From: Gemmatimonadota bacterium
GTDB lineage: Bacteria; Gemmatimonadota; Gemmatimonadetes; Longimicrobiales; Gaopeijiaceae
Length of the DNA stretch: 43,932 nt
Assembly (NCBI GenBank): GCA_022822425.1
Contig: JAJEBS010000174.1
Coordinates: 1-43,932, forward strand
Direction: 5' to 3'
Shown: positions 1 to 43,932 of the stretch, in pieces
How the letters are laid out: each line of letters starts with the position of its first letter
Numbering within the stretch: the first letter of the stretch is position 1
Program-made: the position numbers and the translations under genes
The notes under the pieces: model-generated
Databases searched by the model: none
Told to the model about the DNA's origin: nothing
Seen by the model: only the letters and a program-made list of their open reading frames with translations

Positions 1-149
1 TTGTGGAGTTCGTCGTCGTCTCCCGAGGGCTCGCGACCGGACGGTGCGGGGTCGGCGTCGAGTGGAACACCCATCGGCTCCCGTACGATCGCAGGCCACG
101 GGGACGGCTTCCGACGAGTGTCGTAGAGAACGTTCGCAGGCACGGTCAT
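1..149 (-). CDS. 5' end of an unrecognised protein (runs off the left edge)
   Basis: An open frame on the minus strand starts at ATG 149 and stays open to the window edge (about 49 codons seen). A GGAGG ribosome-binding site at 154-158 sits 4 nt before this ATG. A second in-frame ATG at 152 is only 1 nt from the site and so less likely. The visible N-terminus is Pro- and Asp-rich (it begins MTVPANVLYDTRRKPSPWP), with no signal peptide or membrane segment. I do not recognise the family. It is divergent from the cytochrome oxidase operon, so a link to respiration is possible but unsupported. Confidence 0.6.
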   Translation of the reverse strand, partial: MTVPANVLYDTRRKPSPWPAIVREPMGVPLDADPAPSGREPSGDDDELH

Positions 150-152
150 CAT

Positions 153-610
153 TCCTCCAACGTTTGATTGCACACTGACTTACGTACAAATATAACGGCG
201 CCGGAATCGGCCTCTCAGGATGCCCCGCAGTGGCCGAAACGGGGTCGGGAGACCATCGGAGGGGGAAGCCGCCCGCGAATGCCGTCAGCGAGTCCGTCAG
301 CCCCTCTGGCGGGCCAGGGAAGATGGGGTCTCGGACTCCGCCGGATCGCGGCCTCCAAAATCGTCAATGGCAGAATGGGACACGCGGATGTGAATTCGGG
401 ACGCGGCGTGGGCGTGCGGCCAACCCTGGCGAACAACCCGCGAATGGCACAGGCGAGCGTCGGGGCTTCCGGGCCGGCTGCAGGTCGATAGGCTCACGTA
501 CATCCTTGCGCCGTCCTGACCGGCGTTGCGCACCCGGTTGACGAGTCGCCACCAATCAGTACCGTATGGAAGGGGGCCACTTCACCCGTCCCGTCCGCGC
601 CGGAGGAGCC
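153..610. other. Intergenic region between divergent genes, no credible gene
   Basis: About 460 bp separate the leftward partial gene from the rightward oxidase operon. Several overlapping short frames exist on both strands, as expected for GC-rich DNA, but none has a ribosome-binding site or a recognisable product. The left end (161-200) is clearly AT-richer and contains a promoter-like pair. The rest shows no strong hairpin or repeat that I could find. Confidence 0.5.
168..196 (+). promoter_or_regulatory. Possible sigma-70-type promoter
   Basis: TTGCAC at 168-173 and TATAAC at 191-196 are separated by exactly 17 bp in the only AT-rich patch of this intergenic region. The -10 box is a 5/6 match to consensus; the -35 box is weaker (3/6). 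It points toward the oxidase operon but would leave a leader of about 400 nt, so the assignment is tentative. Confidence 0.3.
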
Positions 611-796
611 ATGAGCGACGATCAACTCAATCATCCGGACGACCGACTCGATCCCTCGCCCGAGGAGTCCGTCGACGTCGGGGGCCACCCGAAGGGCACG
701 CTCGCCATCGTCGGCATCTACGGGCTGCTGTTCGTGATCGGCTGGCTGATCATGTACTTCGGGGTGTTCGTGCCCCGGGGTCCCCTGACCGAGTGA
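611..796 (+). CDS. ba3-type cytochrome c oxidase subunit IIa (single-TM subunit)
   Basis: This is a 61-residue protein with an acidic N-terminus and one membrane helix at about residues 31-53, directly followed by the genes for subunits II and I. That size, topology and gene order are what is known for subunit IIa of ba3 oxidases (CbaD in Thermus), where it supplies the helix missing from the shortened subunit II. The start is ATG 611, because GGAGGA at 602-607 lies just upstream; an in-frame ATG at 566 has no such site. Subunit II follows after 7 nt. The assignment rests mainly on context, since the family is short and variable. Confidence 0.75.
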   Translation: MSDDQLNHPDDRLDPSPEESVDVGGHPKGTLAIVGIYGLLFVIGWLIMYFGVFVPRGPLTE

Positions 797-803
797 GGCG
801 GCC

Positions 804-1283
804 ATGCACGTAGACCTCTACGAGAAGATCTGGATGTACGCCGCCGGGGCGATCATCGTGGTATTCCTGGCGTCCATGGGCTACACGACGCTCGGAAGCG
901 CCATGCAGCCGCCCAGCCACGTCGAGACCATCGATCCGGCCTCCGTCCGCACCGACGAGGAGTTCGGCAGCCCCGGCGTGACGATCCATGAGGACGGCAG
1001 CGCGACGGTCGTGATCCAGGCGTTCATGTTCGCCTTCCTGCCGCTGGAGATCCGGGTGCCAAGGGGACGCGACGTCACCTTCCGCATGACGAGCCCCGAC
1101 GTCATCCACGGGTTCCAGATCGTGCAGACCAACGGCAACACGATGGTCGTGCCGGGCTACGTCAGCCAGTTCACCACCCGGTTCGACACGCCCGGCGAGT
1201 ACCTCATCGTGTGCAACGAGTACTGCGGGGTGGGCCATCACGTGATGTCGGCGACGCTGATCGTCGAGGAAGGTGACCGATGA
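804..1283 (+). CDS. cbaB: ba3-type cytochrome c oxidase subunit II (CuA subunit)
   Basis: This 159-residue subunit has one N-terminal membrane helix (about residues 11-30) and a cupredoxin domain carrying the binuclear CuA site, which accepts electrons from cytochrome c or a blue copper protein outside the membrane. All the expected ligands are visible: His102 (in DVIHGF), Cys137, the Glu139 carbonyl position, Cys141, His145 and Met148 (in CNEYCGVGHHVM). The short length with a single helix separates it from the two-helix aa3-type subunit II. Its stop codon overlaps the start of the subunit I gene by 4 nt (ATGA), implying coupled translation. Confidence 0.93.
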   Translation: MHVDLYEKIWMYAAGAIIVVFLASMGYTTLGSAMQPPSHVETIDPASVRTDEEFGSPGVTIHEDGSATVVIQAFMFAFLPLEIRVPRGRDVTFRMTSPDVIHGFQIVQTNGNTMVVPGYVSQFTTRFDTPGEYLIVCNEYCGVGHHVMSATLIVEEGDR

Positions 1284-2902
1284 TCCACAGCCGGAAGCTC
1301 ACGCTCGCCAACTTCTGGGTCGCCATCGGAGCCTTCGCGGTGGCGTCCGGGATGGCGTTCATGCAGTCGCTCTCAAGGGCGAACCTTGACCTGCCGTTCC
1401 GCACCGCGAGCGTCTACTACATGTCGGTAACGGCGCACGGCGTGCTGATGGCGCTCGTGTTCACCACCTTCTTCATCATGGGCTTCGGCTACGTGGTGGC
1501 CGAGCGCGCGCTGGACCGGCCCGTCGTGTCGAGAAGGCTCGCCTGGGGTTCGTGGTGGGTGGCGCTGATCGGCACCGCGATGACGGCCGCGGTGATCCTG
1601 TGGGGCAGGGCGACGGTGCTCTACACCTTCTATCCTCCGCTCCAGGCGCACCCCCTGTTCTACATCGGCGCCGCGCTGCTGGTCGTCGGGTCATGGGGAT
1701 GGTGCTGGGTGATGGCGCGCACCTGGATGGCCTGGAAGAAGGAGAATCCGGGGGTGCGCACGCCGCTCCCCGTGCACGGCATGCTCGCGACCATCATCGT
1801 CTGGGTGCTGGCCACCATCGGCGTGGCGGCCGAGGTGCTGATCCTGCTGATTCCGTGGTCGCTGGGCATCGTCGACACCATCGATCCCCTGCTGGCACGC
1901 ACCCTCTTCTGGTGGTTCGGCCACCCGCTGGTCTACTTCTGGGTGCTGCCGGCGTACGTCATCTGGTACACCATCACGCCGAGGATCGCGGGCGGAAAAC
2001 TGTTCAGCGATCCGCTGGCGCGGCTGGCGTTCGTGATGCTGCTCCTGCTCTCCACGCCCGTGGGTTTCCACCATCAGCTCGTGGACCCCGGGGTGCAGGC
2101 CGGGTGGAAGCTGTTCCACACATTCAACACGCAGTTGATCCTGTTCCCGAGTTTCGTCACCGCCTTCACCGTCATCGCCTCGTTCGAGATCGCCGGCCGC
2201 ATGAAGGGCGCCAGAGGCCTGCTCAACTGGCTCGAGGAGCTGCCCTGGGGCGACCCCGCGTTCTCGAGCGTCGCCCTGGCCATGCTCATGTTCGCCGTGG
2301 GCGGATTCGGCGGCGCCATCAACGCGGCCTACGGCATGAACGCCATGGTGCACAACACCGCGTGGATCCAGGGACACTTCCACCTGACGGTGGGGACCGC
2401 GGTCGCGCTCACCTTCATGGGCACGTCGTACTATCTCATTCCCCGGCTGACCGGCCGCGAGCTCGAACTCTCGCTCCTGGCGCGCATCCAGCCCTACCTG
2501 TGGTTCGGCGGGATGCTGCTCTTCTCAATCGCCAATCACCTGACGGGTCTGGCCGGCATGCCCCGGCGCGTGTACGACGCCAGCTACGGAGGCAGCGAGA
2601 TCGCCCAGCAGTGGGTAGCCGGGACGGGCATCTCCGCGGTCGGCGGCATCCTCCTGTTCATCAGCGCCGCATGCTACGTGGCCGTGATGCTCGGGACCGG
2701 CCTGGCAGGCAGGAGAATCGACCCCGAGCCCATCGAGTTCGCCGAACCGCTCCAGGGCGAGAACGACAATGCGCCGATCCTTGACCGCTTCGGCCTGTGG
2801 TTCGTCGTGGCCGCCATCCTCGTCATCGCGGCCTACGCCTGGCCCATCTTCGAGCACCTCAGGATGGAGAGGTTCGGGTCACCGGGGTTCGCGCCGTTCT
2901 AG
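1280..2902 (+). CDS. cbaA: ba3-type cytochrome c oxidase subunit I (heme-copper catalytic subunit)
   Basis: This 540-residue polytopic membrane protein reduces O2 to water and pumps protons. Ligand residues are visible: His53 for the low-spin heme (TAHG), His215 and Tyr219 in WWFGHPLVY (CuB and the cross-linked tyrosine), His264-His265 for CuB, and the His366-x-His368 pair in GHFHLT (high-spin and low-spin heme). The loop sequences and the IIa-II-I gene order fit the ba3 (B-type) group rather than aa3 or cbb3. No assembly factor or cytochrome c gene follows. Its stop codon is only 3 nt from the tail of the convergent ietS gene, so there is no room for a separate terminator. Confidence 0.95.
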   Translation: MIHSRKLTLANFWVAIGAFAVASGMAFMQSLSRANLDLPFRTASVYYMSVTAHGVLMALVFTTFFIMGFGYVVAERALDRPVVSRRLAWGSWWVALIGTAMTAAVILWGRATVLYTFYPPLQAHPLFYIGAALLVVGSWGWCWVMARTWMAWKKENPGVRTPLPVHGMLATIIVWVLATIGVAAEVLILLIPWSLGIVDTIDPLLARTLFWWFGHPLVYFWVLPAYVIWYTITPRIAGGKLFSDPLARLAFVMLLLLSTPVGFHHQLVDPGVQAGWKLFHTFNTQLILFPSFVTAFTVIASFEIAGRMKGARGLLNWLEELPWGDPAFSSVALAMLMFAVGGFGGAINAAYGMNAMVHNTAWIQGHFHLTVGTAVALTFMGTSYYLIPRLTGRELELSLLARIQPYLWFGGMLLFSIANHLTGLAGMPRRVYDASYGGSEIAQQWVAGTGISAVGGILLFISAACYVAVMLGTGLAGRRIDPEPIEFAEPLQGENDNAPILDRFGLWFVVAAILVIAAYAWPIFEHLRMERFGSPGFAPF

Positions 2903-2905
2903 GGG

Positions 2906-5483
2906 CTAGACGGGCGGCCGGATAGCCAGCCGGTCACGGATCTCCTGATAGACTGGGATTCCATCGCCGGCTTCGATGGTAACGGCCAACCCGTATCGGA
3001 CAGCCTCATCCAGCCTTCCAGCCTGCTCCTTGCACACGACTTGGAGCGCCAATTCGCCATCACCTACGAACGCGATTGCCTGATCGCCCTCGTATCGTTG
3101 ATGAAAAAGCGTACCGCGGGGAATCGACTTGTCGCTTGGCTGTAGCTTGGTCCTTGCTGTTCCCAATTCTCTTTCGAAATCCCCTTTCACCTCCAGCCTG
3201 GCCCTGCGATAGGCCAAGTGTCGGACGTTGACGGGGGAGAACCACGCGAGCGTGACCGTGAGCGCACGTGGCTCCTCCACTCGCTCGAGGCTGGCCGGAA
3301 GCGGTAGGCGACAGGTAGCTATCTGTTTGTTTTCGATTCGACCATAGCCGATCAGCGTCGCGCGCTCAGAGGTACACGTCAACGCCTCGTCAACCCGAGG
3401 GACACCGTAACCGATTACTCGCGCAACGTTGTCATCACGAGCTACATAGTGTCCCGGGTATAGATCTCGAAGTCTCGACGCCACGTCCTCGTCCCACGAT
3501 GCCCGGTGAACCAGAAGAGCCTTGACCACCACCGAATAGTACATCGGGTCAACGTCGGCCAGGATGGCTCCGTTCTCTGGATCCATTAGAGCATCGAACA
3601 GACGGTGCGCGGATCGTGTCGCCAGTGCTGTAGCAACGCTCGTGCCACTTTGGTGTCCTTCCCGGTTTGTGCGACTGCGGATCCGGCACAGCCACCCTGA
3701 TGCCAAAGCTCGAGCCGGCTTGTGCGCTCCGGATGAGAAGTTGGTCACCTTGGGGGAGTGGCAACACCCGCTCCCGTCCTCCAGGCAGCAGGATTTCGGG
3801 CTTTATCGCCTTGCGGTGACCAAGACCCATTGCAGAAGTGATGTTCGGTAGTGAACTGCTCACATATGGGTCTATAGAGACGCCAGCGGAAGGCGAGGAC
3901 TCGCAGGCTTCGTCGTGGCACGCTCCGACAGTCAGCACGTTCAGTGCTTCCGCAGGTGACAGAAGTGTACGTTGAGATCGTTGTTCGCCGAGTCCCACCA
4001 TTACGGCCGTCTCTCGGTCTTCGGCAGATGCTTCTTCAAAGTCCGTTACAGCATTGTATCCAGGGACGGGCAAGGGATCGTTGACGTTCCCGGCGCTCAC
4101 CAGGAAGAGGATGTTGTAGCGATGAGCGAGATAGTCGAGCAACCTGGCCCAGGGGCTGATCTGGCCCGCGTAAGGACGCCGCTTGTCGCCGAGGGACAAG
4201 TTGACGAGAAACGCATCTGGAGCAGTCGGTGCAGTGCCATCGCTACCCTCCTTCATCCGCAGTACGGCGCGATATATGGTATCGATGAGTAGGCGGTCCT
4301 GTTGAAACCGTTCTGTTGAGAGATTGTCGGGGGCATACAGGACCGGATGTATATGAAGAAGGCGGTCCAGTGGAGCTTCCTGAAGATGGCGGTCTCCATG
4401 CAGGATCAGGGATGCCATCGCCGTTCCGTGCCAGCGCCGCGAGGCCAAGGTGAGGTCCTCGAGGCCATCCGGATCGTCGACCACAACTCGACCGTCCAGC
4501 AGACGATGGCGTTGAATGGGTACACCGTCCAGGAGAGCCGCGATGGGTCTTTGATGCGGTGAGGGAGTTGGACCATCCGGAGCGGCTCCGACCGTAAGAT
4601 CTCGGTCCAGCCTGTCGTATGATGGGTGGGACTGAGGCCGGACGAACATGATGTCGTCACATATTGCAAGATTCGCAAGGTCGCGCCGGACCAATCGGGC
4701 GATCTCGTCGCGGGGCAACTCCACGAGCGCGGCTTCATATGCGATTTCCGGAATGGAGGCGGCCTGGAGGACGGAGCCACCCAGGCGGCGCACCAATCTT
4801 GCCAACTCGCGTTGCGATGACCTGCAGCGGGCGGCGCTGGAAGACGCCCAGAGTTCGACTTCAGTCGAGATCAGCGCTCCACCATCCTCGGCGAGCGCTT
4901 GTTGGAAGTCGGTAACGAGGTCATCCGGTATGCGATCCTCAGGTCCCCAAGGCCGGAGATCCCTGAGTTGATCGAACACCTTGAACCACTGGCCGAAGTT
5001 ATCCTCCGGCTCAAGGCCATCCTGATATCGCTTCCAAAGACTCAATAGGTGCCGTAGAGCCGTCACATCCGGCATCGCTGTGTAGACGCGGCCTCCGACG
5101 GGCTTGTCCAAACGTCGCTGGCCCCTGGTCTGCACACGCGTATCGACAACCCAAAAATCGTCATCTGGTTCGAATTCTACCTCCTGCTCAGTCAAATACT
5201 CCAAGCCTCGGATCCACTTGCAAGCAGCTTCGAAGTCGCCTACGGAACCAGCGAGTTCGAATACAAGTACCCTCTCGGGTGCAAGTCCGGTTGGATCAGC
5301 GCGCAAGGTGACGGGATCCCGCCCCAAGTCGAAGATCTCCTGTAGCCGCCTGAATTTGGGGCCGATACGTTCACCTTGGCGCTGTCGACCAGGGAGCCGT
5401 GGCAGCGTTGGCGGAAATCCCCTTCCGGGCGGGAGAGGCTGCAACCTGGGCGATGGAAGTGGAAGCAACGGATATTCGGCCAT
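2906..5483 (-). pseudogene. ietS: Subtilisin-like S8 peptidase of an ietAS-type defence pair, split by a +1 frameshift
   Basis: Two minus-strand frames together give one subtilase. The upstream frame (from ATG 5483) carries catalytic Asp319 (ALLDGV), His352 (WHGTAMAS) and the oxyanion Asn466 (LVSAGN). The frame ending at 2906 carries the catalytic Ser in SGTSVATAL, whose codon is at 3638-3640. They differ by one base. Removing one base from the TTT run at 3649-3651 (AAA on the coding strand) gives a continuous TPSGTSVATAL, so a single-base insertion is the simplest cause. The intact protein would be about 858 residues, with a long N-terminal region of unknown fold and a C-terminal domain after the Ser motif. 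It starts 12 nt after ietA. As sequenced the protease cannot be active unless the frameshift is an assembly error. The family is known from the Gao Iet anti-phage system. Confidence 0.8.
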
Positions 5484-5495
5484 ACCGATCCGTGC

Positions 5496-6470
5496 CTAGA
5501 CTCCTGCTACCTGCTTGCGTTTGTGCCAGAACCTCAGCGCTTCCCTTACTACTCCTTGGAGACTGTCACGGCCCATCGCCAGTGCGGCACGGCGTCTGAT
5601 GTCCAGGCAGAATTCCTCAGCCTCCGCGTAACTGATCTCTCCCAGGCGGGAGCTTAGCGTCTCAGGCGTGTATCCCAGCGGCTGTTCCAGTGATTGAGCG
5701 AAAGCCCTGAAGTACTGGGCCAGTGCCTTGTCGGAGGGAGCTGGTAGTTGGAGCCGGAGCTGAAAGCGTCGCCACACAGCACGGTCGAGCAACTCTGGGT
5801 GGTTGGTCGCAGCAACGATTACGGTGTAGCTTGGCAGGGCGTCCACCTGCAGAAGGAGCGACGTGACGACCCGCTTGATTTCGCCGGTTTCGTGAGTATC
5901 GCCGCGTTCCTTGGCGATCGCATCAAACTCGTCGAAAAAGAGGACGCAAGGCGTCGTTCGAGCGAAATCCATGATGTGCTTCAAGCGCGTTGCCGTCTCC
6001 CCGAGATAGCTTCCCATCATCGTCTCATAGCGAACGACGATGAACGGAACCGAAAGGGATTCGGCGATTGCTTCGGCCAACGACGTCTTGCCATTCCCCG
6101 GCGGTCCAACCAGGAGAATGCGATGACGAGGCTCCAGCGAATGCGCCCGAAGAACCGCAGCACGCTGCTGCTCTTCGATAAGCTCGCGACAAGCCCGAAC
6201 CGTCAGATCCTCTAGGGTCAGGTCCTCAAGGCGGCGCCTCGGCGCGAGTTCGACCGCGTAGTTGCGCCAGCGAGAGCGCACAACTCCTACGAAACCCGCT
6301 CGTGCTGGCCGGGCTCCGTTGGCCATTGCGCGGGTCAGTCGGTCTGCTAGAAGGTGGTGGTTCTTGGCTCGCTCGTCGGCGATGATCGCCTCGGTGGTCG
6401 CCTTCACCTGCCGGTGGTCGCCCTCAGCACTCGCCTTGACCAGCGAAACCAGTAGATCGCCTCGCGCCAT
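5496..6470 (-). CDS. ietA: AAA+ ATPase of an ietAS-type defence pair
   Basis: This is a 324-residue cytoplasmic AAA+ ATPase with an N-terminal helical region of about 100 residues and then a classic module: Walker A GPPGNGKTS (122-130), Walker B VLFFDEFDA (176-184), sensor-1 Asn223 and arginine-finger candidates near 230-235. I start it at ATG 6470 (MARGDLL), which has GGAAG about 9 nt upstream and resembles remembered family members. An in-frame ATG at 6548 would add 26 residues. A subtilisin-family gene follows 12 nt after the stop, the two-gene arrangement of the ietAS anti-phage system. In that system the ATPase presumably senses infection and controls the protease; this is inferred. GC is lower than in the flanking genes, consistent with acquisition as an island. 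Confidence 0.85.
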   Translation of the reverse strand: MARGDLLVSLVKASAEGDHRQVKATTEAIIADERAKNHHLLADRLTRAMANGARPARAGFVGVVRSRWRNYAVELAPRRRLEDLTLEDLTVRACRELIEEQQRAAVLRAHSLEPRHRILLVGPPGNGKTSLAEAIAESLSVPFIVVRYETMMGSYLGETATRLKHIMDFARTTPCVLFFDEFDAIAKERGDTHETGEIKRVVTSLLLQVDALPSYTVIVAATNHPELLDRAVWRRFQLRLQLPAPSDKALAQYFRAFAQSLEQPLGYTPETLSSRLGEISYAEAEEFCLDIRRRAALAMGRDSLQGVVREALRFWHKRKQVAGV

Positions 6471-6575
6471 TCTCCCGATCTTCCAAGGTTGGTAGTCAAC
6501 GTCGCGTGGGCGCTTATCTAGAATAGCCCAGCTGTCGCTTCTGCGCACGACACTTCTCGTGAAACACAGTCTGAC

Positions 6576-6953
6576 TCACGCTGTCGTTGCTCGGTACTCC
6601 ACCCCATCCATCCCCTCGAAGTCCGAGTCCTGAGTCCACAGCGTTGCATCCGCGTCGCGGGCGGTCGCCAGCACTACGCTGTCCGCCATGGCCAGCCCGG
6701 TCCCGGCGCTCAGGGCCGCCGCGGCGACCGCCAGCTCGGAATCAAGGTCGACGACGCGGCCGCGCATCATCTGCGCCACGGCGTACAGCGCTGCCGCGGG
6801 ATCACGCTGAACGCGCACGCGCTTGAACACCTCGAAGAGCGTGATGCTCGGCACGACCAGGCTCTCGATGTCGGCGATGGCCTCCGCGAACTCCCCCGCG
6901 TTGGGGCCGTCCGCGAAGTACTCGAGCCACGCCGAGGAGTCGACGACGTTCAC
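6576..6953 (-). CDS. vapC: PIN-domain ribonuclease toxin (VapC type)
   Basis: This 125-residue PIN-domain protein carries the acidic residues expected for the metal-binding RNase site: Asp5 (VVDSSAW), Glu41, Asp91 (MADS) and Asp109/Asp111 (TQDSDF). VapC toxins cleave tRNA or rRNA when freed from their antitoxin. Its start overlaps the upstream antitoxin stop by 4 nt (ATGA), the usual VapBC layout. It lies about 105 bp upstream of ietA on the same strand, so the toxin-antitoxin pair and the defence pair could share a transcript. The target RNA cannot be told from sequence. Confidence 0.88.
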   Translation of the reverse strand: MNVVDSSAWLEYFADGPNAGEFAEAIADIESLVVPSITLFEVFKRVRVQRDPAAALYAVAQMMRGRVVDLDSELAVAAAALSAGTGLAMADSVVLATARDADATLWTQDSDFEGMDGVEYRATTA

Positions 6954-7156
6954 AGCCGGTCCGGATCGCGCGCCACGGTCGTCTCGATCCCGCGCAGGAA
7001 TCCGCGCGACGCCTCGATGGGCTCGATGGGGATCAGCTCGATCCGCCCCTTGTATCCGATGGCCTGAAGCTTCTGGCCCGGCTCGAGGTCGAGATGTTCG
7101 CGCACATCCTTGGGGATCACCACCTGGAAGCGCGGGGACAGGGTGACGATGGTCAT
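6950..7156 (-). CDS. vapB: AbrB/SpoVT-fold antitoxin (VapB type)
   Basis: This is a 68-residue protein with the swapped-hairpin AbrB DNA-binding motif at the N-terminus (VTLSPRFQVVIPKDVREHL) and a C-terminal tail that would wrap around the toxin. AbrB-type antitoxins normally bind operators in their own promoter and repress the operon. The only upstream DNA (7157-7308) contains five regularly spaced 9-bp motifs that are natural candidates for such operators. It overlaps vapC by 4 nt. Confidence in the pair is high; the operator link is inference. Confidence 0.88.
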   Translation of the reverse strand: MTIVTLSPRFQVVIPKDVREHLDLEPGQKLQAIGYKGRIELIPIEPIEASRGFLRGIETTVARDPDRL

Positions 7157-7174
7157 GGGGTCCTAGTTGGGTGG

Positions 7175-7307
7175 CGTCTTGCGGTTTTGCGTTCGATAGG
7201 GGTTACGTAAGACGACTAACGGATCGATGCGATTATCGCAAGACGTAATCGCCCTCAGGCATCAGATCGCAAGACGAACTGCCCGTCGATGCGGATGACG
7301 TAAGACG
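7175..7307. repeat. Five 9-bp motifs with exact 31-bp spacing (putative operator array)
   Basis: The motif CG[C/T]AAGACG occurs at 7206-7214, 7237-7245, 7268-7276 and 7299-7307. A fifth copy lies inverted at 7175-7183 (CGTCTTGCG). The start-to-start distance is exactly 31 bp in every step, close to three helical turns, so all copies face the same side of the DNA. The DNA between copies is mostly diverged, though TCGATGCG recurs at the same offset in two units. The array fills the gap between the vapB start and the broken gene at 7309. Regular phasing suggests cooperative protein binding, or remnants of a 31-bp tandem repeat. It is not a CRISPR: the conserved part is too short and the spacers too small. 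Confidence 0.8.
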
Positions 7308-7308
7308 A

Positions 7309-7525
7309 CTAGACGTCCGCTTCCCGTTTCCCCTGCAGGAATCCCCCGAACCAGCCTTCGAGTCGAGCCATTCGCTCTTCCAACCGACTCATGCCGTCAC
7401 CGAGCCTGCCCATTTCCCTGCCGCATCGCGCGTTGTTCCGGTACCAGAAGGGCACCCAGCGTAACAGCGGCCGTGATGATGGCAAGGATGATCGTGGCAA
7501 CCCCGAGAACGGAATCAAGACTCAT
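7309..7525 (-). pseudogene. Small membrane/coiled-coil protein gene with a one-base frameshift
   Basis: From ATG 7525 (MSLDSVLG, with GGAG about 11 nt upstream) a frame encodes one hydrophobic helix (VATIILAIITAAVTLGALLV) and then meets an early stop. A second frame, shifted by one base, continues a coiled-coil (MGRLGDGMSRLEERMARLEG) to the stop at 7309. Removing one base from the CCC at 7416-7418 joins them as RQEMGRLGDGM, giving about 71 residues: an anchor followed by a heptad-like helix. Small anchored coiled-coil proteins of this type are common uncharacterised genes. Real decay and an assembly insertion error are both possible. Confidence 0.6.
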
Positions 7526-7683
7526 CGTCGGTGCGCTCCTGATCGGGATGGCACTCGAGCCCCGTTGCCGCGTGGCGAGGCGCTTCAACCTCAAACATAG
7601 GGGGCTCGCGAGGGCATTCAAATGGTGATTTGCGCCGATCCCGCAGTGAAATCGCGCCGATCCGGCTTAAGGTCGCCGCCCCC

Positions 7684-8442
7684 TCAAACCTCCACCACCA
7701 TCCCGTCCTCCGCCGCCTCGAAGCCCTCGATGGGCAGCGCGGCCAGCACGTCGTCGCCCATGTGGGTGAGCACGATGCGTTCGCAGTCGATGTCCGCGCG
7801 GCGGGCCCGCAGGGTCTCGATGTCCAGGTGGACAGGGGCACGAGGCCGCAGGCTCCAGGCCTCGCAGATGAAGATATCGGCCCCGGCGGCAGCATCGATG
7901 AGGTGATCGTCCCAGGCCGTGTCGCCGGAGAAGACGATGACTTTGCCCTCCACCTCGATGCGCAGCGCGTGCGGGTTGGTGGCGGGGACGTGGGTCACGG
8001 GATAGCCGGTCACGGTCAGCCCGCCGGGCCACGCGTGTGCCAGAGCCGTGGGGCGGAAGGATGAGTATTCGCGAATTGCGAGGTTGAAGCGGTCCGGACG
8101 CGGGGATGCGCTCGGGAAAAGGTGGTTGGCCAGCCGTGGCAGACGTCCGGCCGTGCCGCGGGGGCCGAGGACTCCAAGGGGTCGCTTCACCCCGGCGGCC
8201 GCCCGCTGGAGCGCCAGCCAGGGGATGCCCGCGTAGTGGTCGCCGTGCATGTGCGTGACGAGCACGGTGTCGATGGCGTTCGGATCCACGCCGAACTTCC
8301 TGAGCCCCACCAGCGCCGAGGCGCCGCAGTCGATCAGGAAGCGATGGGTGTCCGACTCGACGCAGAGACAGGTCTGCAGCCGTCCGCCGCTGCCGAATGC
8401 GTCCCCGCACCCGATGAAGCGGATGCGGATGGGGGTTACCAT
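7684..8442 (-). CDS. Metallo-beta-lactamase-fold hydrolase (RNase Z / phosphodiesterase-like)
   Basis: This 252-residue protein has the metal-binding signature His64-x-His66-x-Asp68-His69 (THMHGDHYAG), His151, bridging Asp174 (SGDTAWDD) and a late His in LTHMGDD. The overall pattern resembles the RNase Z / cyclic-phosphodiesterase branch of the superfamily rather than a beta-lactamase. It has no signal peptide. The start is ATG 8442, preceded by GGAGGAGAG, and it overlaps the 3' end of addA by 7 nt, so it is probably translated with addA. That linkage suggests nucleic-acid metabolism, but the substrate cannot be named. Confidence 0.82.
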   Translation of the reverse strand: MVTPIRIRFIGCGDAFGSGGRLQTCLCVESDTHRFLIDCGASALVGLRKFGVDPNAIDTVLVTHMHGDHYAGIPWLALQRAAAGVKRPLGVLGPRGTAGRLPRLANHLFPSASPRPDRFNLAIREYSSFRPTALAHAWPGGLTVTGYPVTHVPATNPHALRIEVEGKVIVFSGDTAWDDHLIDAAAGADIFICEAWSLRPRAPVHLDIETLRARRADIDCERIVLTHMGDDVLAALPIEGFEAAEDGMVVEV

Positions 8443-11400
8443 CTCTCCTCCTCTTCCATGGTCGTAAACAGGAGCGCCTTCTCCTTGACGGGCTCGCCGG
8501 TGACCTCTTCCCAGCACTCCGCGTACAGGTCCACCTGGCGGCGATAGGCGCGGCGGCGGCGCGGGAAGTCGGGGTCGTCGCCCACGTCGGTCTTGTAGTC
8601 CACGATCACCCAGCCGTCGGCCTCGCGGAAGGCCAGGTCGATCACGCCTTCCACAAGGCGGGGGATGCCGCCGTTCTGCGCCGGCCGGTCGACCGCGAAG
8701 GGCACTTCGGGGTGGCGCATGTCGGCGCGCTCGGCACGGCGCCAGAGTTCGGAAGCATGCACGCGCCCGACCAGCGACATGAGTTCCTCCAGCTCCGCGG
8801 GCGCGCCGCGTTCGTCCAGCGGACGCTCGTGCTCCACCAGGAGCGCCCGCGCCACGAACTCGAGCGCCTCGCCCTCGACTCCCTGGGCCGCGGCCGCCAG
8901 AGTACCGTGCACCGCGCTGCCCCACGCGTAGCCGCGCAGGGTCGTGCGATCCGGCACGCGCGGAGTCGCCGAATCATCGGACTGCGCCGGCTCCGCCCCG
9001 TGATCCTCGCCCTGCACCGCGGCTCCGTCCCGCCCCGCGGCTTCCCTCGCTTCCACTTCGCCAGCCTTCGCCAGCTCGGTGATGGACGCAAACTCGTACG
9101 ATGGCCGGGCCCCCGCCGTCATTCCGGCCTCGGCCGCCGCCGTCTCCGCCCGCAGGTCCTCGGCGCTTCGGGCCATGCGCTCCCGCGACTGCGGCACGTC
9201 GGGCGCCAGGTGCAGCGTCTCGGAGTGCCGGTCCAGCCACCCGTCGAAGATGTCCCAGCAGGACTTGCCGCTCTTGCGCGCGACGACAAGTTCCTCCCGC
9301 GCCCGGGTGCAGGCTACGTACAGGATGCGCTGTTCCTCGGCCTCCAGGAACCGCACCTCCTCCTGCGCGAGTCGGGACCATTCGAGAGGTTGTGCGAGCG
9401 TCCAGGATCTGTAGGGGCCCGCGGGCGCGGTGACGGCGGCAAACGCTTCCGCCCGGCCTCTCGCGTCGCGGCGGGTGTGGGCATCCAGCCGCCGTGTGTG
9501 AGAGACTGTCTGCAAGGGGTTGGCGAGCACGACGACGGTGGCCTGGAGGCCCTTGGCCTTGTGCAGGTTCATGACCCGCACGGCATCGCCGGGGCCCGGG
9601 TCGAAGGGTGCCTCCGCGTCCTCCCAGGCCAGCGCCGCCTGCAGCGCCTCGACCGCTCCCGCAAGCGACGCGTTGCCGCGCAGGGCCTCCGCCCGCACCG
9701 AATCCAGGGCATAGGCCAGAATCCCCGCCCGCAGCGTGCCCAGGGTGCTGCTCGCGACGAAGGGCATCAGCCCCAGCCGGTCCACCAGGCGGCCGATGAC
9801 GATGTCGGCGGGTTCCCGGCGGCTCTCCTTCCACCACTCGTGCAGCACGGCGAGAGCCTCCGCTACCTCCGAGTCGGGCACGCCGCCGGCGGAGCCATCC
9901 CCATCCCCATCCCCATCCGGAGCCCGGTCCCGGGGCCTGGAGGTGAAATCGAATCTTCCTCCCGCCAGGGCATGCTGCGCCAACTGCTCGTGGTCGAGGC
10001 CGAAGAACAGCCCGGTGAGCACCGCCACGACGTTCACGGGGTTCCCAGGGTCGATGAGGGTTTCGAGCAGGAGGGCGAACTCGCGCAGCTCCTCCTCGGG
10101 CCCCGCCTGAGCTCCGGAGACCTCGATGGTCACGTTGCGTTCCTCGAGCGCGCGGGCGTAGAGGTCCAGGTGGGCCTTCTTCCGGGTCAGCACCAGGAAG
10201 TCGCCTGCCGCGCGCTCCCCGCTGTCGATGCGGGCCCGGATCCAGCTTGCGAGCATCGCCGCCTCGAGGCGTGCCGCGTCCGCATTGCGCCGCGCCCTGG
10301 GCACGTAGTAGTCGAACACCCCCTCCGGTCCGCTGGGCGCCCGCGGGTAGGGCACCATCGGCGCGAAGCACGCCTGGCGGTCGGTTTCCTCCCGGGGGAA
10401 GCGGGCGGCATCGTCGAAGACGTCGTTGACCAGGTCGGCGACGGTCTGGCGCGAGCGGAAGTTGGTGATGAGCCGGAGAACCGCGCCGAACTGCCGGAAG
10501 CGCGCGCGCACCTGGTTGTAGACGGCGATGTCGGCGCGCCTGAAGCGATAGATGCTCTGCTTCGGATCCCCGACCACGAAGAGCGCGCCGGGACGCGGAA
10601 CCGCGCTGCGCCAGTCGGCCGGCCGGGATCCGGCGTCCCCCGCCCGCGGCTCGGGCCCGGATGCGAGGAGGAAGAGCAGTTCCGCCTGGATGGGGTCGGT
10701 GTCCTGAAACTCGTCGATGAGGACGTAGCGGTACCGTTCCCCCAGGTCCCGGCGCACCTCCGGATGTTGGCGAAGCAGTCGCGCCGTCAGCATCAGCAGG
10801 TCGTGGAAGCTGAGCAGCCCGATGCGCAGACGCTCTTCGGCGAACTCGAGGGCGGCCCGCCGCACCAGCCTGATCGCCATCGAATAGCGATGCGCCAGCC
10901 AGCGGTCGAGATGCCTGCGGATCGGGCCGTCCTCGCCTCCCAGGGCAGCCAGATCGTCCCTCAGCCGCTTGACCTCGGCCCCTCCCTGCCGGCTCGGCTG
11001 TGGCCATCGGTTGAGCGTGAAGCCCTTTCTCGACGACATCTTCTCGGCGGCATCGAAGAGCGCCGCGAGGTCGTCCCATCCACGGAAACGGCGCGTGTAC
11101 CTGAGGGAGCGCACCATCTGCTGGGTCGCATCCCATCCGCGTTCAGGCTCATCCTCCGGAATCAGGGCCAGAGCCCGGTCCAGCAGCTTCTCCAGCACGC
11201 GGCGCACCCCGCGCGCCTCCTCGGGGCCCGGCGCGGCGACGGGATCGGCCGGATACTCGACATCGAGGTTCTCGACCATCTGGTCGAACGCCTTGCGCAG
11301 CTGGTCCACCCGGAGCCCCGCGCGCGCCAGTTCCTCGACCAGGGGATCCGAGTCGGCGATGACGCGCTCGACGAAGCTCGTCCAGAAGCGTTCCTGCAGG

Positions 11401-11858
11401 AGCTGGGTCTCGGCCTCCTGAGCCTCCTGGAACTCCGGGTCGAGGCCGGCTTCGATGGGGCGCTCGCGAAGCAGGCGCGCACAGAAGGCGTGGATGGTGC
11501 CGAGAAACGCGCAGTCGATGCCGTCGATGGCGTCGCGGAGCCGGGCCGCTCTCTCGCCTTCGGCCGGATCGGGAAGGGCCTCGCGGTAACGGCGTTCCAG
11601 CGCGACCTGGAATCGTTCCCGCAGCTCCGCCGCCGCCTTGCGCGTGAAGGTGACGGCCGCGATCCGGGCCACTTCCGCCTCACCGCTCTCGACCAGCGCC
11701 ACCATCCGGTCCACGAGGAGCGTGGTCTTGCCGGAGCCGGCGCCGGCCTCGACCAGGAAGCTGGTGCGGAGCTCGGTGCGAACGCGCCGTCGCTGGTCTT
11801 CGTCGACGGGCGGGGGTCGCTGAACCGGGTCCGCGCGGGAGGCTTCCGGCGCACTCAC
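8436..11858 (-). CDS. addA: AddA-type helicase-nuclease (RecB-like, UvrD family)
   Basis: This 1140-residue double-strand-break repair enzyme joins a superfamily-1 helicase to a C-terminal nuclease. Walker A is GAGSGKTT (39-46) and Walker B has DEFQDTD. The RecB-type nuclease motif reads Asp1074, Asp1087-Tyr-Lys1089 and Gln1108-x3-Tyr1112. The start is GTG 11858, which has GGAGG 9 nt upstream and overlaps the addB stop by 4 nt; longer in-frame starts would lie inside addB. AddA works with AddB to resect broken ends until a Chi-like site and load RecA. An internal Asp-Gly repeat is encoded by four CCATCC hexamers. It overlaps the downstream hydrolase gene by 7 nt. Confidence 0.93.
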   Translation of the reverse strand: MSAPEASRADPVQRPPPVDEDQRRRVRTELRTSFLVEAGAGSGKTTLLVDRMVALVESGEAEVARIAAVTFTRKAAAELRERFQVALERRYREALPDPAEGERAARLRDAIDGIDCAFLGTIHAFCARLLRERPIEAGLDPEFQEAQEAETQLLQERFWTSFVERVIADSDPLVEELARAGLRVDQLRKAFDQMVENLDVEYPADPVAAPGPEEARGVRRVLEKLLDRALALIPEDEPERGWDATQQMVRSLRYTRRFRGWDDLAALFDAAEKMSSRKGFTLNRWPQPSRQGGAEVKRLRDDLAALGGEDGPIRRHLDRWLAHRYSMAIRLVRRAALEFAEERLRIGLLSFHDLLMLTARLLRQHPEVRRDLGERYRYVLIDEFQDTDPIQAELLFLLASGPEPRAGDAGSRPADWRSAVPRPGALFVVGDPKQSIYRFRRADIAVYNQVRARFRQFGAVLRLITNFRSRQTVADLVNDVFDDAARFPREETDRQACFAPMVPYPRAPSGPEGVFDYYVPRARRNADAARLEAAMLASWIRARIDSGERAAGDFLVLTRKKAHLDLYARALEERNVTIEVSGAQAGPEEELREFALLLETLIDPGNPVNVVAVLTGLFFGLDHEQLAQHALAGGRFDFTSRPRDRAPDGDGDGDGSAGGVPDSEVAEALAVLHEWWKESRREPADIVIGRLVDRLGLMPFVASSTLGTLRAGILAYALDSVRAEALRGNASLAGAVEALQAALAWEDAEAPFDPGPGDAVRVMNLHKAKGLQATVVVLANPLQTVSHTRRLDAHTRRDARGRAEAFAAVTAPAGPYRSWTLAQPLEWSRLAQEEVRFLEAEEQRILYVACTRAREELVVARKSGKSCWDIFDGWLDRHSETLHLAPDVPQSRERMARSAEDLRAETAAAEAGMTAGARPSYEFASITELAKAGEVEAREAAGRDGAAVQGEDHGAEPAQSDDSATPRVPDRTTLRGYAWGSAVHGTLAAAAQGVEGEALEFVARALLVEHERPLDERGAPAELEELMSLVGRVHASELWRRAERADMRHPEVPFAVDRPAQNGGIPRLVEGVIDLAFREADGWVIVDYKTDVGDDPDFPRRRRAYRRQVDLYAECWEEVTGEPVKEKALLFTTMEEEERW
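9895..9918. repeat. Hexanucleotide microsatellite (CCATCC x4) inside addA
   Basis: Four perfect tandem copies of CCATCC lie in the addA coding sequence and encode an alternating Asp-Gly stretch (DGDGDGDG) in what looks like a linker. Slippage would add or remove two codons without breaking the frame. Confidence 0.85.
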
Positions 11859-14800
11859 GATGAGTCGCCTCCGGGCTCCGGCCGAGCCTCGAGCGCGTTG
11901 AGGAACCCGGGTCCCTCGTGGTCCCAGTTGCGGATCGCGCGCAGTCCGGCGAGTTCCGGGGCCTCGCCGATGCGCTCCTTCACCCACTCCGCCAGCGGCG
12001 AGATGGCGCCGAAGTCGGTCTCGCGCACGCGGCAGATCGCCTGGTAGTTGCAGAAGCGGCAGTCGCCCGCGTCGTCGGTGGGGAGGAAATGGCCTTCGGC
12101 GACCCGGTCGAGGAGGCGGGCGACGAGTTCGGGTCCCGCGATCAGGTCGTCGGCGGAGTACCCGCGGGTCTGGTTCTCGCCCTTGCGGGTGGGGAAGTGG
12201 TATTCCATCACGAGGGTCCGCGCGTCGTGCAATTGGCTCGCGACCGCCGAGTAGATGACATGCTGCAACCGCCTCCCGCCGTCCCAGATGCCCTTCCTGC
12301 CGGCGAAACTGAAGGTGCCGCCCGTCTTGTAGTCCACCACCCGCAACCCGCTCGTCAGCTTGTCGATGCGGTCGATGGCGCCGCGCACCATCACGTCGCC
12401 GGTGGGCGTCGGGAAGGGAAGGGGGTTCTCGCCTCTGAGCCCGAAGGCGCGCTCGGTGGCGATCCAGACGGGCGGACTGCGCCGGATCATGTCGACGAAG
12501 GATGCCGCGTCGCCCGCCAGCGCCTCCAGTTCGCGCGCGCGCACGGCATCGCTTGGAGCCGGCACCTCGCGGACCGCGAGGCTCACTTCCCGGTCCAGGA
12601 TCGCCGCGACCAGGTGCTCGAACGCCGGTTCCTGGTAGCCGACGCCCTGTTCACGGGCTTCGGTCAGCGCGCGTTCGTACACGCGGTGCAGGATGCTTCC
12701 GCGCCCGAGGGCGTCCAGCCAGCCCTCGGGGTCGTAGGAGGGATCGTCGGGAGGCCAGACGCCCGCCACGTAGCCGTAGAAGTAGCGCTTCGCGCAGGCG
12801 CCCAGCGCGGCCAAAGCGCTGGCGGACACCGCGAGCCGGGGATTTCTGCGCGGGTCGAGTTCCGGGCGCGGGGTCGTCTGGCCGTGGAAGGAGGTCACCA
12901 CACCGCCGGCCAGGGCGTCGCGCGCCCGCAACCCGGCTCCGAGGAGAGGGAAGGCCTCCCGAACCATCTCCTCGCCGTCCAGAAGGCGGCCTTTGCTTTC
13001 GAGCGACCCCAGCCAGACATCCGTGGCGTCGAGGCGCACCGCGCGGCGGGGGACGAGACCGGCGCGCTCGCGCGCGTGCTTTTCCAGGTCCTCGAATGTG
13101 GCCGCGGGATCGTTTCGCATGAGCCGGAACGCCTGCAGGAGGGCCGCGGAGGGCGACACCGCGCGTGCCTCCGCAGGATCCCAGGCGGCGTAGCTGAGGC
13201 AGACGGCACCACGCAGGCGGGCGAAAAGGGCCGCCAGCCCGAAGCGCCGCTCCCGGACGAGGTCGGTGGAGAGTGGCAGGTCGGAGCCGGCCAGCTGCAT
13301 GCGGTCGCGGTCGAGCAGGTACGGATCCTGGGTGGCCGAGCCGCCCAGGCGGTGGGCGTCGAGGCCGACCACAAAGGTGGCGCGCCGACCCGTCCGGCCA
13401 CCGTTGCCGATGTCGGTCAGGTAGAGCGCCCCACCCGCCGAACTCCACGGCGCTCTCCCCTCCGCGCGCGGGGCGGGGACGGGAAACGCGATGTGGCGGC
13501 GCACGATGGCGGCGGCGGCGCGGTAGTCGGTCTTGCGGACGAGTGCCGCCTCGATGCGCTCGAGGGTGTGGGTCATGCGCTCGAGCGCGGTGTCGTCAAC
13601 GGAGGTCCCCGGGGATGTGCGGGCCAGGAAGCGCCGGAGCCCGCGGGCCACCTGCGACGGCGACACCGGGGCGCCTTCCGTCCCGGAGTCCATGGAGACC
13701 GGGGGTGTGGCGGCAAGTGCGGGAGTCAGCAGGCCGCGCAATCCCCGGAGCTCGCGGAGGGTTCGCCGCCTGCGGCGTTCCAGCTGCTCCTCCGATTCGT
13801 ACTTCCCGGCGCGGTAGTCGTCGACCTCCGCCAGGGCCCGTTCGATGGCCGGGAGGTAGCGGTCGCGTCCCCACCCGATGCGCAGCGAACGCAGCCGGCG
13901 GGCCAGAGTCGCGCCCCGGATCCATTCGTTGGGCCGGGGGGCGGTGAGGTCGCTCGCGTAGAGCAGGGTGCGCACCACCCCGGCGTCGAAGCCGCCCTCG
14001 ATCCAGCGGAAGTACGCCGCCGCAACCCTGCCTGGGCGGGTCCGTTCCACCGGCAGTCCCGTGGCGAAGGTGACCGGAACGTCCATTCGCTCCGCGAGCG
14101 CGTGCAGCGCGGAGCCGTACACGCCCGCATCCGTGGCCACGATCTCGACCTCGTCCCACCCCAGGCCGCGCTCACGCGCCCGCCGCATCACCTCGCGCAG
14201 TTCGGCCTCGACGCTGTTGGCCACGAAGATGTCCAGGGTGGCGGACGGGTCCGTCGAGTCGGCGGCCGGCGCCTCCTCCACGTCGTGCAGGTGGGAAAGG
14301 CGGCCCGCTCCCTCCCGGGCGGCGCGCCACACCAGGGAACCGGGGACCACCAGCCCCCGCACCGGATCCGCCTCCAGCACCTGCGCGCCCCGTCGTCCGA
14401 GCGCGGCCAGGAAGCGGCCGGCCAGCCCCCGCCGCTCGATCCCGGGCGCCAGGTAGACGCGCTGGCCCGCGAGCGCACCCGCCCGGTCGGCCTCCTCGTC
14501 CGACCGCAGCACCCAGGCCGCCGCCCGGTAGACGCCGGCCGTGTCCGTGAGGTCGCGTTGCCGCAACCGGTTCTCGTACGAGGCCAGGACACGGGACAGG
14601 ATGCGCGCCTTGGCGGGGTCGGCCAGCGGCGCGCCGGCGAGCTTCCGGGCCCGCACTCCGGCCAGCCTCAGCGTCGTGACCGCGCGCGCGAGAGCCCTCC
14701 GCATCCCCACCCCTCTGGCCAGCCGGGCGTGCTCGTCCTCCCGGCCCCCGAGCAGCACCTCGTCGATGGCTTCGTCGAGCAGCCCTTCCTCGTCGAAGGC

Positions 14801-15160
14801 GTCCGTGAGCCGGATTGCGCGCGCGGCCAGTGTGGGCCCGGCCACGGCGATCGCGAGCGTGCGGGTGGTGGTGGCCTCGAACCCCACCCACGAGCCGGCG
14901 CGGAGCGCGAGCTGGCGCAGGAGTTCGCGGCCCTCGCCGCCGGTCCGGCACACGATCACCTTGCGGTCGAGGGGGTGACGCGCGGAGATGCGCGCGAGCG
15001 ACCGCACCATCGCCGAGGCGCCCGCGAGATCGGGGCGGTCGCCGGAGGTTGGATCGACCTCGTCGCGGCCCGGTGTGTCCGCCCGGTCGCGGGCCGGCGC
15101 CCGTGCCAGCCCCCCCTCCAGATCGAACGAGAACTGTGCGTCCGTCCGTCCTGTGGTCAT
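11855..15160 (-). CDS. addB: AddB-type nuclease subunit with Fe-S cluster
   Basis: This 1101-residue partner of AddA has a helicase-like N-terminal region without a good Walker A and a C-terminal PD-(D/E)XK nuclease: Asp930 (GAIDRID), Asp943-Tyr-Lys945 and Gln966. Four cysteines placed as in AddB would hold a 4Fe-4S cluster that staples the nuclease domain: Cys789 (GACAKRYFY) and the C-terminal CxxCx5C at Cys1034, Cys1037 and Cys1043. The gene lies directly upstream of addA with a 4-nt overlap, the standard addBA order. The start at ATG 15160 is the first in the frame. Alternative names for such genes are PD-(D/E)XK exonuclease or RecB-family nuclease. Confidence 0.9.
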   Translation of the reverse strand: MTTGRTDAQFSFDLEGGLARAPARDRADTPGRDEVDPTSGDRPDLAGASAMVRSLARISARHPLDRKVIVCRTGGEGRELLRQLALRAGSWVGFEATTTRTLAIAVAGPTLAARAIRLTDAFDEEGLLDEAIDEVLLGGREDEHARLARGVGMRRALARAVTTLRLAGVRARKLAGAPLADPAKARILSRVLASYENRLRQRDLTDTAGVYRAAAWVLRSDEEADRAGALAGQRVYLAPGIERRGLAGRFLAALGRRGAQVLEADPVRGLVVPGSLVWRAAREGAGRLSHLHDVEEAPAADSTDPSATLDIFVANSVEAELREVMRRARERGLGWDEVEIVATDAGVYGSALHALAERMDVPVTFATGLPVERTRPGRVAAAYFRWIEGGFDAGVVRTLLYASDLTAPRPNEWIRGATLARRLRSLRIGWGRDRYLPAIERALAEVDDYRAGKYESEEQLERRRRRTLRELRGLRGLLTPALAATPPVSMDSGTEGAPVSPSQVARGLRRFLARTSPGTSVDDTALERMTHTLERIEAALVRKTDYRAAAAIVRRHIAFPVPAPRAEGRAPWSSAGGALYLTDIGNGGRTGRRATFVVGLDAHRLGGSATQDPYLLDRDRMQLAGSDLPLSTDLVRERRFGLAALFARLRGAVCLSYAAWDPAEARAVSPSAALLQAFRLMRNDPAATFEDLEKHARERAGLVPRRAVRLDATDVWLGSLESKGRLLDGEEMVREAFPLLGAGLRARDALAGGVVTSFHGQTTPRPELDPRRNPRLAVSASALAALGACAKRYFYGYVAGVWPPDDPSYDPEGWLDALGRGSILHRVYERALTEAREQGVGYQEPAFEHLVAAILDREVSLAVREVPAPSDAVRARELEALAGDAASFVDMIRRSPPVWIATERAFGLRGENPLPFPTPTGDVMVRGAIDRIDKLTSGLRVVDYKTGGTFSFAGRKGIWDGGRRLQHVIYSAVASQLHDARTLVMEYHFPTRKGENQTRGYSADDLIAGPELVARLLDRVAEGHFLPTDDAGDCRFCNYQAICRVRETDFGAISPLAEWVKERIGEAPELAGLRAIRNWDHEGPGFLNALEARPEPGGDSS

Positions 15161-15186
15161 CGGCGGGCGCTATCGTCCGTCGCGCA

Positions 15187-15993
15187 TCAGCGCCGCCGCT
15201 TCACGAACGGATACACCAGCCGCGCCGCCAGCGAGCGCGGATACGTCTCCTCCATCCCCTCGAAGCCGAGCCGTTCGGGCTGCTCCTGGTCCGACGGCCA
15301 GTAGGCCGTGCGGAAGAGCCAGTCCCACACGCTCAGCACGATGCCGAAGTTCTGCCCGCCCCTTCCATGCTGCACCACGTCGTGGTGCCACACATGCATC
15401 TTCGCCGAGTTCAGCAGGTACCGGAGCGGCCCCCAGTCGATGCGCAGGTTGGAGTGGTTCAGGTCCTGCATCAGCGTGCTCACGATGGCCATCAGCAGGA
15501 TCACGGTCCCATCCACGCCCAGAACCACCAGCGGCAGGTACGAGAGGGTCTTGTAGACCACCACCTCGCCCCAGTGGAAGCGGAAGTTCCCGATCCAGTC
15601 CAGCTCCTCGATGCTGTGATGCAGCTTGTGGAACTCCCACAGCCACGGGGTGAGGTGCAGCAGCCGATGGATGTTCCACTCCACGAAATCCTTCACCACG
15701 AAGAACACCACGAACTGGAGCCAGAGCGGCTGCGACGAGACCAGCGCCAGCGACTCGGGCACCGGCACGCCCATCTCGAACAGCATTCCGTTGAAGGACT
15801 GCACCAGCCGGCCCGTCACCATCGCCAGCAGCACCCCGAGGTAGTGCCCGTTGAACACCAGCCAGAAGAGGTCCTGCCAGATGCCGCGCCGCAGCGCGCG
15901 CTGCTCCCTGCGCCAGGGCCAGAGCCTCTCCAGGAGGAAGCAGAACAGCGAGACGGCGATCAGCCAGAAGTAGTACTGGAGGTATACGGGCAT
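15187..15993 (-). CDS. Sterol desaturase / fatty acid hydroxylase family protein
   Basis: This is a 268-residue multi-pass membrane di-iron enzyme with the histidine clusters of the family: His109-x3-His113 (HRLLH), His122-x2-His125-His126 (HKLHH), a later HSNLR histidine and the HVWHHD cluster near residues 217-222. Family members hydroxylate or desaturate lipids such as sterols, carotenoids or fatty acids using O2. The substrate cannot be predicted. No strong ribosome-binding site precedes ATG 15993. addB starts 26 nt after its stop, so it may share a transcript with the repair genes without a clear functional link. Confidence 0.85.
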   Translation of the reverse strand: MPVYLQYYFWLIAVSLFCFLLERLWPWRREQRALRRGIWQDLFWLVFNGHYLGVLLAMVTGRLVQSFNGMLFEMGVPVPESLALVSSQPLWLQFVVFFVVKDFVEWNIHRLLHLTPWLWEFHKLHHSIEELDWIGNFRFHWGEVVVYKTLSYLPLVVLGVDGTVILLMAIVSTLMQDLNHSNLRIDWGPLRYLLNSAKMHVWHHDVVQHGRGGQNFGIVLSVWDWLFRTAYWPSDQEQPERLGFEGMEETYPRSLAARLVYPFVKRRR

Positions 15994-16094
15994 GCGGTCC
16001 GGGTCCCGGGTCGATGATGAGGATGTTGGAGATTATCCGATGAACCACGCGGCGACGGCAACCCGGGGAAGCGATACGGTCCGGGTCACGCCCC

Positions 16095-16721
16095 TCAGGG
16101 CGCCGGCGTGTCGGTCAGCCGCCAGAGCACCCAGCTCGCCACCGACCGGAGCGGCTTCCACACCTGCGAGCGCTCCAGAACGGCCTTCGGCAAGGGCCGT
16201 TCCTCGAGTCCGTCCAGCCGGCGCAGGCCCTCCCGCACCCCGAGGTCGGTCGCGGGCATCACGTCCAGCCGTCCCAGCTTGAAGAGGAGGAACATCTGCG
16301 CGGTCCAGACGCCGATACCGCGCACCCGGGTCAGCCGCTCGACGATCTCCTCGTCGGGAAGCCGCCCGAGGCCGCGCAGGCGGAGCGAGCGGGACTCCAC
16401 CCGCCGGGCCAGATCGGTGAGCGCGAGCATCTTGTTGCGGGACAGCCCCGCACCCCTCAACTCCTCCTCCGGCAGCGCCAGCAACTCCGGGGGAGTGGGG
16501 AAGTTGCGTCCGGGCGTGAGGGCGCGCACGCGCCCGTAGATGGTCTTCGCGGCGGCTCCGGCGAGCTGCTGGTAGATGATCGACCGGCACAGGTAGTGGA
16601 AGGCGGAGAAGCGGCGGCTGCCGCGGGAGAAGTCCGGGAACTCGGGCACCCGGGCCATCGCGGCCCCCAGGCGGGGATCGGCCTCGGCGAGATGGGCCAA
16701 CTGCTCTGAAGAGGGTTGCAT
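16095..16721 (-). CDS. DNA-3-methyladenine glycosylase-type HhH-GPD base-excision enzyme
   Basis: This 208-residue protein has the helix-hairpin-helix of the superfamily (LTRVRGIGVWTAQMFL, about 130-145) and the catalytic Asp159 in PATDLG. It lacks the C-terminal cysteines of a MutY/EndoIII cluster. The sequence fits the AlkA / 3-methyladenine glycosylase II group, which removes alkylated purines. ATG 16721 is chosen because the conserved region begins soon after it; there is no good ribosome-binding site, so the start is uncertain and the mRNA may be leaderless. It heads a leftward group that includes addBA. Confidence 0.87.
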   Translation of the reverse strand: MQPSSEQLAHLAEADPRLGAAMARVPEFPDFSRGSRRFSAFHYLCRSIIYQQLAGAAAKTIYGRVRALTPGRNFPTPPELLALPEEELRGAGLSRNKMLALTDLARRVESRSLRLRGLGRLPDEEIVERLTRVRGIGVWTAQMFLLFKLGRLDVMPATDLGVREGLRRLDGLEERPLPKAVLERSQVWKPLRSVASWVLWRLTDTPAP

Positions 16722-16869
16722 GGGTGAACGGTGGCGGATGGACGGGAAGGAAGAGGGTCGGCGTGCTTCAAGGTAACGCCGCGGCGGAGGGACGCCCGGC
16801 GGGGACCACAATGGCCGCGTCCAGAGTAGGAGACGAACCCGCAGCAGCCGTTCCGGATTCGGAGGTGCC

Positions 16870-18819
16870 ATGCCCGTTCCAGCCCTCGCCTGGGTTCTCG
16901 CCGCAAGCCTGTGGGCCTTCGCTCCGGAGACCGGGTTCGCTCCACCGGGCATCGCGCGCGCGACGGTGTCGGGCCGGATCACAGACGCCGCGACCGGCGA
17001 CCCCCTGACCGGCGCCCGCGTGTTGATCTCCGGCCAGACGACCTCGGTCCTCTCCGGCGACGGGGGCGAGTACAGCTTCATCCTGCCCGGCGACGGGTGG
17101 GACGGACGCGAAGTGGAGGTGCGCGCCGAACTGGCGGGCTATCAGAGCGTCGCGCGCACGGTCCGCCTGTCGGGCGCGACCACACGGGTCGATCTGGCGC
17201 TTGCCCCGGGCAGCGACAGGGTGATGCATGAGGCGGCGTTCAGGGCACAGTACGGGCTGCCCGCTCCTCCTCCCTCTCCCGCGGGCCGGCCGCAGGCGGT
17301 GCAGGAGGCGGTCGGAATCGACGCCGCGAGACGGGTGTCCGAGGCCGCGCGCGCACAGGTATCGGCCCGCGGCGGCATCGCCCGTCCCCGGCCCGACTTC
17401 AACACCGAATCCTACGCCCACATCGAGGAATTCGGCTTCCGCGGCGTCGAGGACAACCCGCTCTCCACCTTCGCGATCGATGTCGACCGGGCGTCGTACT
17501 CCAACATGCGGCGCTTCATCGACCGGGGGATGAGTCCCCCCATCGACGCCATCCGCATCGAAGAACTGGTCAACTACTTCACCTACGACTACCCGTCGCC
17601 CAAGGGCGCCCATCCCCTCTCCATCACCACCGAAGTCGGCAGGGCTCCGTGGCAGCCGGAACACCGGCTGCTGCGCATCGGCATCCAGGGCCGGGACATC
17701 GCCGCCGCGGAGCTGCCCGCGAGCAACCTGGTCTTCCTGATCGACGTGTCCGGCTCCATGCAGCCGTCCGACAAGCTCCCCCTGCTCAAGTCGTCGCTGC
17801 GCCTGCTGGTCGCGCAGATGAGGCCCGCGGACCGGGTTGCGATCGTGGTCTACGCCGGCCATGCCGGGCTCGCTCTGCCTCCCACCTCCGGGGAGAACAG
17901 GAGCGAGATCCTCTTCGCGATCGACAGGCTCGAGGCGGGTGGCTCCACCGCCGGTGGCGCCGGGCTCCGGCTCGCCTACGAGGTTGCGCGCGAACACTTC
18001 AGCCGGGAAGGGAACAACCGGGTGATTCTCGCCAGCGACGGCGACTTCAACGTAGGGCCGTCGAGCGACGCGGAGATGGTCCGCCTCATCGAAAAGGAGC
18101 GCGAATCGGGCGTCTTCCTCTCCGTCCTGGGTTTCGGCACCGGAAACCTGCAGGACTCGAAGATGGAGCAGCTGGCCAACCACGGGAACGGCAGCTACGC
18201 CTACATCGACAGCGAGCGCGAGGCCGCGAAGGTGCTGGTGAGCGAGTTCGCCGGCACCCTCTTCACGATCGCAGGGGACGTGAAGCTGCAGGTGGAGTTC
18301 AATCCCCGGGAGGTGCGGGCGTACCGGCTCATCGGCTACGAGAACCGTGCGTTGCGCGCGGAGGATTTTGCGGACGATCGCAAGGATGCCGGGGAGCTCG
18401 GGGCAGGCCATACCGTCACGGCACTCTACGAGATCGTGCCGGCCGGCATCGACGGCCCCGACGTGGCGGATACGCCCCCGCTGCGCTATCGGGGCCGCGC
18501 GGACGTCACGGGGCGGGCGGCATCCGGCGAACTCGGATTCGTCCAGCTTCGCTACAGGCGGCCCGACGACTCGAAGAGCGTTCTCCTGCAGCAGGCGTTC
18601 CTGGACAGGGGCGGAAGCGGCTCCGGCGACATGCGTTTCGCCGCGTCGGTGGCGGCCTTCGGCATGCTGCTGCGCGAATCGGAACACGTTGGCGACTTTT
18701 CGCTCGGCGACGTTCTGGAGCTGGCGCGGGGATCGCTCGGTGACGACGAGGAAGGCTACAGGCGCGAGTTCGTCCGGCTGGTGCGCGAGACCCGCGTGCA
18801 AGGGCTGCTGAAGCGCTGA
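16870..18819 (+). CDS. Exported von Willebrand factor A protein (YfbK-like) with carboxypeptidase-regulatory-like N-domain
   Basis: This 649-residue protein starts with a likely signal peptide (1-28) after GGAGG 4 nt upstream. Residues about 31-112 form a carboxypeptidase-regulatory-like beta domain (TVSGRITDAATGDPLTGARV). A Pro/Ala linker follows, then the YfbK-type N-terminal segment (NPLSTFAIDVDRASYSNMRRF), then a VWA domain whose MIDAS motif is Asp292-x-Ser294-x-Ser296 (DVSGSM). A C-terminal DUF3520-like domain completes the family layout. VWA domains bind metal and protein partners. The role is unknown; cell-envelope assembly or surface interaction is an inference from export and domains. 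Confidence 0.88.
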   Translation: MPVPALAWVLAASLWAFAPETGFAPPGIARATVSGRITDAATGDPLTGARVLISGQTTSVLSGDGGEYSFILPGDGWDGREVEVRAELAGYQSVARTVRLSGATTRVDLALAPGSDRVMHEAAFRAQYGLPAPPPSPAGRPQAVQEAVGIDAARRVSEAARAQVSARGGIARPRPDFNTESYAHIEEFGFRGVEDNPLSTFAIDVDRASYSNMRRFIDRGMSPPIDAIRIEELVNYFTYDYPSPKGAHPLSITTEVGRAPWQPEHRLLRIGIQGRDIAAAELPASNLVFLIDVSGSMQPSDKLPLLKSSLRLLVAQMRPADRVAIVVYAGHAGLALPPTSGENRSEILFAIDRLEAGGSTAGGAGLRLAYEVAREHFSREGNNRVILASDGDFNVGPSSDAEMVRLIEKERESGVFLSVLGFGTGNLQDSKMEQLANHGNGSYAYIDSEREAAKVLVSEFAGTLFTIAGDVKLQVEFNPREVRAYRLIGYENRALRAEDFADDRKDAGELGAGHTVTALYEIVPAGIDGPDVADTPPLRYRGRADVTGRAASGELGFVQLRYRRPDDSKSVLLQQAFLDRGGSGSGDMRFAASVAAFGMLLRESEHVGDFSLGDVLELARGSLGDDEEGYRREFVRLVRETRVQGLLKR

Positions 18820-18944
18820 TCCCCGAGGTCCGCCGTCCGACACGGTAGCGCCGCCGGGGAAAACGAACATCCCATCTCCTGCGTAGTATCATTTCCGTTT
18901 CGAAGTCCGAGAATCACCCGGCACATTTCTGGAGAAGAGAACCG

Positions 18945-21713
18945 ATGAAGCTGAACGTGAGGCGTGTTCCCCATTGGACCGCCGCCGCCGCCGCAATCGC
19001 GGGCGCGACGGTCCAGCCCGTGGCCGCGCAGGAGTCGCCGGAGGGCGTCACGGAGGTGGCGTCCGTCGAGGGCATCACCGAGTACCGCCTGGACAACGGC
19101 CTGCGGCTGCTCCTGTTCCCCGACCAGAGCAAGCAGCAGATCACGGTCAACGTGACGTACATGGTCGGATCGCGGCACGAAGGATACGGCGAGACCGGGA
19201 TGGCGCACCTGCTCGAGCACCTGGTCTTCAAGGGGACGCCCGACCACCCCAACATCCCCGACGAGCTGACCGAGCGCGGAGCGTTCCCCAACGGCACCAC
19301 CTGGTTCGACCGCACCAACTACTTCGAGACCTTCCCGGCTTCGGACGAGAACCTGGCCTGGGCGATCGACCTGGAGGCCGACCGCATGGTCAACTCCTTC
19401 ATCGCGGCGGAGGATCTCGAGTCCGAGATGACCGTGGTGCGCAACGAGTGGGAGTCGGGCGAGAACCAGCCCATGGCGGTGCTGCAGAAGCGCGTCATGT
19501 CGGCGGCCTACGACTGGCACAACTACGGCAACTCCACCATCGGCGCGCGCGCGGACCTCGAGAACGTGCCCATCGAGCGGCTGCAGGCCTTCTACCGCAA
19601 GTACTACCAGCCCGACAACGCGCTTGTGGTGATCGCGGGGCGCTTCGACCCGGAGTACGCCATCGAGCTGGTGGCCGAGGAGTTCGGCACCATCCCCCGC
19701 CCGGACCGGAGCGGGGCGAACCGGCTGTTCACCACCTACACCGCCGAGCCCCCCCAGGACGGCGAGCGCACGGTGACTCTGCGGCGCGTGGGCGACGTGC
19801 AGCTGGTCATGGCCGCCTACCACGTCCCGCCCGGATCCCACGAGCAGTACGCGGCGGTGGACGTGCTCACCCACGTCCTCGCGACCAGGCCCGCCGGGCG
19901 CCTCTACCAGAACCTGGTGGAGCCCGGCCTCGCGGCGAACGCGTTCGCCTTCGGCTACCAGCTCAACGAGCCGGGCGTGCTGATGGCCGCCGCCCAGGTG
20001 CGCCAGGAGGACTCGCTGGAGGAGGCCGCGGCCGCAATGCTCGCCACCCTCGACGAGATGGTCGAGGCGCCCCCCACCGAGGAGGAGGTGGAACGGGCCC
20101 GGACCGACTACCTGTCGAGCATCGAGCTGGCCTTCAACAACCCGCAGGGGATCGCGCTGCAGTTGAGCGAATGGGCCTCGATGGGCGACTGGCGCCTCTT
20201 CTTCCTGCACCGCGACCGGCTGGAGCAGGTCACGCCCACCGCAGTGCACCAGGTGGCGCAGGCCTACCTGAAGCCCTCCAACCGCACCATCGGCTACTTC
20301 TACCCGACGGAGGAGACGCCGGCCCGCGCCGAGATCCCCGCCCCGCCCGACGTGGCGGCGCTGGTCGCCAGTTACACCGGTCGCGAGGCCGTGGCCGAAG
20401 GCGAGGCGTTCGACCCGACGCCCTCCAACGTCGACGCCCGCACGACCACCATGACCCTCTCCAACGGCGTGGAGGTTTCCCTCCTGCCCAAGGAGAACCG
20501 CGGCGACGCCGTGAGCGTGCAGATCTCCTTCCGCCACGGCACCGAGGCCGCCCTCATGGGCCGCGCCACCGCAGGGTCGCTGGCAGGCTCCATGCTGATG
20601 CGAGGCACGACCCGACGTTCGCGCCAGGAGATCAGCGACGAACTGGATCGCCTGCGCGCGCAGGGGAGCGTGAGCGGATCGGCGCTGTCGACCGGAGGGT
20701 CCTTCACCACCGTCCGCGAAAACCTGGCGCCCGTCCTCCGGCTGGCCGGCGAGGTGTTGCGCGAACCCGCCTTCGATCCCGACGAATTCGATTTGCTGCG
20801 CGAGGAGAGGCTGGCGGCGATCGAGCAGCAGCAGTCGGAGCCGCAGGCGCTGGTCTTCCAGGCCTTCAATCGGCACCTGAACCGGTACCCCGAGGACCAC
20901 CCGCGCTACTCGACCACCTTCGAGGAGGACATCGAGCGTCTCAACGCCGCGACGGTCGATGAGGCGAGGGCGTTCTGGTCCGAATTCTACGGAGCCGAGG
21001 GCGGCACTGTCGCCGTGGTCGGGGACTTCGATCCCGACGAGACGCTCGCGGTGCTGGAGGAGGTGTTCGGCGGCTGGGAGGCGCCGGAGCCCTACGAACG
21101 CGTCCCGGATCCGTACGTCGAGGTCGAGACGGTCAGCGTGGACATCGAGACCCCGGACAAGGCCAACGCGTGGATGGTGGCCGTCACCACTTTCCGCATG
21201 CGCGACGACGATCCCCGCTATCCGGCACTGCGCATGGCCGACTTCATGCTGGGCGGAGGGTTCCTGAATTCCCGCCTGCCGACCCGCATCCGCCAGGAGG
21301 AGGGGCTCTCCTACGGCGTCGGTTCCCAGCTGGCCGTGCCCCCGGTCGACGACGGAGGGCTGTTCCTGACCTATGCCATCTTCGCCCCGGAAAACGGCGA
21401 CAGGGTGGTGGACGCGTTCCGCGACGAGCTGCGCAGGGCGCTGGAGGAAGGGTTTACCCAGGAGGAGCTGGATGCCGCGAAACGCGGGTTCCTGGACGCG
21501 CAGCAGAACGGCCGCTCGAACGACGGCGCGCTCGCCGGCCAGCTCAGCAACAACCTGTTCACGAACCGGACCATGGAGTTCACCGCCGCCCGGGAAGCGG
21601 CCATCGGAGCGCTGACGCTGGAGGAGGTCAACGCCGCGCTGCGCGACTACGTCTCGCTGGAGAACATCTCCATCTTCCGCGCGGGAGACTTCGCCAACAA
21701 GCTGATTCCGTAG
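18945..21713 (+). CDS. Exported M16 family zinc metallopeptidase (two fused M16 halves)
   Basis: This 922-residue protein has an N-terminal signal sequence (cleavage near AQE, residue 30). Its first half holds the inverted zinc motif His88-x2-Glu91-His92 (HLLEH) and the third ligand Glu168 (VVRNE). The second half lacks the zinc motif but keeps the substrate-binding Arg/Tyr region (RIRQEEGLSYGV). This is the fused pitrilysin-type clamshell, about twice the length of single M16 subunits. It probably degrades peptides in the periplasm. GGAG lies just before the ATG, and a strong hairpin follows the stop by about 26 nt. Confidence 0.92.
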   Translation: MKLNVRRVPHWTAAAAAIAGATVQPVAAQESPEGVTEVASVEGITEYRLDNGLRLLLFPDQSKQQITVNVTYMVGSRHEGYGETGMAHLLEHLVFKGTPDHPNIPDELTERGAFPNGTTWFDRTNYFETFPASDENLAWAIDLEADRMVNSFIAAEDLESEMTVVRNEWESGENQPMAVLQKRVMSAAYDWHNYGNSTIGARADLENVPIERLQAFYRKYYQPDNALVVIAGRFDPEYAIELVAEEFGTIPRPDRSGANRLFTTYTAEPPQDGERTVTLRRVGDVQLVMAAYHVPPGSHEQYAAVDVLTHVLATRPAGRLYQNLVEPGLAANAFAFGYQLNEPGVLMAAAQVRQEDSLEEAAAAMLATLDEMVEAPPTEEEVERARTDYLSSIELAFNNPQGIALQLSEWASMGDWRLFFLHRDRLEQVTPTAVHQVAQAYLKPSNRTIGYFYPTEETPARAEIPAPPDVAALVASYTGREAVAEGEAFDPTPSNVDARTTTMTLSNGVEVSLLPKENRGDAVSVQISFRHGTEAALMGRATAGSLAGSMLMRGTTRRSRQEISDELDRLRAQGSVSGSALSTGGSFTTVRENLAPVLRLAGEVLREPAFDPDEFDLLREERLAAIEQQQSEPQALVFQAFNRHLNRYPEDHPRYSTTFEEDIERLNAATVDEARAFWSEFYGAEGGTVAVVGDFDPDETLAVLEEVFGGWEAPEPYERVPDPYVEVETVSVDIETPDKANAWMVAVTTFRMRDDDPRYPALRMADFMLGGGFLNSRLPTRIRQEEGLSYGVGSQLAVPPVDDGGLFLTYAIFAPENGDRVVDAFRDELRRALEEGFTQEELDAAKRGFLDAQQNGRSNDGALAGQLSNNLFTNRTMEFTAAREAAIGALTLEEVNAALRDYVSLENISIFRAGDFANKLIP

Positions 21714-21739
21714 AGGACATCAGCGGGAACGGCGCGCCG

Positions 21740-21769
21740 ACGGGCCGGGGCCGCGAGGCTCCGGCCCGT
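21740..21769 (+). terminator. Probable intrinsic terminator after the M16 peptidase gene
   Basis: ACGGGCCGG (21740-21748) pairs perfectly with CCGGCCCGT (21761-21769). The inner GGCC/GGCT can extend the stem to 13 pairs around a GCGA (GNRA-type) tetraloop. The U-tract is poor (GTTCG), so efficiency is uncertain. It lies between two rightward genes. Confidence 0.55.
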
Positions 21770-21873
21770 TCGCGTGGTTCCCGCCGGGAAGCAGCCGGAC
21801 GAATCGCGCGAGGGCCGGGCGGGACGTACTATTCAGCCCGGACGCCAACGAACCCCGGGACCGCGAGGGCCGC

Positions 21874-23166
21874 ATGCCTGCCTCATCCATGAACCGCCGC
21901 GATTTCGCCCGCCTCTTCGCCGCCGGAGGATCGGCGGCACTGCTCGGCCATCCCGCGCTCGAAGGTCTCGCGCGGCGGACGCCTTCGGGGCCGCTCGCCC
22001 GTCGCGCCGGCACCGCCCGTGCGGTGGACTGGGACGAGGTTCGCGCCCGCTTCCTCATGCCGCCGGAACTGTCGGTCATGAACGCGGCCAACCTCTGCCC
22101 GTCGCCCGCGAGCACCCTGCAGGAGGTCTACGACTATACGGAGCGCATGGACCGCGAGCCGGTGCCCAGCTTCCGGGGCGAGATGCACGGCGTGAAGGAG
22201 CCCACCCGCGACCGCCTGGCCGAATTCCTGGGCGTCACCCCCGAGGAGATCCTCATCACCCGCAACACCAGCGAGGCGAACAACTGGGTCTCCACCGGCC
22301 TCCAGCTGGGGCAGGGCGACGAAGTCGTGATCGTGCGCGACAACCACCCCAGCAACAACCTCGCCTGGAAGGCCAAGGGGCAGCGCTTCGGCTACACGGT
22401 GCGCGAGATCGAGCCGGCGAGCCCCCACCCCGGGGCCGACTACTACGTGCGGGCGTTCCGCGAGGCCATCACGCCGGGCACCCGGGTGATCTCCTTCACC
22501 CACCTCACCAACACCGCCGGCGACCTCTTCCCGGCGCGCGAACTCTGCGCCCTGGCGCGCCAGCACGGCGTCTTCTCCGTCGTCGACGGAGCCCAGTCGT
22601 TCGGGCTCTTCGACATCGACCTCTCCGAGGTGCAGCCCGACTTCTATACCGGAAGCGCCCACAAGTGGCCCTGCGGTCCCAAGGAGACCGGGGTGCTGTA
22701 CGTGAACGCCCGCGTCCACGACCGCTTCTGGCCCACCATGTACAGCGCCTACAGCGGGTCGAGGGGGCTGGCGCGCACCCACGAGGGGCTGGGCCAGCGC
22801 GACGAGCCCGCCATCCGCGCCTTCGGTGCGCAGATCGAGTTCCTGCAGGAGATCACGATGGCCGAGGTGGAGGCCCGCAGCCGCGAGCTCGCGACCGCGC
22901 TGGTCGATGAGCTGTCCGCGCTGGACGGAGTGCACATGTGGACCTCGCAGGAGCCTTCGCGGCGCGCGGCCGTGGTCACCTTCCGCCCGGGCGAACTGTC
23001 ACCGGGCGCCGTGGTCGCGGCGCTGGAAAACGACGGCATCGTGGCCGCCGCTCGAGGGGGCAGCGACCGCACCGGCGTGCGCCTCTCGCCCCACTTCTAC
23101 AACTCGCACACCGATGTGGAGCGCGCGGTCTCGGCGATCCGGGGGTATCTGCAGACGGGGCTCTGA
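21874..23166 (+). CDS. Tat-exported class V aminotransferase-fold PLP enzyme
   Basis: This 430-residue protein begins with a twin-arginine signal (NRRDFARLF, residues 7-15, then a short hydrophobic stretch). The rest is a class V aminotransferase fold of the isopenicillin-N-epimerase / cysteine-desulfurase type: Asp238 (VVDGAQSFG) to bind the pyridine nitrogen and the Schiff-base Lys264 in GSAHKWPCG. GAGG 5 nt upstream supports ATG 21874. Tat export fits a cofactor protein that must fold before crossing the membrane. The reaction is unknown: transaminase, racemase or lyase would all fit. No obvious partner gene flanks it. Confidence 0.88.
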   Translation: MPASSMNRRDFARLFAAGGSAALLGHPALEGLARRTPSGPLARRAGTARAVDWDEVRARFLMPPELSVMNAANLCPSPASTLQEVYDYTERMDREPVPSFRGEMHGVKEPTRDRLAEFLGVTPEEILITRNTSEANNWVSTGLQLGQGDEVVIVRDNHPSNNLAWKAKGQRFGYTVREIEPASPHPGADYYVRAFREAITPGTRVISFTHLTNTAGDLFPARELCALARQHGVFSVVDGAQSFGLFDIDLSEVQPDFYTGSAHKWPCGPKETGVLYVNARVHDRFWPTMYSAYSGSRGLARTHEGLGQRDEPAIRAFGAQIEFLQEITMAEVEARSRELATALVDELSALDGVHMWTSQEPSRRAAVVTFRPGELSPGAVVAALENDGIVAAARGGSDRTGVRLSPHFYNSHTDVERAVSAIRGYLQTGL

Positions 23167-23287
23167 CGCGGCAACGGAGGCGGAGATTCCGCGGCGGCGG
23201 AAGCACGGACGCGGGGCGCGAATGGGTGTGTGAACGAAGCGCGAAAATTCGGATGCGCACTCCGGGTTTTCACGTTACTTTGGGGCC

Positions 23288-24445
23288 ATGATTCCACGCC
23301 CCGACTATCTGCGGCGGCTTGAGACCGCGACCGCGCGCGCTCCCGTCACCGCCCTGCTTGGGCCGCGACAATGCGGCAAGACCACGCTCGCGCGGGAGTT
23401 CGCCGCCGGTCGGAACGCCACCCGCTTCGACTTGGAATCGGAACCGGATGTTCGCCAGCTGGCCAATCCCGAACTCGTCCTGGGGTCATTGGATGGACTG
23501 GTGGTGCTGGACGAGGTGCAGCGGATGCCGAAGCTCTTTTCGGCTCTGAGGGTGCTGGTGGACCGTCTGGATTCGCAGACGCGGTTTCTGATCCTGGGCA
23601 GCGCGGCGCCGGATCTGGTGCGCGGCGTCTCGGAATCATTGGCCGGGCGGGTGGAACTCATCGAGATGGGTGGTTTTGGCTTGGCCGAGACAGGGGCGTC
23701 GCAGTGGCGCGATCTCTGGCTGCGCGGAGGCTTTCCCCGCTCCTATCTGGCGGCGTCGGACGATGACAGCCACGCTTGGCGGGATTCGTTCGTGAGCACG
23801 TTCCTGGAGCGCGACGTGCCCCAGCTTGGGATTTCCATTCCCGCCGCGGCGATGCGACGCTTCTGGATCATGCTCGCGCACTCGCACGGCCAGACGTGGA
23901 ACGCCTCCAATCTGGGACGCGCGCTGTCGCTCTCCGACAAAACCGTGCGCCGCTACCTCGACTTGTTGACGGGCACGTTCATGGTCCGGCAACTGCAGCC
24001 GTGGTTCCACAACATCGCCAAACGCCAAGTCAAGGCACCCAAAGTCTACCTGCGCGACTCCGGCCTGCTTCACACCCTGCTGGGCATTCCGAACGACGCG
24101 GCGCTGCTGTCGCATCCGCGTGTCGGAGCCTCCTGGGAGGGATTCGTGATCGAGCAACTGCTGCGCGTTCTGCGTCCCGCGGATGCCTGGTTCTGGGCCG
24201 CGCACGGGGGCGGCGAACTCGACCTGCTCGCCACCGTCGAGGGCCGATGGACGGGATTCGAGGTCAAGTTCAGCGAAGCCCCATCGGTTTCGCGCCGGAC
24301 TCGCGCCTCGGCCGATGCGTTGGAGGTGGATCACCTGTTCGTGGTGTGTCCCGCGCCGCGGGCATACCCGGTGGGCGAGCGGATCACGGTGATGCCGTTG
24401 TGGGAGATCGAAACACTTCGCGAACGGATCAGGGGGTTGCCTTGA
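23288..24445 (+). CDS. AAA_14 / DUF4143 family ATPase
   Basis: This 385-residue protein has Walker A GPRQCGKTT (25-33) and Walker B LVVLDEVQR (72-79). A winged-helix-like middle and a C-terminal DUF4143 region with a restriction-endonuclease-like strand pattern follow (GELDLLATVEGRWTGFEVK). Such proteins are very widespread, often patchy in distribution and of unclear role; some are thought to be linked to mobile DNA. Expression signals are weak (GGGG before the ATG). It stands alone between the aminotransferase and the convergent S46 peptidase operon. The next gene ends about 106 bp away on the other strand. Confidence 0.88.
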   Translation: MIPRPDYLRRLETATARAPVTALLGPRQCGKTTLAREFAAGRNATRFDLESEPDVRQLANPELVLGSLDGLVVLDEVQRMPKLFSALRVLVDRLDSQTRFLILGSAAPDLVRGVSESLAGRVELIEMGGFGLAETGASQWRDLWLRGGFPRSYLAASDDDSHAWRDSFVSTFLERDVPQLGISIPAAAMRRFWIMLAHSHGQTWNASNLGRALSLSDKTVRRYLDLLTGTFMVRQLQPWFHNIAKRQVKAPKVYLRDSGLLHTLLGIPNDAALLSHPRVGASWEGFVIEQLLRVLRPADAWFWAAHGGGELDLLATVEGRWTGFEVKFSEAPSVSRRTRASADALEVDHLFVVCPAPRAYPVGERITVMPLWEIETLRERIRGLP

Positions 24446-24551
24446 CCGCGGTTGGGCCTGGATGCATGATGGGCGACGATTTCGACGAGCCGCTGAGGCC
24501 GGTTGCGCCCGCAGCTACCCCGAGGACGTCGAGTTTGCTGGAACTGGCTCC

Positions 24552-26789
24552 TCAGCCCCCGCTGCGCAGCTCATCGACGATGCGCTCGGCCAGATAGACC
24601 TCCTCGAGCGCCTCCAGGATGCCGCGCACGTCCACCGAAACGGCGCGCGCGCGGTCGGTCAGGAAGATGTACTCGCCCGAGAGGCCCTCGGTGTTGCTGT
24701 CGAAGGCGAGCCCGACCAGCTCCAGGTCCGCGTTGACCAGGGGCGAGCCCGAGTTCCCGCCGATGATGTCGTTGGTGGACACGAAGTTCATCGGCGTGGA
24801 CAGGTCCGGGTCGCCCGGAGGATCGAGCCAGCGTTCGGGCAGGTCCCACTCGCCGTCCCCGGTCCCCCCCGAGACGTGGGAGTAGTGCCGGTCGTAGAGG
24901 CCGTAGAAGGTGGTCACCACGGGGGCGAACGTGCCGTTGTACTCGTACTCGGACACCACGCCGTCCGAGATGCGGAGCGAGAAGGTGGCGTCGGGCGGGA
25001 CATCGGTCCCGTAGACCTCGAAGCGCGCCCGTCCCAGCGCCGCCGCGATCTGCTCCTCCTGGGCGGAAATGGGCCCGAGCGCCTGCTGGAAGGGGCCGAT
25101 GCCGGAGATGAGGGTGCCCAGGAGCTGCATCGCCGGGTCACCCATTCCCACGCCACCGCCCGGGACGGCCTCGACTGCCCGGGCCGAGTCCGACAACACG
25201 CTCTCGGCCACCACCGAGGCGGCGACATCCTCCGGGCTCCGTCCGCCGAGCACGCTGCTTGCCAACGGCGAATCGGCTCCGTAGCTCGCTTCGATGTCGC
25301 GCAGGCGCGCCGCCAGCAGCAGCTCCTGCAGCGCCGCCGGCTGATCCGGCACTTCCCTCAGCGTTTCCATCACCCCCTCGAGCGCCTCGGCGGGTGCCCC
25401 CGCGCGCGATCCGTTGGCGTACTGGAAGGCGAAGAGGGCGCGTGACAGCACCGCGCTCTCGTAGTCGGGGCTGGCGAAAGCCAGGAACGACCCGAAGCCG
25501 CCGGCGACCTCGGCCTTCCGGTCCTGAAGTTCGGCCATCTGCGCGATCAGCCCCCCGTATTCCTCCGCCAGCGCGGGATCGGCGTCGAGCGCTTCCTGGA
25601 ACGCCCGCTCCTGGTCGCGGCGCTTCGCCAGGATCACAGGGTCGTGCAGCCCGCCCAGGATCCCCCCGTAGGCCTCCTGCGTGTTGATCAGCGAGAAGAT
25701 GGTGTTGCGCAGGTCCATCGCCTCGCCCGCCTCCGGGTCCATGTCGTAGAACGCCTCGAGTGCGTCGATGCGGTTGTTGACGAAGGCGAGCAGCCCCTTG
25801 TCGGAGATGTCGCGCCGGAATTCGAGCTCCGCGACGGTCTGGATGCGGCTGGTCGAGCCGGGGTTGCCGACCATGAACACGGCATCGCCGCGCTCCACGC
25901 CGGTCTCGCTCCAGCGGAAGAAGTTCTCGCTGGTGTCGAGCGGATCGCCGTCCTCGTAGACGCGCAGGAAGCTGAAATCGAGGGCGTAGCGCGGATAGGT
26001 GAAATTGTCGGGGTCACCGCCGAAGTAGCCGACGGACAGCTCGGGCGCCATCACCATGCGCACGTCGGTGTAGCGCCGGAAGATGTAGGCCGAGGTGCGC
26101 CCGCCGTTGTAGAGCGAGACCATCTCCACTTCGAAGCCGGCGTCCTCGCCCCCGAACTCCTCGGAGATGCGGGCCGCGATCTCCTCCTCGGCCGACTCGC
26201 GCGCCTGCGAGCGGGCCTGGGGCTCGTTGATTCCCTCGAGGGCGGCGTCCATCTCCGCCGTCACGTCGCGAATCGCGATGAGCCGGTCCGCCTCGAACTC
26301 CTCGATCGCCCGCTCTTCGTCCAGACTCCCGGCGTAGAAGCCGTCGTCCAGCAGGCTCTCGCCCTCGCGGGACACCGCGGAGATGTGCTCGCGCGCGCAG
26401 TGGTGGTTGGTGAGCACCAGCCCGTCGCCGGACACGAAGGACGCCGAGCAGCCGGGGATGCGCAGCGCTCCCAGCCGGGCGCGGCGGAACCAGACCGAGT
26501 CCGCGTCGATGCCGTACGTCTCGCGCAGGTAGGCGGACGGAGGGTTCTCGAAGGTCCACATGCGGCCGTTGTCGAAACGCCCGGCGCGCACCGTGTCGAG
26601 CCCCGCGACCTGGGGTGGGGCGGCAGAGGGGGCGGGAGGCGCAGGGGGCGCCGGGGTGTCGGCATCCAGGACGGGTTCGGGCCGCTCGGGTGCGGGCGGA
26701 TCGGTGGCCATCTGGGGCATCGGGGCGGCACCGCCGCCGCACGCCAGCACGATCAGGCCCAACAGGGCAGGGCTGTGTCGTATTCTCAC
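24552..26789 (-). CDS. S46 family dipeptidyl-peptidase, lipoprotein
   Basis: This 745-residue exported serine peptidase has a lipoprotein signal (IVLAC, lipid-carrying Cys17) and a Pro/Ala-rich linker. The chymotrypsin-like halves of the DPP7/DPP11 family follow: catalytic His in LTNHHCAREH (about 130) and Ser680 in GGNSGSPL. The family removes dipeptides from oligopeptides in the periplasm of asaccharolytic bacteria. The start is GTG 26789, with GGAGG 9 nt upstream; an ATG 126 nt further up would place the signal peptide internally. The GTG overlaps the stop of the upstream 140-residue gene by 4 nt, so it is the last gene of the molybdenum-hydroxylase operon. Confidence 0.9.
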   Translation of the reverse strand: MRIRHSPALLGLIVLACGGGAAPMPQMATDPPAPERPEPVLDADTPAPPAPPAPSAAPPQVAGLDTVRAGRFDNGRMWTFENPPSAYLRETYGIDADSVWFRRARLGALRIPGCSASFVSGDGLVLTNHHCAREHISAVSREGESLLDDGFYAGSLDEERAIEEFEADRLIAIRDVTAEMDAALEGINEPQARSQARESAEEEIAARISEEFGGEDAGFEVEMVSLYNGGRTSAYIFRRYTDVRMVMAPELSVGYFGGDPDNFTYPRYALDFSFLRVYEDGDPLDTSENFFRWSETGVERGDAVFMVGNPGSTSRIQTVAELEFRRDISDKGLLAFVNNRIDALEAFYDMDPEAGEAMDLRNTIFSLINTQEAYGGILGGLHDPVILAKRRDQERAFQEALDADPALAEEYGGLIAQMAELQDRKAEVAGGFGSFLAFASPDYESAVLSRALFAFQYANGSRAGAPAEALEGVMETLREVPDQPAALQELLLAARLRDIEASYGADSPLASSVLGGRSPEDVAASVVAESVLSDSARAVEAVPGGGVGMGDPAMQLLGTLISGIGPFQQALGPISAQEEQIAAALGRARFEVYGTDVPPDATFSLRISDGVVSEYEYNGTFAPVVTTFYGLYDRHYSHVSGGTGDGEWDLPERWLDPPGDPDLSTPMNFVSTNDIIGGNSGSPLVNADLELVGLAFDSNTEGLSGEYIFLTDRARAVSVDVRGILEALEEVYLAERIVDELRSGG

Positions 26790-27208
26790 GGGTCGTTGCC
26801 TCCCCGGGCGGCATCCTGGATATCGAGGATCTCGTCGATCAGAAACAGGTCGGTGAGAAGCGCCCGGAAGTGGATGGAGGCGTTCAGGTTGTCGACGAGC
26901 TGGGAGCTGACCCACTTCTGGGCGGATACCAGCTGTACGGCCGCGAGGGTGCTCTCCGCATCCCGGCCCAGCACCTCGGCCATCCCGCGATACGCCGCAC
27001 CCGGGGTCAGCCCCGCCGCTTCGGCCAGGGCCGCAACCCCCTCGCCCAGTCCCTCGAGAGCCTCTTCGGTCCTGGCGAGGAACTGCCGCACCTGACCGCT
27101 GGAAGCACCCGGGCCGGTGCCCGTAGCGCCCTGGGCCGCGTAGGCCAGGAAGAACTCGTAGCTTTCCTCGATCGCCTCGATGCGGGCGCGCAGCTCGCTC
27201 CGGGTCAA
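26786..27208 (-). CDS. Helical protein of unknown function in the molybdenum-hydroxylase operon
   Basis: This 140-residue, probably all-helical protein starts with LTRSELRARIEAIEESYEF and has an acidic C-terminus (LFLIDEILDIQDAARGG). It has no signal peptide or clear membrane segment. The start is TTG 27208, whose TTGA overlaps the cytochrome b stop; its own stop overlaps the GTG of the S46 peptidase gene. Overlap at both ends shows that it belongs to the operon. I do not recognise the family. A chaperone or assembly role for the neighbouring redox enzyme is conceivable but not shown. Confidence 0.7.
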   Translation of the reverse strand: MTRSELRARIEAIEESYEFFLAYAAQGATGTGPGASSGQVRQFLARTEEALEGLGEGVAALAEAAGLTPGAAYRGMAEVLGRDAESTLAAVQLVSAQKWVSSQLVDNLNASIHFRALLTDLFLIDEILDIQDAARGGNDP

Positions 27209-28041
27209 GACTGTTCCGGGAGCTGCCCCTGCGGGCCGTCTCCCGCCCAGCGCTCGGGGTCGTGGTGCTCGAGATAGTCCTTCCGGTTCACGAAGCCGTT
27301 GAACATCGACATCGTGATCCACCATTTCTCGGGCCGGATCGCGAAGTAGATGTGCGCGATGACCAGCGAGATCAGCGCCACCCCGCTCAGCCCGTGCACC
27401 ACGTAGACCACGCCCCACATGGCGTCGGAGAGGATGTAGGGGTTGCGCGCCCAGAACCAGGTGTCGACCCGGAACATCATGAGCACGCCCGTCAGCACGG
27501 CCGCGAAGGTCACGACCACGATGACGTGGTGGTACATCTTGTGGTCGAGCGGGTACTTGGCCGCCTTGCGGCCCTCCGGCTGCTCCTTGCCGAAGAAGCG
27601 TTTGACCTCCCGCTTGGCGGTCTCCACATCGTCCTTGCCCACCCACATCGACCAGAAGTCCTGCCAGAAGGTGGAGTGGATGATGTGGTAGACCACCGTC
27701 AGGATCAGCAGCACCCCGGCCAGCCAGTGAATGGTCACCCACGGAAACTGGATGCCCGCCCACGGGAAGAACGCGGTGATGAGCAGCGCGAACATGGCGA
27801 TCGCCATGAGCCAGTGGAACGCCCGCGCGGAGAAGGTGTGGCGCAGGATGCGCATCGGCAGCCCGGAGGGAGCCGGGGCGTCATCGGCGTGACCGTTGGC
27901 GGTTGCCAGGCGGCGCACCCAGAGGGCGTGCCCGGTCACGAAGACGATGCCCGCGATCAGCGCGGCCCACATCAGGTCGAAGGAGATCCCGATGAGGACC
28001 TCCTGATTCCATGGATTGGCGGCCCTGCGCCAGAGCTCCAC
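27205..28041 (-). CDS. Cytochrome b561 / formate-dehydrogenase-gamma-type membrane subunit
   Basis: This 278-residue membrane protein has about five hydrophobic helices and histidines placed as heme ligands (His76 in FHWLM, His105, His119/His122, then MYHHV and AHIYF). It resembles the b-type cytochrome subunits that pass electrons between a periplasmic dehydrogenase and quinones. The start is GTG 28041, with GGAGG 7 nt upstream and 2 nt after the FAD-subunit stop. The gene follows three molybdenum-hydroxylase genes, so it is the likely membrane anchor and quinone reductase of that enzyme. Confidence 0.85.
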   Translation of the reverse strand: MELWRRAANPWNQEVLIGISFDLMWAALIAGIVFVTGHALWVRRLATANGHADDAPAPSGLPMRILRHTFSARAFHWLMAIAMFALLITAFFPWAGIQFPWVTIHWLAGVLLILTVVYHIIHSTFWQDFWSMWVGKDDVETAKREVKRFFGKEQPEGRKAAKYPLDHKMYHHVIVVVTFAAVLTGVLMMFRVDTWFWARNPYILSDAMWGVVYVVHGLSGVALISLVIAHIYFAIRPEKWWITMSMFNGFVNRKDYLEHHDPERWAGDGPQGQLPEQS

Positions 28042-28043
28042 CT

Positions 28044-29042
28044 CTACACCTCCGCGCGCACGGCCCGCCGCACCAGATTCTTCATGAGCGGGAGCTTGTA
28101 CGCGTTGTGGCGGAGAGGTTGCGCGCGGCGGATGGCGATGTCCCCGGCCGCGATGCCGGTGTCGTCGCTCGCCGCCTGGCCGATGACGGCCCGCTCGGCC
28201 TCGTCAAGCCGCATCGGGTAGGGTGCGACCCCGTTGACCGAGATGCGCGCGTCCTGGATCGTGCCGCCCGAGGTGCGGATCGCCGAAGCAACGGTCACCA
28301 GCGAGAAGTCCCACGACTGCCGGTCGCGGATCTTCTCGAAATGGAAGTCGGCGCCCGCCCAGGTGCCGGGGATGCGGATGGCGGTGAGCAGGTCGCCGGG
28401 CTCCATGACCGTCATGCGCTCGATGTCGATGCCGGGGCCGATGAAGAAGTCCTCGGCGTCGTACACGGTCTCGCCGGAGGCGTTGGTGACCACCATCTGC
28501 GCGTCCAGCGCGATGGTGGCGGGCGCGGTGTCCGAGGGATTGACCGCGACGCAGCGGCTGGCGCCGAAGACGCAGTGCTCGGCGTTCATGGCCTTGGGGG
28601 CGGAGGCGTAACAGATGTTTCCACCCGCCCGGTAACAGGGCCATCCGCCGCGGTAGTACCAGCAGCGGGTGTCCTGGGCGAGGTTGCCGCCGAGGGTGCC
28701 CTGGTTGCGGATCTGGGGCGTGGCCACCTCGGCCGCGGCCTGGGCCAGAAGCCCGAAGCGGCCCACCACGTCCGGATGGGTCGCCACCTCGGTCAGGGAG
28801 GTCATCGGCCCGATGACGAGCCCGTCACCGTCGGAGCGGATGCCGCTCAGTTCCTCGATGCCCCCGAGGTCGACGATGGCTTCGGGCCGCTTGATGCGGT
28901 CCTTGAACCAGTCGAAGCTGTCCAGTCCGCCGGCCAGAACCCAGGAGTTTTCCCCGTACTGGTCGAGCAGGTTGAGTGCGTCGCCGATGCTCGCCGGCTG
29001 GAAGAGCTCGCACGGCGGGATCATGTCGCGAATGACGGCCAT
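28044..29042 (-). CDS. FAD-binding subunit of a molybdenum hydroxylase, with extra Fe-S-type cysteines
   Basis: This 332-residue subunit has the FAD loops of the CoxM/PaoB family: AGGLDSF near residue 37 and RNQGTLGGNLAQ near 112. A cysteine-rich insert follows (Cys127, Cys136, Cys144, Cys157, Cys164), positioned like the extra 4Fe-4S cluster of PaoB (YagS) and 4-hydroxybenzoyl-CoA reductase beta subunits. It would relay electrons from the 2Fe-2S protein. There is no Tat or Sec signal of its own, so export would rely on the partner subunit. GGAGG is 8 nt before the ATG. It sits 15 nt after the large subunit and 2 nt before the cytochrome gene. Confidence 0.88.
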   Translation of the reverse strand: MAVIRDMIPPCELFQPASIGDALNLLDQYGENSWVLAGGLDSFDWFKDRIKRPEAIVDLGGIEELSGIRSDGDGLVIGPMTSLTEVATHPDVVGRFGLLAQAAAEVATPQIRNQGTLGGNLAQDTRCWYYRGGWPCYRAGGNICYASAPKAMNAEHCVFGASRCVAVNPSDTAPATIALDAQMVVTNASGETVYDAEDFFIGPGIDIERMTVMEPGDLLTAIRIPGTWAGADFHFEKIRDRQSWDFSLVTVASAIRTSGGTIQDARISVNGVAPYPMRLDEAERAVIGQAASDDTGIAAGDIAIRRAQPLRHNAYKLPLMKNLVRRAVRAEV

Positions 29043-29057
29043 GGTCGGAGCCTCCGG

Positions 29058-31475
29058 TTACACGTGTGTTTCGAGGGGGCGGTACGGCTGCTCCGTACCC
29101 GTGAGTGCCGCGAGCACCACGTCGGTGGTGAGAGGTGTCCGGCACAGGCACTGGCCGCCGAGGGCGTCGGCAACCGCGGAGGCGACCGCGGCGGCGCCGG
29201 CCCCGATGGGCGGCTCCCCGATTCCCTTGGCGCCCACGGGCGTCTGAGGGTCGGGAAGGTCGACGGCGGCCCAGTCCATCCTTAGCGGAACGTCCAGAAT
29301 GCCGGGAGGACGCGCCGTGTAGAAGCGTTTGGCGAAGGCAACGCCCCACTGCGGATCGAAGACCCACTTCTGGCTGCGCGCCTGACCGAAGCCCTGCACC
29401 GCGCCGCCGTGGATCTGCGCCGCCAGGCTGCGAGGGTGCAGCACGGTGCCGCAGTCGGTGACGCCGGTGTACTCGGTGATGTCGATCTTGCCGGTCTCGA
29501 CATCCACCTCGACCTGTGCGAAGCCCATCACCCAGGACCAGACGCCGCCCTCGCCGCCGTAGTTGTCGCGCGCCACCCCGATCAGGCCTTCGCCGGCGAG
29601 GTTGTTCGCCGATGCCACGGTCATGGGGTTGAGGTCCTCGGGCAGCTCGTGCCCGCTGTACCTGCCGCCCATGTCGATGGCGCGCTGGGCGGCGTCGGCG
29701 AAGCTCATGCCGCGGCCGGGGTTGGAAGTCTGGAAGACGCGTCCGTCGCCGCAGTCGTACGCGTCGGGAGACCCGCCGAGGACGCTGGCCGCGATCTCCT
29801 GCAGCTTCGCCTTGGCGTCCAGCGCCGCGGCGTGGTTGGCGCGGGTGTGGGCGTGCGTGGTCTGGCTCCCGGACTGGCTCGAGCTCCAGGGCAGGTTGCG
29901 CGAAGTGTCGCCCCACACCACCTCGCAGTCGTTCCAGTCCATGTCCAGCACGTCGGCGGCCGCGCGTCCGGTGTCGGCGATCGAATGCGTGCCCAGATTG
30001 CCGATGCCCTGATGGATGTAGAGCTTGCCGTCCGGGCGAATCACCAGCAGGCCGTCCATCCCCCGGCTGCCGCCCACGAAGGGGCTCACGCCGATGCCGA
30101 CGCCGATGGCCCTGGTGCCGCGGCGCGTGCCGCTGAGCCGGCTCCGCTCCTCCCAGCCGAACACCTCGGCGCCGATGTCCAGCGCCTCGCGCGCGAAGCA
30201 GCTGGTGAGCGTTCCCCGGTTGGGGCCGAGCCAGGCGTCCTCGCCGGGAGCGTTGAGGCGCCGGATCGCCAGCCGGTCGAGGCCCAGTTCGCGCGCGGCC
30301 TTGTCCATGATGGGCTCGAGCATGGCCACGATCTGGGCGCCGCCGGGGGCCCGCTGAGCGGAACGCGGAGGCGTGTTGGTGTACACCGACACCGCCCGGA
30401 AGCGCATGTGATCGGGCTGGTAGTTGAGCGTCGCCACCGACCCGGCGGTGTTGAAGTCGCCGGAGCTGCCGTAGGAACCGGCGTCCTGCACGATGTACAG
30501 GTCGATCGCGGTGACCCGCCCGTCGTTGCGGAAGCCCATCTTCGCGAAGGCCTGGAAGCCGGGCCGGGCGCGGCCGATGGAGTTCTCCTCGTAGCGCGTG
30601 ATGCGCAGCATGACCGGGCGTCCCGTCTTGCGGGACATGATCGCGGCGACGTCGTTGATGGGCGCCCCGGAGATCTTGCTGCCGAAGCCTCCGCCGCAGT
30701 ACTCCGTCACCAGCACGACGTCCGACTGGTCCATGCCCAGGCGGTTCGCCAGCGACGCGTGGGTGCGCGCCGTGCTCTGGGTGGAGGTGTGCAGGTAGAG
30801 CTTGCCGTTCTGCCAGTAGGCCATCACGCTGCGCGGTTCCATCGGATGATGGGAGAGCGACTGGTGAAGGATCGTCTCCTCGAGCACCAGGTCCGCGTCC
30901 CCGAACCCGTCCTCCACGTCACCGATGTTGAACTCGACCTGGGGCTCGCCCATGGGGAGCCGGTCGGGCCCGGCGGCGTCGAAGTCCGCGTCGGTCCACT
31001 TGAACTCGCGGATCTCGCGCGTCTGGCCCTCGCGCCACTGGATGTTGCCGTCCAGGCGTGCGTTGGGACCGCCGGGGCGCAGGCTGTCGAGCGGGTCCAC
31101 CACGAAGGGGAGGGGCTCGAAGTCGACCCGGATGGCCTCGATGGCGTTCGCCGCCGTGGTCTCGTCCACCGCGGCCACCGCCAGCACCGGCTCGCCCTCG
31201 TAGAGGGGCTCGTTGGTCAGCGCGGCCTCCGCCGCGACCCCGGTGATCTCGGGCATCATCGGGTCGTCGGCGGTCAGGATGTCGACCACCCCCTCCATCG
31301 CCAGCGCCGCGCTCGCGTCGATGCGGCGCACCCGGCAGTGGGGCATGGGGGAGAGCAGCAGTTTCGCGAAGAGCATGCCCTCCGCGCGAAAGTCTTCGGC
31401 GTACCTGGCCCTGCCGGTGATCTTGGCTCGCAGGTCCGGGGGCGCGATGTCTCGTCCAATAGCCTTCTCGGCCAT
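29058..31475 (-). CDS. Molybdopterin-binding large subunit, xanthine dehydrogenase family
   Basis: This 805-residue catalytic subunit has the hammerhead domain at the start (IAPPDLRAKITGRARYAEDF), the molybdopterin loops (EYCGGGFGSKISG, APGGAQIVAMLE) and the active-site base Glu754 in GAKGIGEPPIG. The family inserts oxygen from water into aldehydes, purines or N-heterocycles. The AYRXCSFR-type signature of CO dehydrogenase is absent, so it should not be called CoxL. GGAGGAGG precedes ATG 31475. With the Tat-tagged small subunit and the FAD subunit it resembles periplasmic aldehyde oxidoreductase PaoABC; the true substrate is unknown. Confidence 0.9.
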   Translation of the reverse strand: MAEKAIGRDIAPPDLRAKITGRARYAEDFRAEGMLFAKLLLSPMPHCRVRRIDASAALAMEGVVDILTADDPMMPEITGVAAEAALTNEPLYEGEPVLAVAAVDETTAANAIEAIRVDFEPLPFVVDPLDSLRPGGPNARLDGNIQWREGQTREIREFKWTDADFDAAGPDRLPMGEPQVEFNIGDVEDGFGDADLVLEETILHQSLSHHPMEPRSVMAYWQNGKLYLHTSTQSTARTHASLANRLGMDQSDVVLVTEYCGGGFGSKISGAPINDVAAIMSRKTGRPVMLRITRYEENSIGRARPGFQAFAKMGFRNDGRVTAIDLYIVQDAGSYGSSGDFNTAGSVATLNYQPDHMRFRAVSVYTNTPPRSAQRAPGGAQIVAMLEPIMDKAARELGLDRLAIRRLNAPGEDAWLGPNRGTLTSCFAREALDIGAEVFGWEERSRLSGTRRGTRAIGVGIGVSPFVGGSRGMDGLLVIRPDGKLYIHQGIGNLGTHSIADTGRAAADVLDMDWNDCEVVWGDTSRNLPWSSSQSGSQTTHAHTRANHAAALDAKAKLQEIAASVLGGSPDAYDCGDGRVFQTSNPGRGMSFADAAQRAIDMGGRYSGHELPEDLNPMTVASANNLAGEGLIGVARDNYGGEGGVWSWVMGFAQVEVDVETGKIDITEYTGVTDCGTVLHPRSLAAQIHGGAVQGFGQARSQKWVFDPQWGVAFAKRFYTARPPGILDVPLRMDWAAVDLPDPQTPVGAKGIGEPPIGAGAAAVASAVADALGGQCLCRTPLTTDVVLAALTGTEQPYRPLETHV

Positions 31476-31503
31476 GTCATCCTCCTCCTAGCAAGGCCGT
31501 TCG

Positions 31504-32145
31504 TCAGGCGCGCTGGCTCATGTACTCCACGGCTCGTTCCGCGGAGTTGAGAATCTTGTTGTAGTCGCCGCAGCGGCAGAGGTTGCCGGAGAGCGCCTGC
31601 GCGCACTGCTCGCGGGTGGCGCCCGGGTTGTTCTCCGTGAACTCGGCCATGCTCATGATGAAGCCGGGAGCGCAGAAGGCGCACTGGAACCCGCCCTCGT
31701 CCATGACCGCCTGCTGCACCGGATGCAGCTCGCCATCGGGGCTCTCGAGCCCCTCGATGGTGCGGATGGCGCGGCCCCGGACCTGGTGGGTCAGCATCGA
31801 GCACGCGTAGTGCGAAACCCCGTCGATATGGACGGTGCAGGCGCCGCACTCCGCGCGGTCGCACCCCAGCTTGGTCCCGGTAAGACCCAGCTTGTAGCGC
31901 AGCGTCATCGCCAGCGTCTCGTACGGGAGCACGTCCACCCGACGCTGCTGGCCGTTGACGTTGAGCGTCATGAGCCGTTCCACGCCGCCCCGGGCCTGCC
32001 CGGCGGTCAGCACCCCCGGACCCCTGAACAGGTAGCTGGAAGCGGAGACGGTCGCGCCCGCCGCAATCACGCCCTTGATGAACTTGCGGCGGGAGTAGTT
32101 GCGGGGACCGCGGTCGCGGATGATCTCGACTTCGGTCACGGTCAT
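31504..32145 (-). CDS. Tat-exported 2Fe-2S subunit of a molybdenum hydroxylase
   Basis: This is about 213 residues. A twin-arginine signal (YSRRKFIKG, Arg19-Arg20) is followed by a plant-type 2Fe-2S domain (Cys95, Cys100, Cys103, Cys115) and an alpha-helical second 2Fe-2S domain (Cys155-x2-Cys158 and Cys190-x-Cys192). It passes electrons from the Mo site to FAD. The signal means the folded complex is probably exported by Tat. A perfect AAGGAGGTGA precedes the gene so closely that the start is ambiguous: ATG 32145 is only 2 nt after AGGAGG, while GTG 32139 is 8 nt after it and may be the real start. It is the first gene of the operon. Confidence 0.9.
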   Translation of the reverse strand: MTVTEVEIIRDRGPRNYSRRKFIKGVIAAGATVSASSYLFRGPGVLTAGQARGGVERLMTLNVNGQQRRVDVLPYETLAMTLRYKLGLTGTKLGCDRAECGACTVHIDGVSHYACSMLTHQVRGRAIRTIEGLESPDGELHPVQQAVMDEGGFQCAFCAPGFIMSMAEFTENNPGATREQCAQALSGNLCRCGDYNKILNSAERAVEYMSQRA

Positions 32146-32245
32146 CACCTCCTTCGTGGCGTCGCTGGCCGGGGAGAGCCCGGCACGCTTTCACAACGTG
32201 CCAAGATAGGGGGCATCCAGCGGATATGCGAGACATGGGGACGCG

Positions 32246-32272
32246 GACCGGCAGCGATCGGCCAAACCGGTC
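32246..32272 (-). terminator. Possible hairpin after the aldehyde dehydrogenase gene
   Basis: On the minus strand GACCGG (32272-32267) can pair with CCGGTC (32251-32246), directly after the stop codon. The stem is only 6 bp with a 15-nt loop and no U-tract, so it may be a weak terminator or a chance pairing. It separates this gene from the molybdenum-hydroxylase operon. Confidence 0.3.
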
Positions 32273-33640
32273 TCACCCCACCCACACCGACTTCACGTTC
32301 ACGAACTCGTGGATGCCGAAGAGGGAGAGCTCGCGTCCGTAGCCGCTTTCCTTCACCCCGCCGAAGGGGAGCTGGGGGTCGGAGCGCACGAAGGCGTTCA
32401 CGAAGCAGTTGCCCGCATCGATCTCCTCGGCCGCGATCCGCCGCCCGCGCTCCAGGTCGCGAGTGAAGACCGAGGCGCCCAGCCCGTAGCGGGTGTCGTT
32501 GGCGACCGCGATGGCTTCGCGCTCGTCCGCCACCGCCACGATGGATACGACCGGGCCGAACAGCTCCTCCTCGTAGGCGGGCATGCCCGGGGCCACGTCG
32601 GCCAGCACCGTAGGCGGATAGAACCAGCCCGGACGGTCCGGCACCTGGCCGCCCACCAGCAGCGACGCGCCCGCCTCGACGCTCCCCCGCACCTGGGCGT
32701 GCAGGTGGTCGCGCAGATCCTCGCGCGCCAGCGGACCGATGCGGTTGGCCTCGTCGAAGGGGTCGCCGAAGGTCGCCGCGCCCATCGCCTCCACCACCCG
32801 CTCGCGCAGCTCGGCGAGCACGGGCTCGACCACGATGCAGCGCTTGGCGGCGATGCAGCTCTGCCCGGCGTTGATCAGGCGGCTGGTCACGCACAGGCGG
32901 GTGGCGAGCTCCAGGTCGGCGTCCTCGAGCACGATGCACGGGTCGTTGCCGCCCAGCTCCAGCACGGATTTCTTCACGTGCGCGGCGGCGGTCGCGGCCA
33001 CCGTCTTGCCGGCGACCGTGCTCCCCGTGAGCGTCACCGCGCGCACGCGCGGGTCGGCGATCAGCTCGGCGGCGCGCTCGTGGTCGATGAGCAGGGCGCG
33101 GAACAGGCCCTCGGGGAATCCGGCTTCGCGGAAGATGCCCTCGATCGCCAGCGCGCATCCCGGGACGTTGGGCGCGTGCTTCAGGAGCGTCCCGTTGCCC
33201 GCCATCAGGGTGGGCGCCGCAAAGCGGAAGACCTGCCAGAAGGGGTAGTTCCAGGGCATGATGGCGAAGACGATGCCGATCGGCTGGAAGGTGATGAAGC
33301 TCTGGCGAGCCTCGGTCTCGACGGGTTGCGGAGCCAGGTAGCCGGGCGCGCGTTCCGCGTAGAACTCGCAGACCATCGCACATTTCTCGATCTCCGCGCG
33401 CGCTTCCCGCACGGGCTTCCCCATTTCGCGGGTCATGAGTTCGGCGAACTCGTCGCGCCGCTGCCTGAGAGTGACGGCCAGGCCTCCCACCAGGCGCGAC
33501 CGCTCCTCCATGGGAGTGTCGCGCCAGCCCAGGAAGGCGCTCTGGCAGCCGGCCACGGCGCGGGCGTAGTCCCCGGAGGACATCTCCGGGTAGTCCCTGA
33601 TGCGCCCGCCGGTCGCGGGATCTGTCGCTGTGAACGGCAT
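32273..33640 (-). CDS. NAD(P)-dependent aldehyde dehydrogenase (succinate-semialdehyde dehydrogenase-like)
   Basis: This 455-residue ALDH-superfamily enzyme has Asn131 (MPWNYPFW), Glu228 (LELGGNDP) and the nucleophile Cys262 (GQSCIAAKR). The C-terminal half is complete. The profile is close to the SSADH/GabD-type branch, which often accepts several aldehydes. The start is ATG 33640 with GGAGG 9 nt upstream; an upstream in-frame ATG at 33772 would extend past the divergent thyX start. It is transcribed toward the molybdenum-hydroxylase operon, 127 bp away. Both oxidise carbonyl or related compounds, so a shared catabolic role is possible. Confidence 0.9.
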   Translation of the reverse strand: MPFTATDPATGGRIRDYPEMSSGDYARAVAGCQSAFLGWRDTPMEERSRLVGGLAVTLRQRRDEFAELMTREMGKPVREARAEIEKCAMVCEFYAERAPGYLAPQPVETEARQSFITFQPIGIVFAIMPWNYPFWQVFRFAAPTLMAGNGTLLKHAPNVPGCALAIEGIFREAGFPEGLFRALLIDHERAAELIADPRVRAVTLTGSTVAGKTVAATAAAHVKKSVLELGGNDPCIVLEDADLELATRLCVTSRLINAGQSCIAAKRCIVVEPVLAELRERVVEAMGAATFGDPFDEANRIGPLAREDLRDHLHAQVRGSVEAGASLLVGGQVPDRPGWFYPPTVLADVAPGMPAYEEELFGPVVSIVAVADEREAIAVANDTRYGLGASVFTRDLERGRRIAAEEIDAGNCFVNAFVRSDPQLPFGGVKESGYGRELSLFGIHEFVNVKSVWVG

Positions 33641-33762
33641 CGGGTGTAACCTCCGCGCGGGCGAAGCTGATTGTGATTCAAGGGACGAGGGGCCAGCTTT
33701 GCTGGAGTCTCCTGCCTCTCCGCGAAACTTGCCCATCCTCCAGAAGCCTAGCCCCAACGCGC

Positions 33763-34749
33763 ATGGAAACAAGGCGTCCCACCACTCCGGAGGCCGAGGA
33801 GATCCTCGGACTCTACTACCCCGTGCTCGACCACGGATTCGTCTCGCTGGTCGACTACATGGGAAGCGACGAGAGCATCGAGCACGCCGCGCGGGTCAGC
33901 TACGGCTACGGAACACGCAAGCGCAGTGCCACCCGCGGCCTCATCCGCTACCTGCGCCGGCATCTGCACACCACGCCGAGCGAGATGGTCGAGCTCAAGT
34001 TCCACTGCGCCATGCCGATGTTCGTGGCCAGGCAGTGGGTGCGGCACCGGACGGCTTCCATCAATGAATATTCGGGTCGGTACAGCCTGATGCCGCTCCT
34101 CTTCTACAGCCCCGACGCGGAGAACTTCTCGCTGCAGAGCAGCGTCAACAACCAGGGAAGGGAGGCGGACGCCGCCCCGGAGCGCCTGTACGGGGATGCC
34201 ATCCGGCGCTGGCAGGAGGTGCGAGCCTCCGCTTCGCGCGCGTACGCGTGGATGGTACAGGAGGATGTCGCGCGCGAGCTGGCCCGCATCGACCTGCCGC
34301 TCTCGACCTACACGCAGTGGTACTGGAAGATCGACCTGCACAACCTGCTGCACTTCCTCACGCTGCGCGTGGACGACCACGCCCAGTGGGAGATCCAGGA
34401 GTTCGGGCGGGTGATGGCCGGGATGCTGAAGCGCGTGGCCCCGCTGAGCTTCGAGGCGTGGATCGACTATCAGGTGTGCGGCGACAAGCTGAGCCGGATG
34501 GAGATCGAAGCGCTGGCGAGGCTCCTGGAGCCCACGGAGGACGGCGGGCTGGCGGTACGCGGAGATCGCGACAGCCTCGGGTTCGACGAGTTGCGCGAGA
34601 TGGGGATGGCGCCGCGCGAGATCCGCGAGCTCGCGGGCAAGATCCGGCGCCGGAAGGTCCCCGACTTCGATCTGGATCTTTCGCGTTTCCGGAGCGCCGA
34701 GGACGTGGCCGCGGAGATGCACGAGGCGGTGCCCGGAAACTTCGAATAG
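33763..34749 (+). CDS. thyX: Flavin-dependent thymidylate synthase
   Basis: This 328-residue enzyme makes dTMP from dUMP using methylene-tetrahydrofolate and reduced FAD. The diagnostic ThyX motif RHRTASINEYSGRYS is at residues 94-108. The protein is longer than the typical 220-250 residues because of C-terminal material after about residue 250 (EPTEDGGLAVRGDRDSLGF onward). The ATG at 33763 lacks a clear ribosome-binding site; a frame upstream is open, so the start is only moderately sure. It is divergent from the aldehyde dehydrogenase (122 bp between starts). Confidence 0.92.
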   Translation: METRRPTTPEAEEILGLYYPVLDHGFVSLVDYMGSDESIEHAARVSYGYGTRKRSATRGLIRYLRRHLHTTPSEMVELKFHCAMPMFVARQWVRHRTASINEYSGRYSLMPLLFYSPDAENFSLQSSVNNQGREADAAPERLYGDAIRRWQEVRASASRAYAWMVQEDVARELARIDLPLSTYTQWYWKIDLHNLLHFLTLRVDDHAQWEIQEFGRVMAGMLKRVAPLSFEAWIDYQVCGDKLSRMEIEALARLLEPTEDGGLAVRGDRDSLGFDELREMGMAPREIRELAGKIRRRKVPDFDLDLSRFRSAEDVAAEMHEAVPGNFE

Positions 34750-34755
34750 GGAAAG

Positions 34756-34785
34756 ACGGCGCGACCGCGAGCCGGTTTTCGCCGT
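34756..34785 (+). terminator. Possible terminator after thyX
   Basis: ACGGCG (34756-34761) pairs with CGCCGT (34780-34785), and an inner ACCG/CGGT pair extends the structure. It lies 7 nt past the thyX stop. There is no U-tract after the stem, so strength is doubtful. Confidence 0.35.
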
Positions 34786-34847
34786 GCTTCCACTACGGGA
34801 AGGAAGAGAAGCGCTGCTGAGCGAAGAATGAGGCCTGGAGGATGAGA

Positions 34848-36959
34848 ATGAACGCACACGACACGCCCCGGATCCGATTGGCGCTCCCCCTCGCCTGTGG
34901 CTGGCTCGCCGCTGGCACGCTGGTGCTGCTGTTCACCCTCACGGGCCCGATCGAGGGCTTGTGGGCGCAGGACGCGGACGCCGCGCCCCGCCCGATGACC
35001 ATCGTCGACCTCATCGAGGTGCCCTCGCTCGGGGACGCGCGCATCTCCCCGGACGGAACCCGGCTGCTCTTCGTGCGCCGTGACGCCGACTGGGAGGAGA
35101 ACGGGACGGTCGCCCACATCTGGAGAGTGGACGCGGACGGCGACAACCTGATCCGGGTTACGAACGGCGAGAACGGGGAGACGAGCCCGCGCTGGTCGCC
35201 TGACGGCAGCCGCATCGCCTTCCTGGCCCGCCGCGGTGAGGACGAGCACACCCAGGTCTATCTCCTGAACGCCATGGGCGGCGAGGCGAACGCCCTCACC
35301 GACCATCCCACGGCGGTCTCAAGCATCACGTGGGCCCCGGACGGAAGCGGCATCTACTTCGTTGCGGCGGACGAGCTGTCCGAGGAGGAGAAGGCCGCGC
35401 GCGCCGTGGGGGACGACGTCTTCGCCTTCGACGAGAACTATCAGCAGAGCCATATCTGGCGCGTGAGCGTGGAAGACGGCGAAGCGAGCCGGGTCACCGA
35501 AGGCGACTATTCGGTCACCGGGTACTCGCTCTCGCGCGACGGCACCCACATCGCCTTCCACAGGGGCGCGTCGCCTCTCTTCGAGGGCGTGGACCGGCGC
35601 GAGGTGTGGGTGATGCGCTCGGACGGAAGCGATGCGCGGCAACTGACCCGCAACTCGGTGCCGGAATACAACGCGCAGCTTTCGCCCGACAACCAGTGGG
35701 TGGCCTTCCACGCGGACTCGAACGAGGACTTCGACTTCTACTACAACGACAATCTCTTCCTCGTCCCGGCATCCGGCGACGGGGAGGCGCGCATGCTGCT
35801 GCCCGACATGCCGCACGGCGTCGACGCGATCGCGTGGTCGGGCGAGGGCGAGGCCATCTTCTTCCGCGCCAACACGGGCGTGCGCGAAGAGTTGATGCGC
35901 GTGGAGATCGACGGCGAGCGCCTGACGCAGTTGACGGAGGGCGACCACCAGGTCATCAACTGGCAGTACGCGCCCGCGCTGGACACCCACGTCTTCGGGC
36001 TCAACCGGGCGGACAACCGGGGCGACCTGTGGATGATGCGCGGGGACGGCTCGCCCGAGCGTGTGACGCGCGTCTTCGACTACCTCACCGAGGACTTCGT
36101 GCAGCCGCGCCAGGAGGCTGTCCGATGGCAGGGAGAGGACGGCGTCGAGGTAGAGGGTCTGCTCTTCTATCCGCTCGGCTACCAGGAGGGCACCCGCTAT
36201 CCGCTCGTGGTGCAGACCCACGGCGGGCCGGCATCGTCCGACAAGTTCCAGTTCTCCACCGCGGGCAATTTCGTGCAGGTGCTGAACGGGATGGGCTACT
36301 TCGTCTTCAAGCCCAACTACCGGGGCAGCACCGGCTACGGCGACGACTTCCTGCGCAACATGGTGGGCAACTACTTCGACCAGGCCCACCTGGACGTGAT
36401 GACGGGGGTGGACCACCTGATCGAGCTCGGCCTGGTGGATGGCGCGCGCATGGCCAAGATGGGCTGGAGCGCCGGCGGGCACATGACCAACAAGATCATC
36501 ACCCACACGGAGCGCTTCAAAGCCGCCGCCTCGGGCGCGGGTGCGGCCAACTGGGTGTCGATGTACGCGCAGAGCGACATCCGCGTCTATCGGACCCCGT
36601 GGTTCGGCGGCACTCCCTGGGAGGAGGACGCTCCCGTCGAGCAGTACTGGCAGGACTCGCCGTTGCGCGAGGTCTGGCGGGTGAGCACCCCGACGATCTT
36701 CCTGGTGGGCGAGGAGGACGCCCGCGTGCCCATGCCGCAGTCGGTGGAGATGTACCGGGGCCTGAAGCACAACGGGGTCCCGACGCATCTCTACGTGGCG
36801 CCGCGCGCCGGGCACGGATGGACCGAGCTCAGGCACCAGCTCTTCAAGGCCAACGTGCACCTGGAGTGGTTCGAGCGCTGGGTGCACGACCGCGAGTACG
36901 AGTGGGAAGGCGCGCCGGGAGACGGGGAGAAGGCGCGGGCGACGGCGGCGATCGATTGA
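34848..36959 (+). CDS. Exported S9 family prolyl-oligopeptidase-type serine peptidase
   Basis: This is about 703 residues. A signal sequence or membrane anchor (about residues 10-40) is followed by a beta-propeller built from TolB/WD40-like repeats (repeated SPDG motifs such as RISPDGTRLLF and RWSPDGSRIAF). A C-terminal alpha/beta-hydrolase carries Ser541 (GWSAGG), Asp624 (GEEDARVP) and His656 (AGHGW). Such enzymes cleave short peptides admitted through the propeller. GGAGG directly abuts the ATG at 34842 but is 6 nt from ATG 34848, so I use the second. It adds to the peptidase set of the window (S46, M16, S8). Confidence 0.9.
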   Translation: MNAHDTPRIRLALPLACGWLAAGTLVLLFTLTGPIEGLWAQDADAAPRPMTIVDLIEVPSLGDARISPDGTRLLFVRRDADWEENGTVAHIWRVDADGDNLIRVTNGENGETSPRWSPDGSRIAFLARRGEDEHTQVYLLNAMGGEANALTDHPTAVSSITWAPDGSGIYFVAADELSEEEKAARAVGDDVFAFDENYQQSHIWRVSVEDGEASRVTEGDYSVTGYSLSRDGTHIAFHRGASPLFEGVDRREVWVMRSDGSDARQLTRNSVPEYNAQLSPDNQWVAFHADSNEDFDFYYNDNLFLVPASGDGEARMLLPDMPHGVDAIAWSGEGEAIFFRANTGVREELMRVEIDGERLTQLTEGDHQVINWQYAPALDTHVFGLNRADNRGDLWMMRGDGSPERVTRVFDYLTEDFVQPRQEAVRWQGEDGVEVEGLLFYPLGYQEGTRYPLVVQTHGGPASSDKFQFSTAGNFVQVLNGMGYFVFKPNYRGSTGYGDDFLRNMVGNYFDQAHLDVMTGVDHLIELGLVDGARMAKMGWSAGGHMTNKIITHTERFKAAASGAGAANWVSMYAQSDIRVYRTPWFGGTPWEEDAPVEQYWQDSPLREVWRVSTPTIFLVGEEDARVPMPQSVEMYRGLKHNGVPTHLYVAPRAGHGWTELRHQLFKANVHLEWFERWVHDREYEWEGAPGDGEKARATAAID

Positions 36960-37043
36960 CGCGTCGCCCCCGCACCTGTCCGGCGGAAACACGGAGCGCC
37001 GCGCTCCATCACTACGCCGGGCGCGGCGACGGTCCTCCTCCGG

Positions 37044-39488
37044 CTACTCCGCCTGCCCGCGCCCGGGCCGCGGGCCACCAGGGGATCGTTCCGGTTCCGG
37101 GGGCGAGTCTCGCAGAACCCGGGCAGGCGGCTCCGCGGGGCGGTCGTCCGGCGCGGGCATCAAATAGCCCACTCTTCGCTCGTTGACGATGTAGGCTGGC
37201 CGTGCCCCGTCCTCCCCCAGCTTGTGGCGGAGCCTTTTCACAACGGCATGCACCAGCCTCGGGTTGGCGGAGCCCCGATAGCGAGTGCCCCAGGCGCGGC
37301 GCAGCAGGGCGCGGTACGTCAACACTCGTCCGTGGTTGGTCGAGAGCACGCGCAGCAGCTCGTACTCGGTGACGGTGAGTTCCAGTGGCCGGCCGTCGAG
37401 GGTCACCCGGCGTCGATCGTAGTCGATGGCCAGCGCTCCCAGCCGGAAGGATGCGGGCTCGGCGCGGCTGCGCAGTGCCGCCCGGATCCTCGCCGTCAAC
37501 TCCGTCGCCGAAAACGGCTTGACGATGTAGTCGGCAGCCCCGGCCTCGAGAGCCCTCGCGATCGTCTCGTCCCGCCCGTAGGCCGAGACGAAGATGACGG
37601 GCACGTCGGCCAGGTCGGGAACCTGCTCCATCAGCTTGATGCCGTCGGTCCCGGGCAACATCAGATCGAGCAGGACCAGGCGGGGCTTCTCCGCGCGAAT
37701 GAGGCGCGGCAGTTCCCGGGGCTCGCCGGTTGACACTACGGCAAACCCTGCCGCGCTTAGCGTATCCCGGACATGGAGCAGCGCTTGCGGGTCGTCATCC
37801 ACCACCAGAATGGGTGTCGCCTCCCGACCTGGGCGCTCGCGTCGCCGTGAGGGGGATTCCGACACCTTCACGTCGCCGCCGGCCCTCTCGACGGTCGGGA
37901 TGGTGAACGTGAACCGGGCGCCCCGGCCCTCCCCGTCGCTCCGCGCCCAGATGCGCCCTCCATGCGCCTCTACCAGTCCCTTGCAGATGGCGAGGCCCAG
38001 GCCGGTCGCCAGAGCGCGCCTTCCCTCACCCGCACCGATCCGCTTGGCGAACAGGTGCGCGAGCCGCTCGGGCGCGATGCCTTTGCCATGGTCGGAGACG
38101 GAGATCTCCACGTGGACACCGTCCCGCCGCGTCCTGATCTCGATGGGGGATGACGCCTGAGAGTATCTCGACGCATTCGAGAGGAGGTTGCTGAGGACCT
38201 GCACGATACGCTGCCGGTCGACCATCACCTTCGGCAGGTCCGGAGAAAGGTCGACGCGCACGCCGTGTCGGCCGCCGGCGTTCAGGAACGTGTTCCTCGC
38301 CCGGTCGATCAGCTCCCCGACGTCCGAGGCTTCGGACGAGATCGACAAGGTCCCCGTCGCGATTCGCTCCACATCCAGCAGGTCGCCCATGAGGACGTTC
38401 ATGTTGTCGGCATGCTCGTCGATGATCCGGAAGAATTGCAGCATCTCCGCATGAGCGAAGCGCGTTGCGGCGGCGAGCACCGTGGTCGAAGAGCCCTTTA
38501 TGGCTGCAAGCGGCGCGCGCAACTCGTGGCTCACGATCGCCAGGAACTCCGTCCGCATCCGCTCGAGTTCGTCAAAGGGCGCCGGGTCCTGCATGGTGAG
38601 CACGACCGAGTCGACGCTACCGTCGGCCTCGTGGATCGGCGTCACGTTGACGAGCGCCTTCACGCTGCGCCCGTCCGGAACCGAAAGCTCGATCTCCTGG
38701 GCACGCAGTGTCTCGGCGCTACTCAGCTCGTGCGCCAGCGGGAATGCCTTCAAGGCGATCTCACGCCCGTCGCCGAGCCGGCAGGTAACCGACTCCAGCA
38801 GCTCCATCGTGAACCCGCCCGGCGTCCCCAGGCCCCGGACGATTCGTTTCGCCTCCCGGTTGATCGACACCGGGTTTCCGGTTCTGGCGTCCAGGACCAC
38901 CACGCCGACCGGTGACGTATCGACGAGGGTTTCCACCTTCGCCCGCGCACGCTGCTCGTCCCGAAAGGTGCGGGCGTTGGCGATCGCCGTCCCCGCTTGC
39001 GATGCCAACGGCACGAGAACCTCTTCGTCCTCGCGGGTGAACTCGCCGCCCCCGTCCTTTCCGACGAGAAAGACGCTGCCGACGTAGATGCCCCGATGAC
39101 GGATCGGCGTGCCCTGCAGCGTCCCGGATGGAAGCGCGATCGGCGAAAAACCGAACGACCGGAGCCAGGTGGGCAGGTCTCCGATCCGCACGGCACCCGG
39201 AAGGTCCCGGAAGTGCTCGAAGACCCGGAGCCCATCTTCCCACTCCTCAAGCTGCCGCAGCTGCTCCCGTGTCAGGCCGGAGGCGAGGTAGGGCCCGGGT
39301 TCGCCGGCGTCGTCGACGGTAGCAATCAGGCCATGGCGGGCACCGGTCAGGGCGCGGGCGCTGTCGACGACTTCCTGCAGGACCGTCTCGAGGTCCAGGC
39401 TCGCGTTGATGCGCAGGATCGCGCCGCAAAGTTCCGAGATGCGCTCCCGCGGCGCGTCGATTCTCGGTGCGTCCGGGTGCTCTGTCAC
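37044..39488 (-). CDS. One-polypeptide two-component system: GAF-PAS-histidine kinase-receiver-winged helix
   Basis: This 814-residue soluble protein contains, in order, a GAF domain (about 25-178) and a PAS-like domain (about 183-300). HisKA follows with phospho-acceptor His321 (SHELRAP), then HATPase with N-box NLLSNAS and G-boxes (about 425-532). The receiver has acidic pocket DDD 564-566, phospho-acceptor Asp608 and Lys657, and an OmpR/PhoB-type winged helix ends the fold (about 683-775). Kinase, receiver and DNA-binding output are thus on one chain, so phosphotransfer can be internal and the protein can act directly on promoters. There is no membrane helix, so it should sense a cytoplasmic or diffusible signal. 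The start is GTG 39488 with GGAGG 8 nt upstream. A Pro-rich tail follows. Confidence 0.9.
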   Translation of the reverse strand: MTEHPDAPRIDAPRERISELCGAILRINASLDLETVLQEVVDSARALTGARHGLIATVDDAGEPGPYLASGLTREQLRQLEEWEDGLRVFEHFRDLPGAVRIGDLPTWLRSFGFSPIALPSGTLQGTPIRHRGIYVGSVFLVGKDGGGEFTREDEEVLVPLASQAGTAIANARTFRDEQRARAKVETLVDTSPVGVVVLDARTGNPVSINREAKRIVRGLGTPGGFTMELLESVTCRLGDGREIALKAFPLAHELSSAETLRAQEIELSVPDGRSVKALVNVTPIHEADGSVDSVVLTMQDPAPFDELERMRTEFLAIVSHELRAPLAAIKGSSTTVLAAATRFAHAEMLQFFRIIDEHADNMNVLMGDLLDVERIATGTLSISSEASDVGELIDRARNTFLNAGGRHGVRVDLSPDLPKVMVDRQRIVQVLSNLLSNASRYSQASSPIEIRTRRDGVHVEISVSDHGKGIAPERLAHLFAKRIGAGEGRRALATGLGLAICKGLVEAHGGRIWARSDGEGRGARFTFTIPTVERAGGDVKVSESPSRRRERPGREATPILVVDDDPQALLHVRDTLSAAGFAVVSTGEPRELPRLIRAEKPRLVLLDLMLPGTDGIKLMEQVPDLADVPVIFVSAYGRDETIARALEAGAADYIVKPFSATELTARIRAALRSRAEPASFRLGALAIDYDRRRVTLDGRPLELTVTEYELLRVLSTNHGRVLTYRALLRRAWGTRYRGSANPRLVHAVVKRLRHKLGEDGARPAYIVNERRVGYLMPAPDDRPAEPPARVLRDSPPEPERSPGGPRPGRGQAE

Positions 39489-40125
39489 CGGCCGGCCCTC
39501 CCCGGATCTCGTCCGGCGTCTCCCAGGCGCGTGTCCCGTCGGCGACCATCGAACCGGGCGTCGCCCAATCCGATCCGGAGCTTTTCACCATCTTCGCTCA
39601 TGGCTTCATCTAAAGGTAGCTGATGCCATGTGATCTGTAAGTTATATCTCCAGGCAGATTGGTGATTCTTTGGTGATAACACTGATGCATGCATGCCGAG
39701 GCTCCATCTCCGGGTGTCCCTGAGCCCCGTACGACAGTGTGTGTCGTTGAGATTACAACTCGGGTCACGGCTGCGATTTCCCGGTGATCGAATCCCGGGA
39801 CGGGACGACCAGGAAGGCGGTGCCGCCGGCTCGGCATTCTACGCGCCGCGGCCGACGCGATCCGCCCGATTGGGCAGGCTTGTACCGACGCGAGTCCAAT
39901 ATCACCAAAGGATTGCAGTAATAGCACCATCTGTCGCCCGCAGATCGCAGACGAAGTTGTAAGTTAAATGTTGAGTAGTTGATGCTGAAATGGACTCAGG
40001 GCCAGGGCCGGCCACGATACCGGCATCTTCCGAGCGCGGTTCACGCGCTGATCTGCCAACACCGCCAGACGGGGAAGAACGTCGACCGGAGGCGCGCGTT
40101 CAGGTGACGCGTCAGGACAGGTGCC
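39489..40125. other. Divergent intergenic region with inverted and direct repeats
   Basis: About 640 bp lie between the leftward hybrid kinase-regulator and the rightward LuxR-type gene. I see no credible gene. The part at 39610-39980 is AT-richer and holds an 11-bp inverted repeat (39668-39678 with 39900-39910), a TGTAAGTTA direct repeat (39637-39645 and 39958-39966), a 17-bp hairpin (39731-39747) and a palindromic ATGCATGCAT near 39682. Promoters for both regulators presumably lie here. Confidence 0.55.
39668..39910. repeat. 11-bp inverted repeat arms in the divergent regulator region
   Basis: CTTTGGTGATA at 39668-39678 is the exact reverse complement of TATCACCAAAG at 39900-39910. Between the arms, ACGACA/TGTCGT (39731-39736 and 39742-39747) can form a small hairpin. 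The arms could be operators for one regulator serving both promoters, or the ends of a tiny relic element. No target-site duplication directly flanks them. Confidence 0.5.
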
Positions 40126-41277
40126 ATGAACCCACAGGATCTGTTCGACCGCGGGGTGGTGACGCTGCAGGAGGCCGCGCTAGGCAAGGCGCGCTGGTCG
40201 GAGGCGGCGTTGCTGATCAGCGAGATCAGCGGGACGAGGGGCAACGCCCTCGCGTTCGCCAGCGGTCGCACCCAGGTTGACGCGCACTTTCTGTTCCTGC
40301 GGCTGTGCCACGAGGGCGAGCACCGCGAGGACCTCGAGAGGGAGTACTTCAGGAAGTACTGGGCACGGGACGAGAGCATTCCCCGCGTCGGCCGTCTGCC
40401 GGACGGAGTGCTGGTGCCCACCGCCGATCTGTACACGAGACGGGAGAGGGAGAGGTCGCCGGCGTACACCGAAGCGAGGCGCAAGGCGGGGATGCAGAAC
40501 GGCCTCAACGTGCGGCTGGACGGGCCGGGCGGATTGCACATCGTACTGAGTCTCGCGGACTCACTGGAACCGGGAGGCTGGACGTCGGCCCAGTTCTCCG
40601 CGGTCCGGCGCCTGCTGCCGCACGTGCGCCAGTTCGTGCGAGTACGCAAGACGCTCACCGATGCGCGGGCACTGGGACGCTCGCTCCTAGCGTTGCCCGA
40701 GAGCAGCCGCTGCGGCGTCATCCAACTCGACCGGAACGGGCGGATCGTCGCGGCGAACGACCGGGCCTGCGGTCTGCTGCGACAGGGCGAAGAGCTGTCG
40801 GACCGGGACGGCTTGCTGAGCGCCACGGCGCCTCGGCACAACGGCGAGCTGCAGCAACTGCTGGCTCTGGCGCTGCCCCGGCTCGGCGGGCCCGGGTCGT
40901 CCGGCTCGATGACGATCGAGCGCCCGTCGTCCCGCACGAATCTGGTCGTGCACGTTACTCCCGTGTCCGCGCGCCAGCGGGACTTCCGCGCCGGGCAGGT
41001 CGCCGCACTCGTCCTGGTCGCCGACCCGGAGAGCATGCCCAGGATCGACGCCCGCCTGGTGCAGGCGGCGCTCGACCTGACCCCGGCCGAGAGCCGGCTG
41101 GCGGTCATGGTGGCCGCCGGGCGACACGCGCGCGACATCGCTGCGCACACGGGACGCAGCGAAGCCACGGTGCGCTGGCACATACAGAACATCTTCCGCA
41201 AACAGGGCATCTCGGGTCAGGCGGACCTGGTGCGGCGCGTATTGTCGCTGGCGGGCTTTCCCGACTTCCGTCCCTGA
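40126..41277 (+). CDS. LuxR-type helix-turn-helix transcriptional regulator with sensory N-terminus
   Basis: This 383-residue regulator has a GerE/LuxR helix-turn-helix at about residues 314-375 (LTPAESRLAVMVAAGRHARDIAAHTGRSEATVRWH split over two helices). The middle looks PAS-like (about 195-250, GVIQLDRNGRIVAANDRA) and the N-terminal 180 residues could be a GAF-like sensor. There is no receiver aspartate pattern, so it is unlikely to be a classical response regulator. It is divergent from the hybrid kinase-regulator. Ligand and targets are unknown. Confidence 0.83.
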   Translation: MNPQDLFDRGVVTLQEAALGKARWSEAALLISEISGTRGNALAFASGRTQVDAHFLFLRLCHEGEHREDLEREYFRKYWARDESIPRVGRLPDGVLVPTADLYTRRERERSPAYTEARRKAGMQNGLNVRLDGPGGLHIVLSLADSLEPGGWTSAQFSAVRRLLPHVRQFVRVRKTLTDARALGRSLLALPESSRCGVIQLDRNGRIVAANDRACGLLRQGEELSDRDGLLSATAPRHNGELQQLLALALPRLGGPGSSGSMTIERPSSRTNLVVHVTPVSARQRDFRAGQVAALVLVADPESMPRIDARLVQAALDLTPAESRLAVMVAAGRHARDIAAHTGRSEATVRWHIQNIFRKQGISGQADLVRRVLSLAGFPDFRP

Positions 41278-41291
41278 CGCCGGACCCACCC

Positions 41292-41320
41292 GGGCCTCGC
41301 CGTACCTCCAGTCGGCGGCC
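41292..41320. repeat. 29-bp hairpin repeat, copy 1 (beyond the tnpB-like gene)
   Basis: This 29-bp sequence matches the copy at 41475-41503 except for a two-base swap in the loop. Each copy folds into a hairpin: GGC/GCC and CGCCG/CGGCG stems with a 2-nt bulge and a 10-nt loop. In tnpB orientation this copy lies 97 bp past the stop codon, where the guide end of an omega-RNA would be expected in IS200/IS605 elements. Confidence 0.75.
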
Positions 41321-41322
41321 CA

Positions 41323-41350
41323 ACGGGGACGATGCGGTTCTCGTCCCCGT
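41323..41350. terminator. Strong hairpin between convergent genes
   Basis: ACGGGGACGA (41323-41332) pairs perfectly over 10 bp with TCGTCCCCGT (41341-41350) around an 8-nt loop. It lies 45 bp past the LuxR-type gene and 66 bp past the convergent tnpB-like gene, so it could end transcription in either direction. There is no U-tract on either side. It could instead be part of an omega-RNA fold. Confidence 0.45.
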
Positions 41351-41416
41351 GCTGATTCGTTCCGACCTTCGCAGACGACTACAGAGCTTGCGACCTTCGC
41401 GTCCGCGATTCGCGTT

Positions 41417-42424
41417 TCAGCGACCGGCTCCCCGGTCTCCGCGCGCGTCGGGGAATGCCGTCCCCGGTTTCGGCGGGCCTCGCCGTACCCTCAGTCGGCG
41501 GCCGTGCCACTCCGCCTTGTATTCGAGCTGGCGCAGCAGTTTGCTGCTCGCGCCTTCGACTTCGATCTCGCGGGCCTCGTGCACGACGCCGGTCGTGGCC
41601 TTGTGCTGCAGGTCGCCCTGGCGGTTTCTCACCTTGCGCGCCTGGTTGCGCACGAGGGCCAGGGTGCGCTTGCGGCCTTCGGACGCGAATTCACATCGCG
41701 CCAGTCGCCGTTCGAGCCTCGCCAGGCGGCGTCTCGCATTCCGCAGCGTCTTGCTCTCGCGGAACACGTGGACGGGCTCTCCGTCGACCGACACCGTGAT
41801 CTCGTCGGCCTTCTGGCGGACCGATGCCTTGTCCGTCTCCGGCTCGACGGGAGTGAGCGGCGCGCACTCGAACAGGCAGGAGAGCATCCACCGGTGTCCC
41901 GCATCCAGCCAGACCCGGCCCGAGAGCAAGCCACGCGTCTTGCGCCCGGGCCGCCCGGAGAGCCTTCCGCGGGGGAGATTTCCGCCCTTCCAGCGCATCC
42001 AGCCGTACTTGGGCAGCCACACCCGGTTGCCTTCGAAACGGATGCCCTGGTTGCTCAGGTAGATGCCGGGCTCCCGGCCGATCGTCTTGATCCGCGGGAG
42101 TCCGCCTTTCCCGCGCCCGCCGGCCTTCCGGAACGAGTTGCGGAAAGCCACGTCGAGATCGGCAGCCACCCGGTAGATGGCACTGGCAGGGCACGCCGGG
42201 CGCGGTGCCCGGTCGCGCCAGTCCCGGGTCAGCGCCCGCAGCTCGGCCATGGTTGGCCGCCGTCCGGTCCTACCGTAGTGGAGGTGCGATTTGGCGAGCA
42301 GCGTGTTGGAGAGCTCGCGCAGGCCGTTCCTGCACCGGAGCAGCGCCGAATCCTGCGCGGGACTCGGGTAGAGCCTGCCGCGCCAGCCCACGTAGCGCCG
42401 GGTGACGGATGCGTTCGCGCTCAC
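41417..42424 (-). CDS. TnpB-like protein lacking most catalytic residues (IS200/IS605-derived)
   Basis: This 335-residue protein reads as TnpB: the N-terminal signature RGRLYPSPAQDSALLRCR (about 16-32), the middle LPKYGWMRW, the positive helix LRNARRRLARLERRLAR and the block LLRQLEYKAEWHGRRL (about 296-311). By alignment to the TnpB pattern the RuvC-I Asp (GIDxG) is replaced (SVRQK, Arg203 at the Asp position). RuvC-II Glu290 is kept (EIEVEG), the segment between RuvC-II and the LEYKAEW block is shortened, and the CxxC zinc finger and RuvC-III Asp are absent. It should not cut DNA. GTG 42424 overlaps the stop of the upstream regulator gene by 4 nt. It could be a decaying transposase-associated gene or a nuclease-dead TnpB acting as an RNA-guided binder; no tnpA is nearby. 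Confidence 0.75.
   Translation of the reverse strand: MSANASVTRRYVGWRGRLYPSPAQDSALLRCRNGLRELSNTLLAKSHLHYGRTGRRPTMAELRALTRDWRDRAPRPACPASAIYRVAADLDVAFRNSFRKAGGRGKGGLPRIKTIGREPGIYLSNQGIRFEGNRVWLPKYGWMRWKGGNLPRGRLSGRPGRKTRGLLSGRVWLDAGHRWMLSCLFECAPLTPVEPETDKASVRQKADEITVSVDGEPVHVFRESKTLRNARRRLARLERRLARCEFASEGRKRTLALVRNQARKVRNRQGDLQHKATTGVVHEAREIEVEGASSKLLRQLEYKAEWHGRRLRVRRGPPKPGTAFPDARGDRGAGR
41475..41503. repeat. 29-bp hairpin repeat, copy 2 (inside the 3' end of the tnpB-like gene)
   Basis: This is the near-identical partner of 41292-41320, 183 bp away in the same orientation. It encodes the unusual Arg-rich stretch right after the last recognisable TnpB block. That suggests the original C-terminus was replaced or deleted at this repeat. 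Confidence 0.75.
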
Positions 42425-43323
42425 GTGGCCTGCTCGAAGGGCACCCGCGTGGGAACCGCTTCGTTCCTGTTCGACCCGTTGGCGGAGGGGGGCTCCCACA
42501 CGGAATCGACCCACTCACCGAATCGTCCGACGACCCGTTGCGGATCCTCGGCCGCCGCCGCGAGCGTGCAGCCGGCAAACCGCGAGAAGTTGATTTCCAG
42601 CGTGCGCCGCCGCAGCCCCACCTGGTCGGCGACCGCGGCCCAGCCGGCTCCGGCGCGAGCGCGAACGGCCCAGAGGAGGACGGCCCAGTTCATGAAGTCC
42701 TTCAGACGGCACCGGAGCGGCGCGTCTTCTCTCCAGTACTGCCTCAACGTGGACCCGGCCAGGTTGACCTGACCCGCCAGACGCCGGACCGAATTCGCCG
42801 GCACGAACCGGGTCGCGGCAGCGTCGTCGTGCAGGCCGCAGACCCGGCTTATCGCTTCCCTGACGGACGGCCTGAAGGACGGGTTGGAAAGCAGCCTCAA
42901 GCCGAGACGGCGCATCGGATCCGGGCTCGGCCTCCCGAATTCCTCCAGAACTTCCACGAGGCGGCTTTCCACCTCGTCCGCCCATACGACCCGCAACCCG
43001 CCGGAGCGAAGCGGTTCCAGGCGCCGCAGGCACTCGGCGGAGATCCGCGCCACGACGACGCAGGGCGGATTGAGAGGACCGGAGGCGGACCGCAGCCACT
43101 CAACGTCGGCGTCGGAGCAGGTGGCGAGCCCGTATACGACCGGGCAGACGCTCATGGACGGGGCCAGGAGTTCTCCTCTCGAACGCACCCGCTGGATCGA
43201 TGCACCGGCGAGCGCCCGCTGCAGCAGGTCTCCAAGCTCGCTGTCCGTGCAGTACAGCGCGTAGATGAGGCGCTCCGATCTGATCTGTGCCTCCCGGTGC
43301 AGGACGAGCGATCGCGATGCCAT
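42421..43323 (-). CDS. AraC-like helix-turn-helix regulator
   Basis: This 300-residue cytoplasmic protein has a C-terminal region (about 205-285) that resembles an AraC-type helix-turn-helix (GWAAVADQVGLRRRTLEINF then FSRFAG). The N-terminal half (about 15-130) has alternating strands and helices like a degenerate receiver or sensor domain, but no clear phospho-acceptor Asp. The assignment is from pattern, not from strong motif identity. GAGGG sits 3 nt before ATG 43323. Its stop overlaps the start of the tnpB-like gene by 4 nt, and it is divergent from a lipoprotein gene with a sigma-54 promoter, which it might regulate. Confidence 0.55.
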   Translation of the reverse strand: MASRSLVLHREAQIRSERLIYALYCTDSELGDLLQRALAGASIQRVRSRGELLAPSMSVCPVVYGLATCSDADVEWLRSASGPLNPPCVVVARISAECLRRLEPLRSGGLRVVWADEVESRLVEVLEEFGRPSPDPMRRLGLRLLSNPSFRPSVREAISRVCGLHDDAAATRFVPANSVRRLAGQVNLAGSTLRQYWREDAPLRCRLKDFMNWAVLLWAVRARAGAGWAAVADQVGLRRRTLEINFSRFAGCTLAAAAEDPQRVVGRFGEWVDSVWEPPSANGSNRNEAVPTRVPFEQAT

Positions 43324-43619
43324 AATCCCTCGCCCGTGTGTACTCGACTTATCGCAATATGGCAGGAATCCGGTTTCGTCGCGCCTTTCAGGAAAATGGG
43401 ATCGGTCCCCTATTTTTAGAGGGTATCATGCCCAACTATTTGCAGGGCGTCCTGCCCACAGCCGAATCACTACCCGAGCGCATTGTCGGAGATAGTCGTC
43501 GTTTTTTTCGTATATATCACCGCGCTTTTTTCGTTTCAGAAAACAGTAGTCGGTTTCAATAATCCGAGGTTTTTCCGTGGATGTCGGACGCCGTGAAGAT
43601 GGCTGATAGTCCGTAACTG

Positions 43620-43643
43620 TTTGAGAAACAAGCAAATCTCAAA
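43620..43643. promoter_or_regulatory. Inverted repeat directly upstream of the sigma-54 promoter
   Basis: TTTGAGA (43620-43626) and TCTCAAA (43637-43643) are perfect 7-bp arms around a 10-bp centre, ending one base before the -24 element. The spacing fits a dimeric operator. Activator sites for sigma-54 usually lie further upstream, so a repressor or overlapping-promoter role is also possible. Confidence 0.55.
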
Positions 43644-43644
43644 G

Positions 43645-43660
43645 TTGGCACCACTTTTGC
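43645..43660 (+). promoter_or_regulatory. Sigma-54 (RpoN) -24/-12 promoter
   Basis: TTGGCACCACTTTTGC matches the sigma-54 consensus: GG of the -24 element and GC of the -12 element are separated by exactly 10 bp, with TTGGCAC and TTTTGC flanks. It points at the lipoprotein gene (ATG 43732), giving a predicted 5' leader of about 60 nt. Sigma-54 promoters need an AAA+ enhancer-binding activator, which is not in the window. Confidence 0.75.
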
Positions 43661-43731
43661 GACTGCCGGGGCACGCGACTCTTTCCCAGCCACCTCAGGC
43701 CGGTATTCATTCCCAACACTCAGGAGGTTCC

Positions 43732-43932
43732 ATGACCCGACTCAAGCTCCTTGCCACGGCAACGCTGATGGCCCTGACCTTCACCGCCTGCGACGAGGGC
43801 ACTCCGCCGCCTGTGGAGCCCCTGCCGCCGCCGACTCCCGTGGGGACGATCTCCGGGACGGTGACGATCGAAGGGACGGCCGCCAGCGGCATCACCGCCA
43901 CCCTGTCGTCCGGTGCGACCACCACGACGGGG
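43732..43932 (+). CDS. 5' end of a lipoprotein with a carboxypeptidase-regulatory-like domain (runs off the right edge)
   Basis: The frame from ATG 43732 stays open to the window edge (67 codons). AGGAGG at 43722-43727 is 4 nt upstream. A lipoprotein signal ends in FTAC (Cys20), followed by a Pro-rich spacer (GTPPPVEPLPPPTP) and the start of a beta-domain (VGTISGTVTIEG) like carboxypeptidase-regulatory or Ig-like surface repeats. It is probably surface- or periplasm-exposed and controlled by sigma-54. The function is unknown because most of the protein is missing. Confidence 0.8.
   Translation, partial: MTRLKLLATATLMALTFTACDEGTPPPVEPLPPPTPVGTISGTVTIEGTAASGITATLSSGATTTTG

What the first reader, a model, noticed from the sequence alone, without database searches (positions are those of the whole stretch)
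41417..43323. AraC-like regulator translationally coupled to an apparently nuclease-dead TnpB
The tnpB-like gene starts inside the stop codon of the regulator gene (GTGA overlap), so the two are probably co-expressed. By motif inspection the TnpB-like protein has lost the RuvC-I Asp, RuvC-III Asp and zinc finger but keeps the N-terminal, arginine-rich and LEYKAEW regions. Nuclease-dead TnpB derivatives (TldR) are known to act as RNA-guided repressors. A regulator-TnpB pair next to a sigma-54-controlled lipoprotein would be a new context. The alternative is an ordinary decaying IS605 fragment.
Basis: partly seen in the sequence, partly recalled or inferred. Interest (0 to 1): 0.8.

Follow-up and report, generated by a model that had tools for sequence, protein, structure and literature searches.

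The report
Regulator-coupled dead TnpB beside lipoproteins
Bacteria of the Palauibacter group appear to keep a disarmed gene-scissors protein, with its own guide-type RNA, in one operon with a DNA-binding regulator next to giant surface-lipoprotein genes, which suggests a domesticated RNA-guided gene switch.

Summary
Window 41417-42424(-) encodes a TnpB relative with RuvC-I Asp replaced by Arg, RuvC-II Glu kept, RuvC-III and zinc finger absent. It starts inside the stop codon of a receiver-like/AraC-type regulator (42421-43323). 10 of 11 genomes of the genus searched (probably Ca. Palauibacter, Gemmatimonadota) hold 18 such copies (clade I). 17 of 18 follow the regulator; 14 of 16 readable junctions keep the 4-bp overlap. 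Omega is 0.14-0.40 in 13 of 14 pairs. The 3' end is far more conserved at nucleotide level than the rest, also where this window's copy is frameshifted, and ends in a guide-proximal helix whose arms both differ in a sister clade: an omegaRNA-like scaffold followed by variable, guide-like sequence. 15 of 15 hits with the lipoprotein promoter region lie at these loci. Relatives in another genus and family, without the regulator, also sit beside giant surface-protein genes where contigs allow a view. Best reading: a TldR-like RNA-guided DNA-binding protein coupled to a transcription factor. No guide target was found; RNA-guided control is inferred. New variant of a known kind.

The parts
42421..43323 (-). 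Regulator gene: receiver-like N-terminal domain plus AraC-type HTH region, 300 aa
   Evidence: no Pfam/NCBIfam hit for this protein alone; HTH_18 weakly in 8 of 18 family members; model pLDDT 72, Foldseek weak hits FixJ, StyR, GadX, Rns, best E 2e-3
41417..42424 (-). Nuclease-dead TnpB-like gene (clade I), 335 aa, GTG start
42421..42424 (-). 4-bp overlap of regulator stop and TnpB start; the same in 14 of 16 readable junctions (GTG, ATG or TTG start), start at +5 in the other 2
41352..41580 (-). Conserved omegaRNA-like scaffold: 3' part of the CDS plus 65 nt after the window copy's stop; core 41352-41521
   Evidence: four-fold divergence drop; frameshifted tail still conserved; 20 near-full scaffolds in 10 of 11 genus genomes; profile match 41521-41352
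41450..41465 (-). Scaffold hairpin H1 (GGGG...CCCC)
   Evidence: a stem is kept with different arms and loops in clade II (by eye)
41422..41437 (-). Scaffold hairpin H2 (GACCGG GGAG CCGGTC)
   Evidence: stem kept with different loops in clade II (by eye)
41352..41386 (-). Guide-proximal helix: 5' arm CTCTG 41382-41386, 3' arm from 41354; only 3 of 5 pairs in the window copy; CCCTG/CAGGG in other clade-I copies, TGAGT/ACTCA in clade II
41331..41351 (-). Candidate guide sequence (CACGGGGACGAGAACCGC...); function unproven
   Evidence: directly 3' of the scaffold; differs between copies
41291..41320 (-). Second copy of a 30-nt scaffold segment downstream of the guide position, also in G003 and G005
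40126..41277 (+). Convergent PAS + LuxR-type HTH gene
   Evidence: Pfam on the G003 ortholog
37044..39488 (-). Hybrid histidine kinase (GAF-HisKA-HATPase-REC-winged helix)
   Evidence: Pfam on the G003 ortholog
43646..43660 (+). Sigma-54-type -24/-12 site of the lipoprotein promoter
   Evidence: 3 in window, 0.08 expected; present in 13 of 16 aligned upstream regions, absent from L069, L078, L080
43732..43932 (+). 5' end of the giant lipoprotein gene, cut by the contig end (full relatives about 1500-1600 aa, CarboxypepD_reg/SdrD_B repeats)

Best explanation
A host-domesticated, nuclease-dead TnpB that still carries its own guide-RNA scaffold. Shown by sequence: loss of the RuvC active site, selection on protein and on the scaffold sequence, tight overlap with a receiver-like/AraC-type regulator gene in clade I, and association with giant surface-protein loci. 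Inferred: the protein binds the scaffold RNA made from the 3' end of its own transcript and uses the sequence just downstream as guide to bind DNA without cutting, as TldR does, so that it represses (or, with the regulator, redirects) transcription of giant surface-protein genes; the regulator adds control of the sigma-54-type lipoprotein promoter between the two divergent genes. Not shown: RNA production, the guide, its targets, repression versus activation, and contact with the regulator.
For: 18 clade-I copies in 10 of 11 genus genomes. RuvC-I Asp replaced in 25 of 25 proteins of clades I-III aligned, and the RuvC-III/zinc-finger part absent in 22 of 22 of clades I and II. NG86 omega 0.14-0.40 in 13 of 14 chosen pairs, 0.68 in the pair with dS 0.013. 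Four-fold divergence 0.17-0.38 over codons 1-280, then 0.085, 0.035, 0.117 and 0.079 in the last four blocks (the third holds two frameshifted rows). 2 of 69 vs 25 of 156 differences in the frameshifted G000/G003 tail, p=0.0026. Guide-proximal helix 4.76 of 5 pairs over 21 sequences vs 3.05 with arms shuffled, 0 of 5000 shuffles reaching it (only 5 distinct arm pairs in two clades). 17 of 18 follow the regulator, overlap in 14 of 16. 15 of 15 promoter-region hits at these loci. Giant surface-protein gene within 4 kb in 23 of 26 loci examined. No Y1 transposase (TnpA) in this genome, 89% complete.
Against: No convincing guide target: local loci, 15 guides, combined p=0.95 and 0.90; lipoprotein promoters; 27 vs 32 reversed-control hits in four genomes. 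Other patterns did exceed the reversed control (34 vs 15; 18 vs 4 with 4 of the 18 the guides themselves; 502 vs 401), but the places whose context I read are mostly inside genes. The guide position differs between near orthologs G000, G003, G005, and in G007_C34 and G009_C23 the luxR 3' end follows the scaffold directly. The scaffold folds no better than shuffles (z=+0.67). Regulator and dTnpB distances are not significantly correlated (r=0.17, 110 of 999 permutations reach it). G001_C36b and clades II/III lack the regulator.
Confidence: 0.6

Rival explanations
1. Ordinary decaying IS605/TnpB fragment carried along with the lipoprotein locus, without function.
For: The C-terminal tail is frameshifted in the window and G003 copies; the clade-II copies of G210, G112 and one of G273 show a stop in the profile match; no target found.
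Against: Open frames over the match in all 18 clade-I copies, omega 0.14-0.40 in 13 of 14 pairs, nucleotide constraint on the scaffold, conserved overlap, shared loss of the RuvC-I Asp.
Confidence: 0.05
2. Domesticated dead TnpB whose conserved 3' RNA acts without a DNA guide: the protein binds its own RNA as a structural or autoregulatory RNP, or as a cofactor of the regulator.
For: The scaffold is constrained while the following sequence differs between near orthologs and has no target.
Against: The guide-proximal helix is kept in most copies; guide and following ~60 nt have only two variable positions in four orthologs, although four-fold divergence there is low too (4-7%).
Confidence: 0.25
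3. Non-autonomous mobile module (regulator + dTnpB + scaffold) that spreads as a passenger of the lipoprotein locus.
For: Several paralogs per genome (up to 7 matches of all kinds); locus copies 15 kb apart in G004 and G010; orphan scaffolds; transposase-like gene starts near some clade II/III copies (by eye).
Against: No Y1 transposase in the window's genome (relatives not searched); many loci share lipoprotein, regulator, luxR-type and kinase genes across genomes; no close relative in viral contigs or phage records.
Confidence: 0.1

Closest known systems
TldR (TnpB-like nuclease-dead repressors), fliC-associated
   Same: TnpB-derived, RuvC inactivated, own guide RNA 3' of the gene, tied to a surface-protein gene (PMC13418256: start of abstract, passages and one section seen; Wiegand 2024 recalled, not held)
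   Different: Different phylum and genes, loss of the whole RuvC-III/zinc-finger part, no target identified, giant lipoprotein instead of flagellin
csrA-tldR pairs (Oscillibacter, Flavonifractor)
   Same: A regulator gene linked to a TldR at surface-protein loci, four loci in one strain (PMC13418256, section 11)
   Different: Here the partner is a receiver-like/AraC-type protein in overlapping frames, not CsrA; hin invertases were not searched for
dCas12f-sigma factor RNA-guided transcription (recalled; only the title of structure 9n9c seen)
   Same: Dead TnpB-lineage effector beside a transcription protein
   Different: Partner is not a sigma factor; Cas12f matches are weaker than TnpB matches
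IS200/IS605 TnpB (ISDra2)
   Same: Fold and N-terminal sequence; scaffold overlapping the 3' end of the gene (the latter for ISDra2 recalled)
   Different: Catalytic Asp residues and zinc finger missing; no Y1 transposase in this genome

Membership tests
TldR | Homology to TnpB | tested here: met
TldR | RuvC active site destroyed | tested here: met
   RuvC-I Asp replaced in 25 of 25 of clades I-III; RuvC-III absent in 22 of 22 of clades I/II; RuvC-II Glu kept in 14 of 15 clade I and 5 of 7 clade II
TldR | Conserved guide-RNA scaffold at or after the 3' end of the gene | tested here: met
   (sequence only, no RNA data)
TldR | Stable association with non-transposon genes | tested here: met
TldR | Guide matches a target promoter or gene next to a TAM | tested here: inconclusive
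   no convincing match; TAM unknown; 6-nt guides suffice in known TldR (PMC13418256), too short to find by sequence alone
TldR | RNA-guided DNA binding and repression | not testable with these tools
   needs RIP/ChIP-seq and reporters
Active TnpB | Intact DED catalytic triad and zinc finger | tested here: not met
AraC-family regulator | AraC-type double HTH | tested here: inconclusive
   HTH_18 best E 0.0027, 8 of 18 members; GadX and Rns among weak Foldseek hits, none at E 0.001 or better

The most novel reading that the evidence does not exclude
An RNA-guided transcription system in which a dead TnpB-guide complex is produced with, and works together with, a dedicated DNA-binding regulator to select which of several giant sigma-54-driven surface lipoproteins a symbiont displays; guides and orphan guide RNAs change as loci duplicate.
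Probability: 0.3. Interest if true: 0.9.

Novelty: new variant of a known kind. Interest (0 to 1): 0.75.

Why it matters
If true, it would extend TnpB domestication into RNA-guided regulation to Gemmatimonadota and give a possible stepwise series: clade III (zinc finger kept, Asp to Ala), clade II (C-terminal part lost), clade I (operon with a regulator). It offers a naturally trimmed, ~340-aa dead effector and a testable case of coupling between an RNA-guided DNA binder and a conventional transcription factor at surface-protein genes.

Tried and rejected
Guide-target searches without a convincing result. Fetched loci: 88 weak matches, best 16 of 20. Lipoprotein promoters: best a 10-nt match of the G001_C60 guide, but in a promoter of another genome (G004). 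Whole-genome patterns: 27 vs 32 control hits; 34 vs 15; 18 vs 4, of which 4 are the guides themselves; 502 vs 401 (no context read). Contexts by my own gene caller: of 20 fetched own-genome places (of 34), one is the guide itself, 17 lie in called genes, 2 do not, of 14 places other than the guides, 10 lie in called genes and 4 do not. The non-genic ones were not followed further. Redefined guide start and shuffled-guide test with 15 guides: best single p 0.05 for the G004_C50 guide inside a neighbouring giant gene, dropped as chance; guides of G002, G003, G005, G007_C34, G008, G009_C23, G110, G168 and G210 were not in that test.

Mirror-tree of regulator and dTnpB not significant. RNAalifold: 63 pairs, only 3 with compensatory changes. 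Rfam: no match at gathering score and one chance-level hit, E 0.98. Fold energy not special. Rows left out: the helix count lacks G004_C28b, G168 and the G010 copies (near-duplicates) and G210 (tail does not fit the pattern); the 26-locus neighbour count lacks L012, L017-L019, L023, L025, L028, L029, L291, L292. G004 and G010 loci are near-duplicates, so counts holding both are not independent. The tree has 33 sequences (FastTree). Literature searches (open-licence papers only, mostly listings) showed no such system in this group; papers asked for are not held.

Full report
Where it is. The window is contig C42 of a 4.4-Mb, 339-contig genome. The genome-contig scan returned 23 loci: 14 at 72-88% identity from MAGs titled Gemmatimonadetes (3), Ca. 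Palauibacter (1), BD2-11 clade (3) or Gammaproteobacteria (7, apparently mislabelled), and 9 ordinary TnpBs at 22-30% or a short fragment. I infer that the genus is Ca. Palauibacter or near kin.

The gene pair. The regulator (42421-43323, minus) and the TnpB-like gene (41417-42424, minus) overlap by 4 bases. Searching 59 genomes with the TnpB-like protein gave matches in 11: 10 of 11 genomes of the genus (G006, 67% complete, has none) and one weak ordinary TnpB elsewhere. 18 copies at 74% identity or more form clade I, all open over the match. 17 follow the regulator, one of them cut by a contig end; G001_C36b does not. Of 16 junctions that could be read, 14 have the start one base before the regulator's stop, with GTG, ATG or TTG; 2 near-identical loci have it 5 bases after; one more (G007_C111) was not read. 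In six loci the regulator lacks its N-terminal ~118 residues and keeps the HTH part; in G003 its first residues lie in another frame.

Nuclease-dead. Aligned to ISDra2 TnpB and to TnpBs with intact motifs, the RuvC-I Asp is Arg in 14 and His in 1 of 15 clade-I proteins, Arg in 7 of 7 clade II and Ala in 3 of 3 clade III. RuvC-II Glu is kept in 14 of 15 clade I, 5 of 7 clade II and 3 of 3 clade III. Clades I and II lack the stretch after RuvC-II, RuvC-III and the zinc finger; clade III keeps the zinc finger. Foldseek's best hits are TnpB, then dCas12f, from a weak model (pLDDT 57). In the tree, I and II group apart from the rest (0.998) and I-III apart from the ordinary TnpBs (0.943).

Selection. 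NG86 omega over codons 1-295 is 0.14-0.40 in 13 of 14 chosen pairs. Four-fold divergence is 0.17-0.38 over codons 1-280, then 0.085, 0.035, 0.117 and 0.079 (two frameshifted rows are misaligned in the third value). Between the two frameshifted copies (window, G003) the 69 nt from the shifted stop to the scaffold end differ at 2 positions, against 25 of 156 four-fold sites (p=0.0026); window-G005 gives p=0.1 and G003-G005 p=0.0033. The 27 nt after the usual stop are identical in 5 of 9 pairs and differ at 1-3 positions in the others. The constraint thus acts on RNA or DNA, not only on the tail peptide.

Guide RNA. Homology of the clade-I copies ends sharply at GGAACGAATCAG. Of 20 near-full scaffolds found in 33 genomes (at most 24 candidates scored per genome), 18 belong to dTnpB genes and 2 are orphans in the near-identical G004 and G010 loci. 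Clade II keeps the scaffold but has both arms of the guide-proximal helix changed, and hairpins H1 and H2 vary in loop while a stem remains (by eye). The window copy itself forms only 3 of the 5 helix pairs. What follows the scaffold differs between paralogs, as guides do, but also between some near orthologs, which weakens the guide claim.

Neighbours. Clade-I operons stand divergent from a ~1500-1600-aa lipoprotein behind a TGGCAC-N5-TTGC site, present in 13 of 16 upstream regions aligned. The promoter region used as query gave 15 hits in 11 genomes, all at regulator-dTnpB loci. The two remaining regulator-dTnpB copies have no hit: G007_C111 starts at a contig end, and in G008_C98 a contig-cut ORF 85-87% identical to another giant surface-protein gene abuts the shortened regulator. 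By my own gene calls, 23 of 26 loci of clades I-III have a giant surface-protein gene, or the start of one cut by the contig or fetched end, within 4 kb; the others are G000_C266 and G007_C111 (contig ends) and G008_C98. No matched background rate was computed. In 298 Gemmatimonadota genomes 14 match at 1e-40 or better: 8 of this genus, 5 of another genus of the family, 1 of another family. In 4 of those 6 other genomes (G112, G210, G273, G121) the copies lie beside giant genes; G110 and G168 contigs are too short; no regulator match was found in any of the 7 regions. So the giant-gene link seems older than the regulator link. The window's genome has sigma-54 and no Y1 transposase.

Mechanism. 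Known TldRs bind DNA through a guide with a seed as short as 6 nt and repress flagellin genes; csrA-tldR pairs add a second regulator (PMC13418256: start of abstract, passages, section 11). The Palauibacter loci have a similar parts list, so RNA-guided control of surface-protein genes is my best explanation (0.6). Target searches gave nothing convincing, so this rests on architecture. The regulator may act on the sigma-54-type promoter, but no binding site was tested.

Noticed in passing
L075:12938-13108 and L072:7136-7306: Orphan scaffold, ~98% identical to the complete one 2 kb away, with no TnpB gene and its own downstream guide-like sequence.
   Followed up: partly
L078:8080-9959: Three scaffold-like repeats around a clade-III dead TnpB (zinc finger kept, RuvC-I Asp to Ala) upstream of a giant lipoprotein.
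   Followed up: partly
L291:2851-2900: The scaffold end is repeated in tandem (24-nt unit, 2.1 copies) directly after a clade-II dead TnpB; the same repeat is seen in L292.
   Followed up: partly
L176-L180, L182: Regulator paralogs (34-45% identical) without a TnpB match; L176-L179 have genes nearby that start like the hybrid kinases (by eye).
   Followed up: partly
L069: The giant lipoprotein of G009 lacks its usual signal-peptide start and part of the promoter.
   Followed up: no
L073:10966-11832: Beside the shortened regulator of G008 lies a contig-cut leucine-rich ORF 85-87% identical to giant surface-protein genes of other loci.
   Followed up: partly
window 41324-41349: Perfect hairpin CGGGGACG...CGTCCCCG in the candidate guide region, possibly a terminator shared with the convergent luxR-type gene.
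   Followed up: no
window 3633-3647 and 33917-33931, minus strand: Two further sigma-54-type sites.
   Followed up: no
L114-L118, L123, L124: MAGs titled Gammaproteobacteria that carry this Gemmatimonadota family, apparently mislabelled.
   Followed up: no
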